Under the pieces are notes generated by a model. That model had not been told where the DNA came from. It saw only the letters and a program-made list of their open reading frames with translations, and did no database searches. DNA of 64,000 bases, from positions 496,001 to 560,000 of the forward strand of contig JAGMUV010000005.1 of the NCBI GenBank assembly GCA_020744425.1, read 5' to 3'. How positions within the stretch are numbered: position 1 is the stretch's first letter; every line of letters begins with the position of its first letter. Source of the stretch: Dactylonectria macrodidyma. Taxonomy: Eukaryota > Ascomycota > Sordariomycetes > Hypocreales > Nectriaceae. A program made the position numbers and the translations under genes. Positions 1 through 64,000 of this stretch are shown one piece after another.

Positions 1-179
1 GCCATCACTCTCGATGACATCGGCACCCGATATACCTACACATTTCGATATTATATCAGGCCTCATCAGAAGCTGCGTAGCTCGAATAACGAATTACCAG
101 CCAGAACCCCCTTCAAGCCTATCACCTAGTCGTTGACCATCCATTGCCACTCACAATCAAAGCGAGTGCAGCTGACAAA

Positions 180-1172
180 ATGAACTTCTACCCCGCGCCT
201 CCTGTGATCCAAGCAGAGCTGTACGTCCGCATTCCCGATGACAAGCGATGCATCGGACAAGAGTCCGAATGGAGAGGCGGGTTTGCACGAGCCTTCCAGC
301 ACATCTTTCTCGAGGGCCCAGTCGCCGATGATGAAGGAAACCTTTACATCGTCGACATCCCCTACGGCCGGATACTAAAGATTGACACTGACAAGAATGT
401 CACTGAGTGTTGCAGGTGGGACGGCGAACCCAATGGTCTGGTTGGCACAAAAGATGGCTATTTGTTGATCGCGGATTATAAACAGGTGAGTGAATCAACA
501 TGTTGCAGTTGAGATTTCGTTAACACCCATCAACAGGGCATTCTTTCCTTTAACCCACGGTCTGGGGACCAAGTCAAGCCTAAGCTAGCTAGGAAGAACC
601 TCGAGAGATTCAAGGGTCCCAACGACTTAATCATAGACTCACGTCAGAACCTCTACTTCACGGACCAAGGCCAGACAGGCATGACGGACCCCACAGGTCG
701 CGTCTACCGGCTCTCCCCCGACGGCAAGCTCGACACGCTCCTAGACAACGGGCCATCGCCCAACGGCCTCGTGCTCTCTCTCGACGAGCGCTTCCTCTTC
801 GTCGCCATGACACGCGCAAATCAAGTGTGGCGCTTACCTCTGCGCCCGGACGGCACTACGTCCAAGGTGGGCGTCTTTTTCCAGTCGTTTGGAACGGCTG
901 GTCCAGACGGACTGGCGCTGGACGAGGAGGGCAACCTGTTCATATGCCATCCAAGCCTCGGGTCTGTGTTTGTCGTGGATTCCCAGGGACTGCCTAAGGC
1001 ACGTATCGTCAGCGGCACGGTTGGAGTCAACTTGACAAATTGCTGTTTTGGAGGACCGGACCATAAGACGCTGTACATTACTGACAGTCTTGAGGGCAAT
1101 GTTCAGAAGGTAGAGTGGCATTGCCGCGGGGCAGTACCGGCTCCTCGAATTAGCCCGAACAAGACTGAATGA
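180..1172 (+). CDS. SMP-30/gluconolactonase-like protein
   Basis: Two exons, 180-485 and 537-1172, with a 51-nt intron (GTGAGT...CAACAG), give 313 residues. The start is the ATG at 180 in AAAATGAAC context; the open frame extends upstream only through a TTG. The protein is a six-bladed propeller of the SMP-30/gluconolactonase/LRE family: it has the N-terminal LEGP motif (metal-ligand Glu near residue 45), GPND around 129-132, and repeated D-x-x-G-N-L-(Y/F)-(I/F) blade motifs. Members hydrolyse sugar lactones or other small lactones with a bound divalent metal. No signal peptide is evident, so it is probably cytosolic. It converges on the RTA1-like gene downstream. The family assignment is secure, the substrate is unknown. 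Confidence 0.85.
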
Positions 1173-1403
1173 GCCACTGCGTATATATCATACAAGTTCC
1201 AAGTGATTTCTCATCCTTCATCGTCTCCAAGATACGCTTAGAAGCTTCCCTTGTGCATACTTCGGCCCATGTCCTGCTTGTGCTGCTTCGTCGGACCATG
1301 TCCGCCCCACACCTCCAGCGCCTCAGGCCCATGCAATTGTTGAGGGAAGCAAGATTTGGGGTGCATGAACCGTTGCCGCGATAATTCCAACTATTCATAC
1401 CAT

Positions 1404-2469
1404 CTACGGGGTAAATGTGTGCTGCTCCATCTCGATGGATCCGTTCTTAGATGCCTTCTTTGGCGCAGTGAAGCCAGGAGGCTTGACGCTGAGAAAGGGG
1501 AAGTACCAAAGGGGATGGACAACGGTGAGCAGAAGTACGGCGAGAAGGATCATGGCGCCATCAAAGACCATGAATGTTGCTTCATCCCGCATGATACTGC
1601 TGCCCCATCCTGAAGCCATTTCCGGGATACTATCGTCATGAGTTAGACGAACATACTATATCAGTCGGGTTGTCAACTTACCGGTAGATGCAACGGACAA
1701 TGATGGCGATGTAGGCCGCAGTGAGAGAGTAGATGAATTGCTTAACTCGCTTATCGGACTCAGAAGTTCTATGAGACGTAGAAGGAGGATTGGTCGAGCG
1801 AGTTGAGATCACGCCGTCCTCGCCAGAGTCGACGGTGTACGCGCCCGATTTGCGCGCACGGCGGTATCGGTGGATATAAACCAGCATCAGACCGCCGCAG
1901 ACAATCATATTGACCACCTGGAACGAGACACCAGCGATCAGCAGGTTATTTCCCAAGTCTGCTTTCTTCGGGTCCGGATCATCGCCTGTGCTCGCCGATG
2001 CCGCAACCGCACCGCCAATCCCCTGGATGATAATGGAGACAAAGTCAGAGCCTACGAAAACCCAAGGGTAGAGCCGAGGTCGAATAGTAGAATACTGAGG
2101 GCCGTAGTATAGGACGAGATGCTTGAACGTCAGCGAGATGGCAGCCGCAATCAGCGTCGGAGCCAGAATGAGGAAGAGAATCTGCAGGATGAAGGCGTTG
2201 CTGATAAAAGGGTTCAAGGACATGCGAACCCGGCTGATGTATCCGATGAGTTCAAAGACAGAGCCGACGAGGAGGTACGCGGTGTATGACCACGTCTTCG
2301 ATCGCCAGCCGAAGCCGAGCTCGACGAAGATCAGGATGGCGTAGACGGCGACGAAGAAGGCGCATGCTCCAGTACTGAAGTAGTCGCCGTATAAGGTGGC
2401 ACTAACTGGACATTCGAGAGTGACTTTAGTACAATTACTGGTGTCTATCGACCCGTAACCCCCAGTCAT
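1404..2469 (-). CDS. RTA1-like membrane protein (first copy)
   Basis: Exons on the minus strand are 2469-1682 and 1629-1404, separated by a 52-nt intron (GTAAGT...GATAG); 337 residues. The start ATG at 2469 lies in CCACCATGACT, a strong context; the longer frame begins only with TTG. The protein shows about seven hydrophobic segments and RTA1-family motifs: FELIGYISR, a P-T-L-I-A-A-A-I stretch, IIIQGIGGAVA, and after the intron RCIYRIPE...FDGAMILLAVLLLTVVHP. The intron falls inside the RCIYR-IPE motif, which supports the join. RTA1 relatives are lipid-translocating exporter-like proteins linked to resistance to membrane-active compounds. Divergent from the Zn2Cys6 regulator at 3184. Confidence 0.9.
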
Positions 2470-3183
2470 GGTGGAGAGAGCAAAGAAATTCCGAGGTAAT
2501 AGGGAAGAACTTGACAAGAAGGAATCGAAGCACAGTCAAGACACCGCGAATGGAGAAACGCCTGAAGGGGCCGCAAGTCAGATTAGAGAAGGATGAGGGG
2601 AAGGAAAGGGAAGGGAGTAGTACTGCAATCATGATTGATATACTGCCGAATTCTGTTTATATTGCAGTCCAGTTTCTCACAGCCCGGCCTTGGCGATGCT
2701 ATGATTCAGCCAGCAGGCCTCTTCCAGCTTTTTACTCCCAATCGCATCCGGTTGCGCTACTCGGCTGCTATGCGCAACCTCTCCACGGCGGAAGCTCCAA
2801 TTCTGCCCGCGCTAAATTCCTCCATTTAATGAGACTAGACTCGGAAAATGTGAAGAGCAAGGATGCCCATAAATCCTGGAGACGCAAGCATTCGGCCCTG
2901 TGGGGAGTACGTAGATTAATAGGCGGAGATAGCAAAACCGGCCCCGGAAATCTCGGACCTAGGATTCAATCCGGTTGGTTCATCAGTCTCCCTCTGAGCC
3001 CCAAAATGTGGCTCCAACTTCGCATAGCGTTCGTATCTCGCATTGAATCCGAGTCTTCTCCATCCACGCGGATCCAGCCCGCTTTCCTTCGTTTTTAATC
3101 CGAGCGACTCAGCTGCCTTAGAATTTCTTCTACTTCTTGTTTCGCCAGTCTCGAATCCGCTAAGGCCACCTCTGACAGCATCA
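2470..3183. promoter_or_regulatory. Divergent promoter region, RTA1-like gene / Zn2Cys6 regulator
   Basis: This 714-bp gene-free stretch separates the start codons of two divergent genes. No specific operator could be identified by eye. Open frames across it show no family motifs and look non-coding. Confidence 0.5.
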
Positions 3184-4661
3184 ATGGCGAGCACACCGGA
3201 TTCATTGCTCGCACCCGAACCTCGGATTACAAAGCTCAGAAAGGCACACACCAAATCACGGACTGGGTGCACCGCCTGTAAAAAAAGAAAGATCAAAGTA
3301 AGCCGGCATTTCTTAGTTCGTCTTTTGAATCTTGGATTGTTTCCTTTGGCCCGTTGTCGTGTGGCACCGTGTGGATAGCCTCCTCCGTCGGCCATGTCTT
3401 GTTCCAAATCATGGCCGTCCTGTGGGATGAAGCCGTGCACAAAAATATCTCATCCGTCCTTCAACAGGATAGAGACTCGCTTATTAGTGAGGTCCATCAC
3501 TTGCCCTTTGCATATCTTCGACTCCAACTCCACGACTGACTAACCACTTGTATCGAGACTTTTTACCCTATCCTCTTCTTGAATCTATACTAATTCACCT
3601 CGTCAGTGCGGCGAAGAAAAGCCCATTTGCAAGAATTGCCAGAGGAGTAAAGGCAAATGCCACTTCGTCACCAACCCTTATCGAGCTAGCTCCCCATCCA
3701 CCTTCCCATCCCCACCTCCGTCTTGGAGCCCTGATATGCTTGCCATGGAACTCTTGCACAACTTCTGCACCTCAACATACGCAACCCTCAGCGATGACCC
3801 CCTAATCCGAGATCTGTGGCGAGTACGCGTGGTAAAACTCTGTTTCACTTGCGACCATGCCATGCTCGCTCTCCTCTCGGTGTCCGCCCTGCATTTAGCA
3901 CAGTTCTCACCAAGTAGGAGAGACATACTTCGCGAAAGGGCTATTATGTACCATAACAAGGCATCAAGCATCGCAACTAAGTACATGTCAAACCTTGACG
4001 AAGACAACAGCCAAGGGTTATTCGCTTTCTCCATCTTTACCATCTACTTTGGTCCGTATTGCAAACTTGACATTTTTCGAAAACTGCTAACAAGTCTAAC
4101 GCAGCGTTTGCAACATCGCCCGTGGATGGAACTTGGTCCTACCCTCAATGGATGGTCCTGATCGGAGGTTGCAAGGGCTTCATCAGCATGGCTAACGGCA
4201 GCATTTTAGCTGGGCCATTCGCTTCCATGATGTCAAAGGCAACACAGCGCCTAGCCGCAAGAGAACAGGTTTTCCAAGTCGACTATGTGCGAGATCTGCG
4301 CTGCTTGATAGCGAGATCAGTCAACGACGAGGAACGTCGTTGCATATACGACAGTGCACTAGACTCTCTGAACCAAACATTCGGCGTCTTCTACGAAGTG
4401 CAAGGCCAAAAGGACTTAGTTGATATCTTTTCCTGGGTGGTCCTTGCCGAGAACTTCCTTCCGTTGCTAGCTGACGAGGAGCAAGAGGCGTTGGTTTTGT
4501 TATCCTACTTTTGTGTGCTCCTGAATAAGCTATCGCGTCAATGGTGGTTAGATGGGTGGGTTGACTGCCTGATGGGTAAAATCTATGCGGCGTTGGATGA
4601 GGAGCGCCGGACTTGGATTATATGGCCGATGGAGGAGGTTGGGTGGCTACCAAGAGAATAG
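3184..4661 (+). CDS. Zn2Cys6 transcription factor between two RTA1-like genes
   Basis: Three exons, 3184-3297, 3607-4051 and 4105-4661, give 371 residues. Intron 1 is long for this window (309 nt, GTAAGC...CGTCAG) and falls exactly between the sixth spacer residue after Cys2 and Cys3. Joined, it yields a perfect binuclear cluster: C-TA-C-KKRKIK-C-GEEKPI-C-KN-C-QRSKGK-C. Intron 2 is 53 nt with an unusual GTCCGT donor and a GCTAAC branch-like site. The rest resembles the short fungal-specific (Fungal_trans_2-type) regulatory domain, with W-S-Y-P-Q-W shortly after the second junction. It is nuclear by inference. It sits between two RTA1-like genes and is divergent from the first, so it may regulate one or both. 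Confidence 0.85.
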
Positions 4662-5268
4662 TAGGAGCTGATACTTGGAGCATTGCATGGATTTGGGCAG
4701 TCTAATTGCGGTAGACTGTAGCTGAGGGGTACCACTCTTGAACTGAGTTGAGGGCAAAATGAACAAATCTGAAAAAAAGCGACTTGACAGACCCAACGGC
4801 TTCTTACCCACCCACGAGTATTTAAAAAACAATACCAGAATTATAAATAGAAAGGTACCAATCTCTGCTCGGATCGGGAATCCCTCTAATCGAAGACAAG
4901 GTCAGGAACGTGCGAGGTGAGAATGCCCGGCGCAGCCTAAAACAACATGCCTCGTACTCCGTATACGGCGCTCGCACAGTATCCGAACCCGAAATTGGGG
5001 CGAAGCATTGACTCCAGCGAGGCAGACTTGCGTTCAGGGTAATGGCCCACTGCCACAATGCTCGCTGTGGGGTTAGAGGCTCACCCTTGGTCAGGGGTTA
5101 TCAACTATCTCTAACCGCTCCCAATAAAGCCCAGTTGGCCCGTTTACGGCACCTTTGCTAGATCTCTTCCTCTCATCATTCACTTGACAGCCTCTACCAC
5201 CTGCCTTTTTTTTTCATTCATTCCTTACGAAGTTTTGCAACTCTTGACATTCTTAGTCACTCGCAATC
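4662..5268. other. Gene-free stretch upstream of the second RTA1-like gene
   Basis: About 600 bp between the regulator stop and the next start. It presumably holds the 3' end of the regulator transcript and the promoter of the RTA1-like gene; a pyrimidine-rich leader (CTTTTTTTTTC near 5205) precedes the start. Nothing else recognisable. Confidence 0.4.
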
Positions 5269-6298
5269 ATGGCTGAACCAGGAACTAGAGATGATGCCAT
5301 CTTTTCGCTCTACCGATATGATCCTTCAATGGCTGCAGCGGCCATCTTCATCGTTTTGTTCATGGCAGTCACCGGATTACATATGTATCAACTCATCATA
5401 ACCAAGACGTGGTTCTTTACTTGGTTCGTCGCCGGTGGTTTCAGTATGCTTTCCCCCCATTCTGTATTTGAAAATTGAGACTGATCGCCCAATAGTGCAA
5501 TTCATCGGATACATCGGTGTCAGTACCTTCAAAAGAAGAAGAAAATCACTGATTGACTATCATTCTGACCTTACTATAGAGGGCAGTGTCTTCCAGTGAA
5601 AGCCCCAACTGGACTGTTAAGCCCTATGTTGTCCAGACTTTGCTCTTGCTCATCTCGCCAGCCTTGTTCGCAGCAAGCATCTACATGATTCTCGGACGCA
5701 TCATTCTCGTCGTAGATGGGGAAAGCTGCTCTCCCATTAGGAGAACATGGTTGACCAAACTCTTTGTCCTTGGAGACGTCCTATCCTTTCTACTCCAGGG
5801 CGCGGGTAAGTCTCATCCATTTTTCTCTCCTCAGTTATGCCAGGCTTCTAACAGTAACTGTTAGGGGGCGGGATGATGGCCGCAGGTACACTAGAAGCCC
5901 TTCACAATGGAGAACGCATCGTCATCATCGGACTTGTCATCCAGATTGTCTTCTTTTCACTGTTCGCCGTAACCGCTGCCGTCTTTCATATGAGGTTCTC
6001 AGGTGCTCTTTCAACGAAAGCTCTAGCATCGGATATTCCTTGGCAGAAATATTTAGTTATCCTGTTCATTGCAGCTGGATTGATTATGGTGCGATCGGTC
6101 TTTCGACTTATCGAGTACGCGCAAGGCAATGCGGGCTATCTAATTTCTCACGAGGCATATTTGTACCTCTTTGACGGCGTGTTGATGTTTCTGACTATGG
6201 CACTGTTTGCGTGGGAGCATCCGAGCCAGCTGAATGCCAAGTTGAGAGGGGGAGGAACTGCTGTCAGACGGGGCATTCGGCTGTATTGGGAGAAGTAA
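5269..6298 (+). CDS. RTA1-like membrane protein (second copy)
   Basis: Four exons, 5269-5443, 5496-5518, 5580-5805 and 5865-6298, give 285 residues. Exon 2 is only 23 nt; it encodes the F-I-G-Y-I-G core that family alignments require between the second helix and the R-A segment, so the micro-exon is needed. Introns are 52, 61 and 59 nt with GTATGC, GTCAGT and GTAAGT donors. Motifs after joining are FIGYIGRA, LLLISPALFAASIYMILGRII, LLQGAGGGMMAAG, RSVFRLIEYAQG and a final FDGVLMFLTMALFAWEHP, all typical RTA1 landmarks, with about seven membrane helices. Probable lipid-translocating exporter-like protein of the plasma membrane. Same strand as the preceding regulator. Confidence 0.9.
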
Positions 6299-6448
6299 AA
6301 GGATGGCGCTGGATATTTGGCAACCAGGCAGCCTGTAACAGTCCTGAACGCGGCGAGTTTGTTATCCAATTAGATAGAATGGGATCCTAGGAAAAGGGCT
6401 GTTGGATATTTGAGATTGGCGGCCTCTTTATGCAGACTCCTCAGACCT

Positions 6449-9400
6449 TTAGATATCGATGTACAATTTCCTCAACTCACCCTTCCACGCGTCCATCGCC
6501 ATCCACCCTTGAAACTCAACTTCCTCGTCACCATCTCCAACAGCACCAAGCACGGGCACACTGCCTGATAGAAACTCGACGTCCGGCTTCCAGGCCGGCA
6601 CGAAGAAGCACTTGTGGCCTTTGCACTCTGACTTTACCTCCAGCTCTTCACCCCTGTTCATTTTCGAGTAGCAGTCGCTGTCCGTGAAACTAGCTTGTAC
6701 GCATTCGATGCAGACGTACATTGGGTGGTCTTGAGCCAGCAACTCGGGCTCTTCGCAGCAGTCGCAGAAGTTCAGCCACATCAACGGTGGTTTGTCTTCC
6801 TTTGGCTGTTCCTCCGACTTTGGACTGGGGGATGATGCGATATCAGTATGCTGTCCTTCCAGGTTGAATTTTGCTTCGGGACTATCACTCTTCTCCTCAA
6901 GTCCTTCCTCTGAGGGGGCTGAAACATTCGGGGAAGCAGCTGGATCCGTAGCATTCTCAGTCACCATTCCCGGTGCAGCATCATCTGACTCAACCGCCTC
7001 CTCCTTGGCTTCTCGTGAAGACGAAGGTTTATCTCCTCCTATTTCTTCTCCAGCATCCTGCCCACTGTCCTTCGCCGCGGCTTCGCTCTTTTCAAAGCCT
7101 GTCGTGGCATACCCAGGTTTCACGTTCAACTTCCTCTCTTCTTGTCGCACGTATCTCATATGCATCATCCACTTCAACATGGCAACCGCAACACGACTAT
7201 TGTCAAAGTCTCCTAGTGCAATCAGAATCTGGTACAGGTAAAGATACGCATTATAATCATTCTCCTCATCGTCGTCGGACAAGAGTTCGATGATTTCCAG
7301 CATGATTCTGCGCGTCCACGTCTTGGTCAGATCTGCGTAATGGTTGTTGCCGTGGCGGTGCCTGATGAGACAGCAAACCGGAGTAACAGCACGCAAGCTT
7401 TTCTCATCGTTTTCGGCGAAGGCGAGGAGGTTGGCGAGCTTAGAGATGTACAGCTCTACCGTTTCGGGACTCGCATCGGACGCAAATGCCTTCTCCGCAT
7501 ATGCCGCGGCGAGGTTGTCGACGGCCAGGTAGATGATGAAGGTGCCGATGTTTCCCTTGGCCTGATCGTCGTCTTTGATGCCCTCCAAGCCAGCCTCGTA
7601 CAGCACAACTCGCTCGTCACGCCTCTCTTTATCCGATGAATACTCGAGCGTGTCAGCTAGGAGCCTCCGAAGCGCAAAGACAAGCTCAACAAATCTAGAC
7701 TGGTCGCAATACTCAATAGCCGTGTTGTAAAACGTTTTGAGTATGTCCCATTGCTGATTCTTGTCGGCCACCTCGGCAATCTGTCGTGCTTGCCCGAGCG
7801 GGCCGCTCATCTCCACTACGAGTTCGTCTACAAAGGGTGTCCAGGCAGCGGTGCAGTTGTTGAGTCCATTTATGAACACGACAAGACGCGAAAACTTGTC
7901 CTTGTACCTGCGTAAGATTGTGCGGTACGTCAACCTTGACTGAAGTCCAAAGTGCCCGTAACGGAGAGATTCCAAGTGGGTTTGAGCAGCGAGGTCGTAG
8001 TCTTCGCCCAAGTCCCAAAGACGATTACCCAACGCTATGGTCGCCCTAGCTTGAAGCAAAGTATCCGTCTCCATTGAGACCTGAAGCTCTTTGAGGAGTT
8101 TGGAAAGCATCTCAATACACTTGGCGTGTTCCATGTCCTCATTCAATGTTATGCAATATTGAGCCTCGATATTAGTTGGGTCGAGTCTGGCGGCTTCAAT
8201 AGCTCTCGTAATGAATTCGCTCATTGGCACGCCTTGACACATTGCACCCATGAGGTAAAAGGCTCTGAGTGCCCATTCGCAGTCTTCGGCTGGACTGTTC
8301 TCGGACTTGTTGAGAGCATTCGCTGCCCAAGTTTCGATGGCCTCAAAGCTGTTGACAGTAAAGTTTGTTTGGTTTTCAAGCTCTTTTGCTGCATCTGTCT
8401 CCTTGGCTATGTAGAAGGCTGCGTCGTTAGCCATTTGAGTCGATATCACGGGGTCGCACTACAAATATTAGCTCTGGACACACGGTCTTAGTGATGTCAA
8501 CACACTCGTAGGAGATAACCTCTCAAGAAAATGCATGCAGCGATGTTGTGGACTGGTATAGTCTTTCTCTGGAACATGTACCGGGCCAGATACTTCGCAG
8601 CATGTGAAAAAACCAACCGGTGCAGATTGCCCTCGGCAGATTTGATGCCTTGGACGAAGGATGTGGCGAGGTCACCTTGAATGGATTTTGTCACCGTTGA
8701 ATCGCTGAACCACCGCAAAACCTCCTTCGTCCCCTCAGTAGAGTATAGCCACTCGGCACGGATCTCCGTGAGGTGGTTGTACTCCGTCATTGCCCACTCC
8801 CACAGACGCAGCGATTCGGTCGACAAAAACAGCGATGTCACGCCCTTCTCTTCGGTCAAGAGCCTGACCAAGAGCGGCCCGACTTGGACCTTGTAATCTT
8901 TATCGGCAGCTGACAGGTCAACCTGCTTAAGATGATATAGAAGATCCCGTCTAGCGTACTGAGTCGTGTTTCCAATATCATTGATGGCTTCATCAGTCAT
9001 GACTGTCAAGTAAGCAATGACAATCTTGATGTGCGCGTTGTCTGGGTCGCGACAGATGTATTCCTGACGCTCGACACCAAGCCTTGACGTCAGGAAACTC
9101 TCAAAGTCGAAGCGGCCATACATTTCCTCTGGACAGACGTTATGTAGAAAGTGGCGGACGATATTAACCTCGGTTTGTTGGATTCGCGGCCGTCCTAGAG
9201 TCGTGTTTTCTTGTGCGTCCTTGGATGGGATGCGATCCTTGGTCTCTGGGGTTCGCCACTTGACCAGGTTTGTCTTAGTCACGTCAAACAGGGGATATTT
9301 TTCTCTCAGTTTCTGCGACAATGGCAGAAGAGAGACTGTCAGCGTAGCACCGCGCGATGCGGCATCGCTTTGGCGGGGTGAGTCGCCATCTGCTGCTGCA

Positions 9401-11226
9401 AAACCTAGCTGGTGTCTCATGGAAATGAGGGATTCGATCATGTCAACGGGCAACCATCGCCGCCCGCTATCAACCCAAAGGATGATGTCGTTGATTTCTT
9501 GGATTTCCTTTGCCGTTCTTGTGTTATTGAGATGAGCGATCTCAGCATCAATCTGGCCACTTCGCGTCTTATTAGCGTCCGCCAGCACCGATTCAACGTC
9601 CTCAATGAGATCCATCTGACTGAGCGCGCTGAGACTAGAGCTCAACTTGTAGTAGTCGCCAACACACTTGACACTCAGATCGTCCAAGATCCTCTTACGC
9701 CAGTCTGATATTCCAGGGCGGGTAGAGTCTCGGAGAGTCGGCATAGAGTCCATGCGGTAATTAATATACTTTTTAATATCGCTGATGTTCCGGGATGCTA
9801 GTGGTATAGCCTCAAACTTGATGTCCTTCATGTGATGGTTGCATTCTGCCATCATTCGTGATCCAGCCGTCAACATGATGCGTACCTTGCCCATGCCCGA
9901 ACCGGAGCACAACTTTTGAAACACGGACACAAAGCTCCTCATGTCGGTGTCAATACCATCGACAAAGATGAAAAAAGTCGTGTCCGGATTGAAGCGCTCG
10001 CTATTATTGATGAAGAGTTGGTCCCAAACATCCAGCCAACCGTCAAATCCACTCGAAGCTTGCGCGATTTGAGCCACAGACTTGGTCATGGCCTCGAAAG
10101 AAACCGCAATCTGCCACAACAGCGCTTTCGACGCCGTCTCTAGACATTCTCGCGGGTCCTGGGAGGCAGTCTTAGAGTCATGTTCGGTGAACGAGTAGGC
10201 TGTGACGATGCGAGAAGTAGGACTGTCCTGGCTCTGTTTCTGAAGATGCCGTATTGCGTTGGCCATCATCAATGACTTTCCTGACCCATCCTCGCCCTGG
10301 AGCACGATAACGGGCGTTTGAGGTTGCTCTGCCCTCGACCAGTCCAAGAAGACGCTGTCTTCCCACAACCACTCACCAGTGGTGGCAATGACGGTATTTT
10401 TGTGTAGATCGAAGCTGCTTTTCCAAGTTGCAATAGGCTCTCCCTTCTTCCCAAGCTCAGTAGGCCTGAACCCAAGCGCATCGGCGACCTTCTGACGTCG
10501 ATCCTTTGCATCCTGGGTATTTCTTTGCTCCTTCTGGCCCTGTACAATAGCGTTGATTTGCGTCGCGCTGTCGCTGACAATCTCAAACGTTTGCGCCGCC
10601 ACCAAGAGCGATTCCTTGCTGTTGAGTCTGTCCATCAGGCCAAGCAGATCCTGGATACCGTCGTCGTTTAGGAAGAGCATTTTGGTAAATGCCAGAAACC
10701 TGGTGTGTTTCCTGCGTAGCTTGATTGTGCGCTCGCAGATGTCGACGAAAAGCTGAAGGTTTTGACAAGCCACGCGTAAAAGTCTTGCATCCATCTTTTC
10801 GTTGTAGTACACAAGACGGTCCAAGAATTCCATGCATTTCTCGAGCAACTCAGCAAGGTTCTCAAAAATGCCCTCATAGCCCTGCCAGGCTTGAATCACA
10901 AAAGTGAGTGCATTGCAGCATATGTCCGCGGGGCCAAAGACAGTCGACACGCCTGAGGACACGATAGATCCGACTGTCTGAATGCACTGAAGAGTCTTGT
11001 CAACAGCTCCCTTCAGCCGTTCAAGCTTTTCTGGCTTTTTGTTATTCTGGAACCTGTCCAGATATCCGAGAACATCGTCGATACCCAACTTGCGAATATT
11101 CTTCTCATCGCCACCGGCCAGCTGGACAACTTTTGCCTGGACCTGCTGCCAAATGTCGTCGACGCTCTTCTGTTGCTCCAGATTCACGTCGCGAGAGGCT
11201 ATAGGGATGCCGGGAACTGAAGCCAT
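6449..11226 (-). CDS. STAND (NLR-like) NTPase with C-terminal Cys/His module
   Basis: Exons 11226-8506 and 8458-6449 are joined across a 47-nt intron (GTGTGT...TTTGTAG, GCTAATA branch-like site), giving 1576 residues. Without the join, the first exon ends within nine bases of the splice site and the second lacks a good start. Residues 1-240 are helical and resemble the fungal STAND N-terminal Goodbye domain. A NACHT-type NTPase follows: Walker A GEDGSGKS at 311-318, Walker B-like FFIFVDGID at 418-426. The second half is helical and TPR-like, then a low-complexity acidic/Ser-rich linker, then a Cys/His cluster near 1471-1525 (CDCC, CIEC, C-x3-H-x-C) that could bind zinc. Such proteins act as signal-sensing switches in fungal innate-immunity-like or incompatibility responses; the ligand is unknown. 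Confidence 0.8.
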
Positions 11227-11639
11227 CGCAACTTACGTGTCCTGGCGCTCGTTGCCGCTTTTTCGAAGTGTCGACTGCTGAAATAAGCTAGAATATGGAA
11301 CGATGTTGGGTTCTCCACTTTCCCTGTCTCGTCAAGGATGTTTTATCAGTTTCAATTGGCCCCCAAATGTGCCGGAAATATCAGGACCCAATTTCGCTTG
11401 CCTACACCCCTGCAGTTTCGACGTCCAAGGTGGGTGTCAGCGTGGAGCGATGTTGTGTCCACTTCTAAACTGTTATGAGGTGAGTTGATTGCTCACCCAC
11501 TGAGACGAAGCAGTCTACAACAGATGAGGCATGTCTTTTACCGGCCAGGTCTGAAATTATATGTATCTTGGTGAGCGGTTTTGCGGCTGTTCATCAGCTT
11601 CACTGGAGGCTCTTCTTATGCCCACAGCCTTCTTAGCAT
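11227..11639. other. Gene-free stretch upstream of the STAND gene
   Basis: About 410 bp containing the presumed STAND promoter and the 3' flank of the enoyl-CoA hydratase-like gene. No distinct element seen. Confidence 0.4.
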
Positions 11640-12641
11640 CTAATCGCTGACAACCCGGCTAACCCAAGTCGGTTTCCTCTTTGAAATAAAGGCGTCAATT
11701 CCCTCCTTGGCATCGTGGCTTTTTGCGTGCAATGCCATTACCCTCCCAGCCCAGCTGGCAGCGGCCTCGTATCCATCGCCGTTGATTTGGACGGGCGCAA
11801 TGCTGTCCTCCGCCACGGAACCTCTGATGCCTAATTGTGTCCAGTATGCCCATTTGCCCATGGCTTGTGGCTGCGCTGCCATGTTCGTGAGGCCCTCAAT
11901 GACAGACGCCACTCGTGATTCCAAAGCCGACTCTTTTTCTGTTTCCGTCGCTTCATTTGAGATCTGGACAACGTCCACGGCACCTGTGATATCGGCAGCC
12001 GTGACGGGTTCTGCTGTCAGAAGCATGCGATATGCCTGACCTGGAGGTAGTCGTCGTGATACAGCTGTCGACGGGCTCGTGCAGGGCAAGCCGATTCTGG
12101 AACCTGGTAGCTGGAATCTGGTAGTTGATAACGATATGGGATAGTCGGTAGTCATGGCAAGTTGAAAGCCGGCAGCCGTAGCCAGGCCTTGGATGGGGCA
12201 GACGACAGGCGCAGGGCTCCTTCTGATCAGCGTCATGACCTCGGCACAGAGCGCAAAGAGGCTCTTGACTTCGTCTGGCTTCAGCTTGCTGAGTTGTTTG
12301 AGGTCATGACCCGATGAAAATACAGGCCCCTCGCTTCGCAGGACCAAGATATCGGGTAGCCCAGCGCGCTCTCGGCGCCACTCATTCGCGTCGATCAGCC
12401 AGCCATATTTCTTCCACGTTTCGCCGCCTTTGGTTTCTCGCTCCGCGGCGTGTTCCAAATCAGCCAGGATCTCCTGTCTGAATGGCGGCAGGATGCGAAG
12501 CTCTCCAGAGGTGGGTGAGGCCAGCGACTTGACGAGGCTGTTCTTCAGGTCTTGCAGCACGCCAAGGCTCAGGGCGTTTCGTGTTTTCGGGCTGTTAAGG
12601 TGAAGGTAGGCGGCATTCTTTGGGAGCTTTGGGAAAGGCAT
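11640..12641 (-). CDS. Enoyl-CoA hydratase/isomerase family protein, ECHDC3-like
   Basis: A single exon of 333 residues from the ATG at 12641; the open frame continues upstream only from a TTG through a Gln/His-rich stretch that is unlikely to be coding. Crotonase-fold landmarks are visible: oxyanion-hole segment SSGHDLKQL, then IQGLATAAGFQLAMTTDYPIS and IGLPCTSPSTAVSRRLPP, and a C-terminal DAKEGIDAFISKRKPTW. These match ECHDC3-type proteins, which are related to enoyl-CoA hydratases and often mitochondrial. An insertion of about 60 residues rich in charged residues precedes the SSGHD motif. Acyl-CoA substrate unknown. Confidence 0.88.
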   Translation of the reverse strand: MPFPKLPKNAAYLHLNSPKTRNALSLGVLQDLKNSLVKSLASPTSGELRILPPFRQEILADLEHAAERETKGGETWKKYGWLIDANEWRRERAGLPDILVLRSEGPVFSSGHDLKQLSKLKPDEVKSLFALCAEVMTLIRRSPAPVVCPIQGLATAAGFQLAMTTDYPISLSTTRFQLPGSRIGLPCTSPSTAVSRRLPPGQAYRMLLTAEPVTAADITGAVDVVQISNEATETEKESALESRVASVIEGLTNMAAQPQAMGKWAYWTQLGIRGSVAEDSIAPVQINGDGYEAAASWAGRVMALHAKSHDAKEGIDAFISKRKPTWVSRVVSD

Positions 12642-13437
12642 CGTAGCCGCGATGCGAAATTGTTGAGGTTGTTGACTGTGAGAGTGTTGCTTCAATTCCT
12701 CCCTTTCCAACAAACCCCGTTGGTAGATATTCTTCCACGCGGTTACTTCAACAGGAGTTACCCCGCACAGAAACCCCGCGTGTTGGTGATGATGCAACTA
12801 ACCGAGCATGTCGACCTCGGCTTTCGGATGGGTGAGCCGCAAAGAAACTGTGAGGTGGTCAATAAGTTTTGATGGATGATATTAGATGTGTTCTTCAATC
12901 ATTCAAATCATCCGTATATGTTATGGAGGACCCCTCAAAACTGGGTGGGTCAATATCAGCCGAAGCCGAGAGCTTCAGATAAGTGAACCTTTTAATTATT
13001 TCCATACCTCTCTTGCATCTTTCGAATCCAATTTTTTTTTTTGCTCTACCCACTCACCAATTTCTCTCCTTAATTGTATGTTATCTCTGTGTTATACAAG
13101 TGTTCCAGCTTGACGCGAAAGTGAGCTCAAGTTGAGAGAAGAGGGGCGGGCTATTCCCATCCAGGGTAGGGCCGCCGTGAAACATTCAGCTCCCCATAGC
13201 GTCGTTTCCTACAACTAGCTATGTGAGTAAGTCTAAATCACAGTAAACAAATCAATTTTAACGGCTTGTGTACTGTTGTTTGCAAAGAATGGCCTAGCTC
13301 CTGTTATGAGGGTCGAATAATCGGCAGATTCAACCCTTGCTGTAAGAAGTTGAACACCATCGCACAAAGGGAAGTTAAAGTCGAAAGTGTGTGGGAGCAA
13401 CATGGTACGCTCATGTCGTTTGCAATTGTTCACAATC
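12642..13437. other. Gene-free stretch
   Basis: About 800 bp between the enoyl-CoA hydratase-like start (minus strand) and the stop of the minus-strand hydrolase. It includes a T-run near 13030. Short frames show no recognisable motifs. Confidence 0.4.
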
Positions 13438-14382
13438 CTAATTTATCTGTAAAACCTTGGATAAGCCCGACGCGACATTGATACTACCAGGCAGCATACC
13501 CTCCGGCACCTCCTCATTCGGCTCCAGCTTGTAATACGACTCAGAGCCGTCATAATCAGCCCGAGCCTGCCAGCCGTGAGTCTTCGCCTCGGTAGTCTCG
13601 AACTCGAGCTTCACCCCTTCCGCTACCGCATTGTCACAGAAATCCACAATATCATCAAACAAGAGATCGTACGTCCCCACATTCACCCAAGTGCGCGCAG
13701 GCAGTACGTCTCCCCAGCTCCAGCCTCTCCCCTCACGTGCGCTGAAGTTGGCAAGGTCGTCGCCGGTGTGATTGTCGGGCCATCCCAGGACCATGGCCGC
13801 TGCGCCATCCAATCGGGCCTTGTCCAGAAAGTCCAAGTCCTTGTTGCGTTCAAATGAGGCACCGGTGTTGGTCAGATTGACCCAGGGGCATAGTAGGATC
13901 GACGCGGCTGGTCGAGGCAGACCCTGACGGGCTATTCCAAGTAGACAAGCCACAGCAAGATGTCCGCCCGCCGATTCGCCGCCCACGATGATGTGGTCTG
14001 GACTAATCTTCTCCTTTTCGATGAGGTAGCGGTATGCCGCAACAGCTTCGCTCTGTTGATGCGGCAACACAGCATTCGGCGCAAGTGTGTAGCTGATTGA
14101 TAAGATGTTGAGGTCGACGTCCCGATCAGACATGAGCTCAGTCAACCTGAACAGCGTAGAAAACATCCAAAATGGTGTGCCCATGCAATAGGCGCCTCCA
14201 TGAATCCAGAGCAGGGTTTTGGTCTGTCTGGCGGTCTCGATGGGTGGCTTCGCAGATCTTTTACGAAGCCAGTACGCTGAGAAGTCCGGGGCTGAAACTG
14301 GGATAGCGATTGTATTGCGGACATCCCGAAAACGGGGCGAGTCAAGGTCAACGTCGATCGTGTCTGGAGTGAGCGCTGACAT
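13438..14382 (-). CDS. Alpha/beta hydrolase, HSL/GDXG lipase-esterase type
   Basis: A single exon of 314 residues with ATG at 14382. It carries the oxyanion motif HGGAY (61-65), the nucleophile elbow GGESAGG (Ser 137), Asp 239 in GTYDLLFDD and His 269 in KTHGW, a complete Ser-Asp-His triad in the order expected for the hormone-sensitive-lipase family. Members hydrolyse short-chain esters or related small molecules, usually in the cytosol; no signal peptide is seen. It is on the same strand as the amidase upstream and may belong to the same catabolic neighbourhood. Substrate not determinable. Confidence 0.9.
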   Translation of the reverse strand: MSALTPDTIDVDLDSPRFRDVRNTIAIPVSAPDFSAYWLRKRSAKPPIETARQTKTLLWIHGGAYCMGTPFWMFSTLFRLTELMSDRDVDLNILSISYTLAPNAVLPHQQSEAVAAYRYLIEKEKISPDHIIVGGESAGGHLAVACLLGIARQGLPRPAASILLCPWVNLTNTGASFERNKDLDFLDKARLDGAAAMVLGWPDNHTGDDLANFSAREGRGWSWGDVLPARTWVNVGTYDLLFDDIVDFCDNAVAEGVKLEFETTEAKTHGWQARADYDGSESYYKLEPNEEVPEGMLPGSINVASGLSKVLQIN

Positions 14383-14949
14383 GGCTTATGAGTTGGTGAT
14401 GTGTTTCCAGTTTGTTGTCGTGTCTTGGAATTATTTTCTGTATTGTATATTAGTACGGGAGACGTTCTTTAATACACAAAAAGGAAGAATAACGGCTGGG
14501 AACATGCCAGGAGCGTCTCTCATCACCCCGCACATTTGTTGGACTGGACGTCCAATTGGAGACGAAATAGAAGCCGATTCGCGACCCCGAGCTAGGGTGC
14601 TGCAGCTAAGTTCCGTTGTTCCGATTCGTTCTTCGGCTTCATTTAGGCCGAAGTGCGAGGTTCGCACACCGTGAATCCTGCATGCTGCGAACACTTGGTA
14701 TGCTTCAGCTGGGGTAGATTGGGCGAATATGATGCTGAACAGAGCTCATTCAAACATCATGGTCTCTTCGATCTGATTGAGATACTGAACGGTTGAGAAC
14801 CCACCATTGCATTACAGCGATGTCGAGGCGGGCACCTACAAACAAGTGACAACAAACTCACAAAAACTCGAAACCAGAAGTCAACAAATTTATCGCTATA
14901 ATACAAATGTGTCCTCAAAATGCCGTCACCGGTCCGGCTACTAGCATAC
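14383..14949. other. Gene-free stretch between hydrolase and amidase
   Basis: About 570 bp containing the hydrolase promoter and the amidase 3' flank. No repeat or RNA gene recognised. Confidence 0.4.
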
Positions 14950-16638
14950 CTAAGGCAGACTAAGAATGTCCTTCAGTATCGCCAGAGCACTAAACAACTC
15001 ATTGTCATGATACTTCCTCGCCACGAGCTGAAGATCAATCGGCGCTCCTTCAAAACTCGAACCCTCCCATAGCTCCTTGACGTGCTTACAGGCATCACTC
15101 AGCGGGACATATCCAGCGTCGTACTGCTCCGTCGCCTTAGCCCTGATAGGTGTAGGAACCACCACGCCGGGGTAGTCGACAAAATTATACAAAGACGTGT
15201 AGGTCCAGTAGAAGGCCGTGTTGTGCGCGGATGCCGGGCCGACGAATGCAGGACCGATGATGACGTCGACGTCTTGCGAGTTCCAGCTCTCGGCAAAGTC
15301 GCAACGAAAATCGTCGCGTTCGCGGCGAGCCATGATTACATCTTGGGCGTTTTTCATGCCCTGGGGTGCTTCATCTTTCCAGATCCACTCGCTGAGCGGA
15401 TGGAGCGGTTCGCCAGTGGCTTGGATGGCGCCTCTGCTGCCCTGGCCTCCGTCGGGCCAGTACATCTTGCGGATCTTGTTCCAGGATTCAGCAGCTCCAA
15501 AGGGCGTGAACTCTTTGACCTCAATTAAGTCCGCGTGCTTGGGGTCGGATAGCAGTTCCCGTGCCCAGGAAATGGCTCTCTTGACGGGCGGCTGAGGCTC
15601 TATGAAGCCGTCGTTGCTGATGATGCCAATCTTCAGGTGCCGGCCCAGAGGTGTCTTCAGACCAGTCCAGGGAAACGGAACGACCTTGGGGTCGATGAGA
15701 TAAGGCTTCGTGTCAAGGACACTGTTCATGAAGAGATCCATATCTCTCAAGCTGCGACACATGGGTCCCGTAGAACACAAAATGTTGAGCTCGGCCGCAG
15801 ATGGGGTAGCGAGGAACGACTTCATCGGCAACAACGGCGACGTAGGCTTGAACCCGTAGATGCCACAGAACGCAGACGGCGCACGAATGCTGCCGCCAAT
15901 GTCGGTGCCGACGCCCAAGACGGAGCCCTTCATGGCGATCAAAGCCGCCTCGCCACCTGTAGAGCCACCGGCCGACAGGTTGATATTGAAGGGATTAAGC
16001 ACGCGGCCCCAGAGTGAGTCGCTCTCCAGATGCATGAGCGTCTGTGGCTGGTTGGTCTTGCAGTAGAAGACGGCGCCACTGGCACGCAAGATGGCAATCA
16101 TGTGGCTGTCCGTGTCGTCCTTGACGATGGTACTTAAACAGCCCAGCGAGGAAAAGGTGCCCGCGATGGGCATGTGGTCTTTGATGCTGATGGGCACGCC
16201 GTGCAGAGGACCGACCGTCTTGCCGTGCTCGGTGAGGTACGCATCTAGCTTCTTGGCTTGCTCGACGGCTTCATCCATAAACCATTGCGTCAAGCAGCAG
16301 GTGAGCTGGTGGGAGATGATAGCACGCTTGCAAAAGGCCGTGGCCACCGCGACTGCAGTGTATTTCTTCCGCGCGATTGCGTCGGCCAGACCGACGGCAT
16401 CATATGACTCGGTGATGTCAATCTCCTCTGCAGTCAGGATGCCGCAGGTCGTAGGGACACCAGAGACATCGACGGGCGGGTCGTCGATGAGTTCTTGCGG
16501 GAGAATATATTCAAGAGGAATCTTCTCAGCAAAGGCATGGAGCAACGCAGCTCGCTTCGTCTCGAAATCGGGCGTGCCTTGTGGTACGGCCACGGGCTGG
16601 ACAATGGAGAGAGAATTGGCCGCCATCTTGAGATTCAT
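14950..16638 (-). CDS. Acetamidase-type amidase (amidase-signature family)
   Basis: A single exon of 562 residues with ATG at 16638 (a second in-frame ATG four codons on could also be used). The amidase signature is present with its Ser-cisSer-Lys triad: Lys 153 in SIKDH, cis-Ser 226 in GGSTGGE and nucleophile Ser 250 in GTDIGGSIRAP, followed by CGIYGFKPT. Overall it resembles fungal acetamidases (amdS-like) and general amidases, which release ammonia from small amides so that the fungus can use them as nitrogen or carbon sources. It is divergent from an MFS transporter across a promoter with six GATA-factor motifs, suggesting nitrogen control. Confidence 0.9.
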   Translation of the reverse strand: MNLKMAANSLSIVQPVAVPQGTPDFETKRAALLHAFAEKIPLEYILPQELIDDPPVDVSGVPTTCGILTAEEIDITESYDAVGLADAIARKKYTAVAVATAFCKRAIISHQLTCCLTQWFMDEAVEQAKKLDAYLTEHGKTVGPLHGVPISIKDHMPIAGTFSSLGCLSTIVKDDTDSHMIAILRASGAVFYCKTNQPQTLMHLESDSLWGRVLNPFNINLSAGGSTGGEAALIAMKGSVLGVGTDIGGSIRAPSAFCGIYGFKPTSPLLPMKSFLATPSAAELNILCSTGPMCRSLRDMDLFMNSVLDTKPYLIDPKVVPFPWTGLKTPLGRHLKIGIISNDGFIEPQPPVKRAISWARELLSDPKHADLIEVKEFTPFGAAESWNKIRKMYWPDGGQGSRGAIQATGEPLHPLSEWIWKDEAPQGMKNAQDVIMARRERDDFRCDFAESWNSQDVDVIIGPAFVGPASAHNTAFYWTYTSLYNFVDYPGVVVPTPIRAKATEQYDAGYVPLSDACKHVKELWEGSSFEGAPIDLQLVARKYHDNELFSALAILKDILSLP

Positions 16639-17552
16639 GGCGATGGTGATAGTGATAAGTTCTTGCGTTGGTAAGAAGAAAGAAGGAAAGAGAGAGATGA
16701 AGGAAGGATGGAAGAGATAAGATGAATAAATTGAGGTCTAGATTGGCTGTGAAACGATGGCATTTATTGATATACCGAGTCTTTGTCTCCTTGCGTTGAA
16801 TCGCCCGCCCGCCCGCCCGACAATGCGACACCATAGACAACTCGACGCTATCTAGACCCGCCAAGAGTCTATCTGGCGAGCGCAAATAGCACTCATTGGC
16901 CTCTTCCATCTTCCCCGCTCGGTGGCTATCATCATGTGCTTCGCAACATAACAAAGGCAGAAGTAACCCCAAGGACAAGGTGGCGGGACACCCCAAGAAA
17001 CGTGTGGCCCCTTGTCGTCACGGCGAGATAGACACGCTACTCCGCACTCGCACTATCTCGGCGAAGCGTCCAATCACGTCTAAATGCGCTCGCCGCGTCG
17101 ATATCGCTTATCACCAAGCCAGGGGGGTTGTACTCATCAAGCCAATCATGGGGATTTGCGCTGGTTGTTGCGGATCTCCATAGCGCTGGTTCCAACATGC
17201 CCGTGTTTCTAGGTTCCGTTCCTCGGGTGCGACGCCCGTCATCATCGACAAAACGTTGGCGATAGACGAAAGGATCTCTCCTAAACATTGCCCAGGCTGG
17301 ATGGATGCGCGTGTTATCAGCCGGTGCCCCGGTCGAGATATTGCGGCAGTCGGTAATATTAATCTACACTGCCATCATTCGACAAGCAGGGTCCGCTTTG
17401 AAAACCTGGGGCACGGCTGGCAGCTTCAACAGATAGTGGGCAGAAACACTTAAAAGACCTTGCATCATCCCCATCATCTCCATCATCCTGCAGCGGCCCC
17501 AAACCCGGACCTCCTCTTGTTTCATCCAACATCTCTCTCCCTTTCTTCCATT
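16639..17552. promoter_or_regulatory. Divergent promoter, amidase / MFS transporter, with GATA-factor sites
   Basis: This 914-bp region separates two divergent starts. HGATAR motifs on either strand occur at 16848-16853, 16869-16874, 17026-17031, 17053-17058, 17260-17265 and 17431-17436, and a CCAAT box at 17070-17074. HGATAR is the binding site of AreA/NIT2-type nitrogen regulators, and amdS-type genes are classic targets. A (CCCG)n tract lies at 16803-16818. Binding is inferred from motif density only. Confidence 0.5.
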
Positions 17553-19429
17553 ATGTCTGCTGCTTCAGACAATGCCTCCTCTGAGAGGGACGCCATCCCA
17601 GGCACCGTCCACCTCGTCGACCTGGATCACACCATGCACGCTGCGCACTCAACTGCCAGCGGCGATATTGTGCTCGATCCAGCGCCGTCCAGCGACCCCA
17701 ATGACCCTCTCAACTGGTCTCCTCGCCGGAAGCTTCTGTCCATGATTTGCCAAAGCCTGTGAGTATCGTTCCTGAGTTGCATTCACGAGTTCAAGACTGA
17801 CGCGTAACGTACAGGTACACGTGGTTCACCGGAATCGCAGTGTCTACCGTATACTCCGTCATCGTCCCTCTTTCTGCCGCGTCTGGCGTTTCCATCGCTA
17901 CTCTCAACGAGGGTACTGGCTATATGTTCTTATTCCTGGGCTGGGGCTTGCTCTTCTGGCAGCCGTTCTCCCTGCGATATGGAAAGCGTCTGGCATATCT
18001 GATCTCGATCCTCGGAGCCATCGTGAGTTACTCCATATCCAACTCCAAACGCATAGCTCACCAAAATCACAGGGTACAAGCATTTGGAGGTGAGCACTAG
18101 TGAACAGAGAGGTATCATCAATTACTGACACATGTTTAGCGCATATGTCACCAGCAATGGCGAGTGGATCGCCAAGTGCATCTTGCAAGGGTTCTTTATC
18201 TCACCGATTGAGGCTCTCCCAGAGATTTCCGTCACTGACGTTGTACGCGCCGCCTTCGCCTTAATCCTTCATCCAGTTTCCCTAACTAACGGCAACAGTA
18301 CTTTACCCACGAACGCGGAACCTACATGGGCATCTACGCCTTTACACTTGCCGGAAGCAACTACTTCGCACCCGTCATCTGCGGCTTCATCGCCGAATAC
18401 CAAGGATGGAGATGGGTCTTCTACTGGCCCGCCATCTTCCTCGCCGTCGTGTTCGTCTTCCTCTTCCTCTTCATGGAGGAGACCAACTACAACCGCATCG
18501 CCCCTGCAGTAATGGAAAGGCGACCGTCTGCCACAGATTCTCCCACCGACGAGAAGGCCCCTGTCAAAGACTCGAACTTGGCAGAGATTGGCGAGGTCTA
18601 TGCCACCGAAAAGACATTTGTCCAGAAAATGTCGCTTTGGCAGCCATCACCCGGCCAAAATATGATTCAGCGTGCGATTCGAAGCTTGAAACTTCTCAGC
18701 TGGCCCGTCATTTTCTACGCAGGCTTCTCGTATGGCTCGTACCTCATCTGGTTCAACGTCCTCAACGCGACCGCGTCTATCATTCTTTCTGGCGAGCCTT
18801 ACAACTTTGGTTCATCCATGGTTGGCCTTAGCTACCTGTCTTGCTGCGTTGGAGTCATCATCGGCTCCTTCATCTCTGGAAAACTGAGCGATTGGCTGAC
18901 CATTAAGCTGGCGCGCCGAAACAACGGCATCATGGAGGCTGAACATCGCCTGTGGCCTTTTGCCCTTTGCGTCGTCATGGTGCCTGGTTCGTTGATCCTC
19001 TGGGGTGTCGGCGCTGAGCATGGAGTTCATTGGTTTGGACTCATCTTTGCCATGTGCTGCCTGTCTTTCACCACCACGGTCGGCATCACTCTCAGCGTCA
19101 ACTACCTAATCGACAGCTATCATAACATCAGCGGCGACGCCATTGTAACTGTCATTCTTGTTCGAAACACCATGTCATTCGCTATCAGCTACGGGTAAGG
19201 TTTGGTTATTCCATCATCTCGGGCGCGTTTTCTGACCTTTCACAGCATCACCCCGTGGTTGACGACTCTAGGCTACCAGAACTGCTTCATCTCAGCTGCT
19301 TTCATTGGCATGGCCGCGTCCTCTGTTTTCTTCCTCATGATCAAATTTGGAAAGACCTTCCGAGTTAGGAGTGCTAGCAAGTATCAGGCACTCGTGGACG
19401 GAGACAAGGCCAAGTGGGTGCAGAAATGA
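17553..19429 (+). CDS. MFS transporter with a 17-nt micro-exon
   Basis: Six exons, 17553-17758, 17815-18022, 18073-18089, 18140-18242, 18299-19194 and 19246-19429, give 537 residues. Exon 3 is only 17 nt; it supplies GTSIW between I-L-G-A-I and AYVTSNGEW, restoring the third-helix region expected of this family. Start ATG at 17553. Landmarks are the [13 protein letters not shown] motif before helix 1, [23 protein letters not shown], and the usual central loop, with about 12 helices. It is a fungal drug:H+ antiporter-like (DHA1-type) carrier of the plasma membrane. Divergent from the amidase, so it may import an amide or its precursor; the substrate is not known. Confidence 0.9.
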
Positions 19430-20077
19430 GGTAGACGTGGGATGGTACAGGGTAGTTAAAGTGTAGCGTTAAGCCAAGGTTCAGCATACTGGGCTGCGTG
19501 TGCTCGGTGAAATTTTAATAGCACCGGACATTTTACCTTCTAATTAGCCCTCTTACTTTACTTTCATCCAATTTTGAACATGTATCCTGGCCCTAGAGGG
19601 GTGTATTACCATACACCAAATTCACCTGTTCTACTGACACAAGCCCATTCGCCATTCTGGGGAATAAGCAACAACTAAATTAAAAACCAACTAAATGTAA
19701 GATAAATATCTTACTAAAACGTTCTAAGCTATTAAAACTCTACACCCTAATTTATTTAAAAGGACAGAGGGCAAGTTAATGCTTTATAGTATGGTGTTTT
19801 CCTCCCTCGGAGGCGTGGATATCTTCACCCTCACACTAGCTCAGCCGCCCCCGCCTTATCTCTGGTCATCGCTGTAGTCTAGACTTGTGCGAGACTTGTA
19901 CAGCCCCCCCGCACGTTATCTACTGGCCTAACTAATCCTGGTTAATCAGCTAACGCATCGCCTGGCAAACCCCGTACATAATGTGGACATCCCCCTGATG
20001 ACACCCACAATTCACGCTGGACGATTCAACCTACACAATTTCTTGTTAAATGCCATGTGTTACTTACCCTGGGAAAT
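19430..20077. other. AT-rich gene-free stretch
   Basis: About 650 bp between the transporter and the regulator, AT-rich at 19670-19770, with a small hairpin (GTAAGAT / ATCTTAC arms around 19697-19714). A short upstream reading frame starts at 20050 and overlaps the regulator start. No gene seen. Confidence 0.4.
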
Positions 20078-21696
20078 ATGAATAGTGCCAAGCCAGCCAA
20101 ACTGCGTACAAAGACTGGCTGCCTCACATGTAATAACCACGACCGGCTTCGTTACTCCTCTAATTCGAGAATAGGTCGGAAACGACGCAAGAAGTGCGAC
20201 GAACAGCTCCCTCTATGCAACGCATGCCATCAGTCAGGTCGTCAGTGTCTGTGGCCTACGTCGGAAGACCTGCTTGATCGTCGCTTCACATCTCACCAGC
20301 ACTCACGACATCGAGCGACACGGTCTCAGCGAGCTGGCTCTGTTGCGACCGAGGATAATCACAGTCGGAAAGCCCGGTCCGAGTCTATTTCCGTCGATTC
20401 CGAGCATTGCATCCTTGCCGAATCAGGTGCAGCGCATGAAGTAGTTGCTCGCGACTTGGAAGTTGTCATTTCTCGCCACTTTGTCGAGAGATTCTATAGC
20501 CTTTTACTATTGCCGAAATGCCATCCCGGATTTCATGAAGGATGGCTGACCGAGATTCAAGACCTCATGGTCCGTCACAAGAGTCTCTACTACTCGGTGC
20601 TGGCTTGTGCTGCATCTCACATACACTGCATCGATTCATCTTCGCCGATGCAAGAGCTGGCGCTTGGTTATTACTACAACGCCCTGAAAGAGCTCTCCAG
20701 ATTCCTAGCCAGGGCATCTCAGCTGGAGAATCACAATGGTCTGTTGATGTCAGTGATGCTGCTGTACCTCCACGGGGTAAGTTTCCATCCCTTCACCACG
20801 GCATATGTGACCTGTTTGGTCATGCTAATGAGCATTTTTAGTGTATGGGCTATGGTACCAATGCTGATATTCCACGGCACGTCACCGCTGCGAAGCGTAT
20901 CCTCACACTTCGCCTCTTCAACCGCCCTTTGAGCATCAACCGACTGTTTGACAGACTCGCGGTGGAGAGCGTCTTGTATCAAATATTTCTTGTTTCCACT
21001 GGACTGTGGTCGGATCCCGATGGGATCGATTGCGACTTTGACAGCGACTTTTGGACCCGAGCAGAACAGTTATTGGATCGATCATCGTTCTTCCCTGGCC
21101 AATCCATGAGTTTCAACAGCCCAGTACTTGGTATCCCAGTCTCACTATTCAGACTGGCCATTTCACTGCGGCAGCAGTATCGAGTCCCCTTCTCACAAGA
21201 GCGGACCGATGTCCTTGACCGTGTACGAAGCGAAGTCGAAGTGTGGGAGGTAGCATTACTCTGCGACCAGGAGTTGAAGCTCTCTCCGGATGAGCGGCCT
21301 AATGGCCAAGAAAGATATTACAGGGATGCAGCCTACTTATACGCCACCATCGTCTCTATGTTGTTAGAGCAGCTGGAACGAAGCGATACCACTGGACCAG
21401 CACCTGTGGCCTCGGGCGAAAGTTGGCAGGTTCGGAAAGCGGTCCAAATACTCCGAGGTCACCAATATGACGAAGGATGGACAAAATGCTACATTGGCTG
21501 TTGGCCTGTTTACACCCTAGGCTTCTTCATGAGCTCCCCCGAGGATATTGAACTGATCCGCTCTGAATTCCAGCGGAGATGGGATTTGACGGGATTTTCG
21601 CAAGTCAGTCGTTTCAGTCGCGATTTGGAAAACACCTGGTTCGCCCGGCAGCACAGTATAGGAACACCGTTGACGACCTATCTCTGGGAGCTGTGA
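20078..21696 (+). CDS. Zn2Cys6 transcription factor
   Basis: Three exons, 20078-20129, 20175-20776 and 20842-21696, give 502 residues. Intron 1 is 45 nt (GTAATA...GAATAG) and in frame; removing it produces the cluster C-LT-C-RKRRKK-C-DEQLPL-C-NA-C-HQSGRQ-C, while retention would insert 15 residues after Cys2. Intron 2 is 65 nt (GTAAGT...TTTTAG) and joins LYLHG to CMGYGTNADIPRHV. Start at the ATG at 20078, because the frame upstream begins only with GTG. The remainder is a fungal-specific regulatory region. It lies beside the amidase/transporter pair and could control it, but this is inference from position. Confidence 0.85.
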
Positions 21697-22257
21697 GATA
21701 ACTACAACTCGGAAAATGGACCTAAAATTGGGTCAGTTGACTGAGGAAGTTTATGATCCTGTCCAGTCGATTCGAGAGAAGCCTCACAACGCCACCGTCC
21801 AACCCACCATAGTGATTAACCCAGCCATGTCAGTGAACGAAGTTCGATTAAGATCTACGTCGCGTCCTCGTTGATATGGAATATCAAACTCGCACAATGT
21901 AACTATGTCGAAGTTGATAGATGCCTTGAGTGATCTAGAGATAAAAGACGAATCCGATGACCCATCCTTAGCCAGATGGACTAAATTGACTGCTGCATGG
22001 ATGGGCAGGTATGAGCGGTAGAGGACACCCATCCTCCGTCCGAATGCTGGTCATAGAGAAACAGCAAATCAGGACGTGGTTTGCATCCCGACAGAACTGA
22101 TATGCCGAACCACTGGGAATTACAAAGGACTGAGTCCTCTTCACTGTTACAAGGCTAAACTGTCACAATACTAAAGAGAAAAGTGATAATTAAAAAATTA
22201 AAGGAAATAGGACGAACCTGACCTAAGCTCTGTATACCATTAAAACCCTAAAATACC
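21697..22257. other. Gene-free stretch before dispersed repeat copy 1
   Basis: About 560 bp with no recognisable coding or RNA feature; AT-rich from 22140 to 22260. Confidence 0.35.
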
Positions 22258-22831
22258 CAATGAAACGACCCTGGCGGACGAGCAAGAAACCACACCCAAA
22301 TGGCTAGCTATCTTTTCGGGGCCTCTGGGGCCAATCGCGACTGACGCCGTCTTGCCGCCTCCAGCAGAGGTCGGCTGCGGCTGCTTCCAGCACCACCGCA
22401 GATAAAGATGACAGGTCGGGCTCTTCAAGATAGCTAGAAAAGTGTCTAATTAGACACTTTATCGGATTGGATCGCCGCTGCGGATTGTGGCAAGGCTCGA
22501 AAAGATGAAGGTTGCAGCAGCAGATCCGAGCTTGGGTGGAAGACCAAGGACGCTGTCGGTCGGGCTCGCAGGAAAAGGGCGTTTTCGGCAGAATTGGAAG
22601 GGAACAGACAAAGGGCAGGAAATCTGCGATAAATTGATCGTCATACAGTCTAGAGAACAAAGGTCCGGCCGCATCTAGCAGCTGAGAGGTCTCGTCCCTC
22701 TACGGCTGTTGAAGCTGTTGAAGCTGATGATCATGTCTCTCCTTCCTTCAAAATTCCCTGAGGTCTAGAGAGTTGAATCTTTAGTCCCCACAACCCTATC
22801 AGACCCCTGTTCAACCCCCTTCGCATCACCA
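22258..22831 (+). repeat. Dispersed repeat, copy 1
   Basis: A segment of about 570 bp is repeated in the same orientation at about 46412-46965. Shared blocks begin with TGAAACGAC and run to CCCCTTCGCATCA. By eye the copies are roughly 80 percent identical, and differences are mostly C/T and G/A transitions in both directions. This copy has a perfect 22-bp palindrome, AAAGTGTCTAATTAGACACTTT (about 22439-22460). It has no clear terminal repeats or open frame with known motifs, so the element type is unknown; a decayed transposon fragment is likely. Confidence 0.7.
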
Positions 22832-23015
22832 ACCTTTACAACTAAGTTAGCCCATCCCGCTCTTATAACAGCCTAATATCGCCAACAATAAATCTGGACC
22901 ATGAAGGTCAAGCTCTGATACAGTTTGATTACCAGCTAGAATGTCGACACGTCTTAGGCAGTTTGCCACCAGTCCGACTACAAACGAACATCTTCCAAAT
23001 TCTCTGGGATATCAC

Positions 23016-24926
23016 TTAGTGGGCAAGAAAACGAATGGAACGTGGGGGGATTGTACCTGGCGAGTTGTTCTTGACCAATGATTGATGCTCTACCACATGA
23101 GCACGCTCAGTAACTGGCTTCCCAAGTGTGATGAGCTCCCTGATACTTTCTGCGGCGTAGAACTTCGGCTGTTTCCCATAAACCACGCCTGCACCCGGTC
23201 GACGATTATAAAAGAAGCCCACCCAAAGGAAATAGACTAAGATAGCGATGGAGAAAACCGGAGGGAAGAGCGCAAATAGCACGAGTAGGTTGCCGCCCAG
23301 CCGCTTGATCTCGATGACCGCCTTCGCTTTCTCATTGTCGCCGTCCGCAACGACTGGGTCATCCCACAAGTCCATATTGGAAACCCCAAGAGCAGCAATG
23401 ACCCCGAGGGCGTCCTCCAGTCCATTTCGACTGTTATTGAACGCGTAGGGCGGATCTCGGTCTTCTCCAGCAACGCGATGGACTGTGCTGAAGTATCCAT
23501 CTATGCCATAATTCTCCATGACCATGTTTTTTTGAGCCGTCATAGCTGCGACAAAATGGAGGTTACCGACAGTCTCTTCCTTTGGTGTACACACTTCACC
23601 TCCGCTCAGTCGGCGGCTGTAGGCCATTCCGGCGCTGCTGCTTTCACTGGTGCTGTTGTTCTTTTCGGGGGCTTGTAGTTCAAGCGTGACAAGGCGATAC
23701 TCGAATGACTCGAGGGGGTTGATCATGCATGTTACCACGTAAGTAGTCGAGCCTCCAGTGCCTGCGTCTTGGTCCGGGTCGTTGATAGTGCGAGCAAGAT
23801 CTTTTGCGAAGAGAGTCTTGCCTTTAGGGTCGTTGTAAGCACTGAAGATCATGACTCCTGGTCCGACGGTGTGGTTCCGGTCAACAACCCACAAATAGTT
23901 GACCATGCCACTGTCTCTTGTAAAGTTCCTGGAAGCGAACTCGGCATACCTCGATCTGGCATTGGCGGGGAAGTCATCATCCAAGGTAAGGTAGAGTGAC
24001 CTGGGATCGTCCCCAACTCTCAGCTCACCGCCTCCTTTCTTGCACGTCACTGGGTTTGAAGTCATGACAGGCACACATTGTGTGGTCTTTTCCAGAAACC
24101 GCCCGTGTTTCTCTTCCAGCTGTTGGAAGGCAGAGCCACGGTAGAGGAGGGCAGATGCACCCATTGCTGTGCGTTCGACTGCGACGCCCGCATCGACATA
24201 GGCGTACTTGTCCGGGCTATTTGAGTTGATGTTGTTTACATGGGAAAGTACGCGCGTGGCAGGGCAGTCTCTTCGGAACCTGGCAAAGAAATAGCTGCCA
24301 TTGGTCAAATTCCAACTCAACATGCTGTCGTCGCCGGCTTTGCCTTGACCAGCACACCTATCCGATTTTGGGGTGAAATTGTAGATGTAAAGAGGCCCGG
24401 GCACGAAAGGCTCGTAGTCAATCGTGTTGCTGCCTGGGTTTGGAGTGAATGTGGTGACAATAGCAGTAGTCAAAAGAGCGCAGAGCAGATAGATGAAAAA
24501 GAAGAGTTTGGTATAAAGGAGCTTCTCCGTGATGCCCTCAATTCCCAGTATTCCCCGCCATCGTCTGTCGAGCAACTCTTGTTGAGATGGTTGGCGATTC
24601 AACCTCTCTTGGAGTTTCTCCCATAAAGATGGCTTACTGGACGGCTGGGGCAGTTGCGCTGGCTCTGGGTGATCGCAGATGCTTCTCAAATCTTTTTCAA
24701 GTCCTCGCATGAAGCCGTGTTGAACTCTCCCTTTGACGAACGAGGTGAAGATTGTCGCAACGACGGTTATTCCGGCAATGAAATACGACGGAACATTTTG
24801 GGGGATTTCCGGGGCCATTATGATGACCCAAGCCATGGAAGGAACAAGGGCCATGAGAAGAAAAATCACCAGGAGATCCTGGGCAACTTGCAGTTTGGAA
24901 AGGCGAGGCCGTGGTTTGGCCGTCAT
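23016..24926 (-). CDS. Multi-pass membrane protein of unknown function
   Basis: A single exon of 636 residues from the ATG at 24926; the frame continues upstream only to a TTG. Hydrophobic segments are visible at about residues 14-35 and 41-60, around 140-160 (LFFFIYLLCALLTTAIV), and near the C-terminus (LLVLFALFPPVFSIAILVYF). A large region between the third and last segment carries several N-glycosylation sequons (NFT, NLT, NGS, NNS) and paired Cys residues, suggesting it faces the lumen or outside. I do not recognise a named domain. The gene lies 320 bp from the left end of the Mutator-like element, which inserted into its upstream flank. Confidence 0.75.
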   Translation of the reverse strand: MTAKPRPRLSKLQVAQDLLVIFLLMALVPSMAWVIIMAPEIPQNVPSYFIAGITVVATIFTSFVKGRVQHGFMRGLEKDLRSICDHPEPAQLPQPSSKPSLWEKLQERLNRQPSQQELLDRRWRGILGIEGITEKLLYTKLFFFIYLLCALLTTAIVTTFTPNPGSNTIDYEPFVPGPLYIYNFTPKSDRCAGQGKAGDDSMLSWNLTNGSYFFARFRRDCPATRVLSHVNNINSNSPDKYAYVDAGVAVERTAMGASALLYRGSAFQQLEEKHGRFLEKTTQCVPVMTSNPVTCKKGGGELRVGDDPRSLYLTLDDDFPANARSRYAEFASRNFTRDSGMVNYLWVVDRNHTVGPGVMIFSAYNDPKGKTLFAKDLARTINDPDQDAGTGGSTTYVVTCMINPLESFEYRLVTLELQAPEKNNSTSESSSAGMAYSRRLSGGEVCTPKEETVGNLHFVAAMTAQKNMVMENYGIDGYFSTVHRVAGEDRDPPYAFNNSRNGLEDALGVIAALGVSNMDLWDDPVVADGDNEKAKAVIEIKRLGGNLLVLFALFPPVFSIAILVYFLWVGFFYNRRPGAGVVYGKQPKFYAAESIRELITLGKPVTERAHVVEHQSLVKNNSPGTIPPRSIRFLAH

Positions 24927-25246
24927 CTTGGGTGCGAAATGCGGATGAAGAAACAAAAAGCTGAAGTAGAAAGGGGAGATATAGGGGTCTTTGCAGTAGG
25001 GCTACAACGCGGATGACAGTCGCAATATATGTCACACGGCCTCTTGGCTCCCAATACAAGCAGTGGTTCAAGGGCTTGCACAGTGTGCGAGAGCCAAGAC
25101 TGTGGCGCTGAGCTGAAAGGGAGTTGAACAGGCCAGTGGTCACCCTATGGCTGCACTTTGGGTCCAGCCTGGCAGGTGGCTGGACTCTTGATGCAGACCG
25201 GGAAAAATAGCAAATCAGATTCGCTCTACACGCGCTCGAGAGTGAT
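24927..25246. other. Flank between membrane-protein gene and transposon
   Basis: About 320 bp upstream of the membrane-protein start, presumably its promoter. It ends at the target-site duplication of the Mutator-like element. Confidence 0.4.
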
Positions 25247-25254
25247 ATTTAAAG
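25247..25254. repeat. Target-site duplication of MULE, left copy
   Basis: ATTTAAAG, identical to 28948-28955 on the other side of the element. Mutator-like elements make 8-11 bp duplications. Confidence 0.85.
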
Positions 25255-25335
25255 GGGAATTGATAGGGGGGCGTGATGTTTTTGATACGGGGGCGTCATC
25301 CTTACGGGGGCGTCACTTTTATTGCCTCCAATTGG
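25255..25335 (+). repeat. MULE left terminal inverted repeat
   Basis: 81 bp, the exact reverse complement of 28867-28947, including the homopolymer G-runs. Holds two copies of ACGGGGGCGTCA. Confidence 0.92.
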
Positions 25336-25776
25336 CTGAGACCCTCTTTTGTTAGTACATCTTAGATCTCCCCCCAGCCCCCTTTTGTACTGAGGACTCA
25401 GCTGTCCTAAAATGTCAAGATCCGTCGCTCATTTCCTCGCACTTCAAGCCAAAGGATGACGATCATCGTGAACAACTTCACGATCAGCGTGAACGCCACA
25501 ATACAACCGGCTCCAGGCAGCATAGCTATCACACGACGATATGAGTCAATCGTAGCACTGCTGCCTAGGATTGAACACAAGAAAAAGAGACCGACCTTCG
25601 TCGCTTATTTAGATAGGAAATCAAGAGTTCTTCATTGCCTCAATCAGTCAGGCACCTTCAACGTTCAGCTATCCATTGTATCGCTCATCTTGACATAAAA
25701 TATCGCGTCTGCCATTATCAATGCAATCTATGTACCTACGCTGTATTCCATCCAACTATCACCAAGGCCCATTATC

Positions 25777-28701
25777 ATGTCTACTCTTGACGCTCCAGCA
25801 GTATCCCAACGAGATCAATCCCGAAGCCGCACTCGAAGCCCTAGCCCAAGCGATCAATTGCGTCCTACGAAGCGGCCGCGACCGAGCCGACTGCCTAGAT
25901 TCAGCCCACCGCTCCTTGCAAATCGGCCACCTTCAGCGAGTAGTATAGCGACAAGTATAGAGCAACACTACGGGATTGGAGATCAAGATGCATTAGGGAA
26001 CCTTTTTGCATCCTATCCACAGACCTTCTCATCCTTCCCGCAACCCCATGGCTCACAGGGACTCCATGAACCGTCATGGGAGCTTCGGTCTGATTACGAA
26101 ATATACCTCCGGAACGACTTCCCATCTGGACGGAGACGGTCACAGCGAATAAGGGCATTAATACCAGGCCCTGAGGTTGACCCTTTGCCTCCCTCGCCTC
26201 CTACACAGCCATCAACCCAGCTATCAACTCAATCCCCATGTGTAACCAGGGAAGGGTTTGAATCTGCATTGCAAATTGTCCGTGGGGTTATCGGAGAAGG
26301 CCAGAAGCTCACAAAAGAACTGACTGAATCATATGAGCGAGTCCATGAATGGCGACAAAGATGGGGTTGGTCGCCGCTCAGCTCAGATGCTTATGAATCC
26401 CCTCCGCCATACTCACCACGACGCACTACCCCAACTCCCGAGGTTAATACCTCCCCTTCGACCCAACAATCCTTATCTTCATCGCCTGTCCCAGATCAGA
26501 TTTCGAACCCGCCGATCCCAGGGGACCCAGCAGTGTCAGCTGAGGATCTCTTCAATAGGATAAACGAGTTTGCAAAGGGTCATGGATTCGGCATCATTCG
26601 ACGGAATACACACTCCTATAAAGGTCGAAAAATCCGATACTCAATACAATGCGATCGATTTGGGGACCCTAGACCCGCTAGAGGCGCAGGTATCCGTCAA
26701 CGGAGATCACGCAAATGTGGTTGTCAGTGGCAGGTTATTGCAGAGGCGTTGGAGGAGGGCAGATGGTTCTTGCGACAGCACCCAGACCCTAAACACAGCC
26801 AGCATAACCACGGTCCCAGCATTGGGCCATCTGCCCACCCATCCCATCGCAGGGCTACTACACCTATTAGGGCAACAGTTGAATCAACAAGCCGCCGGGT
26901 TGCAATCCGGGCTCGCGATGTACGGGCTGTTGTACAGGAGCAACATCCCGAGTCCGTGTTCACCCAGAGAGATATCTATAATGCCAGGGCTCGTATCAAC
27001 CGGGACAAGCTTAATGGCTATTCGCCTACTGGAGCACTTGTTAAGCTGTTTGATGAGATGGAGATCCCCTACCTGGTGAGGTGGGCAGATGATAACCCTA
27101 ACCGCCTAATTGGCCTTGTCTGGACCTTCCCTTACTGCATTAGAATGTGGAAGCGGTTCCCTGAGGTTATCAGCTTCGACAATACGTACAATACCAACCG
27201 CTTCAAGCTGCCCTTATTCCAGGCGACCGGACAAACCTGCCTGGGATCTATCTATAATGCCGCCTTCGGTATAGTAGATAACGAGAGGCGTGAAGGCTTC
27301 CAGTTCCTTGCAGATAGTATACGGCAGCTAGCAGAGCAAAACTCCATCCGACAGCCAGATGTTATTATTACCGATTTTGACAACTCAATGAAGGCCGCAC
27401 TGAACGACCAATTCCCCAAGGTGCAGCAGCAGCTCTGCATCCATCATATCAACTCTAATGTCCTTCTTAGGGCTAAGCAGAAGTGGATCAAGAGCCCCAG
27501 CAGCAGCGATACCAGCAGCAGCGATACAGACTGTCCTGAACCGCAGCCACAGACTGGGCTGAACCCTCAAGACAAACAGCGAATTCATGCGCCACCTACC
27601 AATGATATCCCACATACCTACCGAGGGGTTCTTATGATGTGGAGACTTGTGGTGTTTGCCGAGACCGAGGAGGCACATGATAAAGCATGGATAAACCTTT
27701 GCAAGGAGTTTAATGATCAGCGGGCTATTCTGCGATACCTTCATGGTACCTATATGCCAGTGAGGGCGCAATGGGCGCGCTGTTTCACCCGGCAGTATCG
27801 CAACTTCGGTATCCGCGTCACCTCAGGCACGGAAGCCAGCAATAATAACATTAAGAGCTATCTCCTCAATGGTATGAGCCACCTCTATCGGCTGGTTGAG
27901 GCAATGCAGGATATGATGAGGGATCAGGAGCGAGACTTTACGCATGCCTGTGCTGAGGATGAGGTTCTTACCTCTCACAACTATATCGGCTCAAGCTCAG
28001 AGTACCTAGGCGAGCTGAAAACAGTGATCTCAGCGAAAGCTCTGGGGCTGATCACGAAGCAGTATCGGCTGGCGAGAAAGGCGATGCCGACAGGGAAGAA
28101 TCCAAACCCCAGCCCTCTTGGCGCTTGCGATGATAACTGTTCGGTCTCTATTGAGCTTGGGATCCCTTGCTACCATACGGTTTTCCAAAAGCTAGGCTCT
28201 GCTACATCCTTTACTAAATGGGAGGTCCATCAACGCTGGCGGCTGCGAGAGTCAACTTCACGGGATCCATACCGACACATCCTCGACCCAAAGATCGTCA
28301 CATCTCTCCGTGGCAGGCCTAAGAACACTACGCAAGCTGTGCCGGCAAGGCTGGCTATTGAGGCTAGCAGCCAGCCTGGGGCTCCCACCAGGAGCCAACC
28401 CGATCGTACATCAGGTCGCAGGCGGGGTCAACCACCAGGCAGTCGAAACAAGTCGACACTGGCTAGGCTTACACAAAAAGCAAGCCAGCAGGCCAGTAGC
28501 CAAGCTAGCAGCAATGCTAGTGGTGCGGCAACACCCTCAAGCCAAGTTGTGACGCGTAGCCAATCGGCGAACCTTGGAGTTGGAAGAACTACGGGCTTAC
28601 GTGCTAGCGGACGAAGGACGCAGCCGAGTGTTCGGAGGCAAAGGAGTCAATGGGAGCTAATTGGGAGCGATGAAGATACAATCCGTGTTATAGTTGATTA
28701 G
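25777..28701 (+). CDS. MULE transposase with FAR1-like and AT-hook-like motifs
   Basis: A single exon of 974 residues with ATG at 25777. Residues 256-350 resemble a FAR1-type zinc-binding DNA-binding domain (CDRFG, KCGCQW, HSQHNH). The MULE DDE transposase core carries Asp 468 (SFDNTYNTNRFKLPL), Asp 533 or 535 (VIITDFDNSMKAAL, followed by QQLCIHH) and Glu 686 (SGTEASNNNIKSYL). A SWIM-like Cys/His segment lies near 784-800 (GIPCYH). AT-hook-like motifs follow at 845-850 (RGRPKN) and 880-892 (GRRRGQPPGSRNK). All catalytic residues are present and the frame is intact, so the element is probably autonomous. It acts in the nucleus by cutting at the TIRs. Confidence 0.9.
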   Translation: MSTLDAPAVSQRDQSRSRTRSPSPSDQLRPTKRPRPSRLPRFSPPLLANRPPSASSIATSIEQHYGIGDQDALGNLFASYPQTFSSFPQPHGSQGLHEPSWELRSDYEIYLRNDFPSGRRRSQRIRALIPGPEVDPLPPSPPTQPSTQLSTQSPCVTREGFESALQIVRGVIGEGQKLTKELTESYERVHEWRQRWGWSPLSSDAYESPPPYSPRRTTPTPEVNTSPSTQQSLSSSPVPDQISNPPIPGDPAVSAEDLFNRINEFAKGHGFGIIRRNTHSYKGRKIRYSIQCDRFGDPRPARGAGIRQRRSRKCGCQWQVIAEALEEGRWFLRQHPDPKHSQHNHGPSIGPSAHPSHRRATTPIRATVESTSRRVAIRARDVRAVVQEQHPESVFTQRDIYNARARINRDKLNGYSPTGALVKLFDEMEIPYLVRWADDNPNRLIGLVWTFPYCIRMWKRFPEVISFDNTYNTNRFKLPLFQATGQTCLGSIYNAAFGIVDNERREGFQFLADSIRQLAEQNSIRQPDVIITDFDNSMKAALNDQFPKVQQQLCIHHINSNVLLRAKQKWIKSPSSSDTSSSDTDCPEPQPQTGLNPQDKQRIHAPPTNDIPHTYRGVLMMWRLVVFAETEEAHDKAWINLCKEFNDQRAILRYLHGTYMPVRAQWARCFTRQYRNFGIRVTSGTEASNNNIKSYLLNGMSHLYRLVEAMQDMMRDQERDFTHACAEDEVLTSHNYIGSSSEYLGELKTVISAKALGLITKQYRLARKAMPTGKNPNPSPLGACDDNCSVSIELGIPCYHTVFQKLGSATSFTKWEVHQRWRLRESTSRDPYRHILDPKIVTSLRGRPKNTTQAVPARLAIEASSQPGAPTRSQPDRTSGRRRGQPPGSRNKSTLARLTQKASQQASSQASSNASGAATPSSQVVTRSQSANLGVGRTTGLRASGRRTQPSVRRQRSQWELIGSDEDTIRVIVD

Positions 28702-28866
28702 ATATAATAAGAGCAACGTGCAACTTACAGCCCTGTGATAATGCATCCGCCTGCATATATAAGTAGAGACATGTTATTGTCAATAATAGTGGGGCTGGAT
28801 CTCTTGTTACTGAGATAAGTCCTCCTGCTGAGGTGATATTGTACTAGTGGGTCAACCTTTTTTTGA

Positions 28867-28947
28867 CCAATTGGAGGCAATAAAAGTGACGCCCCCGTAA
28901 GGATGACGCCCCCGTATCAAAAACATCACGCCCCCCTATCAATTCCC
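28867..28947 (-). repeat. MULE right terminal inverted repeat
   Basis: 81 bp, perfect inverted match to 25255-25335. Confidence 0.92.
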
Positions 28948-28955
28948 ATTTAAAG
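28948..28955. repeat. Target-site duplication of MULE, right copy
   Basis: ATTTAAAG, identical to the left copy at 25247-25254. Confidence 0.85.
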
Positions 28956-29677
28956 ACCCCAAGGTGATATCTCAACCTGCTGGTCTCTGGCCTCAGCCAT
29001 CAGTGCTTGGCGTCGAGCCGATTTTCGGAGCCTGATCGATATGAGGCCATGCCGAAAAAGTAATTTGAATACTAATTTTAGAAAATTGGCGACATTATTT
29101 TGACGAGATACAACAGTGAGTGAGTGGCTTGATGGCTAGAGGCCGGGCCTGTCTCTGGACTCGACAACGAGGCCTGAGTTGCCCTCGTCGAGGCCGCCGC
29201 TAGCTATCGGCGTCAAGCGTTTATTCACTATGGCTTTGGCGAGAACTTCAAAAATCCCAAGACCTGCGGGATCCCAGTTTTCGCGCAGAAGGTTCAGGTA
29301 GAAGAAGGTGCCATCAACGCCGCCAGGACGAGTGACATGAGGTACAGCTTTATTTGATGCGGGCCCTTGATCAACTAGGGCTTGCAAAATAATTTTCTTC
29401 CTACGTACGAGCGACCATAGGCCCATCCTCCTAGGCGGATAGGATGCGCTATTCAGCGCTACTTCCGAGTCGACTGTGGGAGATGCGGTTGTCGATTTGC
29501 TCAACTAGCCTGATAAGACTAGGAACCGGACCATCTACATCCACGACCTGTGACTATCACAGAAGAAGCTCTTAGAGGCTAATTCTGTGCACACATTTCA
29601 TATCACGAATGTTGGGTCTTTAGGCCGAATACACCTTGTCAAATATATGGAAGTACTATACTATAAAACTAGTAGTG
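28956..29677. other. Gene-poor stretch with possible ankyrin-like remnant
   Basis: About 720 bp downstream of the D-serine dehydratase-like gene. On the minus strand, 29504-29136 is open for 122 codons (first codon TTG) and contains a stretch, RRKKIILQALVDQGPASNK, that faintly resembles an ankyrin repeat, but there is no start codon and no clear repeat array. If real it is a remnant. Confidence 0.25.
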
Positions 29678-31198
29678 TCACCATCCAGAGGCTCGTTGCC
29701 AAACATCTATGACCTTATGGGGGCTACTTTGCTCCGAAGAGTCAACAACAAAGTACGACGCGTACATCGCGCCCGTGACACAAGCGTGATTCGGATACAC
29801 GAATACGCTCTGGCCGACCTCGAGTGGGATTGGAGGCAATTTCGTCGTATCCTCCCCATCCAAGGTTTCCCAAGCCAAGATGGCATGCTCTTGACTGATC
29901 CTGGAGACGATGAGGCGGCGCTGGGGCGTAGCGAGGCTTGGTGTGCTTTGAGAACTGACAACTCCCCATCCGCGGTAACCTTGGCAAGGCTCCCTCCCCA
30001 AGCCCAACGTTCCAACGGCAATTAGCACCTCTGGCTGTTGTCGCTCGCCGTTATTGTAGACGCTGGCAACTTCCGCAATGACGGATAAAGCAATCTCATC
30101 TTCGTAACTTCCCAACGACACCCTGGAATTGGTGGCTAGTTGTTGAAGATCCAAAACTGAGTACACGCCAGCATGGACCTCTAGCGACGTCTTGAATCCT
30201 TCAATCTCACCCGAGGAGAATGTTTCAAGGTGATCTAGTAGCTTGTTGGCCGATTCATCTCCTGACACTTCCCTGTCCAACAGGTCCTGAGTCGCGGTAA
30301 CTTGAGGGCTTGCCCCCACGCTGATGGTGAGTACGCGCTCGTTTGTATAATACTTTCGCAGCTCACCCAACGCCTCGACGCAGCTGGATATCTCGTCGTT
30401 CAATGCGTCCAATGCCTGCCGAGAGGTTGCGCCTTGATAGCTCAAGCTACTATGTGAATACAACCCGACCAATTTAACCTGGTCCTGAGCCTCCAGAAGG
30501 GAAATTTGTTGGACAAGGCCTTCCTTGTTAATGGACGCAGCAGGCAGACCGGCGCGGTGGTAACCGGTATCGATCTTGATGAACGCTCCGCCGGGAAATC
30601 CTGCCAACTCGCGGAAGAGACCAAGGGCGCCAAGCTGGGAAGGATGGTCGATGATGAATGTGAGCGATCCAGGGCCGAGCTGGTGCGCGGCGGTAGCGAT
30701 TCTGGGAACTTGTGACGGAGGGAGAGGCATGCCGTAGACGATGTTGACCCGGCGCCCACTACGCACAAAACTCTGGAGTAGAGGCAGTAGATGCTCAAGT
30801 TCTGCGACTGTCGAGACGACCAACTTCGCGTCTTCTGTCGAGTCTCCGAGCTGCAGCTTTGTGAGTTGGATTGTCTATTGCTAGTTTGTGAGTAGACTTG
30901 CTAGAAGCTTGACGAGAGAAGTAGGGCATCTCACCTTGTGTGTCTTTACATGGGCTCTGAACTCGACACCCAAGCGTCGTGCAGCATTCAGCATGGAGCT
31001 GCAATGCTTTCGAACCTTTGCGACATCGAGGATGGCAGCGGGTTTGGGAAGTTCGGTGACATTCTTACCGACATAGTCTTGGTGACAACTACTCGGGTGA
31101 GCCGCAACCTCGGACTGCTTTGCAATGTCAGCCATATCCGCTGTGTTTGTAAGTTGCGAGGAGGTGGTGCTTGACGTTGCATGAACGAACTCAGCCAT
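29678..31198 (-). CDS. D-serine dehydratase-like PLP enzyme (alanine racemase-like fold III)
   Basis: Exons 31198-30935 and 30874-29678 with a 60-nt intron (GTGAGA...CAATAG) give 486 residues. The intron falls just after the PLP-lysine motif HVKTHK (catalytic Lys 85) and joins to TIQLTKLQLGD, as in the family. The C-terminal motif VYPNHACVTG carries the His and Cys that ligate the essential zinc in eukaryotic D-serine dehydratases. The family includes DSD1-type D-serine dehydratase, D-threonine aldolase and D-threo-3-hydroxyaspartate dehydratase, so the exact substrate is open. Start at the ATG at 31198; a second in-frame ATG is at codon 22. Divergent from the Zn2Cys6 regulator and close to RidA and a second PLP dehydratase. 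Confidence 0.88.
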
Positions 31199-31608
31199 GC
31201 TAGACTTCACATCGTCCCTAAATGTATACTATGTAGCGCGAAATTCGCCGATGCTCAATGGGTACCAATGCCCCCCCTGTAACTTAATCCAGGATATCCC
31301 CACTCCGGTAGAGTGCAATTCCTCTAGCCGACCATTGTCGTACTCGTTCACCGCAAAAGGCATAGTGCCACCCAATTTTCTGACGTCTCCTCCTCCACCT
31401 CCGCCTCCGCCACCAAACCAAGCGCGAGTCAGCCTACTCCATAGCTAGCTTAGACTTCTCCATACAAACAACGAACCGCTTCTTGATTGAGTGAATACGT
31501 CACCTGATGCGGGACATTTGAAAACGTTGTGAGCAGACGACTACTCCCCACTGCTCAAACCTCCGTTGTACAAACTTCCTACCCACTTGCACAACCTTTT
31601 CCGCCAGA
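31199..31608. promoter_or_regulatory. Divergent promoter, D-serine dehydratase-like gene / regulator
   Basis: 410 bp between divergent starts. It contains a C/T-rich tract of repeated CCTCC(A/G) units at about 31387-31413. Likely shared control region of the catabolic cluster; no defined operator assigned. Confidence 0.45.
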
Positions 31609-33854
31609 ATGTATGGGCCGGCGCCTCCCCGTCGCAAAAAGACCGGGATTACCCGCTCGAGAGCTGGGTGCATGAGCTGTCGCCTGCGTCATAAAAAGGT
31701 CAGTAGCTATTATACCGCTTCAGCGCACTGGATTGGGAAACAACTGGGCTGACCGGCCTGAACGAGGAGTGTGATGAGAAGAAGCCCGTTTGTACCAGCT
31801 GTGTGAGGCTTGGTCAACCTTGCCAGCAAACTCCCAGCAAACTCGCCTTTCGCACCGTGACATTCGCTTCAGGAACCAGCTTGAGCTCAACTGAACCTTC
31901 CATGCAGGCCCCTGCAATTTGGAGTCAAGGCCGAGACCCCAACTCGGCTACACCAACTGCCCGCACTCCAAAGTCCTGTTCTGATCAATCACCAAGAACA
32001 CAAGACGACAGGTCAGAAGAGAAATCTGTGAATGGGGATGATTTCGTCGTTGGAATTCGACCCAACCAGTCAGGGACTTTGGATTACCAAGACCCCATTC
32101 TTAACCATGTGGTGTTACCCAGCGATTGGACAGGCAACGACAACATCCTAGTCTCAACCGCACCACTGGATCACTCGCCAGCGGTTGGCTTTAATATCAA
32201 CTCGGAGACTCCTCACACAACCAGTGTCCAGAATCAACCGCAACAAGATGATTGGGATACCGACTTGGTGATAGCAAACTCCGATTGGCCTCGCCCAGAC
32301 GAATATTCGCTTCCTATGGTCGCTGCTGCGTATGTGGCAAGCTGGCAGGCAAAGCCTCCAATAGCTGGAGACAATTACTTATCGATGAAAAAGATTCGAG
32401 ATTCTGGCCAAACAAGGTTTTACTACGATATGTGGGAGAAACACTGCCTGCCAGCGCTTCATCCTGCTCTCAGGCGACTTGGCAAACAAGATGCCTTGCC
32501 TTCAGTGCTCAGGGATGCTGTGCTAGCTCTCTCGGCATGCCAGATGAGCCGCATGATGCCTCGAAAGAAGCCCTTTGACCCTAGAGGAATACCGGGTCTG
32601 TCCTTCAGGCCTGATCCAGATCACCAGACCGTCTCCCAAGAGATTTATGGCTCTGCACTGTCCAGTCTGGCAAGTTGGACCAATATTGACCACTCCAAAG
32701 GTTTCAATGTCATCCTGACCGCGATGATTCTCCTTGCCCATGTGGAATTGTTGATGGGAGATTTTGGCCAGTTTGGCTCTCATTCAATGGGTGTTGACCG
32801 GCTGTTAACTTCGTTCACAAAGTCCACTATCAGGCCAAATCGTCCAGGCTGCGAGCTCATCGCCAACTGGACTCAGGCCAGAGCACACAATTGGTGGCTT
32901 CGTTTCCATTTCGGCACCTCTAAGTTCCATCGTGACAGCGAACCTCTGGCGTGTCCCCCATGGCTTATGTCAGTTCTTGAGGAAGCGGACGATTCCCGAG
33001 CTGTCATCATGACCACATTATGCGAATGCTGCCGCCTCAATTCTGCTATTTTCCTACGCCAATGGGACATGGACGATGTCGCTTCGAGACACGACCCGGT
33101 GGAGCAAATTAGCTCTTTTCACGAACCGGGGCTTGCGATTTCCAGAGTTGAAGAAGCTTCTCTGTCAGCTTCATCAGCGCTTGCTGATCAGCGGGAAATC
33201 CTCGACCGTTGGCATAATCGACTGCCCCTCTCAGAGTTGCCCATCGAGGCGTTCATGGAAGCTCCGAGTTCAGCATCCCTGGTAGATGGCACTTCCGTAG
33301 ATGTGCAGCCCTTACGCTTCACATCCCATTATGCGGCAATGAACTACGCTTACTATGTTATGTCCCGCCTTCTGCTATGTGCTGCTCACGCGCAAGATTT
33401 TGAGCCACATCCATTAGACTCCCAAGAAGCCACTCGCCAAGGCGCAAATTACTGGGCTTTCTTGCTCATGCGAATAGCCGCGAACCTCGACTGGGGCGAG
33501 TGCACCAAGCTTAACACTTTCATTATCGGGCTTTCTGGCTTATTTCTCTCGTGTGCTATTCATTCTTCGGACAACAAAATCAGTCTTTGGATGCAGGATT
33601 GGCTTGAACAACGGTACACCACAACAGTCCTTGAAGAGGGGAGCTTCCCAGTGCTACAGGTTCTTCAAGTTCTCCGCGCGGTGCTAAGAGAGCGACGGGA
33701 AGGTCGCGTGGTAAAAGCCGTATTCACTAGTATTGAGGACGAAGGTGGCACTGGTAAGTATGGCTCGTACAACAGCCAGCATATTGATTCGCTGCTGGTC
33801 TATGGGTACGACAACGCCACCGGGCAGAAGTTCTCCCACCACATTGCCCTATGA
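31609..33854 (+). CDS. Zn2Cys6 transcription factor of the amino-acid catabolic cluster
   Basis: Exons 31609-31698 and 31770-33854 with a 71-nt intron (GTCAGT...GAGGAG) give 724 residues. The intron lies exactly before Cys3, the same place as in the regulator at 3184. Joined, the cluster is [28 protein letters not shown]. The acceptor is a tandem GAGGAG; using the first AG would add one Glu and give a seven-residue spacer, so the second is preferred. The remaining 650 residues form a large fungal-specific regulatory region. It is divergent from the D-serine dehydratase-like gene and convergent with the amidase gene, so it is the likely pathway-specific activator. Confidence 0.88.
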
Positions 33855-33982
33855 GGCATGCTCGTGGGGCTTCTTTAAGTTGCTCAGTTTCTGAGTCGTC
33901 GTTGAACAATCATTCCACAGTTGATCCCAGTGGGCAGGCAGGCCCACGTGGTGCACAATAAGCGTGATGCAGGTTCCAAACC

Positions 33983-34963
33983 TCATAGTCTCTTTAAGTA
34001 TGATTCTGCCCCTGCAGCCTTGATGCTGACATCAGGATAAATGTCAAACCGTCTTGAGGTCTCCAACGGGACTTGGCGTCGGCTCTCATGAATCATGTTA
34101 TCGTTTAGATCTGCATAGACGATGGTCTCGTCCCGAGCGGCCGACGCCATTAGCTTCCCGGACGGATCTACAACCATACTGTGACCCCAAGCCGGGTAAT
34201 CGGATTCGGGGCTGAAAGATTGGGAGCACATCGCAACAAATACTTGGTTGTCCAGGGCTCGGGCACGGCTTAGCAGGTCCCAGTGCAGTGGACCTGTGGT
34301 GCTGTTGAAGGCGGAAGGGTATATCAAGCAGAAAGCTCCCAATCTTGCCGCAATATGGGCTGGTTCGGGAAAGCGAACATCAAAGCAGATGCCAAGTCCA
34401 ATCTTCCCAACATCTTCCAGATCGATGATCGTAACAGCATCCCCGGGTGAAAGTACATCCGACTCGCGGAATGACATAGTAGGAAAGTCCACATTGAAAA
34501 GATGGGCCTTCCGGTGAAACCCCAAGAGTACCCCCGACGGAGAAAAGACGAGGCAGGTATTGAATATCTTTTGGGTGTGGCTCTCGAGCTCAGGAATGCT
34601 ACCGCCGATGAGGTAGACCCCGGCTTCCTGGGCCATGCTGGCTAATGCGTAAAAAGTTGGGGATGCATCCCTTGGAGGCGGACTCGGATGAAGAACTTCG
34701 GCGTATTCGGGAAACGCTGCAGTAGAATAGGGCGAGTTGAAGCATTCTGGGAGAACGACAATGCCGGCGCCATTCGCTGCAGCTGCCAAAACGTGTGTGC
34801 GAGCAACTTCGAGATTGATCGATTTCTGTGGACCTAAGAGAACAATGAGACGCTGTTTGCGTCGACTTCGGGCAGTGGATAATTCATGCTCACCACTGGC
34901 AAATTGAATGCACGCAATCTTGACTGCTTTCCGCATGATCCTTGGTGTCATCAGGAGTGCCAT
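33983..34963 (-). CDS. Carbon-nitrogen hydrolase, Nit2/omega-amidase-like
   Basis: Exons 34963-34894 and 34833-33983 give 306 residues. The 60-nt intron (GTGAGC...CTCTTAG) is in frame without a stop, so an unspliced reading would wrongly insert 20 residues between QFASG and PQKSIN. The catalytic Glu-Lys-Cys triad is present: Glu 53 (LPECFNSPY), Lys 132 (HRKAHLFNVDFP) and Cys 173 (GICFDVRFPE). The LPECFNSPY and HLFNVDFP signatures are those of Nit2-type omega-amidases, which hydrolyse alpha-ketoglutaramate or alpha-ketosuccinamate to the keto acid and ammonia. Start chosen at the ATG at 34963; in-frame ATGs at codons 5 and 10 are alternatives. Member of the 29.7-38.4 kb cluster. Confidence 0.9.
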   Translation of the reverse strand: MALLMTPRIMRKAVKIACIQFASGEHELSTARSRRKQRLIVLLGPQKSINLEVARTHVLAAAANGAGIVVLPECFNSPYSTAAFPEYAEVLHPSPPPRDASPTFYALASMAQEAGVYLIGGSIPELESHTQKIFNTCLVFSPSGVLLGFHRKAHLFNVDFPTMSFRESDVLSPGDAVTIIDLEDVGKIGLGICFDVRFPEPAHIAARLGAFCLIYPSAFNSTTGPLHWDLLSRARALDNQVFVAMCSQSFSPESDYPAWGHSMVVDPSGKLMASAARDETIVYADLNDNMIHESRRQVPLETSRRFDIYPDVSIKAAGAESYLKRL

Positions 34964-35781
34964 GACGAGTTTTACCGACAGAAGTAGACTTTGACAGCTC
35001 AATGAGTTGAAGTTGGTAGATTCCAAGTTCGCGAAACTCCAAGGCTGTGTGATGATAATGTTTACGGTGGTGTGTTTGGCGTTTTTGACTTCAGCAATAG
35101 GGCATACGCTTGATTAAGATGTTTCACTGTGGGGTGCGCCCATGTATGCAGCCGCTGGTTTTGCTCAGGATGGTGGATATGGTTGAATCCAGCTGAGTGG
35201 AGCCATCGGTTCCGACAACCACATGCAGTTACCGGATTGCTAACCAGCCGTTGGGGGCCATCTAGCTTACTATCGGTTGGAGAACTCTGTCCTAATTCTG
35301 GAGCTGTACACCAAATTATCCTCCATGACATAAGGAGGCTTGTTAACTGGCACAGCATGATGTGTGGTGTAAAGTGGACTCAATGAGGAGAGTCCATTCC
35401 ACTACTAAACGGCTCCAGCAAGCAGAGCATCGCCAGATGAATGGAGGCAGTATATACACAGTACTGGTAGTCTGAGTGTTGAATGTATGGGTTGCCCACC
35501 AATTCACACAAAGGAAGCTCTATAACATGGTCAAGCAGGCCCGTGATCTTGAGGATCACGGCTCGCTTGTGCCCTAAGAGTCTTAGTCCAAGAGTTTCAG
35601 AAAACCTCGTATGTCGTTGAGAATGCTCATGGATGAATCACCTGGCTTGTACATTCACTCCCTCTCGACTGCGCTGTTTTTCACCAACAGAAGCCCAGTG
35701 AGTAAGCGGAGAGAGGGGATGATGATTCTACCCAGTGTACGATAATAGTGAAGTAGTATATTAAATCTCTGATAAATTTTG
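34964..35781. other. Gene-free stretch between amidase and RidA genes
   Basis: About 820 bp. A 7-bp-arm hairpin (CGTGATC TTGAG GATCACG) lies at 35542-35560. No coding motif was found; it should hold the amidase promoter and the RidA 3' flank. Confidence 0.4.
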
Positions 35782-36324
35782 CTAGCGCGATTGGATTGCC
35801 ACGCACTTGATCTCAATATCCGACCCATACGGTAAATCCTTTACTGCAACGCATCTAGAAGGAGGTTAACATGATTTCTCGTTTTCTCTGCTCCCAGGTC
35901 ACCTACGTCCTGGCAGGCATCAGCGCTCCCCAGTACTGCTTGTATGCTGGGGATAGGACATCAGCATCGTCAATATTCGTCAAGAAAACGTTGACTTCAA
36001 CAACATCTTCGACGCTGGATCCGGCCTTATCCAAAACGACCTTCAAATTTTTCATGATTTGGTGCTGTTGAGTGTTAGCTGGAGGTAGATGTTCATCCGA
36101 CGACTACGGAAAGACAGCAAAGCAGGTCAAACTCGAGGGGTTTTTGAGGTGATCCTTACGAAACGGTCAAGCATCGAGCCCTCGATGATCCTTTTGGTCA
36201 CTGGATCAGCGCCGAGGACTCCCGAGACGAAGACAAATCCATTGGCGACGATTGCGGGAGTATAGACGCCCGGACGGAGGACAGGGGCCTCGTCGGTGAA
36301 GACGCCAAGTCTGTTGGAAGACAT
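35782..36324 (-). CDS. RidA/YjgF family imine deaminase
   Basis: Exons 36324-36160, 36064-35907 and 35854-35782, with introns of 95 and 52 nt (GTAAGG...CAACAG and GTAGGT...TTCTAG), give 131 residues, the usual RidA length. The family signature is complete after joining: AIVANGFVFVSG, IMKNLKVVLDKAGSS, VNVFLTNIDD, PARTCVAVKDLP and EIKCVA. The Arg of PART and the late Glu correspond to the key residues of active RidA. RidA hydrolyses reactive enamine/imine intermediates such as 2-aminoacrylate released by PLP-dependent dehydratases. It stands between two PLP dehydratases, which fits that role well. It is divergent from the serine/threonine dehydratase-like gene. Confidence 0.9.
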
Positions 36325-37240
36325 CTGTGCGGATGGATTTGTATAGACAGGCTTTCAAAGAATGACAAAATGAGACGCAGGATCGATTTCAGGTTGACGA
36401 TGGTCTAATTCTAGTCCGACACGGTATATTTTTATAGCTCCAGGAGAGAAAATTCTATCCTTTTTCCAAGCGCCAAGTCCGTTGAGCTTCCGCCTTTGGG
36501 CATGAGTTGACAGGAGTCGTCAAGCGAGTCATGCAAGCCCATTGGTTCACTTGGCCCTTGAATGAGGCGCGAGTCGGCTGGGGAAAATACTCGCTATGTG
36601 GGATCTACAAACTTCTCGGCGCAGCCATGTCCACTAGAGAGGGTATACCAGGCGGAGTGGGTCTGTCGGACCCGCGCACCGCTTTAGGTAACGTGGGTAT
36701 TGAATCAGATCATTCACTCCACCTTCATCCCTGGTTGGCTTTATTTCAAAGCCGGGATTTCTCATATTGCCACCTACTTAAGTCATGATCACTATATGCC
36801 TCGGTGACGTCCAGCACTTAGAAGCGACGAACGCAGTGTACTGAAAGGCGTTTAGTCAGGGGTTGCGGCCGGTCGGGTTTCTCCTGTATAAGTGTATTCA
36901 CCTACCTGGCCGACGAGGCACCGCCAACGCCACCCACTCTATGTCTCCCAGCTAATGGACACACAGTGCGCCCCTACTAAGTGAGGGCTATGGTGAGTCG
37001 GGTTTTAGGTCTAGTAGATCTAGTCGCCCTTATCGGCTGCGGAGGGAGAAATGACTCAAATCTAGATTCTATAAGACGACAGCCACACCGCAACAACCAA
37101 GCCGACTTAGATCACTCAAACTGCCCCTGTACCTACGCCAATACCTAGTTATACCAGCCTCTGCAGCATCCTCTGAGTTTATTGAATAACTTTAGCCCCA
37201 TCCAATTCCGAACAACTTCCTCGTTATCTATCTACCCGCC
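36325..37240. promoter_or_regulatory. Divergent promoter, RidA / serine-threonine dehydratase-like gene
   Basis: About 920 bp between divergent starts of two functionally linked genes. No operator was recognised by eye. Frames within it look non-coding. Confidence 0.4.
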
Positions 37241-38413
37241 ATGGCTGATCTATCAACCTGCCTCCCCCTCACACGAGCGTCCGTCATCGAGGCTCATAAA
37301 ATCATTGAGCCTCTCGTCCACCTCACCCCCGTCTTGACTAACAAGACCCTGACGCAACTCGCTTCCACCCCGCAAGATGCCAACTCCTTAGTCGGTACCA
37401 AGTGGGAAGGGCGTACCCCAGCTCAGCCAGTTCTTAGGCTCTGGTTCAAATGTGAGAACTTCCAGCGCATCGGCGCCTTCAAGTCACGCGGAGCATTCTA
37501 CGCCATCGAGCGCCTCAAGCTTGAGCCAGGCTGGATCGAGAACGGCGGCAAAGAAAAGGGGGTCGTCACCCACAGCTCTGGTATCACTTGTCTCCCATTC
37601 TCCCGTCTCATCTTCATCCCTCATCCACAGCTAACGCCTCCAGGAAACCACGCTCAGGCCCTCTCGCTCGCTGCTCGTGAAAGTGGCATCCCCGCCCACA
37701 TCATCATGCCCTCCGTCTCACGCCCCAACAAGGTCGCTGCCACCAAGGGTTACGGCGCCAAAGTCTATCACAGCGGCTCGACCAGCACCGAGCGAGAAGC
37801 CGTCGCGGCGCAGGTCGTCTCCGATACCGGCGCCCGCCTTGTGCCGCCTTATGACCACCCGGATATCATGCTTGGGCAGGGCACCATGGGCCTTGAATTC
37901 CAGCATCAGGTCAGGGAGCAGCTCCCCAAGGGACTGGATTGTATCATGACGCCCTGTGGTGGTGGCGGCATGCTCTCCGGTGTGGCTCTCAGCTGCGAGG
38001 GTACTGGTATTCGCGTATTCGGCTCTGAGCCTGAATTTGACGGTGCGGATGATGGTCGACGCGGATTTGAGGCCGGCAAGCGCATCGAGTCTGTCAATAG
38101 TTTAACCATCGCTGACGGTCTTCGCACTCCTGTTGGCGTACATCCTTGGAGTGTCATTTACGAGCGTAAACTCGTTAGCGGAATGTTTGCTGTGTCAGAA
38201 GAGCAGATTCTACAAGCGACAAAGCTGGTGTTTGAGCGCTTCAAGCTTGTCATTGAGCCTAGCGCTGCTGTGCCGTTGGCGACAGCGCTTTTCAATGAGG
38301 ATTTTCGAGGTTTGGCTGAAAAGGAAGCCGGCGAGACGGGTTGGGATCTCGGTCTTGTGTTTAGCGGAGGTAACATTGCTATGGATGGGCTGACCCAGCT
38401 GTTCGCTGTATGA
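37241..38413 (+). CDS. L-serine/threonine (or hydroxyaspartate) dehydratase, PLP fold type II
   Basis: Exons 37241-37580 and 37644-38413 give 369 residues. The 63-nt intron (GTATCA...CTCCAG, GCTAACG branch-like site) is in frame and stop-free; removing it restores the HSSGNHAQA motif. PLP Lys 81 sits in NFQRIGAFKSRGAF, the phosphate-binding loop is GGGGMLSG, and PPYDHPDIMLGQGT, IADGLRT and FSGGNIAMD follow. There is no ACT regulatory domain, as in catabolic dehydratases, serine racemases and yeast SRY1-type hydroxyaspartate dehydratase. It produces an enamine that RidA, encoded next door, would hydrolyse to a keto acid. Substrate among L-Ser, L-Thr and threo-3-hydroxyaspartate not resolved. 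Confidence 0.9.
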   Translation: MADLSTCLPLTRASVIEAHKIIEPLVHLTPVLTNKTLTQLASTPQDANSLVGTKWEGRTPAQPVLRLWFKCENFQRIGAFKSRGAFYAIERLKLEPGWIENGGKEKGVVTHSSGITCLPFSRLIFIPHPQLTPPGNHAQALSLAARESGIPAHIIMPSVSRPNKVAATKGYGAKVYHSGSTSTEREAVAAQVVSDTGARLVPPYDHPDIMLGQGTMGLEFQHQVREQLPKGLDCIMTPCGGGGMLSGVALSCEGTGIRVFGSEPEFDGADDGRRGFEAGKRIESVNSLTIADGLRTPVGVHPWSVIYERKLVSGMFAVSEEQILQATKLVFERFKLVIEPSAAVPLATALFNEDFRGLAEKEAGETGWDLGLVFSGGNIAMDGLTQLFAV

Positions 38414-39101
38414 GTTACCCTGCGTTGTACTGGCTGGTCGCAGGCAAAAAATTTCGATTTGGGACTCAAATATACTTGTGATTTCCAAGAGTATTAACTA
38501 AGTCTATACAATGGCATACCATCCCCGAACCCAGCTCTCCTTCACCTTAAGTCTCAGGGCTATCTATCTCCCACAAACACACTAAAAGTGACACCCTTGA
38601 TGAAGCTGAAGAAGGCCTCATCTAGACTGAACCACTCCTCCACCTACCAGCCATCAAACTACCCTCTGCGCTATAACCAGCCGCCAGATTTATTGACACA
38701 ACTATCGAGTCGATATCCAAAAGAAATTCAGCAGCTTGACTCTAGAGTCACTACCCAAAATGAGGTTGATCTGCAGAAGAGAGCCCATATGGTAGGTCAT
38801 ATATAATGCCTAAGATGATAGAATTAAGCTGAAAATACCAGTATTTTAGGAGATATAAGAATATTTAACGCTGTTGAAACCGCTGTTCGGACTTTTGTTT
38901 CTGCGCTGCCGCGTTCCTCGTTGCCGCGTTTCTGTACAGTCACGTGTTTGCATTGCTTGAGTTGTCTTGAGACGAAGGACTCGATTGATTGGTCGACCTA
39001 GTTACAGATAGACTCTTATCCCTCCTCCCTTAAACACCAGGAACCAACCTTCCTCCGCCAAATCCTTCAACCCAGGATTCCCTTGGTTTCCAACGCGGTC
39101 A
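38414..39101. other. Gene-free stretch
   Basis: About 690 bp with no supported gene; a 72-codon frame at 38588 begins with GTG and has no family features. Several short CAG/CTAG-rich words and decayed sequence suggest old repeats. Confidence 0.35.
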
Positions 39102-39581
39102 TCACTCCTTCGGCTGCATATTGATCAGCACAAGGTCGGCCCATAACTGCATGACCCATGCGTTACAGCTCTTTAGGTTATTGAGGAAGGCGTTATCGAT
39201 AGTTGTCGTTTCCTTCCTTGCCTCCCTTTGAGCCAATTCCTCTAATGAGACTTGCTCTATCTTAATCCATCGGATTGTATCCTCATCTAGTGGGGCTTGT
39301 GGGAACAGGTTCTCTTGGAGGATGCGGCAGTTGAAGATCGCTAGCTAGATAAGCCTCTTGCGACCAGGCCGGCTGAACTCAGCCTCTGTTATGCGTTCTA
39401 GGCCAGATAGGCGAGATGCTCTTTGTAGCCTAGGAAGCAGGCTTCGATCTTCTTCGATTCTTTTGGCTAGCGTATATGCAAGACGATTCTCGTATGCTAG
39501 TGTTGGCGAGGGTCCGCCGGGCTGTCGCGCGATGCGCCGCACGCGCATTGTGTCGTTTGTTTGGTCGGGGGGGGGGGTCAT
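39102..39581 (-). pseudogene. Decayed open frame with one in-frame TAG
   Basis: On the minus strand an ATG at 39581 opens a frame of 78 codons ending in TAG at about 39345. The same frame then continues for some 80 codons to TGA at 39102 with protein-like composition (for example IFNCRILQENLFPQAPLDED and NNLKSCNAWVMQLWADLVLI). A CAG to TAG change would explain the interruption. The family is not recognised; fungal repeat-associated proteins are a possibility. Confidence 0.45.
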
Positions 39582-40099
39582 TTTGAATTGCGATGTAACG
39601 GGAATTACAAAGCAGTAATTGGAATTGCGACGAGCTTGGAATGCGACGAATGCAGAGCCCTCACAGGGCTTTTATCGCATGACGATTTTGCCTTCCGACA
39701 TCTAGCTTTTCTATCTAGCTTTTCCATCTAGCTTTTCTATCTAGCTTTCCAGCTGCTTGACGCATCTCGAAGGGTTGATTAGGACAGCAAGGCTTGCACC
39801 CTGATGCAGTAGAAACTCTAGTCATTCTGAGTTGCTGTTGCCTTGGGCTTGGGTTTTGGGCCCTCACACTGTTATTCACTATTGGTTTTTTTTTTTTTTT
39901 TACTGTTTAACCTCTGGCCCCTCTCTGAGTGTGCGCTGCCAAGGACCATAACCTTAATAAGAATATTTAACAATAGATAGTAACTTAATACCTACAGCCC
40001 CGATCTGTCTCCAGAATTCATAATGAAGCATTCCGTACACAGCCTGGCGAGAATGAAAGGAAGGAATACAAGATAGGACGGAATATTGAAATAAACTGT
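39582..40099. repeat. Gene-free stretch with 13-bp tandem repeat and T-run
   Basis: Four imperfect copies of the 13-mer (C/T)ATCTAGCTTTTC lie at about 39699-39750, and a T-run of about 20 lies near 39882-39901. A G-run of 11 sits just left of this stretch at about 39567-39577. No gene seen. Confidence 0.6.
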
Positions 40100-42162
40100 C
40101 TAGTGGAATGTCCTTAACTCAACTCCATCGTCATGGTCATCATCGCGCTTTCTCCAAAGCACCAGGACATTGTCCTGCACCGATCGCACCAAGGATACGC
40201 AGATGCGTTGTCCCCATCTCTTGGCAGCGTGAATAGTCACAGAGATAATGAACAAACTAAAAGTGATGATGCAAGCAGTGAGCAGGAATGAGGGAGGTTT
40301 GGCGGAAGGAATGGCGGAGCTGCCCATGCTGTGCACACCGGCAGAAAGCGAGATAGGAACGAACACCTGATTCAAGGGAATGTCAGATAATGTTTCCGGT
40401 TTTTCAGGTGGCAAGGCTTACAAATAACATGGCGAAAATTCGTAGTGAGCGTGAATCAAGACCTTGTTGAATCGACACAGTTTGGCTTTGATGGATAGCA
40501 AGCCATAGCTCTATCTACCCGAATTGAGTTAGCTCATTATCGGCAAGAACTTCGTGCACCACCTACCTGCTTTCTGAAGTCTTCGAGATCTGTTCGTACG
40601 TGGTCGAGATTTCTCTGTAGCGATTGCAGCTCTAGAACATTGCGCTCAATAGATTGCCAAGTTGACCATGTGTGCACATTCACGGGATCACTTTCGGTCA
40701 TAAGGTCCGTAAAATAACCCACATCGCTGCCAACAAATTTCTCCAACTCGATGTTTGTCGTGGAGATATTCCGTTGCAGCACTTTGAACAGTCCGAGGGT
40801 TTGTGTGGCCCAAATGTTGGCTTCGGAAATCGTAGCCGTCATGTTATCTTGACATGCGGTCAAATGAGTCTCATTAGATATCTAGTCGTCATCAGCGGAA
40901 GAACGGTCTTGACTCATGCTCGCCTACATGAAGATGAATCTTTTGTTGCAGTCGGATGATCAGTTCCCTCCATTCCAATGCGATTTGAACTAAACGTTCA
41001 TTCAAGACGCGTAGAAAATATTGCCTCGGGTTGACGTCCGGCATGTTCAAGCCACTCCTACAACGAGTTAGTGGATCTGGTCGGATATTATGGTTTTCTA
41101 CATCTTCGTCATCGATGTGAAAATCTTCATGTCCCTTGGCATCAATGTAGGAGTCAACAAGACAGTATGCTTTCCAGTCCGAGTCTGAACTTCCTGAGAT
41201 CAAGCAAGAGATTTGGGCTGCGTATAGAACAGGCGAGTTTTTGACCGACATCCTCAACGGTTGAGGCTCAAGGAATGAGATATCCAATCCTACCCTCAAA
41301 GGGTTCCCGTCGGCTCCTTTTCGCTCATCCCGATTGAATAGTCTACTATTCGACCAGTAGTAGAATGGCAGATGCAATTCGAGTTCAAACCGCGGTGGAC
41401 CCCATCTAGTGGCTAGAACTCGAAAAGAAACTGCCAAATTAATGTGTTTCGCAATGAACGAGGTCAAGGATCCAATATCAACTGGGCGGGCGCTTCCAAC
41501 TAGAGCTATTAAGCTTAGGCGGGTTGGATTTGCCACAAATCTGATAATCTTCTTAGTTTTGTTTCATCCAGGCTAAGAGTTGATAGAACCCTACATCACA
41601 CGTCGCCGTTTCACGTGGCCAATGTTTGATTCTGTGGCACAGCCGTATTCAGACCAAGACTGGCTCCTTGATGCAAAATCGCTCTTGTGGATGAACGGCA
41701 GCTGGCGAATTGTCAGTCTTAAAGTCCCAAAAACAAGCGGGAGTAAATCAATCATACTTGAAGTCTCTGATATAGTTCGTATGCTGAAAGAGGGTGACCG
41801 TCACCTTCTAGCACATTAAATCCTTGTTCACTTGTGAAATCATGAACCATCGCGATTTGAGGCCGGCAAGCGTTGAAACCCCCAGAAATTAGCTCAAGTA
41901 AGGAGTGGTCATTGATGAAGAACTTGACTTTCTCCGCTTCAATTGAGCAGAATCGGTCTTCTAACACAAATAGGCAGCTTTCTAGTAGCTCTTCGGGACC
42001 CATATACCCATTGGCTTTGGGTATGTACGCTCCATCCGAGAGAGCACTTGGCCATCTCTTGACAAGCAACTTTGTGTGTGAATCAAAATCGCAGGCCTGA
42101 GTGCAAGATGAGCCTCTGTTATCTGGTTGGAAGTAGCTCTTCGAGGAGATTTCTTCCTCCCA
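40100..42162 (-). CDS. CorA-like membrane protein, 5' end uncertain
   Basis: Six exons can be joined on the minus strand: (5' end uncertain, about 42162)-41758, 41701-41595, 41540-40928, 40881-40567, 40514-40422 and 40366-40100, with introns of 46-56 nt. The product has a mixed N-terminal half (GYMGPEELLESCLFVLEDR, then REYFLRV-like RQYFLRVLNERLVQIALEW), a coiled-coil stretch (WATQTLGLFKVLQRNIST, QSIERNVLELQSLQRNLDHV), and a C-terminal pair of hydrophobic segments (FVFVPISLSAGVHSMG, FLLTACIITFSLFIISV) as in fungal CorA-like proteins. The first exon has no ATG upstream; its frame is open back to the TGA at 42163 that ends the trypsin-like gene. It may begin with a spliced exon, be fused to that gene, or be broken. 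Confidence 0.6.
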
Positions 42163-43635
42163 TCAAGGCTTCATGAACTTGCCCTGAGAATGGTCAACGG
42201 ACTTCTGCTCTCTTCTCGCTCTCCGAGATTTGGCAGAAGAGTTGTTCCCGAGCCGTCTGTCCTTGACGAGCTGATTGGATATTTTCATGGACCGCCTTGA
42301 GAATTGAATTGAAATCTTTCCACTGAAATGGGATTTCAAGTCTTCAAATATCTCTGTTGCTGGAGTGATGTAGCCGATCCTGGTTCCAGGACACCCGCTG
42401 ATGATGTGTCCATAGAGGTCCCCAGACGTTTCGTCCACAATGGCTGTCCCAGAGTCTCCGTCAGTGAGTACGCCGTTAAGCTGGACTACATAGAGTTTCT
42501 GGGGTTTGCGTTGGTCTGAAGTAACAAGAAAGGTAGCTCCTGGAATCAAAACACCCTTCAGAACACCGCTCGAGCCAGTCACTGCAATGATCTGTTTTTC
42601 TTCATGTCCAACTGCGGAGATTTGCCGGACTTGAAGGCTTGATGATTCTAGACCAGGGGAAAGCGAAACCTCATTGAGGCGTGTTGGTATTGATGGCCGT
42701 TTGATTGATACCAATGCATAATCGAGATTCGGATTAGATCCATCTTGAGAACGCCGAGCTACCATACCAATTCTAACATGTGGAGATGACTCTGTAATTT
42801 CAAGTGGGATTTCAGTAGTCGCAGTGTTAGGTGACATGATGCCTTTGAGAGAAACGCTTGGAGCACTAGTATCGGTTCCTGACTCAGACGAGCCTGGGTC
42901 CGAGAGGTCACGAAAGGACATACTTGCCTTGCGCATAGTTCGCTCCAGTACTGAGAAATCATCGCTTTCATTCCCGCTTTCACTTTCACCATCGAATGAA
43001 CATGCGTCCGGATCAATGCGCGATGGGACTTCCTGGGTGTGGTTCGGGCCCGTAGTAATGTGGCCGACCGTCAGTTGATAGAAATTCTGGTCAACTCTAA
43101 GCACGACACCACCCGTCGCGCAAGTATAGCCCCGGTCAAAGCGACAATCAGATATGAACAAGAGTCTCCCGATATTCGCTAAGTCTGATGTTGCACAAAC
43201 TTCCAGGCGCGTATCTGGTTTGGAGCCAACGGTTGTTTGTGAAGCCTCGGACGCCAGTCTTCGTGCAGGAACCAATTGCTCGAGTGGGTAGTCGATTGAG
43301 CCAAGAGAAAAGCCAGGGTTTTCTTTCAGAATGAAGCTATTGCGTAAAGATTTTTTTGCCTCTCGACGGACCGAAGCATTGACGCAGCAGACCATGATCG
43401 TCGGTCGGCAGGCATCTTCGCTCCTCCCGATCATATATACGCGGATAGTTACCTCAGCATCTTGACAGTCGACATGCCTCAATATCTCCCCCAATTCTGG
43501 GTCAAGATCCTGCTCAAATTTCTGATAAGCATCACCTTGCATGAACCATGCCCGTTTCCAACCTAGCCGTGCCGTTTGGATCTCGCGGCCGCATGATTCC
43601 TTGGAGTTGGGCCAGCAAGGTCGAGTGAGTGACAT
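42163..43635 (-). CDS. Trypsin-like serine protease-fold protein
   Basis: A single exon of 490 residues with ATG at 43635. A late serine-protease-like region carries candidates for the triad: His 192 (LTVGHITTG), Asp 305 (LDYALV) and Ser 395 (TDGDSGTAIVD, the GDSG box), followed by DLYGHIISG. An acidic, Ser-rich insert separates His and Asp. Such domains are found in fungal proteins of unknown role, some possibly inactive. There is no signal peptide. The C-terminus is basic (KSRRARREQK). The frame continues without a further stop into the CorA-like gene after the TGA, so the two may form one spliced gene: a GTCCGT donor near the end and the AACAG acceptor at about 42120 would join them in frame. 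Confidence 0.6.
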   Translation of the reverse strand: MSLTRPCWPNSKESCGREIQTARLGWKRAWFMQGDAYQKFEQDLDPELGEILRHVDCQDAEVTIRVYMIGRSEDACRPTIMVCCVNASVRREAKKSLRNSFILKENPGFSLGSIDYPLEQLVPARRLASEASQTTVGSKPDTRLEVCATSDLANIGRLLFISDCRFDRGYTCATGGVVLRVDQNFYQLTVGHITTGPNHTQEVPSRIDPDACSFDGESESGNESDDFSVLERTMRKASMSFRDLSDPGSSESGTDTSAPSVSLKGIMSPNTATTEIPLEITESSPHVRIGMVARRSQDGSNPNLDYALVSIKRPSIPTRLNEVSLSPGLESSSLQVRQISAVGHEEKQIIAVTGSSGVLKGVLIPGATFLVTSDQRKPQKLYVVQLNGVLTDGDSGTAIVDETSGDLYGHIISGCPGTRIGYITPATEIFEDLKSHFSGKISIQFSRRSMKISNQLVKDRRLGNNSSAKSRRARREQKSVDHSQGKFMKP

Positions 43636-44335
43636 GGCTTGTTATCTCCGACAGGTATTAGCCGCGTGATAGATTGCGGCGGTGCTCGTGATTCATAGAA
43701 AGGATATGATGCTGGCTAGGTGAGAAGGAATTAGACTGGCGTGGAGGGTTTATTGATGAAGATTTGAGATAGCCGGTCTCTCGTAAAATCGGCGGGGGAC
43801 AGCCAAAGTCCTAGCTAATTTAGATTGCGAAAAAAAAGTGTACGAGAAAGCGGCTGGGTAAAATGCAATCAAGAATCTGACTGTCACGTTTCACATTGTG
43901 ATTGGACGTCGACATTAGCATGCCGTGGCTTGCATGTGGAAGGCCTCAAAGCTCAACTATTCAGCCTTGAATTACGCCTCAGTTATTCCTGAAAAGGAAA
44001 GCGAACCACTTTGCCTCGCCGTAGCCTAGTTGCCTTGCTTACCACGGGCATCTCGACAAAGAGTGCAGGTGCAGTAGTGCGATACAACTTGATATCTGCA
44101 CTCCGTGCATCCCGTAAGATCTATGTAGAAAAGTGCATATTGGGCCGCCATGCTTCGGGGAGATTTGGATGGGGTTGGGACTCGATACATAATCGGGCGA
44201 TTGAAGGAAAGGACCCGACGGACGGTGATATTAATATTCTAGTGGAAGCACGCTTCCTTGGGTTACTACGGCACAGCTCTTATGGTAACTGATATACTTT
44301 TCAAGGTCTTCTTTGCTACGCCTCGTAGAGAGCAA
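43636..44335. other. Gene-free stretch between divergent genes
   Basis: About 700 bp between the trypsin-like start and the broken plus-strand gene. A 93-codon frame at 44011 lacks an ATG and shows no motifs. Confidence 0.35.
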
Positions 44336-45445
44336 ATGGAACTCGACCAGTCCCACCTATCATCAACTTCTGGCTCCGAGCAGCTGGTGCATTAGCTATG
44401 GGGGCCGTTCCATCCGCGTCAGAGACTGCTTAATGGGGAGTCTAGCGGAGAGTTGCACCACTCTGCCTATCATGAATACTACGAACGGCAATGGAGTCTG
44501 ACGGCGGCGAACTGCGACGGAAAGTTCGTGGCCCTTAAGAATCCCGAAGACTTGAATGAATTGATTAAGAAGCTCCAAAGGGATGAGGCATACGAGGATC
44601 TCATCTTGGAGATTCAAGGTGCTTGTGGAGGCGGTGACACTGATGAGTTGTGTCGAACGTCACTTGACCTAGCAGCGAGGCTTTTACTGATGATGAGAAT
44701 CGGGAAACCTCAAAATCATTTTTCACACCGGCCGTGTCAGATCTGGAGCCACGAACCTCTGCGAAATTTTGCGAGTCGATGTTTCGCAGAGACCCCTAAA
44801 ATGAGTTTTGAGGATGTCAAACTACCCAAGTCGTTTAATGGGTGGAGTCTGGAGACAACTGGTGGGATTGAGATCATCTTTACCAACGATCTCATGGACC
44901 ATTTGCTGCTTACGGAAGACGATTCAAAGGTTTGCGTGTTTCACTATGCGTCTTTTTTGGAGTGCCACAGGCTACAAGGGTAAGTGGAAGCTGAGGACTC
45001 ACAGCGAGGTGTCCCGTGCTAATATCCCCACGGAGATAAATCACTGCTTCCGACAGGATTAGCTGAAGAGACCCTACGAACACTTGCGTTGCTGTTCCCG
45101 CAGTCCATCACCCAAGGAGCAAGAGGCTCTAAGACAACAAAACTTTCATGGTTCCGTCGGCCCCGTGACAGAGCAGCCTGTACTGTCGATGAAAGATTGG
45201 GTCGTTGCGGCAACTTGCACGCGGAAGCTCGCGAACTGAAGAATTTCAAATTTTGGAGAGATCGTATCGTCATCCTCAAGCAAGTTTACGATGAGGCATC
45301 GCCACGCACGCTGTCTCAGTTCTGGTACGACCGACGAAATGGGGTTCAGTGGTATACATTTTGGGCAGCTCTCTTGGTTTTATTCTTCACCGTTGTTTTT
45401 GGAGTCTTGCAATGTGTCGAAGGTGGATACGAGGCATGGCACTAA
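44336..45445 (+). pseudogene. Broken fungal membrane-anchored protein gene
   Basis: Coding-like sequence in one frame runs from an ATG at 44336, meets an in-frame TAG at 44393-44395, continues to 44979 (YHEYYERQWSLTAANCDGKF, NFASRCFAETP, FTNDLMDHLLL), then after an apparent intron resumes at about 45040-45445 (LPTGLAEETLRTLALLFPQ, then the tail RRNGVQWYTFWAALLVLFF, a membrane helix). The GTAAGT donor at 44980 has no AG acceptor before 45090 that restores the frame, so there is a frameshift as well as the TAG. The C-terminal WYTFW helix is typical of a large family of fungal proteins of unknown function. A mis-modelled 5' exon could remove the TAG, but not the frameshift. Confidence 0.5.
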
Positions 45446-46411
45446 TGGGTTTGACACTTGACGACGTTTCCAGGTTCAATTCTCTGGTGCTTTTTCTCCT
45501 AAATGTTCTCATTACTCCTTACTAGTTTTTATATATTATTTCTGTAACGATTTGGTGGCAGCTTGTTGATGTCAACCCACAGTGCACCATGATACTACAT
45601 CTAAGTTAGGTCATAATTGAAGGCCTGGATATCTACTAATTCATATTACAACCCTCACTGAATTAGAGTCCTAATCATGCTATTTTATGGCCTTTTTCTA
45701 AATATTTATTCCGTTTCACTTGATAGACATCAACGAAGAGATATTGTATGCGAATTACACCAACAAGCTGTTTACTTGGTTCTCATCTGTACCTCGGGGT
45801 TTTGTATCGCGTCCTGGCAATTAAACATTGAACGCCTTGAAGGCAGACGGCCAACTGTGTCTTGGCTTACTTAAACGGCATTAATTCCTCTTGGTAATGG
45901 ACAGGGAAAGGTTGGGATGTAACTCACGGCCATCTACCTATCCCACCACTCACGAATGACGACTATCTCAACGGTGTACCTCTGAGCACAATTAGGTTAG
46001 TATGGCTGCTTTTGGACCTAGCGGAAATGTTTTGAATACCTTGAGATATGGACCACGGGCCCGGGGAGCATCTGGGGCGGAGGACTTCATCCGTATGTCG
46101 ATGCTTCTATTTCTTCTAAGTGGGCTGTCCGCTCCATCGACGGCGAGTTTCTGCTATCACAAAGTCAAAACAACACAGTTTTCCGTATGTCGGTGCAATT
46201 TCTAGGACACGGCTGAGCCTTCTTATAGCATATGCAGTTGCTGCGGCGGCAGAGGCTGTAGACTTCATCTGCATATCAGCACCACTCCTGTCAACACAGC
46301 CAGGGTATCTCAGAGGACTCACGGTGGCATCGGCCGCTGCATCTGAGGTGGTGGCAATGAGAATCGCATAACTTGCTAGCTATTTCATTAAGTTAGTAAT
46401 AAATGAGCTAC
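45446..46411. other. Gene-free stretch before dispersed repeat copy 2
   Basis: About 970 bp, AT-rich in its first third. Short frames near 46000-46370 have no recognisable motifs and no support. Confidence 0.35.
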
Positions 46412-46965
46412 ACTGAAACGACTTTGGTGGATGAGGAAGAAACCAAACCCAAATAGGTAGCTATCCCTCCACGGCTTAAGAGGACCAATCGCGACCGAAG
46501 CTGTCTTGCCGCCTTTAACAGGGGTCGGCTGCGGCTGCTCACAGCATCACTAGAGATAAAGCTAACAGGTTGGTCTTTTCGAGATAGCTAGAGAAGTGTC
46601 TAATTAGACATTCTATTGAATCGAGTCGCTGCTGCGGATTGTAATAAGGCTGAAAAGATGAAGGTTGCAGCGGCAGACCCGGGCTTGGGCAGAAGATCAA
46701 GGACACTGCTGGTCGGACTTGCAGGAAAAGGGCGTCTTCGGCCGAATTGGAAGAGAACAAATAAAAGGTAGGAAATCTGGTAGTAAAATTGATAGTCATA
46801 CAGTCTAGAGAATAAAGGTCTGGCTGCATCTGGCTACTAAGAGGTCTCGTCCCTCTACGGCTGTTAAAGCTGCCTCCTGTCTTTTAAAAAAAAGAAATCT
46901 GAAAATTCTCTAAGATCTAGGGAGTTGAATCACCCGTTGGACCTCTGTCCAATCCCCTTCGCATC
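46412..46965 (+). repeat. Dispersed repeat, copy 2
   Basis: Same orientation as 22258-22831. The palindrome is degraded here (AAGTGTCTAATTAGACATTC), consistent with C to T change in one arm. Base composition is more AT-rich than copy 1. Confidence 0.7.
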
Positions 46966-47548
46966 AATACCTAGAGATGAAGGTAGCAACTATCTGGTGA
47001 TGCAGCGAATCCGGGCAATGACTCCGATTAAAATTGAAGATTCTCTCCAGGCTTCATTTCGACCATGGTCCAAATCCGACAAATACAAGCGACTAGAACT
47101 ACATCAATTAGATCAACGATGGAGACTCACCTAATTAGTAGTTGGCGGCACATAGACGCCTAGAAATGGGGCCGGCCACTTGTTTATTCGTCTTGATTTA
47201 AGCTTGGAAGCTCTTTTGAGCTGGAACGGCTTGGCTTGAGGCAACTGTGGTAGTAATGAGTTTTGAAACCACTTAAAGTGCAAAGAAGGCTTAATTTTAT
47301 TTTTATTTTTTAGCTTTGCGACAGTTTTAACTCGCCCCTCGACTGAGCAGACAGCCGTAAATAACACTGCCCAAAAACAAAGTTCATGGATTGTTATCCT
47401 CTTAATTCCTCTCGTCTTGTGCCTGTTGAAGCCTCCAACGTTCTCCTTCGTAAGAGAGAATAGGGTCATCTGGATCATAAGAGAGAGTAGATGAATTACA
47501 TATGAAGTAGAAACAATCTAAGCTTAAAGATATTCTCAATGAGTCCTG
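46966..47548. other. Gene-free stretch downstream of the GH3 gene
   Basis: About 580 bp. A minus-strand ATG frame of 115 codons (47478-47131) is basic and Lys-rich with no homology I can see; it lies in AT-rich sequence and is probably spurious. Confidence 0.35.
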
Positions 47549-50339
47549 TTACAAGCCAAGCCATGTAACCTGTTCACCCACACTTATTGTCGCTTGTTCG
47601 GCGGCATATCCGTTAATACTGACATGGTAGGTACCTGAATTGAGTCGCCACTTCTCCAACTCTGGATCCCAGGATCTCAATGCTCGGCGTATGTTGATCT
47701 TGACCTTCTGCTCTGATGATGCGCCAGGCTCAAGCAAGATTTTGGAAAATCCCTTTAGGATTTTTGGGGAATGTCCCGAAGCTCCAGAGGGCTGAACATA
47801 CACTTGCACCACTTCAGCACCGGTTCTGTGGCCCGTATTCGTGACCCTGACGCTTACGATAGCTTCCGAATATTCCCGTACGGTATCAATATGACTCGGT
47901 TCGATAGCCAGATCGGAAAATTGGAAGACTGTGTATGAGAGGCCGTAGCCAAAAGGGTAACGAGGAGAGACAAGGTTCTGTGGGCGCCTGTATCCAAACT
48001 CGGTACCTTCCTGAAGAACCAGCTCGGGTTGACCGTCGCGGTTCATTGATGCAGGAAAATTTCCAAAAGTGGCAACATCTTCCAACTGCATCGGCCATGT
48101 GGTAGCCAACTTGCCGCTGGGGCTGATCTTCCCGTAGAGGACATCAGCAAGTGAAAGACCCCCTTCCTGTCCCAAGTAGTGCGCGTTGATGATGGCGTCC
48201 ACTGACTCTACAAATGCGGACACATCCAAAGGGCCTCCGCTATAAAGAATGACGACAGTCTTCTTGCTGGCAGCTGCCACAGCACGTATAAGGTCCTCTT
48301 GCTTATTTGGCAGACTGATGTTCTCCATGTCTGAGCCTTCACCTTCATGCTGGCTGTTACGGCCTGCAAAGACAATAGAAACATCTGAGTCTCTCGCAAG
48401 TGAGACCGCTTCCGCGATTGCCTGGTCATCAGTATTTTCCGTCAGAAAACATAATTCCGTCATGTGCGGACTGGGCTCATTTGCCCTTTGAACTGTTGAC
48501 TTCCAGGATTGCACCACAAGACGGACAGAGTACGACTGTCCTGATCTCATGGTGAATGCGACTGACGTCTCTAGTTTGTGTGGTGTAAACAGGAATGTTT
48601 CAGCATTGCAGGTTGGTGATGGAACTGAGATGATCTAGATCATTGTCTATTAGCGACATGCAGTGAACCTAAAATTAAGGAGTTCTTACCTCTGATTCAT
48701 CGATGAAGAGCCGGTATGCTCCTGTTGATCGCACACCTATTGTGTGATTACCCGTCGATTCTGGGATAAAGGTGGTGCTGATTTCGTAGCGAAATCCACC
48801 GGATTCATCCAGGCCAGGTGCAAGCCGTCCTAGCATCATGACCTGGCCTCGACCCTGGCGTTCGGTGAAAACGGGCGATGAAGGAGAAGAGTTGTTGTAA
48901 TAGGTGACGCTGACGCCCTGTTGTCCATCAGGAGTTGAGATCCGGTCCGATGGAATAGTGGGAATGATCCTGTTACAACGGACGCCGCCTCCGTATCGAA
49001 CCAGATGTTGATCGAAGTGTGCGGCCCTAATGGCGTCAAAGGCACTTTGGACATACTGAGGAGGTGCCAAAGAGCTGCCTCCGCCACCCACAGGAGGGTC
49101 GATAGCTGGCAGACCTATGACAGCGAGTCTGATTGGTGTTTCTGAATCAAGTGGTAGAACCTGGCCTTCATTCTTCAGTAGGACAATACCTTCTGCAGCA
49201 ACTTGTCTGGCCACCGTGACTGAATCGCCCTGAGACAATGGTGGCTTCGTGAGCTGTTGCGAAACCTTGTCAATCCACTCAAGCATCTTTGTTGCTCGTT
49301 GATCAATCTGCTCCTCCGACACGAGTCCATCTCTGACGGCTTTCACCAGACGTGGACCTCGAAAAATGGAGGGGCCGGGCATTTCTAAGTCCTGCCCTGC
49401 TAGAATAGATTGTACTGTTGAAACGGTTCCAAACCAATCCGACTGAATAGCGCCGTCGTATCCCCACTCGCCACGGATGACCTTAGCTAGTAATGGAGTT
49501 TCCGAGGTGTGAAAGTTTTCGACCTTATTGTAGCTTGAGTGAACAATTAGATCCATTGCCACTCATCAAACGGGTTGATAATGAAGGATAAAATTTGGTA
49601 CTCACGAAGTCATGATCGCTGCAGGGTTCGAGTGAACGAGCACTTCTTGAAATGCAGCCAGGTAAAGCTCCCTTAGAGCTCTACCCCCGGATGGATCCAA
49701 AACATTATACGATCTTCGGTAGTTTTCGGCATCATTCGCAACGAAATGCTTCGCGCAAGCACCTACTCCCTGGCTCTGAATGCCGTTGATCAAGGCCGCC
49801 CCCAGACGGCCTGTAAGAAACGGATCCTCGCTAAAGTACTCGAAGTTACGGCCACAACGAGGATCTCGGTGCAGATTCACCCCCGGACCCATAATTGTTG
49901 CAACGTCTTTGGCTTTTGCTTGGCTACCAAGTGCCTCACCGAGACGGCGTATCAGATCGATGTTCCATGTCGCCCCAAAGCAGGAAGTGCTTGGGAAGCA
50001 GACTGTCGTAGGGCCTTCTCCTGCTAGGACATCTACTACAGAATCACCAGAGTCGATGGCCAGGGCATCTTTCACACCGTTTACCCCCTCAGCGAGCTAA
50101 AATGGCAAACCACATGGTTAGTAAAGCCTAAAATTCCACAAAGCATTCGGTTAAATGACCATCACACTTACTTTCAAAGAAGGTATTCCAAGTCGAGGGA
50201 TTGACACAGTCGTAGCAAATCCGGAGCCGGAGAGCAGGCTTACCTTCTCCTCTAAGGACAGCTGCTGTAATTGAGATTGTACCTTTTCGGCATCGAAAAC
50301 CAACGACACTCTATCCATGAGAGCCGAGCTAGAAGGCAT
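47549..50339 (-). CDS. GH3 beta-glucosidase with PA14 insertion
   Basis: Exons 50339-50172, 50096-49606, 49533-48690 and 48634-47549, with introns of 75, 72 and 55 nt, give 862 residues. The N-terminal TIM-barrel has GVNGVKDA, GPGVNLHRDPRCGRNFEYFSEDP, KHFVANDAE and the nucleophile Asp 252 in IQSDWFGT. A PA14-type insertion (TYYNN..., IGVRSTGAYRLFIDE) sits in the second domain, followed by GRNSQHEGEGSDM and the FGYGLSYT segment, then a fibronectin III-like end. There is no signal peptide, so it is probably intracellular and cleaves imported beta-glucosides. It is divergent from a sugar transporter, across a promoter with a repeated motif. Confidence 0.93.
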
Positions 50340-51318
50340 GATTTCAGCAATGTAGCACTCGTTTGAGTTTGAGTTAATGCAACGACTGGAAGAATAGGCT
50401 TGGGAACTGTGGCATGTATTTTATGAATGGGCAGGAACAGTAGAATTATAGACGCTTATTTTTCCACGAATGCTCCGCGCTCTCACTCATCAGCATCCGT
50501 TCGACTCTCAGACTGCACCTACGTGCCACGCCCCCGCCAACGGAGCTATATTACGCATTATGCGCTTAGTTTTGAACCACTTCCCGCTCCACATGAAACA
50601 CGCCCGGCGGACTTAGCAAGTATCCCTGCGCTGCAAGATGGATACATGGACTAAACAGTCGACAGCTGACTCGCGAGGACGAGGACTCTTGCATGAGATG
50701 GGAAAGTGGTTCAAGACTAGGCATTGTGAGCCATAACCAGGCGCTGCATCTAACAAGTGTTGGACCACTTCCCGCCCCACAAAGGCAAGCCTCCATAGAT
50801 CGGCCCATCAGCGACCCTCCAAGGCCTGTCCCATGTTAGACTAATGAATCGCCACATTCTAGGATTGTAATTAGTCTTGCGGAGCAGGACTGGGTTGTGT
50901 TCGACCACTTCCCGCCCCGCACGGATCGTACTATGTATTTCTCCGTACTGTCAACCGCCGTGTCAAACCACCAGCGAAGGCTCTGCGGACCCCAGCTGTG
51001 CATGGCGGCCCCCCAGTCTTTCCCCCAGAATCTCTCAGAATCTTGGCCCATGAATCCGGGGTTGAGTGGAGGCAAACACCATTTAGTGCCCAAAGACAGC
51101 CACTAAGTTGGAAAATGAGGAATGTGTTCATCTTCCCCACTCTGATTTCAAGCAGCCCTCGTCTCTAGCAATAAAATCACCGGCGTTGATTGCGTTGGTA
51201 CGATTTTGGTTTGACAAGCCCCAGCATGACCTCCTGGTTTACATAAATAACCACCGTTCTCGCTGTTCTAGAAAGACTCTTGCATGCTTAAAATCACTTC
51301 ACTCAAGCTCATTCAAAT
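50340..51318. promoter_or_regulatory. Divergent promoter with repeated GACCACTTCCCGCCCC motif
   Basis: 980 bp between the beta-glucosidase and sugar transporter starts. The motif (G)(A/G)ACCACTTCCCGC(C/T)CC occurs on the plus strand at 50574-50590, 50762-50780 and 50902-50920, and a degenerate reverse copy lies at about 50697-50712 (GAACCACTTTCCC when read on the minus strand). Copies 2 and 3 are spaced 140 bp. The reverse complement of copy 2 contains GTGGGG, which fits the CreA/Mig1 consensus SYGGRG. These are candidate operators for the neighbouring C2H2/Zn2Cys6 regulator or for carbon catabolite control. Confidence 0.55.
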
Positions 51319-53126
51319 ATGGATAGAGACTACGACAATAAGCCCTGCGCGGAGCATACAGAGGCCACCCTCGACGCTATGGGCATTGGCCCTGTTGAAG
51401 CCGAGATGGGTGTCCAGCTCATCAATTCTGAGCGTAACATGACACTCTGGCAGGCGTCCCAGGCGCAATGGCGCATGCTCTGTTACGGTAAGCATCTTCC
51501 TTTCTCACATTGGAGAATCAGGATGAGGAATGCTGAAACCCAGTGGCCGAAACCAGCCTCTGCTGCGTTCCTTGTCGGAGCCTGCTTCGGATACGACGGC
51601 ATCATCAACGGAGCATCAATCGCTATGCCGGCCTTCACCCTATATTTTGGAGATACAACCCCCGACGGTCAAACGTACCTGCCGTCTGTATGGACTTCGC
51701 TCTGGACGGCCATGACCGGCCTAGCACAAGCTCTGGGTGGATTTGGGATTGGCTTCGTCATGGACCGATTGGGCCGCAAGTGGGCAATGGTTGGCATGGC
51801 AATGTTTTCTGTCGCAGGTGTCGCGGTCCAATTCGTCGCAAATAGTCGAGGGACGTTGCTAGCTGGTAAAATGCTGAACGGCCTGGCAATTGGGGCTCTT
51901 TTTGCCATTGCAACTGCCTGGGCATCCGAGGTGAGGCCTGCAGTTTTCCTACACGCACCCTTCTACTTGTGCCACCGAGAACTTGTAACTAACACGCTGC
52001 TGTATTCCCCAGATATCATCTGCTCGCCTACGTGGTATCATCCAGTCATCTTTGATTCTCTTCCAAACATGCATGCAGATGTTGGGACTTGGAATCATAC
52101 GGGCGCTGATTGCCGACGTGCGTCCTCGAGCGTTTAAGACAGCCTTTGCAATCCAGTGGCCCTTGGCTGCAGTACTTGTGTTAGTGTTTCCGTTCGTTCC
52201 TGAGTAAGTATCACCCTTTAGCCCGACGGCAAAGTCCGAGAGCATGATACTAACACGAGTGCAATCATAGGTCACCTGTATACCTGATCAACAAAGGCCG
52301 ACTGGAAGAGGCCAAAAGGTCAATTGCTACCATTTATGGTAAGACTAATTCTATCGACGCACGGTTCGCACACCTCGTCGGGATGATTCGACATGAAAAT
52401 TCCGGCCACGAGGTCGCAGCTGGAGGCTACCTTGACTGTTTTAAGGGAACGGACCTTCGGCGGACTCTTTCCGTCATCTTCGTCATCTCGGGACTTAATA
52501 TTTGCGGCGCTCAGTTGCTGACGCAGAACATTTATTTCCTCCTTATCGCGGGCCTTCCTGTGGAGCATACATTCGATATTGGCATCGGAGGCTTCGCCCT
52601 CTCGATTTGCCTTGTCATCGCAAGCTGGACAGTATTGGAGAAACTGGGACGCCGCGCTCTCTTTCTTTCCGGACCTCTCATCTCCGCCGTCTTGCTTTTC
52701 GTCATCGGAGGTCTCTATTACGTCTCCGGCGTCGGAGCAGTTTGGGCTATCGCCGTCATGATGAACCTCCTCATTGCCTGGGGCGTGGTCACTTTCCTAT
52801 CAGCTGGTTGGGCGCTGACTGCCGAGTTATCTACCTACCGACTGCGAGCCAAGACCCAGTCGATCGCTGTTGTGTCTAACGCTATAGTTCAATGGGCCTT
52901 CTCTTTCGTTACGCCATATATCTACAACATTGACGCCGCGAATCTAGGTGCGAGGACGGGGTTTGTGTATGGGGCCTTGGCAACTATTTACCTCGCGGCT
53001 GCCTTTTGGATCGTGCCCGAAACGAAGGGTCTCAGCGTCGCAGAAGTGGACTGGATGTTCGAGAACAAAGTATCGTCCCGTCAGTTCCAGACTATGAAAG
53101 ACCAGGCTCGAGCTGCTGCTGCGTGA
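51319..53126 (+). CDS. MFS sugar transporter
   Basis: Exons 51319-51487, 51557-51930, 52013-52203 and 52271-53126 give 529 residues. Intron 1 (69 nt, GTAAGC...AACCAG) is in frame and stop-free; removing it gives YASAAFLVGACFGYDGIINGASI, the first helix. Introns 2 and 3 are 82 and 67 nt. Sugar-porter landmarks are DRLGRKW, PESPVYLINKGRLEEAKRS, EKLGRRAL, and VPETKGLSVAEVDWMFE near the end, with 12 helices. It resembles fungal disaccharide/hexose permeases of the plasma membrane and would supply beta-glucosides or released sugars. Divergent from the GH3 beta-glucosidase. Confidence 0.92.
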
Positions 53127-54061
53127 GCGCACTGTTCGGGTAGGGAGTAGTTGCATTTTACACCTCGCTACCATCTTTAGAACTTCGGCTTAGACAGAAA
53201 GCATGGTAGCCTTGCCCTACCTTGTGTTTTGGGGGCTCCGTGGTTCAATATACATGATGAATACGTTCATGAACGACTTAGGTGTCAAGGATTTCCTTTT
53301 CAATAGTGGTGGGTTCCTGATGCCACGCCAGAAATCACCAAGATCAAGTTATTGGGTGAGTTGTCCTACATTTGGAATATAGTCTCCTTAGGGTCTCAAA
53401 TGCATAAAGCCATAACATCTCATTACTTCGATATGTAGGGGCTGAGCCCTTGAGTTCTCTGTTCAAGTAGCGTGTAGGTGGAATGTGAGCCATCATCACG
53501 ACCGAATCTCTAAGTCTCGCTAAGAATGGCCACAGAGAAGCACAACAGTCGAGGGCCAGTTCTAATAGGTTCAGCTACTCTTCTTGTCTAATTAAGTTTT
53601 CAACCGGTTCACTCCCCCTGCGGAGATCTTAAGATGCGGTGTGTTCCCGAAAGTTAAGCGAGGAAACGCTGGCGATTGGAGCGGCTATCACACAGGGCCC
53701 CGGATCATACGGCCCCACCAGGGATTCGGGACCACATAGTGGGGACTATGGATGGAGGGTTGGACAAAATAACGCTTTACTGCCTTTCACAACAAAGAAA
53801 CCCCAGCGTAGTCTCCATCGAGCCTGGCGTCTTTTTGAACAAAGGTCCGACAATTAAAGTGAGACATGGTTCTGCTACAAAATATTAACCTCAGGAATAA
53901 ACAGGGAGTGGTCATAAGCTCTCATGTGCGAGATTGTTGTTCTGCGTGTATAGAGGCTCAGAGCTATACTATCGGCAGTATGAACATATTCTTCAATATT
54001 CTGTCGCATGACAAAAACTCAAGATATACTGTACGTATGTCAGAGATGTAGAATTAAATCG
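53127..54061. other. Gene-free stretch between convergent genes
   Basis: About 935 bp between the stop codons of the convergent transporter and regulator genes. Short frames show no motifs. Nothing recognised. Confidence 0.4.
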
Positions 54062-57000
54062 TTAGTGAGCCAAGTTATTTATCGCGATTAATCCCGCCTC
54101 TCCAAGATCTGTAATGAGCTGGATCAAGTTCTCTACCAGCGGCGGTATTGAAGCACCACCTGTGTGTGGCTCCATATTGTTTTGTAGTGTATTCAGCACA
54201 ACCCCCATGAGGTGCACGGGATCAGACAGAGATATGAGTCCAGTGGATGGCATTTCAGCGCTCCTCGGGAAGCCTATGCTGGGAATACCGCGGCCCAGAG
54301 CAATAAAACGCCTAACATCGCTTGTGTCAGGTCCATCCAGCCAGATGGTGGTGGCAGGTGAGTGTAAATGTGTTCTCTGTGTATCACTTCCCCGCGGCTC
54401 ATTCTTCAGGGAGATAATCCCATACGCCCAGCATGTCAGGCCAGCGTGATAAACGGCAATTGCTTGAAAGTTTCTCAGCTGTCGAGCAGGGAATGCCTTT
54501 GCGGCGCGGAGCACCTGGCCTGCACCCCAGATCGCATGCCGAGCACTCGGAAGCATTGTCCATTCCTGCAAGAGTGGAAACACTCGGCGGGCCTCCTCTA
54601 AGTCTTCTTTGCCAGCAAACAACTGGACCTTTTCAAGAGATGCGTGCAGGTATATCGTGAGTAACCCCAGCATCAGGTCAACTTCGGGCGTCTGAGCTTC
54701 TTCAAGTTCTGTCACGGCCATGCGTAAGCTATCGAATGCCTGGCAGAGATCTTGATGGAGCGTCATGGCGGCGCTGCTATGGCTGAGGCGACTGCTAAAG
54801 ACGGACGTAAGTTGGGTGCATTCCCAAATCATGCCCCACAGGCCATGGAGCACAATCAGGGTGGAGAGGTGCAAGTCGTAACAACTCGGTAGAGAAGAAA
54901 TTTCCAGTGGCTTTTGTAGAAGGCTCAGCATGGAAGGGTTGAACTGGTCTACCGGCCGGATGGGGTGTTTTAGATAGATACTCTTCCACCGCTCGGCGTC
55001 TTCCGCCGTCCAAAGCTCGCTCGACTCAGGCAAGGGCAGTAGCATTTCAGCATAGGATATCTGAGGACTAACAAGCAAGGCCATCGAAAGCTGCTCATCC
55101 AACAGGAAGGCGTAGAACGACAATCGCTTGTATGACTCTTGTTGCACCCAGTCGATCCATTTTTGGCGCAGCACCGCCCCGGAATCCTGGGACAAAGGGG
55201 GGGGGACAAACTTTTGGTATTTCTGGAATCCCCCACTGCGACGAAGCATCTATAATGTGAGGGAAAGGTCGTCAGTAACTTATGCGAGACCCGTCAAGAT
55301 TGCGGACTGTCCTCTTGACTTACTGTGAACAATGCATGCGTCTGGCTCTCGGCGATTTCCATCTTGCGCTTGCTACCGCTCCAAAGAGCAATCTCAATCT
55401 CAAGCATCAAAGTTTGCAGGAGCCATAATTCCCTTGTGAGGGCATTTGACTTCTCACATCGCTTTTGAACCACCAAGCTGAGAGCCTCTTGGATGGCGAG
55501 ACCGAATTCCTGCAACGACTTGCTATCCGACAGGACCGCGCCGGCGGCGATGACAGCACCAAGAAGCTCTGGCCTCTCTCTATTCGGGCAGAAAGTTGGC
55601 TCGTGGATGAAATTCGTGGACTTGATCCGGTTTTGTGTCATGTAGTTTTGTACCAGCTCGCCTAAAAGCTGGCGTGGAGGAAAGGCAGCAGCGATAGCAG
55701 CTCCTTTCTCAGCATCACAGGTGCTCAATATCATGGCTAACAGCCTATTACTAGCGGCTGCAGTCAACGGATCGCTTAGAATTCGATGCTCCTGGGATAT
55801 ACAGGTATATGGGGCTTCAGGTTCTTCTGCCCCGACGGATAGCTGGTTCATGTGTGTTGCAGTGCTATCTTGCTGATTCGGCAACCACCTTGACAGTGAT
55901 GACTTTTGAAATGCTTCAACACCTACACCCGCTTGCCGCTTCGGCATGACACGGTTAGGAGCCAGTTTTCCCGATTGCTGTAAATGTTCTTCAACTGGCT
56001 GCAGCTGTTTAGGTGGATAGTATGCATGCAAACCGTCGAGCCAGGGCCACTGCATATCTGAGCCTCCCTTGGCGTAGAAATAATTTGGAGATGGAACCAT
56101 TGGCCAATTGAGCTCGGCATCGTCATCCATGTTGAAGTCAAGCACATTCCAGTGGCGAAAGTCCGGCTTTGACCAGTTTGCTTCGCCGTTCGTGGCTACA
56201 GTGCTTGTATCTGGAGTCGACATTACGTCGCGAAGAAAGTCTGAAAACTGGTTATCCGAAAATGGCGGAGTATCGCAGTTCGTGGTGCCTTCTAATGACG
56301 AACATGGGTCTCCAGCCGAATGCGCTGCAAACCAATAATAAGAGACAGAAATATGACAAGGGGTACAAGCGGTATCCTACCTTGCACATTGGTTGAACCA
56401 GCTGCTGAGGGAGCCTGTGACTGGAAAGGTCTTCGGCGCTCCAAAATCCCCGTAGGTTCCAGGTCTACGAGCCCACATACAGCAAGTTGCGTGGATTCTT
56501 GCCCTGCGTTCATGGAATGTCAGGATATTGGTCAGGAAATAAGGAACGAGTATCTCTCAAGGAACACACACCTTTCTTTAATGTCGGACCTTTTGTCGCC
56601 GTCCGTGTGGCTTGAAGATGACCGGTAAATTCACACTGAATGTGAAGCTGTTGGCATCGCATACACGGCTTGTCATCATCACACCTAACTTTTGCAGTGG
56701 CACAAGCTTGACAGGCGGCCGAGACCCTGCTCTGGTGCGGACCAACAAGCCTCGGTCTCTTTCTCTTGCTCCCGTCTTCTTCGTGCAACTGCATGTGTCT
56801 CTTGAGAAGGTCTCTGGACACCTTGTCAGCAAATACAAAAATAGTACACATGTTAATACTATGGGGAGGAAACTGCGGTAGGGGATCTACTTACGCTCTT
56901 CCGAAACATTTCTGGCACGTCTGGCACTGAAAGGGCCGTTCCTGAAGGTCTAGACGTGAATGTCAGCATCTAAAAACTTCATGTCAATATAAAGAGCCTG

Positions 57001-57139
57001 AGCGTGGGTTCATACGCGACCGGACATGACGCGCAAGATGGTCCACGCGGGTGTAAGTTCGCTGACACTGAGTACACTGATACCGGCCCCCTCCTGAAGA
57101 TTGGACTTCGCTTAATGACTCTCGAGGTACATCCATCAT
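54062..57139 (-). CDS. Transcription factor with two C2H2 fingers plus Zn2Cys6 domain
   Basis: Six exons, 57139-57016, 56949-56895, 56813-56572, 56503-56381, 56324-55324 and 55249-54062, give 910 residues; introns are 56-81 nt. Exons 1-3 encode two adjacent C2H2 fingers, YQCTQCQRTYTRVDHLARH (H4 completed across the intron as VRSH) and FQCQTCQKCFGRADLLKRH (then MQLH). A Zn2Cys6 cluster follows: C-QA-C-ATAKVR-C-DDDKP-C-MR-C-QQLHIQ-C. The long remainder resembles the fungal-specific regulatory domain. The acceptor of intron 2 was chosen at GTGTCCAG rather than the earlier AG, since only it gives GRADLLKRH. Position suggests control of the beta-glucosidase/transporter pair. Confidence 0.88.
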
Positions 57140-58055
57140 AGCCTCGAGTGCCGGAGGCCGCGCAAAGGGATCTCCTTCTCCTCTCCTTCAGGGTGCTAAA
57201 CGAAGGAAACAGTGGCGAAAATTGAGGAGAGGGTGCTGTAAATGAGGGGGAAGAACGCATCCTGGTTATGTAGCACAGCTGCGCTACTAAAATTCCACAT
57301 CATGCCGCACTTAGTCTAGTGGTCGGAATGTGGGGGGTTAATTGTCATAGCATGTAAATTTTATGAGGGCCTACGAGGTATGTTGACACAATTTTATCTT
57401 GGTTTATCCGTCTATGACGAATAATATTCATAGCAGCAGCAGCGGGCGATGATCATAATTCTCAAACCAATCCGCGCCGTCGAGCTCAATATGGTTTAAA
57501 AAGTCTATCTAGTCTTGGTCTTAATATATGCTAGGGTGCGCTTTAGTATGGTGATATAGCATGACTTGACTCACTACATCTAAAGGATCAGGGCCCGCAC
57601 TTCATATAGACCAAAAGAGCCGGGAACTGCACCCAAATTTAGCCTCTTTAGATGTGCAAAAGAGGGGGCCCTAAGGGGGTCTTGGAACCCGAGCCAAAGA
57701 GGCCCCGCCCGAGGTTTTTCGGTGTAGCTGATCCGCACTATTACCCTAGACCTTGACAGGTCTCAGCCATAGTTTCAATGAGCCTTAAGTTTATACAAAC
57801 AACGAGAACTATGCTGATCAAATCAATTGTACAGGCTGGACTTAACTGACTAGCTACCATTCCTCTCCCATTTTTAGTTTCGCCAACACTAGTCGCGTGA
57901 GAATAGTTAGTTCGTTTCCAAAGCGGCTTTGATTGACAGGATGTGGTTTTCAAGACTTCGAAAAAATAGGTTGCATTTGATTGGAAAAAGAAAAGTAATT
58001 GCTACGCCGCATCTATTAAAATTGTAGGAATCATCCGCTCACACTTCGCCCTGGT
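57140..58055. other. Gene-free stretch
   Basis: About 915 bp, partly AT-rich, with the presumed promoter of the C2H2/Zn2Cys6 regulator at its left end. A 70-codon minus-strand frame at 57741-57953 has no motifs. Nothing else seen. Confidence 0.4.
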
Positions 58056-59271
58056 CTATACACCTGGACGTACATCATGAAGCTGCCGCGTGGAGCTTGA
58101 TATGCTCGCTAAATCATGCTCCTCATAATCCGACCGCTGGGCTTGCTTGACGACAATCTGCGACGTCTTCTGGATCCCGCCGGCTGGCTTCATCTCAATC
58201 TCCTCTCCTCCTGCCTCAATATAGGTCGTGTTTCCTCTCGGGAAGATCGATGCCATCTTCTTGCTGCCTTCAGTCGCGCCGCGCGAGCTCTTGGGGTTCG
58301 ATCGGGAGCGGGAGTTGGAGTAGTCAGCGTAGTCGGACGGGTTGCTGGCTTTGACGACCTTGGTGATGAGTTCGGCCATGTTCATTTCGATGTGGAGTTT
58401 GACGAGGTAGGCGAGAGGGTGGAACTGAAGGTATCTGCAGATTTGATGAGCATTTTGACGATGAAAAGGAAAAGAAAACTCACACAATATCACTTGGAAG
58501 TGACATCATTCCAACGAGTAGTACCTTAAGCAGTTAGCATCTCTTTCGGTTGGTCGGTGCATCTACTTACATCCATCGTGATGGAAATTACAATCATGCC
58601 AAGGTTGACTCGCCATAACCGGGTGTACTTAGTAAGACCATTGGCGACAAGCCGAGACTTGACCAGATGAATGAAGTAGAGATTTAGGGCAGCATCGATG
58701 ACCAGGAAAATGCACTTCTCAATCCGATCCCAGATGTTGTTGATGCGGATGTATGTATCGCTGATTTGAAGTCGAGCGGGGACCCAGATGCAGAAGACAC
58801 TGATGTTGATTGCCAATAGGAGTAAGAATACGCCCAGCTTGAGTTTCCATGCATTCTGCCGGACGACCATTAGAATCGATATTCGGTTGATGATAATTTG
58901 CATTAACGTCTGGATCTGCACCGCCCAAAGAAAGACTTGGATCGTTAGTGTTAGTTGTAGTCATGCATGTTGGTGGCGGCGGTCATACCAATGACGAAGA
59001 AAATGGCAAAGCTGGGTGGAATATGCCCGCGCAAGTAGAACCAAGTGATTGCACTCATAATGGTGCTGCTCGCCCATTCTGTCCACAGCATCATGAGGTA
59101 GATGTTCGTCCTCCGGCCTCTCTTCCACGACTTGACGGTCTGCCTCATACCCTTCGCTCCAGTAAAGATGCTCACGCCGAGGGAAAACCCCCACGCGATG
59201 CTGGCGATGTTCATGTCATCTCTGCTAGGATGGACGTATTTGAAGTCGTCGGGGATCAGGAAGCCAGTCAT
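58056..59271 (-). CDS. Seven-helix-type integral membrane protein
   Basis: Exons 59271-58989, 58935-58571, 58524-58484 and 58434-58056, with introns of 53, 46 and 49 nt, give 355 residues. Joined motifs match a fungal family of predicted 7-TM proteins: NIYLMMLWTEWASSTIMS, LWAVQIQTLMQIIINRISI, INISVFCIWVPARLQIS, IWDRIEKCIFLVIDAALNLYF, SRLVANGLTKY, VGMMSLPSDIV joined to YLQFHPLAYLVKLHIEM, then a hydrophilic Ser-rich tail of about 100 residues. Exon 3 is only 41 nt. Start at the ATG at 59271. Function unknown; receptor-like topology is an inference. Confidence 0.87.
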
Positions 59272-60824
59272 TCTGGCGGTGGGGAACGATTCAAAGGAAT
59301 GGACGACATAGACTGCTTGACTGTAAAAATATGGCCAAAACACCAGAAGACGGGAGCCACAGTAAGTTCAATGACTACTGTCCCATATATCAAGCAAGAC
59401 TCGCGAGCACTGACACGGGCCAGGCTGGAGAGCTGTTGGGTAGGTATGCAGTTGCTGCGCCCGCTCCAGGGATCGCACGTCCCGGTATTGAGCTTGGGCG
59501 GGACTTCTGCGTGAGCTGACTGCTGCAGATCACTAGTACTTATTTCAATGGTGCTCCGTGTCTGTTAGATCTCACCGAGCGTAGTGACTGTAATCAAGGA
59601 ATCTGAGACTATTCAACGGCCTCGTGGTTCGGAAGTCTTCCCCGCCGAGCATTTCCTGGAACAACTCTTCCGCATCGAGCTGATCGCCATCTCTGGGAGG
59701 AGTTCGAATGATACAGGAGCTGCTGAAGCCGCGATGCGTAGCGAACAGGGGTCCAGATGTATGATGATGTCTTGCGGCTCCGCATGGCAGGAACCGGGAT
59801 GGCATGAGAATCGGCACTACAGACGCAGTAGCTCATTGATACAGACGCACTGCCTCTTGCGAGAGCCGTATCGCGCCTGTGTCAAAAACGTGGTCTGGAG
59901 ATGACGACGCCACACGGGAAGCCCATCCGAGCCGCCTTTGGTCCAGCGCCACGGCCCAGCGGGCTCTTCTTACACCTGCTAACGCATTGAATCGGGTGGA
60001 TTGGTGATAGCATCCACCCAATCGAGTTGAGCTATGGCTTCAGCGGCTCCGCGGTGGAGATGGGAGCTAGCGACACGCGAGGACACGAGTCAGTCTCGCA
60101 GGCCTGGGACCATCTAATTTTGTATTCATGGGATGCGTCGTTCTGTGTAATATTGATTCGGCTGAAAAGGAAGTTGAACGAGATAAGTGAACAGCCCGAG
60201 AACGAATCGGGAGAATCGTGGACCTGGGATGGAGATCTCCCGCCTCGATCGGTACCGGGAGCCGATGAGATGAATGCCGCAGAGATGCAACGTTGGCATG
60301 TAGAGCTCAAGGATGGGGTACCATGGGCCGATGAAGATGCGACTGAAGGTGCACGGCGAAGGATCTCGTGCAGCTGAAACAAGGATCGATATTGCATGTG
60401 TCTCAACTGTGTGGCCAAAGGTGAACCTTTGTAACTACCGGCGTCGGCCGCATCCTTTGCCGCGTCTTCGAGAAACCGAGGCTGGACGAATCAAGGAAAA
60501 ATTCAAGTCATGCCATGTAATTCACCGACAATACCAATAGTTAGTTGGCCTGGGATGCGGTTAGTAGTCTCGGTCGTACACCGAGCTTACGTTGGTCTTC
60601 AACGGTGTGTCCGAACCCCAGCAAGATATGTGAACTCTAAAAGCCCAGTGAAACAATGATCGACTTATTGTCTAGGATTAGAAGGCCGGAACTGGGATAG
60701 TTAGACGCGGACCTTGACCGAGACGAGGATATGGATGCTGCTGAACATGGATGATGAGGCTTGGTTGGCATGCTTGGCTACTTGAGATTTATTTTGACTG
60801 CCGCCATCCAACCAGGAAATCACT
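59272..60824. other. Gene-poor stretch
   Basis: About 1.55 kb. A minus-strand ATG frame of 77 codons (59805-59572; Arg/Ser-rich N-terminus, then EELFQEMLGGEDF) could encode a small, possibly mitochondrial protein, but nothing confirms it. A plus-strand frame at 60027-60377 (TTG start) is unsupported. Confidence 0.3.
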
Positions 60825-60963
60825 TCCCCGGTGGCGCAATTGGCTGTGAGTACAACCGAGCTTCTGCGACACCAACACATATACTGACTAGACCCGAAGA
60901 GCGCGTTCGACTGTTAAACAGCATTAAATCGAGAGGTTGATGGTTCGAGCCCATCCCGGGGAG
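60825..60963 (+). tRNA. tRNA-Asn(GTT) with D-loop mRNA-type intron and anticodon-loop intron
   Basis: Acceptor stem TCCCCGG (60825-60831) pairs perfectly with CCGGGGA (60956-60962), discriminator G at 60963. D-stem GCGC at 60834-60837 and 60901-60904. Anticodon stem TTCGA/TCGAG with loop CTGTTAA, anticodon GTT. An 11-nt insert at 60917-60927 follows A37, the standard tRNA intron site. T-arm GATGG-TTCGAGC-CCATC. A box TGGCGCAATTGG (60832-60843), B box GGTTCGAGCCC (60942-60952), and a T7 run at 60982-60988 suits pol III termination. A second insert of 54 nt (60846-60899) interrupts the D-loop; removing both leaves 74 nt, a normal tRNA length. It could instead be a pseudogene, but every stem is intact. 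Confidence 0.8.
60846..60899 (+). other. Spliceosomal-type intron-like insert in tRNA D-loop
   Basis: 54 nt beginning GTGAGT, with ACTGAC at 60883-60888 as branch-point consensus 12 nt before the terminal AAG. Exact removal converts the D-loop to AATTGGCTA. Length and signals match the mRNA introns of neighbouring genes. Confidence 0.65.
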
Positions 60964-61521
60964 TTAATACTCTCCCATCCATTTTTTTCTTTCTTTTTTT
61001 CATTTTTTGCATGCCATGGTCAGTTCATGCGGTGGAACTCGTGTAGCAGGTGGAAGCAAAGGGGCGGGTACGCATTGAGGATCATCTGATGATCGTGTCC
61101 AATCTGAATGGCGGCTGTATTGCATGAATCAAGAGTTCCCATGGGAACAGGCTGTGTGCGCTACAGTCTCTTCAGCTACGTCTGGACATGTACGATACGC
61201 GTCACCGTGATTTGTGTCACAAGCGTTGTGTCTCGTTTACTGGTGCTGGGAATCACTGAAGAGGCCCTTGCAGACTCATGTCCAACTCTCATTGTGTTGT
61301 TTCCAGAGTATATGGTTACTGCCCGCTCCAGCAAGTGCGAGTTGTTGGCATATTTGGAAAAAAAAAAAAAAAAAAGGGGGCCCAGATCGGTCTGAGATAA
61401 TGAGGCATCAAGGGTATCATTGAACTATTGTTTCGCGTCATAATATCATGGACTCGTACCGACTCCAATCCCCGCCATTCAACTCGAGAGTGAGCCAATT
61501 GCGGCTACCCCATCACCCTTC
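60964..61521. other. Gene-free stretch after the tRNA
   Basis: About 560 bp with T-runs at 60982-61010 and an A-run of about 18 followed by G5 near 61359-61380. No gene supported. Confidence 0.4.
60982..60988 (+). terminator. Pol III terminator T-run
   Basis: Seven consecutive T about 20 nt after the tRNA 3' end, with further T-runs following. Confidence 0.65.
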
Positions 61522-62808
61522 CTAAAAGTCCAGCACGTTGTCCCAGGTCACCTCGCGGCCATCTTCGTGATAAAGTGTGCTCACGTCCGATCCGCTATAA
61601 TCGTCAATCTCCCTCCGACACTTCGCATTGAGTACAACACCCTTCTGCTCCCAGCCGTTTAGTTCTTCGGGGTCCATCTCCTCCACGATCTGCCAGATCC
61701 GTCGTCGGTTGGTAAATCCAGGAGGAACAGACAATCCGACATCCTTATACTCCCAGGGCACGTAGAGCCACTCGTCTTGGACTGGAAATGTTGGGCGAGC
61801 CAGGACCCGACGAGTGATCTTCTCCCAATCCCACTCCTCATCTCCCAGGTCTGTCGATTGAACCTCCATAACCTTTTCTTCATCAAGATCCCATATAAAA
61901 GGGATTTGGCAAAAGACCTGCATCCAACAAGACTGTGGCATGAGGTATGTGCATTCCAAGCCCAGAGGCTCTTGAAGGAGGCGACATGTAATTTCATCCT
62001 TGAGTTCCTGGGGCAAGTTGTTGAAGCCGGCGTGGAAGGTCTGTGGCGAAGTTGGAGAAATCTTGACTCGTTTTAGGTTGGAGAGTAGTCGTGTCGTGAG
62101 GTTTGGAATATGTGATGGATCGATATCCCACTGAGCACCAGATTAGCACGTAACGATATACCCCCGGAGCATCTCGCGTACCCATCCGCTCGGAACCTCA
62201 AACCAGCACTGCGAGTTATAATAGCCGCGAAAACCCCATTCGGTTGATCCTCCGGGAGCCTTCTCGGGGCAAAAAGGGACAAAATGGCATTTGGACGTTC
62301 CCTCGGAGCGTGACATTTCCCATCGTCGATTGAGTGTGACCCAAAGATCTCCCAGAGATCGAAGCTGTGATCCCGATGACGTTTTCATGGCCCGATTGAC
62401 GATTTCTTCGCAGGCATAATGTATGCCAAAGAACCAAGAATCACTGGTAACCAGTGGTGTAATGTTGCTGGGTAGATCGACTTGCCATATGGAACAACTC
62501 CGTGGTCCGCAGTACTTGTCTTGTGGTTCAACGACCTGATCACTCTGAAGAAGCATCAGCTCTCCTTCGTGATGGCGATCTCCCGTGGCGGTATGTCGAG
62601 TGATTGAAAGTTCCGGGACATGTTTTGAATCGGACTTATTCTTCTTGAGGGTAGATAGGCGAGGACCCTCGAGGGCGATGGCGTTTGTTCTCCAGTCCTT
62701 GGGATGCCAGAGGTCAGGGCCACTCGTGGAGTTTTCTCCAAAACGTCTGGAGTAAATGAACTCGCCGCAAATTGAGCAGAGAGGAAAGTCTCTTCTACAG
62801 CAACCCAT
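61522..62808 (-). CDS. Fungal protein with N-terminal CxxC and F-box-like segment
   Basis: Exons 62808-62182 and 62130-61522 with a 51-nt intron (GTACGC...GCTCAG, TGCTAAT branch-like site) give 411 residues. The start ATG at 62808 is in ACCATGG context. The N-terminus MGCCRRDFPLCSICGEF has paired cysteines; FFGIHYACEEIVNRA is the conserved His/Cys-containing helix of a family of fungal proteins of unknown function, followed by WFEVPSGW joined to WDIDPSHIPNL. An F-box-like stretch, NNLPQELKDEITCRLL, lies near residue 240. Possibly a substrate adaptor of a ubiquitin ligase, but this is inference. Donors closer to the acceptor would leave introns of 24-31 nt, which is too short. Confidence 0.8.
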
Positions 62809-63857
62809 GGTGGATAAGAAAATGCGCGATAGTTCGGGGTGTGCAGAGTTGTCGATGCAAGAACGTGCGAGGCAGGCGGAACACCATTCTCCTGCGGGTT
62901 TGCCCCGGAAAGGAGAATGAAGAGAAAAGCGGGAACAATGAAAAAGAGGAAAAAAGAAAACCCGCTTTAGGTCGCTCCGTTCCGTTGACTTTGCCGTCGG
63001 CACGTGAAACGAACGCCTGTATGAATCACTACTGCGTTTGCATGTGGAGCAGAACGAGCCTTTGTGCATTGATGTTGCGTTTGGGTGTCCGAAACGGTGA
63101 AAAAAAAAACCGAACCTCCATGAATCACTGCCGCCGGAGCGGAGCTGGTGAATCACTCTGGCAATTCCGGCATGTTTTCCCCATGCTCGCGCGCGGTCAG
63201 AACTTTGGACATCCCAAAGCTGCGATGTTAAGCGACTGCCGCCTTCGAAGCGAGCTTTGTGTTTCTTCAGCCGTGTGACCACCTTCTTTGTCCAAAACTC
63301 ACAGTTATTTGGGGGTGGACAGATTGTCTACGTGATGTGTTTCCAACGGCGACGAGACGTGGAAGCCCGTCCGTATGTGTCGCTAAGTCCTCCGTGGTAT
63401 TGTCCATCATTGACAACACGGAATTTATCCAAGGTTTTGTATTCTTGGCTAATGAGGATCAAACCTATGAACAAACTATCGCCTTTCAATTTCAACCTTC
63501 AAGCTTATAATGGCGCCTAAGAGTGTTTGTCTGTGATCCTCCAGTTCCACGTCGCGCGCCCATGTCACGTTTCTCGCATTCGACTCGCCAGCATCCAAAC
63601 TCAAGCAAACCGCACTACGCTCCTGATGTGAATTAATTTAATTCGTTTGATGGTGCCTAGACGGTAACATATCATTCACCAGGGTCATCACCTTCATTTG
63701 ACTATAGAACATAAACTGAAGCACTCCCATCAGTCAGACGTAGTGCCACTACACTCATTTTTTTCGACTTCATCATCTCATTTCGTCTACATACACTCAT
63801 ACTTGTCTCACTCATACTCGCTTTTCTCCATGCTTGCCTGGCATCTGGTGGATCGAA
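62809..63857. other. Gene-free stretch
   Basis: About 1.05 kb between divergent starts. It ends in a C/T-rich leader (63740-63830) typical of fungal 5' untranslated regions. Frames within it lack motifs. Confidence 0.4.
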
Positions 63858-64000
63858 ATGAACCTGCTTTTCTTGGTCTGGGTTTCTGGTGCCATGGGAG
63901 GCCGGCGCCAACCATCATCACCGTTTCCGTTTCTCAATTCCACTGGAATTGTGCCGACGGAGACATGTCCTGTTGATTATGAAACTTCCATGGGAGGCTT
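63858..64000 (+). CDS. 5' end of a gene running off the window, possible secreted protein
   Basis: ATG at 63858 (CGAAATGAAC) opens a frame with no stop to the window end. It begins MNLLFLVWVSGAMGG, a short hydrophobic signal-like segment, followed by a Pro/Ser-rich linker, an NST sequon and CPVDYETSMGG. The pyrimidine-rich leader upstream supports a transcript start. A competing ATG at 63830 in another frame ends after 48 codons. Only 47 residues are visible, so no function is assigned. Confidence 0.4.
   Translation, partial: MNLLFLVWVSGAMGGRRQPSSPFPFLNSTGIVPTETCPVDYETSMGG

Follow-up and report, generated by a model that had tools for sequence, protein, structure and literature searches.

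In the genome of this fungus we found ten tRNA genes, three for tRNA-Asn and seven for tRNA-Phe, whose D-loops are interrupted by short GT-AG inserts, and we consider it very likely that these inserts in nuclear genes are U2-type spliceosomal introns. It is also probable, judging from the gene sequences, that tRNA-Phe is made only via the spliceosome, with U2-type introns placed at one D-loop site in at least two isotypes. The data comprise a 64,000-nt stretch of one contig (the window), which contains one of the interrupted tRNA-Asn genes, and the genome as a whole (77 Mb, 77 contigs).

The window gene, a tRNA-Asn(GTT), spans positions 60825-60963 and by direct reading holds two inserts, one of 54 nt in the D-loop and one of 11 nt after A37 (Table 1). 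A sequence-only reading of this DNA had located both, and had assigned the motifs GTGAGT, ACTGAC and AAG to the longer one; on rereading, the coordinates and motifs proved exact, and its description of intact stems, A and B boxes and a T7 run was likewise confirmed. The acceptor stem reads TCCCCGG/CCGGGGA, and the sole exon difference from the common intact tRNA-Asn sequence is a paired change, G7-C66 for A7-T66, the 5' exon matching the uninterrupted copies on contig C77 save for A7 to G. Exact removal of the D-loop insert yields GGCT/AGCGCG (slashes mark junctions throughout), as in the intact copies. The branch-like A of the insert lies 12 nt before its 3' end, and an earlier AG (in CTAG), whose last base is 8 nt from the 3' end, follows close after that A. 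ARAGORN reports no tRNA in the unspliced gene or when the 11-nt insert alone is removed, and searches of the whole window by ARAGORN and by Rfam at gathering score returned no tRNA. Once 60846-60899 is taken out, with or without the 11-nt insert, ARAGORN calls tRNA-Asn(gtt), in keeping with the claim that excision of both inserts leaves a tRNA-Asn(GTT).

Table 1. Features of the interrupted tRNA-Asn(GTT) gene, in window coordinates.
Feature	Position	Strand	Basis
5' exon: acceptor 5' strand, D-stem 5' strand, D-loop to position 20a	60825..60845	+	direct reading
A box TGGCGCAATTGG, intact, upstream of D-loop insert	60832..60843	+	direct reading
Predicted D-loop GT-AG intron, 54 nt, gtgagt...actgac...gaag	60846..60899	+	reading; exact removal
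Middle exon: A21, D-stem 3' strand, anticodon stem and loop to A37	60900..60916	+	reading, ARAGORN
Anticodon GTT	60913-60915	+	direct reading
11-nt insert aacagcattaa after A37 (canonical tRNA-intron position)	60917..60927	+	direct reading
3' exon: A38, anticodon stem, variable loop, T arm, acceptor 3' strand	60928..60963	+	reading
B box, intact, 3' of D-loop insert	60942-60952	+	direct reading
Discriminator G	60963	+	direct reading
T7 run, Pol III terminator-like	60982..60988	+	direct reading

A pattern search and a DNA search of the genome agree on six tRNA-Asn loci, three of them intact and three carrying a D-loop GT-AG insert. The pattern search gave 24 matches, of which the tRNA-Asn loci account for the six with 0-1 mismatch; at the loci of the 18 matches with 3 mismatches, model R1 returned only one weak partial match (L022). 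All three intact copies are on contig C77. The other two interrupted genes, Asn2 and Asn3, with D-loop inserts of 51 and 56 nt, are on the same contig and sit between two intact copies within 4 kb (C77 961422-965237; L078 6423-7741, L079 165-238). All three Asn inserts occupy one bond, GGCT/GTRAGT...AAG/AGCGCG, and by eye their removal has a single register and restores the intact GGCTAGCGCG exactly. For Asn2 and for Asn3 there is an intact copy on C77 with the same exon sequence, again by eye, and in one of these pairs both genes have G-C in place of A-T in the T stem, a paired change. ARAGORN labels one of the interrupted genes 'tRNA-Cys (aca)'. With three intact tRNA-Asn copies available, the fungus could do without the interrupted ones.

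The tRNA-Phe genes present a different case. The first interrupted tRNA-Phe was recognized by eye in a genome scan that paired an A box with a downstream GTAAGT. A search with the tRNA-Phe anticodon arm, allowing up to three mismatches, then defined seven loci, all of which are exact matches and all of which are interrupted. The inserts of these tRNA-Phe(GAA) genes are 53-55 nt long and lie in 7/7 cases at GTTGGG/GT...CAG/AGAGCG, before A21, at a bond equivalent to that in tRNA-Asn; ARAGORN calls Phe(gaa) only after the D-loop insert is removed. The exons are identical at all seven loci, and two of the seven introns are identical to each other, which leaves six distinct introns that are 58-96% alike. 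All seven loci (L109-L112, L102) also share a G5-A68 mismatch in the acceptor stem, and three of the genes form a tandem array with 217-bp spacing that includes the two identical introns (L111, C45:2457250-2457960).

No uninterrupted tRNA-Phe gene, with or without an anticodon-loop intron, was found in the genome by the anticodon-arm pattern or by a BLAST-type search. When the joined 73-nt tRNA-Phe sequence was used as query at E values up to 10, the search gave 11 rows: seven exon-2 matches (100%), three exon-1 matches, and a single non-Phe match (86%) to a tRNA-Cys locus (L077). Cytosolic tRNA-Phe is essential. Since no uninterrupted copy was found, the interrupted Phe genes must mature, unless an intact copy was missed; such a copy may be absent from the assembly, if the assembly is incomplete, or may have escaped the searches. 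Intron removal is apparently obligatory for tRNA-Phe. The central proposal of the sequence-only reading, that an mRNA-type intron interrupts a tRNA gene transcribed by Pol III, gains much support from nine more genes, from a spread over two isotypes and from the finding of no uninterrupted tRNA-Phe.

The D-loop inserts occupy ten loci on five contigs and comprise nine distinct sequences of 51-56 nt. All nine begin with GTNNGT and end with AG. In eight, the A of a CTRAC motif lies 12-13 nt before the 3' end; the exception is Asn2, which has TATAAC and lacks CTRAY. The Phe introns combine a 5' GTAAGT, GTATGT or GTACGT with CTAAC 12-13 nt from the end and a 3' CAG, and all three Asn introns end in AAG, an ending less usual than YAG. 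The AAG ends, the early AG of the window copy and the missing CTRAY of Asn2 count against the spliceosomal reading. The full set of GTNNGT, CTRAY near the end and AG is present in 8/9 inserts and in 0/20,000 shuffles of each, a comparison that is meaningless for Asn2, which lacks CTRAY itself. The longest T run in the nine distinct inserts is 3. Chance, or a lone oddity of the window gene, is rejected by the nine further interrupted loci.

We also rejected the idea that the inserts form one mobile intron family. The cores of the Asn introns are no more alike than shuffles, which were as good in fractions of 0.16, 0.80 and 0.83 for the three pairs, and their likeness is limited to the signals; this pattern fits either an old gain with free divergence since then, or gains that were separate. 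Of the Asn-Phe pairs, 2/15 fell below 0.05, as may happen by chance. Across the five of six distinct Phe introns included in this comparison, the one on C11 gave shuffle fractions of 0.05-0.70 against the four others, and 4/6 pairs among those four look related (shuffle fractions 0 to 0.01).

Introns of the same genome provide a context for these signals. mRNA-type introns are known in fungal U6 snRNA genes, and the sequence-only reading had invoked them as a Pol III precedent; that precedent holds within this genome, as both U6 loci found carry GT-AG introns. The U6 family search located them on C34 at about 3697000 (L113/L176) and on C56 at about 1255200 (L114/L177), both as partial matches below the gathering score. 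Each has two introns in the ACAGAGA region, in the order AACGATAC, intron GTGAGT..CTAAC..CAG, AGAGAAGAT, intron GTAAGG..CTAAC..CAG, TAGCATGGCC. Joined by eye, the exons give what we take to be the usual U6 core; the 3' exon of the C56 copy is changed. The U6 introns contain B-box-like sequences (GTTCGAACC and CGTTCGATTCC or GCTCGATTCC), one has a T5 run, and they resemble the D-loop inserts in length and signals. These loci suggest that Pol III transcripts are probably spliced in this fungus anyway. Similar signals occur in six introns of window protein genes, judged by protein continuity, which are 51-82 nt long with the 5' ends GTAAGT, GTAAGT, GTAAGG, GTAAGA, GTACGC and GTGAGG; as splice-like signals and length had entered into the choice of candidates, these six show likeness, not frequency. 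Among the proteins are a fungal-specific transcription factor domain and an RTA1 domain, which together with the intron style fit a filamentous ascomycete. At 25777-28701 the window also has a long open reading frame that encodes a MULE transposase domain.

To look beyond Asn and Phe, the genome was scanned for A boxes joined to the 5' splice sites GTAAGT, GTGAGT, GTATGT and GTACGT. These scans gave 18, 32, 29, 13 and 14 matches, and the first four include all three Asn and seven Phe loci; an 11-nt form of the A box was scanned with GTAAGT only. Stretches were fetched for all matches save six of the 26 non-Phe ones in the 29-match scan. Among the fetched stretches no further interrupted isotype was seen by a T-arm filter or by model R1. 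The filter, which detects all ten known genes, was applied to 89 A-box matches and gave hits in the Phe gene L102 and in two others that look like chance (L093, L145), and model R1 on 72 of these stretches gave one weak match only (L171, 11.6 bits, E 0.076). A pattern of a 22-base Phe exon plus 5' splice site, searched for contaminant relatives, had no match in viral_contigs or genome_contigs. At another locus, a tRNA that ARAGORN names tRNA-Arg (gcg) has a long canonical-position insert of about 50 nt (L053, C3:1365743-1365874); by eye it is probably tRNA-Ser(TGA).

The location of the inserts invites comparison with ectopic tRNA introns of the algal and archaeal kind at position 20/21, which the tRNA endonuclease cuts at a bulge-helix-bulge and tRNA ligase joins. 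Position 20/21 is a known ectopic-intron site in archaea and a junction in Cyanidioschyzon, one 2014 review giving it as a junction site, and many Guillardia introns have no clear motif. Of the nine distinct precursors Asn2 alone scores well in a bulge-helix-bulge test, with the best score (4, 2, 2) and 26 of 1000 shuffles as good. The other eight are no better than shuffles, 396-861 of 1000 being as good by a scorer that had no positive control, and a bulge-helix-bulge across the D-loop junctions was rejected for want of consistent support. Endonuclease processing would, moreover, leave the GT-AG ends, the branch motif and its spacing unexplained, and the nine canonical-position inserts tested in this genome, from six isotypes and in five registers, have GTNNGT..AG in none. 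These data make an endonuclease origin of the D-loop inserts very improbable. Still harder to credit are unrelated insertions, such as transposon footprints or assembly errors, in dead copies. Another 2014 review states that insertions in the D or T arm of eukaryotic tRNA genes mostly affect a single gene among many synonymous ones, such copies being supposed pseudogenes, and names nucleomorphs and Cyanidioschyzon as exceptions; the inserts described here recur at one bond in ten loci on five contigs, carry splice motifs, are removed with exact restoration and affect 7/7 Phe loci, which makes this account scarcely tenable.

For the window copy the matter is less settled. As three intact tRNA-Asn copies exist, a pseudogene remains an option there, and the argument for obligatory splicing rests on tRNA-Phe. 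A degenerate gene, in which a once-working D-loop intron was spoiled by the 11-nt insert while intact copies supply tRNA-Asn, is possible though on balance unlikely. The window copy is the only one of the six tRNA-Asn loci with an anticodon-loop insert, which is absent from the other five and is flanked, by eye, by a TTAAA direct repeat; the earlier AG after the branch-like A also favors degeneration. By rule, the endonuclease requires position 32 to pair with intron position -3. The sequence-only reading had placed the 11-nt insert at the normal position, and its position is indeed canonical, but with the standard cut C32 faces a T at -3 and is unable to pair; by eye, a CTG/CAG pairing is possible, and the predicted fold is ambiguous. 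Set against degeneration are the intact stems, A box, B box and T7 run, the paired nature of the lone exon change, and the 12-14 nt inserts that tRNA-Lys genes of the same genome also have after A37. The window Asn copy might nonetheless be weak or dead.

If the D-loop inserts are spliceosomal introns, as we favor, maturation could proceed along the following lines. With an intact A box 5' and an intact B box 3' of the insert, Pol III can start as usual, and would transcribe the whole interrupted gene from these boxes. Next, the intron that separates positions 20/20a and 21 would be excised through GT-AG branching chemistry by the spliceosome, for which the U6 transcript of Pol III is apparently another substrate in this fungus; the joined exons would then fold as a normal tRNA and be trimmed. 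In the window copy, the tRNA endonuclease would remove the 11-nt insert separately. At the gene level, both Asn and Phe form a predicted cloverleaf after removal and have A and B boxes, and the window gene has its T7 run.

Full-text literature searches, whose scope took in a minority of subscription papers, found no description of a nuclear tRNA gene that contains a spliceosomal intron. Fungal U6 introns are alike in being GT-AG spliceosomal-type introns in a short Pol III gene, and are present in the same genome; they differ in that the host here is a tRNA and that every tRNA-Phe copy found is interrupted. Rogers et al. are said to have described, in 1993, an mRNA-type intron in fungal nuclear 18S rDNA, which is similarly an mRNA-type intron in a non-mRNA gene, but one in an rRNA transcribed by Pol I and not in a tRNA. 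Canonical 37/38 introns likewise interrupt tRNA genes and are removed before use, and the window gene has an insert at that position too, but they differ from the D-loop introns in position, length and signals, and the nine tested here lack GT-AG. The ectopic introns and junctions of Cyanidioschyzon merolae, the Guillardia theta nucleomorph and archaea affect the same part of the tRNA, at 20/21 in archaea and C. merolae. Those of C. merolae and archaea are tied to a bulge-helix-bulge and endonuclease, whereas the signals here are GT, CTAAC and AG, and many ectopic introns of G. theta have no defined bulge-helix-bulge.

Genes of this kind are missed or misnamed by standard tRNA finders, as illustrated by ARAGORN, which missed the window gene and miscalled one Asn gene as Cys. 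With identical exons, the intact and interrupted Asn copies stand side by side, so that intron gain and loss can be compared directly. If the only detectable tRNA-Phe genes do carry spliceosomal-type introns, translation in this fungus would be tied to the spliceosome, and the genome would offer a natural system for the splicing of Pol III transcripts and for intron gain in non-coding genes; and if tRNA-Phe is solely spliceosome-made, the translation of all Phe codons would depend on a Pol III transcript being spliced like an mRNA.
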